Shown in pieces: positions 1-7,407 of a stretch of DNA of 7,407 nt. The position numbers and the translations under genes were made by a program. The stretch is from Candidatus Hydrogenedentota bacterium. GTDB taxonomy: Bacteria > UBA8481 > J006. The notes under the pieces were generated by a model, which saw only the letters and a list, made by a program, of their open reading frames with translations, did not search any database and was not told the DNA's origin. Every line of letters starts with the position of its first letter. The stretch's first letter is position 1. The stretch covers positions 1 through 7,407 of the forward strand of contig RFFU01000025.1 of assembly GCA_003697085.1 (NCBI GenBank), given 5' to 3'.

Positions 1-1770
1 ACGGGCATCGATCCGAAAACGGGGCAAAAGACCTGGGGATATGTCATCAAGGGGCAGGATCCCGTCTTTCAATTCATGGGATTTCTCTATCAGAACGGCG
101 GCGAGTTCTACAACGAAGAAGAGACGGAAGCGACCTTCAATTCGCGCGAAGGGAAAGAAGCTTTGAGGTTCCTCGTCGATCTCCATCGCGTCCATAACGT
201 CTCCGGGCCGGAGACGATGAACAACTGGCTTTGGAATACCTTCGGGCCATTCTTGAGTCCGAAGAACAAGTATGCGATATACGAAACGGTCCCGGGAATG
301 ATCAAGGCCGGGGCCATCGATCGGGCGGGGAGAATCGGAGTTTGCACGCTTCCGAAGCGGAAGCGGCGCGGGGGACTGATGGGGGGCTCGTTTCTGGCGA
401 TCAATAAGAAGAGTTTGCCGGAAAAGAAGGAAGCCGCCTTCCAATTGATCAAATTCCTGGGCCAACCCCAGTGTCAGAAGTGGCTTGTCAAGCAGACGGC
501 GAGTTTGAGTCCGCGGATCGATCTTTGGGATTGGGATTATCTCAAGGATCACCCGGAATGGAAGGTGGGGATGAAACAGTTCGAATCGAGTTTCCCGACC
601 CCGAGCGCCGTTTGGGGACGGACGTACAATATCCTCGGCGAATACATTCAGAATGCGTTGGTAGGGGATATGACGCCGGAGGAAGCGTTGGATCAGGCCG
701 CCAAGGAGGTGAATCGCCTTCTGGAGGCGAACACGGCCGCGACACGTCGGGATCCCGCGGAAGTCAAACATGAAATATCAGTTCTCAATCTGATGTTTTG
801 GGCTGTGATTACGATAATGATCGTCTTTCTCGTGATTTGGGGTTGGGTGTCACATCGGAAAAGAAACGTGCGGTCGGCGCTGATAAGAGAACTGAAGACA
901 GCGCGTCCGTGGTTTGTGTTCCTTTCGCCCGTGTTGCTCTTCTTGGCCGTGTTTCTTGTTTATCCTCTGTTGGATTCATTGCGCCTGAGTTTCTTGGCCT
1001 TCGACGGCATCAACCCGTTGGCGGTTATGGGCTTCAAAAACTATACCTTTGTCCTCCAAAACGCCAAATTTTGGAATGCGGTTTGGAATACGATCTATCT
1101 CGCCCTCGGTGGGCTCCTGATTATGATTCCCCTGGCGGTGGTTTTGGCGGTTTTGATCAACGAAAAGGTGATGGGAAAAACCTTCTTCAAGGTCGTTTAC
1201 TTTATGCCGGTGATTACTTCTTATGTGGCAATATCGATTGTTTGGCAGTTGATCTTGAATCCGGGTGAGACGGGAATACTCAACAATGCCTTGAGCGTTC
1301 TCGGAATTGCGCCTCTGGGGTGGTTGAGCGATCCCTCGCTGTCGAAACCGGCCATCATCATTATGGACACGTGGCGTTGGTTGGGTTTCGTGACGATGAT
1401 TATGCTGGCGGGGCTCCAGGGGATTCCGGAGTCGCTTTACGAGGCGGCGCGAATCGACGGCGCGGGCGCCGTCCAACGTTTTTTTCACGTAACGCTTCCT
1501 CTTTTGAAACCGGCCATTACCTTTGTCGTCTTGACCCATTGGATCAGCGCTCTCCAGGCCTTCGATCAAATCTACGTGCTGGGAGGGGTTCGAGGAGGAA
1601 TTCAACGATCGTTCCAGACGATCGTATCCTATCTTTACGAGGTGGGTTTCGTCGATCAGCATTTCGGGGTCGCATCCGCTATCGCGTACATACTCTTTTT
1701 TATCATTGGTGTGATTACCGCGATCAACGCCTTTTGGTTGAAACCGCATAAAGGAGTGGAGGAACGGTGA
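1..1770 (+). CDS. Solute-binding protein fused to MalF-type ABC sugar permease (5' partial)
   Basis: The frame is open from base 1, so the ATG at 76 is internal and the true start lies upstream; 589 residues are visible. Codons 1 to about 250 match the C-terminal lobe of family 1 sugar-binding proteins: a GGSFLAINK stretch (codons 128-136), then an AAFQLIKFLGQPQCQKWL helix, and near the end GDMTPEEALDQAAKEVNRLL. One hydrophobic helix (nt 775-846) and a basic stretch (SHRKRN) follow. A complete six-helix MalF-type permease comes next, with helices at about nt 910-975, 1069-1156, 1183-1258, 1351-1425, 1498-1585 and 1666-1737. The cytoplasmic EAA loop, which contacts the ATPase, is at nt 1441-1500 (EAARIDGAG...LP). 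The likely role is capture and import of a sugar or oligosaccharide across the inner membrane; the substrate is unknown. The SBP is normally a separate lipoprotein or periplasmic protein, so the fusion is the odd feature. There is no stop or frame break at the junction. Confidence 0.93.
   Translation, partial: TGIDPKTGQKTWGYVIKGQDPVFQFMGFLYQNGGEFYNEEETEATFNSREGKEALRFLVDLHRVHNVSGPETMNNWLWNTFGPFLSPKNKYAIYETVPGMIKAGAIDRAGRIGVCTLPKRKRRGGLMGGSFLAINKKSLPEKKEAAFQLIKFLGQPQCQKWLVKQTASLSPRIDLWDWDYLKDHPEWKVGMKQFESSFPTPSAVWGRTYNILGEYIQNALVGDMTPEEALDQAAKEVNRLLEANTAATRRDPAEVKHEISVLNLMFWAVITIMIVFLVIWGWVSHRKRNVRSALIRELKTARPWFVFLSPVLLFLAVFLVYPLLDSLRLSFLAFDGINPLAVMGFKNYTFVLQNAKFWNAVWNTIYLALGGLLIMIPLAVVLAVLINEKVMGKTFFKVVYFMPVITSYVAISIVWQLILNPGETGILNNALSVLGIAPLGWLSDPSLSKPAIIIMDTWRWLGFVTMIMLAGLQGIPESLYEAARIDGAGAVQRFFHVTLPLLKPAITFVVLTHWISALQAFDQIYVLGGVRGGIQRSFQTIVSYLYEVGFVDQHFGVASAIAYILFFIIGVITAINAFWLKPHKGVEER
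775..909 (+). other. Tether helix and cytoplasmic linker joining SBP to permease
   Basis: This segment encodes a roughly 24-residue hydrophobic helix (ISVLNLMFWAVITIMIVFLV and a few more residues). A positively charged stretch of about 20 residues (SHRKRN...RELKTAR) follows, before the first permease helix at nt 910. By the positive-inside rule, the SBP would be periplasmic and the linker cytoplasmic. The first canonical permease helix would then keep its usual in-to-out direction. The extra helix thus solves the topological problem of fusing a periplasmic protein to a permease whose N terminus is cytoplasmic. The topology is inferred from hydrophobicity and charge only. Confidence 0.75.
1751..1762 (+). 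promoter_or_regulatory. Ribosome binding site for the MalG-type gene
   Basis: AAGGAG (1751-1756) and GGAGG (1758-1762) lie just upstream of the GTG at 1767. The second has only four bases of spacing and the first ten. This supports the GTG start inside the end of the previous gene. The GTGA overlap (start 1767-1769, stop 1768-1770) points to translational coupling of the two permease subunits. Confidence 0.8.
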
Positions 1771-3089
1771 ACGAAGAGGGAGAACTTCACAAACTGGAAA
1801 AGAAAATTCGTTCCATCGCCCTGCACCTTCTCCTTCTGCTTGGGGCCGCGACGATGTTGGTGCCGTTCTGGTGGATGGTTTCGACCTCGATGACCGAGAA
1901 TGCGAATTCGGAGCTGAGCAATCCGCCGCGCTGGACGCCGTGGAGGAGCGGCAATCGCGCGTTGGCGAGTGCTTCCGGAGCCACGGTGAAAGTCCTCGGG
2001 AAGAAGGGAGGAGAGACCGTGGTAGCCCTTCTGAATGACGGTCGTCGCGATGTCGCTTGGGCGACCCGGCGACTGCAACCCGGAGAAACGGAAGTCCTGC
2101 TTTTGGATGTCGGGATCTCCACGATGTTCGACCGTGTGGAAATCCTCTTTCCCGGGAATGCCGAAAAACTTCCGAAGGTGGCGTTGGATTTTTGTGTGGA
2201 GAAAGGAAAGTGGGATACGACGGCCCGCATCGTTGCGTTGCCGAGGGAGCTGCGGGAGAAGAGAGGGGTATTTCTTCTCGCTCCGCGCGTGCGCGCTCGA
2301 TTCATCAAAATGATTCTCGAGAATCCAGGGGCTTCTCCCGCGCGGTTTTTCTTGGCGGAAATTCGGGCTCACGAGCAACTGAAACCGACGCTGGCGAACT
2401 ACAAGGAAGTTTTGAAAGTTACGGAACGCGACAAGGAGATTTACGGCTTTCTTGGAAGATTTGGGCGTTACTACGCGAATTCGGTTTTCGTGGCCGGTCT
2501 TCTGACGCTGACGAATCTCTTTTTCTGTTCTCTGGCGGGCTATGCCTTCGCGAAGGGACGGTTTCTTGGGCGCGAATTCCTTTTCTATGGAGTATTGGCG
2601 ACGATGATGGTGCCGGGGCAGGTCACGATGATTCCGGTTTACAAGTTGATGACAAACTGGAAACTTTTGGATTCTCTCTGGGCGCTCATCCTGCCGGGAT
2701 TGACGGGAGCCTACGGCGTCTTTCTTTGTACACAGTTCATCCGCGCGCTTCCCGATTCCTTGATGGAAGCGGCTCGCATGGATGGATGCAGTGAATGGCG
2801 GGTGTATTGGGAGGTGATTGTTCCGCTGTCAAAACCGGTCCTGGCGACGTTGGGAATTCTCACGTTCCTCTTTCAGTTCAACAGTTTCCTCTGGCCGTTG
2901 ATCATGATCAATGACGAAAAATGGAAGACGTTGCCGTTGGGGCTGGCGACGTATCGCCAGCAATATACGGCGGAATGGGGGAATATGATGGCTGCTGCCG
3001 CGATCTCGATCATTCCGATTCTTATTGTGTTCATCGTGCTTCAGAAATACGTTATCAAAAGCATGGCTCATGCGGGTATGAAAGAATAG
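1767..3089 (+). CDS. MalG-type ABC sugar permease with F5/8 type C-like periplasmic insert
   Basis: A 440-residue inner-membrane permease, the partner of the MalF-type subunit encoded just upstream. The start is a GTG overlapping the previous stop by 4 bases. Helix 1 spans about residues 16-38 and ends in [11 protein letters not shown], typical of MalG N termini. The other five helices lie near 238-262, 272-295, 302-327, 354-380 and 408-432. The EAA loop that docks on the ATPase is at 334-353 ([11 protein letters not shown]...IVP). The C terminus [10 protein letters not shown] is typical of the family. CUT1 MalG-type permeases are usually about 270-300 residues; the excess is one block, about residues 58-204, between helices 1 and 2. 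After it the normal sequence resumes with [12 protein letters not shown], the usual loop motif. The surrounding frame is unbroken and the insert has no obviously different base composition. Substrate unknown; a sugar or glycoside is likely from the family. Confidence 0.93.
1938..2378 (+). other. F5/8 type C (discoidin/CBM32-like) domain inserted in the MalG first periplasmic loop
   Basis: Residues about 58-204 of the MalG-type protein are absent from ordinary MalG. They read like a galactose-binding-like beta sandwich. [14 protein letters not shown] (residues 87-100) matches the family's L-x-DG-x-x-x-x-x-W pattern. [21 protein letters not shown] (110-130) matches the 'q-v-D-l-G ... v-d-r-V-x-i-x-x-P-g' strand pair. 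[13 protein letters not shown]...[10 protein letters not shown] (176-203) matches the closing 'aRyvrl-i ... laEi-vy' strand. Domains of this fold often bind glycans. No binding residues can be assigned here, so glycan binding is inference. The position between helices 1 and 2 places it in the periplasm. Confidence 0.7.
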
Positions 3090-3096
3090 CCTTGGG

Positions 3097-3103
3097 AAAG
3101 GAG
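3097..3103 (+). promoter_or_regulatory. Ribosome binding site deciding the TTG start of the ATPase gene
   Basis: AAAGGAG lies eight bases before the TTG at 3112. No ATG or GTG in this frame lies close enough to be used. The next in-frame methionine (residue 49) falls after the Walker A motif and would destroy the ATPase. The site therefore supports the rare TTG start. Confidence 0.75.
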
Positions 3104-3111
3104 AGTGGCCA

Positions 3112-4221
3112 TTGGGGTCGGTTGTTCTGAAAAATATCAATAAAGTCTATGAAGGGGGAGTGCAGGCGGTCAAGGACTTCAATCTGGAGATAGAAGATCG
3201 CGAGTTTATTGTTCTCGTCGGGCCGTCGGGTTGCGGAAAATCGACGACGTTGAGGATGGTCGCGGGGCTCGAAGAAATCTCATCGGGGGAGTTGTACATC
3301 GATGGGAAACTCTGCAATCACGTTCCCCCCCAGGATCGCAACATCGCGATGGTTTTTCAGAATTACGCGTTGTATCCGCACAAGACGGTCTATGACAATA
3401 TGGCTTTCGGCCTGAAGATGCGGAAATTTGATCGGGATGAGATCGATAAACGGGTGAAACAGGCGGCTGATATGTTGGGCCTGCGCCATGTTCTTGATCG
3501 AAAGCCCGCGGCGTTGTCCGGGGGGCAGAGGCAGAGAGTCGCCGTGGGGCGGGCGATCGTTCGTCAACCGAGCGTCTTTCTCTTCGACGAGCCCCTTTCG
3601 AACCTGGACGCCAAACTTCGTTCCCAGATGCGGACGGAATTATCGAAACTGCATACGCGCCTTCAAACGACGATGATCTATGTGACCCACGATCAATTGG
3701 AAGCGATGACCCTGGCGGATCGAATCGTCGTGCTCAAGGATGGGATAACCCAACAGGTGGGAACCCCGCTCGAAATCTACGAAAATCCGGCCACGATCTT
3801 TGTCGCCGGATTCATCGGCTCTCCTCCGATGAATTTCGTTCGCGGGCGAGTTGAGACGGCGGGAGAAGCGGTTCGTTTCAAAACTTCGGGGATTGATGTT
3901 CGTTTTACTCCTGACAAGGCGAAGAAACTTCAAGAGGAAGGTTATGTCGGCAAGGAAGTGATCTTCGGAATTCGGCCGCAAGAAATTCATGACCGTATCT
4001 TTTTCCCCGAAGCGTCGGAAGATCACGTCGTGCGGGGGATCATCGATGTCGTGGAACCGGTCGGTTCGGAGACCTTTTTGCAAGTCTCGGTCGGAGAGAA
4101 CTTGATTATGGCCAGAATGTCCGCCTCGGAAAAATATGTTTTGGAACGAGAGTTGGAACTGGTCTTCAATATGGATCGTGTTCACGTATTCGACATTTCC
4201 ACGGAAAGGGCGGTTTTCTGA
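3112..4221 (+). CDS. Sugar ABC transporter ATPase, MalK/UgpC/MsmK type
   Basis: A 369-residue cytoplasmic ATPase that powers the importer encoded upstream; a dimer would dock on the EAA loops of the two permeases. All nucleotide-binding motifs are present: Walker [10 protein letters not shown] (37-45), Q-loop glutamine (Q83 in [10 protein letters not shown]), signature [14 protein letters not shown] (135-148), Walker B VFLFDE (155-160, catalytic E160), D-loop SNLD (163-166) and switch histidine H193 in [16 protein letters not shown]-terminal TOBE/OB-type region from about residue 240 contains [10 protein letters not shown]. It makes the protein the full length usual for MalK-like ATPases (about 360-370), and in the family it can serve regulation. 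The start is TTG with a good ribosome binding site, 22 bp after the MalG-type gene. Which of MalK, UgpC or MsmK it corresponds to cannot be decided, since these ATPases are often shared between importers. Confidence 0.96.
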
Positions 4222-4251
4222 GTTCGGGAAGGGGAGACGACCGCCCGGAAC
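4208..4251 (+). repeat. Overlapping inverted repeats at the end of the ATPase gene
   Basis: GGGCGGT (4208-4214) is perfectly complementary to ACCGCCC (4240-4246) across a 25-base loop containing the stop codon. A second, mutually exclusive pairing joins GTTCGGG (4222-4228) with CCCGGAAC (4244-4251), with one bulged base. No T-run follows, so this is not a typical intrinsic terminator. It may be an mRNA structure between the importer and the diguanylate cyclase genes, or it may be chance in a G-rich stretch. Confidence 0.3.
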
Positions 4252-4278
4252 CATTGCCCTGGATGCGCGGTGTGAAGA

Positions 4279-5727
4279 ATGTTTGATTTTTCGACGGAGA
4301 CCCTCCGTTTCCGATCAAATCTAACCCCTCTTGTCGGTGGGACCATTACGATCTCGCTTATGCTTCTTCTCGGCGTGTACGTGCTCAAGAACCCCACCGA
4401 CACTCTGATGGTCCTTCCGATTTTCCCCGCCCTGGTGGTTCTTGGAACGACTCTCAACGGAGCGGCGATCGGCTGGGGCGCGCTCCTCCTGGGCACACTC
4501 CCCTTCCTTTATCGCTCTTTCGGGGATTGGCACATCGGTCTCGTTGGCGGTGTGATTGTTCTGGAGATGTACATCGGGCTGAAGGGGGCCCAATTCTTGA
4601 GCGAAATGGTACGAAGACGTCATCGGGACCGTGTATTGGAGAGAAATGCGCTTTCCGAGGAAATAAATCTTTTGAGAGAAGCCGGAGAAAAAGAGGAGAG
4701 TCGAGTGCAGGCTCTGGAGGAAAAAGGGAGGCGGTTTCGGAGACTCGGAGAGATCGCCGGACGTTTGGGAGAGAGTTTGGAGGAACAAGAGGTATGCCGG
4801 CGGATCGCGGACGACACAGGACGGTTGTTTGCGGGAAAGTTCGTGGCGCTTTTTATGAAGAAAAGAGGCCGGTTTCTTCTACAGGCGACCGCGGGTGTTC
4901 CTTTGGAGAATACCGAGCCCGAGGGTCTGGCGGAAGATGAATTCAACCAGATCGTTTTGCGGACGGGGGTCGGAGTGACGGTGGCGGATGTTCGGAGGGA
5001 TTTTCGGTTCCGGGCGGAGGGGAAAAGGGGTTTCCTTTCATTGGTCGCCGCTCCCGTGATATGTGAAGGGGCCGTTGAGGGGGTTCTTCGCGTCCACGGA
5101 ATAAAACCGGATGCTTTTCAAACCGACGATCTCCGACTGGTCACGCACATCGCTCAACTTGGTTCGGTCGCGATTCAAAACGCTAGGCTCTTTTCGAAGA
5201 CCGAGGAGATGGCGATGATTGATGGATTGACGAAGCTGGCGAAACGGTGGTACTTCAACGACCGTTTTCAGGACGAATGCCAAAGGGCGTTGCGATATCG
5301 TGGAAAAATCAGTCTTCTGATTACGGATATCGATAAATTCAAGAGTCTGAATGATAATTACGGCCATCTCTTCGGGGATAAAGTTTTGGCGACCGTGGCG
5401 GCGGTGGTGAAAGAAGAGCTGAGAGCGATCGATATCGCCGGTCGTTGGGGAGGGGAAGAGTTTGCGATCGTTCTTCCCAATATGGACCGTCGCGGGGCTT
5501 GTGAGGCGGCGGAACGAATACGAGGAAAAGTCGAACGGGAGGTTGTAAGGAGAGTGGCAGGCGATAAGCCGGTGACGGTGAGCATCGGCGTGGCGACGTT
5601 TCCCGATGATATCAGGAGAACGGATCGACTATTTGATGCGGCGGATGCTGCTCTTTACAAGGCAAAAGCCGAAGGGAGAAATCGCGTCGTCGTCAGCGGG
5701 GAGGACCCGTCCCGCGGAAAGAGATAA
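4279..5727 (+). CDS. Membrane-anchored GAF-GGDEF diguanylate cyclase
   Basis: A 482-residue protein predicted to make the second messenger cyclic di-GMP from two GTP. Residues 18-101 are hydrophobic, with about four membrane helices. Residues about 105-155 are highly charged and look like a coiled coil. A GAF domain spans about 156-305; its end (FLSLVAAPVICEGAVEGVLRV, then AIQNARLF) is typical of the family. The GGDEF domain runs from DGLTKL (315-320) to about 473. Compared with PleD, the metal ligand D350, guanine-contacting N358 and D367, and the GGEEF loop (391-395) are all present. The inhibitory I-site RAID (382-385) lies five residues before GGEEF, as in feedback-inhibited enzymes. The ATG has only a weak GAAG site upstream, and an in-frame TGA at 4273 rules out an earlier start. 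The usual N-R-R after DxLTxL is replaced by AKRWYF. The GAF ligand is unknown. Confidence 0.93.
   Translation: MFDFSTETLRFRSNLTPLVGGTITISLMLLLGVYVLKNPTDTLMVLPIFPALVVLGTTLNGAAIGWGALLLGTLPFLYRSFGDWHIGLVGGVIVLEMYIGLKGAQFLSEMVRRRHRDRVLERNALSEEINLLREAGEKEESRVQALEEKGRRFRRLGEIAGRLGESLEEQEVCRRIADDTGRLFAGKFVALFMKKRGRFLLQATAGVPLENTEPEGLAEDEFNQIVLRTGVGVTVADVRRDFRFRAEGKRGFLSLVAAPVICEGAVEGVLRVHGIKPDAFQTDDLRLVTHIAQLGSVAIQNARLFSKTEEMAMIDGLTKLAKRWYFNDRFQDECQRALRYRGKISLLITDIDKFKSLNDNYGHLFGDKVLATVAAVVKEELRAIDIAGRWGGEEFAIVLPNMDRRGACEAAERIRGKVEREVVRRVAGDKPVTVSIGVATFPDDIRRTDRLFDAADAALYKAKAEGRNRVVVSGEDPSRGKR
5716..5723 (+). promoter_or_regulatory. Probable ribosome binding site for the second cyclase gene
   Basis: GGAAAGAG lies inside the last codons of the preceding gene, six bases before the ATG at 5730. 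It is a moderate purine-rich match. With a 2-bp gap between genes, it suggests that both cyclases are translated from one mRNA. Confidence 0.5.
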
Positions 5728-5729
5728 CG

Positions 5730-7142
5730 ATGAATACGGAAACGAAAGGAATGAAACGCTCGGCGTTTCTTTGGCTGATTGTGCTGGGAGGAGGAGCGAC
5801 GGTGTTGGCTCGCCATCACGGGACCTTCCCGCTCGCGATCGCCTTGCTGGTGATGTTACCGCTGATTCTTCTCCTGGAAGGCTTTCGATGTCGGGAGAAC
5901 GAGGCGGCCGCGTTTGCCGTCATCTCGTTTCTTTTCCTGGGGGCGACGTTTTTCGTCGGGTTCAAGAAACAGTTCTTTACCTCGGAAACGTTTCTCGGTA
6001 CGGCGGTAACCCTGTTTTTACTCGCCCTCTCCGCTTTTCTTCCCGTGTTCCTTTTTCGAGTTCGCGCGGAAAGATTGAGTCGAGATCTTCACGAAAGAAG
6101 TATGAGTGAGCGCAAGCGGGAGAGGGACCGTTTGAAGGAGAGGCGGACGAAACTCCAGGAACGGATCCGCGTGCTTCAGCAGGAGACGGAGTTCATACAC
6201 AATTCCTTCGAAATGATGAAGGCGATCGTGAGTAGTTTGGAGCCGAGCGCATTGTGGGAGGCCGTGGCGGAAGGGCCGGGGCGCGTCTGGGAAGTGGAGG
6301 AAACGCGTCTCTTCATCGAAGGGGTGAAGGGAGAAGAGTGGAGGGAAATTGTCGCTCGCCGCGGCTCGCGAAAACAGAGCGTGAAGCTAGGAACAGTAAA
6401 GGAGATTCCAAACGAAGGGGATTCCCTGGAAGACGGAGAAATCCGTTTGGAAATGAAAGGGGAAGGGCGGAAGTCCGGAGAAGTGATGTGCGCCTTTCGA
6501 TATCGCAAGGAATCGAAGGCCGTCTTGATTCTTTCGGGAATCTCGGAAGACGAGATGATGCCGCGAAGCAGTTTCGAGGAAAAACTCTCATTGTTGATCC
6601 GCGAAATAGCTCTTGGAATTCGAAAGGCGGAACTTTATCTAAAGATTCAGGAATTGGCGATCCGAGACGCTCTTACGAATCTTTACGTTCCGTGGTATTT
6701 CAAACAGCGGCTGGACGAGGAGTGCAAGAGGGCAACACTCTACGAGAGGGAAGTGCCTCTGATAATGATCGATATCGACCACTTTAAGGGCGTGAACGAT
6801 ACGTATGGCCACTCAACGGGCGACGAGGTTTTGAAGAAGGTTGCCGAAATTATTCACGCCAGTCTTCGGGAAGTGGATTTTGTCTCACGTTACGGCGGGG
6901 AGGAATTTGCGGTGATTTTACCGGAGATCGATTTCGAGACGGCGATGATGATTGCGGAACGGCTGCGGAGTTCGGTGGCGCAATATGACCGGTTTCCGAC
7001 GGGTCGGGTGACAATCAGCGTTGGAGTTGCGGCGTTTCCTCGACACGCGGATTCTTCTGAACACCTGATTTCCGCAGCCGACGCGGCGCTTTACGAGGCA
7101 AAGAAGACCGGGCGCAATCGCGTCTGCAGCGCAGTACCGTAA
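5730..7142 (+). CDS. Membrane-anchored GGDEF diguanylate cyclase with divergent GAF-like region
   Basis: A 470-residue predicted diguanylate cyclase, starting 2 bp after a gene of the same layout. Four hydrophobic helices lie near residues 12-27, 33-51, 58-78 and 87-110. A very basic and acidic coiled-coil stretch follows (about 112-155, rich in RxxRL and KxRR). Residues about 160-300 sit where the first cyclase has its GAF domain and end similarly (LLIREIALGIRKAELYLKIQ). They lack the clear GAF core motifs, so the domain is diverged or replaced. The GGDEF domain runs from DALTNL (313-318) to the end. D348, N356, D365 and GGEEF (389-393) are intact, as is an I-site REVD (380-383), so activity and product inhibition are expected. 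The DxLTxLxNRR signature is altered to LYVPWYF. The two proteins look like diverged paralogs; the membrane parts share layout rather than obvious sequence. The sensed signal is unknown. Confidence 0.92.
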   Translation: MNTETKGMKRSAFLWLIVLGGGATVLARHHGTFPLAIALLVMLPLILLLEGFRCRENEAAAFAVISFLFLGATFFVGFKKQFFTSETFLGTAVTLFLLALSAFLPVFLFRVRAERLSRDLHERSMSERKRERDRLKERRTKLQERIRVLQQETEFIHNSFEMMKAIVSSLEPSALWEAVAEGPGRVWEVEETRLFIEGVKGEEWREIVARRGSRKQSVKLGTVKEIPNEGDSLEDGEIRLEMKGEGRKSGEVMCAFRYRKESKAVLILSGISEDEMMPRSSFEEKLSLLIREIALGIRKAELYLKIQELAIRDALTNLYVPWYFKQRLDEECKRATLYEREVPLIMIDIDHFKGVNDTYGHSTGDEVLKKVAEIIHASLREVDFVSRYGGEEFAVILPEIDFETAMMIAERLRSSVAQYDRFPTGRVTISVGVAAFPRHADSSEHLISAADAALYEAKKTGRNRVCSAVP

Positions 7143-7178
7143 GAAAAGTTGAAACAAGCGCAAGTAGCGTCGGCACGA

Positions 7179-7407
7179 TTATTTTACAACCATGATTTTT
7201 TCCAGGAGTCGTTCGCCTGAACCCGACGTAATCACGGCGACATAGACCCCGGATGCTAGGGGAACCCCTTCGTCGTTCGTGACATCCCAGTGGTATCGGC
7301 TTTCGTTGTCACTCTTGGAGAAGGTCGCTACCTTCCTTCCCGCGACGTTGTAGATCACGATGTCCACGCTTCCCGTGAGCCCGTCGAAGATGATTCCGCT
7401 CTTCGGA
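7179..7407 (-). CDS. C-terminal Ig-like/type IX-sorting-like tail of a secreted protein (5' partial)
   Basis: The minus-strand frame is open at the window edge and ends with TAA at 7181-7179, showing 75 residues; the GTG at 7367 is internal. The tail has the pattern of FlgD Ig-like or type IX secretion (Por) C-terminal domains: GLTGSVDIVIYNVAGRKVA, then WDVTNDEGVPLASGVYVAVI, and a final KIMVVK. Such tails cap large secreted or surface proteins such as hydrolases, adhesins or beta-propellers. In species with a type IX system they direct export and are cleaved. Whether this organism has that system cannot be seen. The body of the protein, and therefore its function, lies beyond the right edge. 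It converges on the second cyclase gene with only 36 bases between stops, in which I see no strong terminator. Confidence 0.8.
   Translation of the reverse strand, partial: PKSGIIFDGLTGSVDIVIYNVAGRKVATFSKSDNESRYHWDVTNDEGVPLASGVYVAVITSGSGERLLEKIMVVK

Follow-up and report, generated by a model that had tools for sequence, protein, structure and literature searches.

Does a MalG-type permease of an ABC sugar importer carry, in the loop that faces the solute-binding protein, a glycan-binding-type domain of its own? Substrate specificity in these importers is thought to come mainly from the binding protein, which in MalFGK2-E docks on the outer face where the first periplasmic loop of MalG lies. 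The original prediction placed a discoidin-like (F5/8 type C) domain in this loop of the permease encoded here. That placement is confirmed, the insertion by alignment with relatives, and the fold is supported by a sequence profile and a structural model.

The permease gene and the position of the insertion

The window, which is the whole 7,407-nucleotide stretch that was analyzed, forms the start of contig C55 in a 3.2-Mb assembly of 145 contigs (Table 1). By domain content and conserved motifs, its second open reading frame is a MalG-type ABC importer permease. A Pfam scan places BPD_transp_1 (PF00528) at residues 256–433 (84.9 bits against a cut-off of 26.4; E 7e-24), the EAA-DG motif is present with A335, D339, and G340 invariant, and the nearest NCBIfam models are UgpE, GlcU, and MalG, every one of them below its cut-off. 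The permease gene is flanked by a binding protein–MalF fusion and a MalK-type ATPase, with the partner genes of the importer all lying alongside. In the fusion product, Pfam recognizes SBP_bac_8 (residues 28–172, E 4.8e-6) and BPD_transp_1 (residues 376–572, E 1e-16).

Several features of the neighborhood are recorded here. The solute-binding protein and the MalF permease form a single polypeptide with a transmembrane segment as the joint, and a fusion of similar make seems to be present on another contig of the same genome (C91; L002). The ATPase gene is followed, in the same orientation, by tandem genes for two GGDEF proteins (4279–5727 and 5730–7142), both with hydrophobic N-termini and the first with a GAF domain as well. 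On the minus strand, at 7180–7407, a protein C-terminus truncated at the window edge looks like a FlgD-like/secretion-sorting tail (VDIVIYNVAGRKVATF...GVYVAVITSGSGERLLEKIMVVK).

In an alignment with relatives of 35–45% identity, PPRWTP and LANYKEV of the permease lie about 145 residues further apart than the corresponding sites of most relatives, which are separated by about 6, bearing out the earlier statement that a stretch of this length separates helix 1 from LANYKEVL. The closest permeases found run from ...PPxWLP to ...NYxE without the insert. The insertion is clean and in-frame, following TM1 and preceding the conserved loop motif; the reading frame is open throughout, and the GC3 of the block is 0.64 compared to 0.65 in the remainder of the permease gene. 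On this alignment, the block is located in the first periplasmic loop of the predicted permease.

Table 1. Coordinates in the window of the importer genes and of the segments of the permease, followed by the loci with a CBM48-type insert.
Feature	Position or locus	Strand	Basis or remark
Solute-binding protein fused to MalF-type permease	1..1770	+	5' end cut by contig edge
MalG-type ABC permease with inserted domain, 440 aa	1767..3089	+	GTG start; ORF list, Pfam, AlphaFold
TM1 of permease, residues ~17–38	1815..1880	+	Hydrophobic stretch inside AlphaFold helix 4–41
Insert, residues ~59–203, predicted to be discoidin-like (F5/8 type C / CBM32-like)	1941..2375	+	Alignment, profile, model
Counterpart of F5/8C landmark xDGxxxTxW	2031..2060	+	D, G, and W invariant alongside seven F5/8C domains
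MalG loop resumes in canonical form	2376..2414	+	Alignment with MalG relatives
MalK/UgpC-type ATPase with OB_MalK/TOBE domains	3112..4221	+	ABC_tran 9.8e-33, OB_MalK 4.9e-14 (Pfam)
Clear CBM48/AMPK1_CBM domain in MalG loop	L040, L258, L230		Starch/glycogen-binding type

Resemblance of the block to F5/8C domains

Pfam (PF00754, PF22633) returned no match to the block up to an E value of 10, in a search whose HMMER filters discard most weak matches, and an NCBIfam scan gave nothing useful. An F5/8C profile was made from 24 domains picked by PF00754 in other genomes and in the source genome. This profile matches residues ~84–203 of the permease (window 2016–2375) with 21.3 bits, compared to at most 3.8 bits for 300 shuffled versions of the block and −2.4 bits for the reversed block. 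When 842 ORF frames, drawn from the window and the permease loci, were scored with it, only the permease (E 6.7e-5) and one true F5/8C protein encoded in the source genome reached significance. Profiles built from random halves of the training set scored the block at 4.5–21.4 bits, above its own 100 shuffles every time, with a narrow margin of 3–7 bits for some of them. True F5/8C training domains, left out in turn, scored 21.5–124 bits; the block thus stands at the low edge of this range and would therefore be a divergent member of the family.

Comparison by hhalign gave a probability of 69 (P 4.6e-5) against the 24-domain profile and weak probabilities of 3.4 for a thin profile made from 6 domains and 0.5 for one made from 4. 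Among PDB sequences, the CBM32 domain 5zu6 is colinear with the block but gives only a weak phmmer match (E 0.18). The top phmmer matches, C4HR1_4r chains 8ga9 and 8eox, are short and repeated and were judged to be chance.

Alongside F5/8C domains, the block aligns colinearly over nearly its full length, with DG...W, LDxG, and ARFIK...LAEI as shared landmarks and D91, G92, W98, and D114 among the landmark residues; the landmarks named earlier (LNDG...W, LDVG, and LAEIRAHE) are all present on reading the sequence. At the level of sequence, then, the resemblance of the block to F5/8C domains exceeds chance, and the predicted assignment, made through the purpose-built profile, is one to the discoidin superfamily and to no Pfam family. 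An F-type lectin (fucolectin) was considered and rejected by inspection, because the His...Arg fucose motif is absent and the only His of the block lies in the terminal AEIRAHE. Searches of genome_contigs, viral_contigs, the organism's own phylum, and about 450 genomes yielded no close relative of the block.

When the full-length permease was modeled by AlphaFold with 44 permease relatives, the pLDDT was mostly above 90 in the membrane part and about 40 in the block, a value that is uninformative because no row among the 44 permeases covers the block. Modeled alone with seven F5/8C domains, the block reached a pTM of 0.71 and a mean pLDDT of 74, being all beta except for one short helix and forming a galactose-binding-like sandwich; because its alignment companions were chosen as F5/8C domains, this model indicates compatibility with the fold rather than an independent discovery of it. 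Its best PDB matches are the lectinolysin lectin domain, a pneumococcal fucose-binding module, CBM32s, and F5/8C domains of fucosidases and sialidases (Foldseek E 3.5e-5; VIA-align Z 12.1, rmsd 2.6 Å over 122 residues). The structure prediction and Foldseek search proposed at the outset thus returned a sandwich whose best matches are discoidin folds, but with confidence only when F5/8C rows were in the alignment. Together, the controlled profile, the weak phmmer match to 5zu6, and the model support the original call of an F5/8C, galactose-binding-like fold. The block shares with CBM32 and F5/8C domains (PF00754, PF22633) a colinear sequence pattern and the predicted sandwich; it differs from them in being unreported by the Pfam models and in residing in a permease loop, rather than in a secreted enzyme or lectin.

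Other inserts in the MalG TM1–TM2 loop

A glycan-binding-type fold within MalG was originally described as an arrangement not recognized from elsewhere. The position of the insert does have precedent, as both published Thermotogales sequences and the survey of permease loci described below place inserts there; only the discoidin type was not met elsewhere in the survey. Between TM1 and TM2, Thermotogales MalG1 and MalG2 have a hydrophilic stretch, about 500 residues long, for which no relatives or function are known (BMC Evol Biol 2008, PMC2246101). Like the permease described here, they have a large domain at the same place in MalG; compared by description, the Thermotogales insert is about 500 residues long and without similarity to known proteins, whereas the insert here is about 145 residues long and discoidin-like. 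In the survey, the TM1–TM2 stretch measures about 540 residues in an Athalassotoga MalG and about 190 in an Auribacterota MalG, compared to about 35 in an ordinary MalG.

In three permeases, the same loop contains a recognized carbohydrate-binding-type domain scoring above the Pfam cut-off, AMPK1_CBM/CBM48 in G030 (E 2.2e-13) and G117 (5.6e-14) and CBM_48 in G327 (6.2e-12). These inserts share their loop with the block but are of the starch/glycogen type, whereas the block is discoidin-like. The literature searched, a coverage that mostly excludes subscription papers, describes no CBM48 domain in MalG, and more generally no discoidin domain or carbohydrate-binding module in this type of permease.

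The source genome itself encodes two further MalG proteins with inserts. That of the second (C70) has a counterpart in G001, in the same order, and the G001 insert has a weak match, under the cut-off, to a pullulanase X25 model (E 4e-4). In the third (C106; L058, G000:C106:119500-125500), the same loop contains about 500 inserted residues, segments of which resemble GH42 beta-galactosidases (28.6 bits versus a cut-off of 21); a shorter insert of similar appearance occurs in G005 (L051). In one family, a MalG frame of about 565–650 residues has a conserved insert in nearly all of 57 genomes. At L039 and L089–L117, the MalG-type permease of a genome family regularly has a TM1–TM2 insert of about 270 residues with no assigned family. 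The insert of the G040 family was considered as a discoidin domain and rejected: it is similar by eye (RIRRIILPIRGDASYHHLSLEVSV), yet scores only about 5 bits with the F5/8C profile. Searches gave no confident family for the inserts at L043/L231, L044/L239, L041/L240/L243, and L233/L234, and many of the remaining large frames surveyed turned out to be frame extensions and were rejected as loop inserts. Among the loci and genomes surveyed, no other MalG had an F5/8C domain in this loop.

F5/8C domains also occur beside the permease gene. The gene next after malG encodes an F5/8C-bearing protein in 6 of the 80 malG loci, and such domains therefore appear to travel with this transporter class. 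The proteins encoded directly downstream of malG at L128, L133, L137, L142, L187, and L196 are large and come from Burkholderiales, Rhodospirillales, Xanthomonas, Stenotrophomonas, and Eisenbacteria records.

Possible roles of the inserted domain

We favor, with a probability of about 0.5, a model in which the block is a divergent discoidin-family sandwich in the MalG loop that serves as a putative accessory sugar-binding module beside the MalF-tethered binding protein. The domain would lie on the periplasmic face, next to the docking site of the tethered protein, where it may hold the ends of oligosaccharides or polysaccharides as putative ligands. Glycan captured in this way would raise the local supply of substrate to the binding protein. 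This is the most economical reading because the domains recognized in this loop in other permeases belong to carbohydrate-binding types and an F5/8C gene neighbors malG in the loci counted above. The block probably binds sugar.

For many domains of the discoidin fold, the ligand is a protein or none is known. A second, less probable but serious explanation is that the sandwich is a protein–protein element, capping or orienting the fused binding protein without binding sugar. By MalG topology, the loop adjoins the face on which the binding protein docks, and E. coli MalF P2, which contacts the binding protein, is likewise an accessory periplasmic domain of a maltose-type permease. P2 is situated between TM3 and TM4 of MalF, however, whereas the block is in MalG between TM1 and TM2 and belongs to another fold family. 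MalF-P2 reportedly interacts with MalE throughout the cycle, according to the title of a paper (Daus 2009) cited in PMC3328499. At L044, L047, and L239, the same loop carries long helical inserts that show nothing indicative of sugar binding, as would also suit a docking cap; on the other hand, a tethered binding protein has less need of docking help, and the domains recognized above cut-off in this loop elsewhere are mostly carbohydrate-binding modules.

It is unlikely that the domain instead recruits a partner, for example a glycan of the cell envelope or an extracytoplasmic glycoside hydrolase, and thereby brings the importer close to where sugar is released. Discoidin folds do serve as adhesion modules, and F5/8C-bearing proteins are encoded beside malG in several genomes, but a Pfam scan found no hydrolase gene in the 7.4-kb contig, the upstream side of which is cut off. 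Finally, that the block is an unrelated or decaying loop with an incidental resemblance, as the missing Pfam and NCBIfam matches, the thin-profile hhalign values, and the poor fold obtained without F5/8C relatives (pLDDT ~40) might suggest, is highly improbable in light of the shuffle, reversed-block, 842-frame, and half-set controls, the near full-length colinear landmarks, the intact reading frame, and a GC3 like that of its neighbors.

The insertion described here is of interest chiefly as part of a broader pattern, in which the MalG TM1–TM2 loop receives domains of various kinds. Tentatively, this loop may be a general acceptor site into which glycan-binding domains have been inserted repeatedly and independently, creating a second site of substrate capture in MalG-type permeases. 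The domains so inserted would include the discoidin domain of the present permease, CBM48 in three genomes, and perhaps others. Permeases with a glycan-binding-type domain of their own beside the binding protein suggest that the membrane subunit captures substrate too, and would provide the large, unexplained loops of Thermotogales MalG with a function that can be tested.
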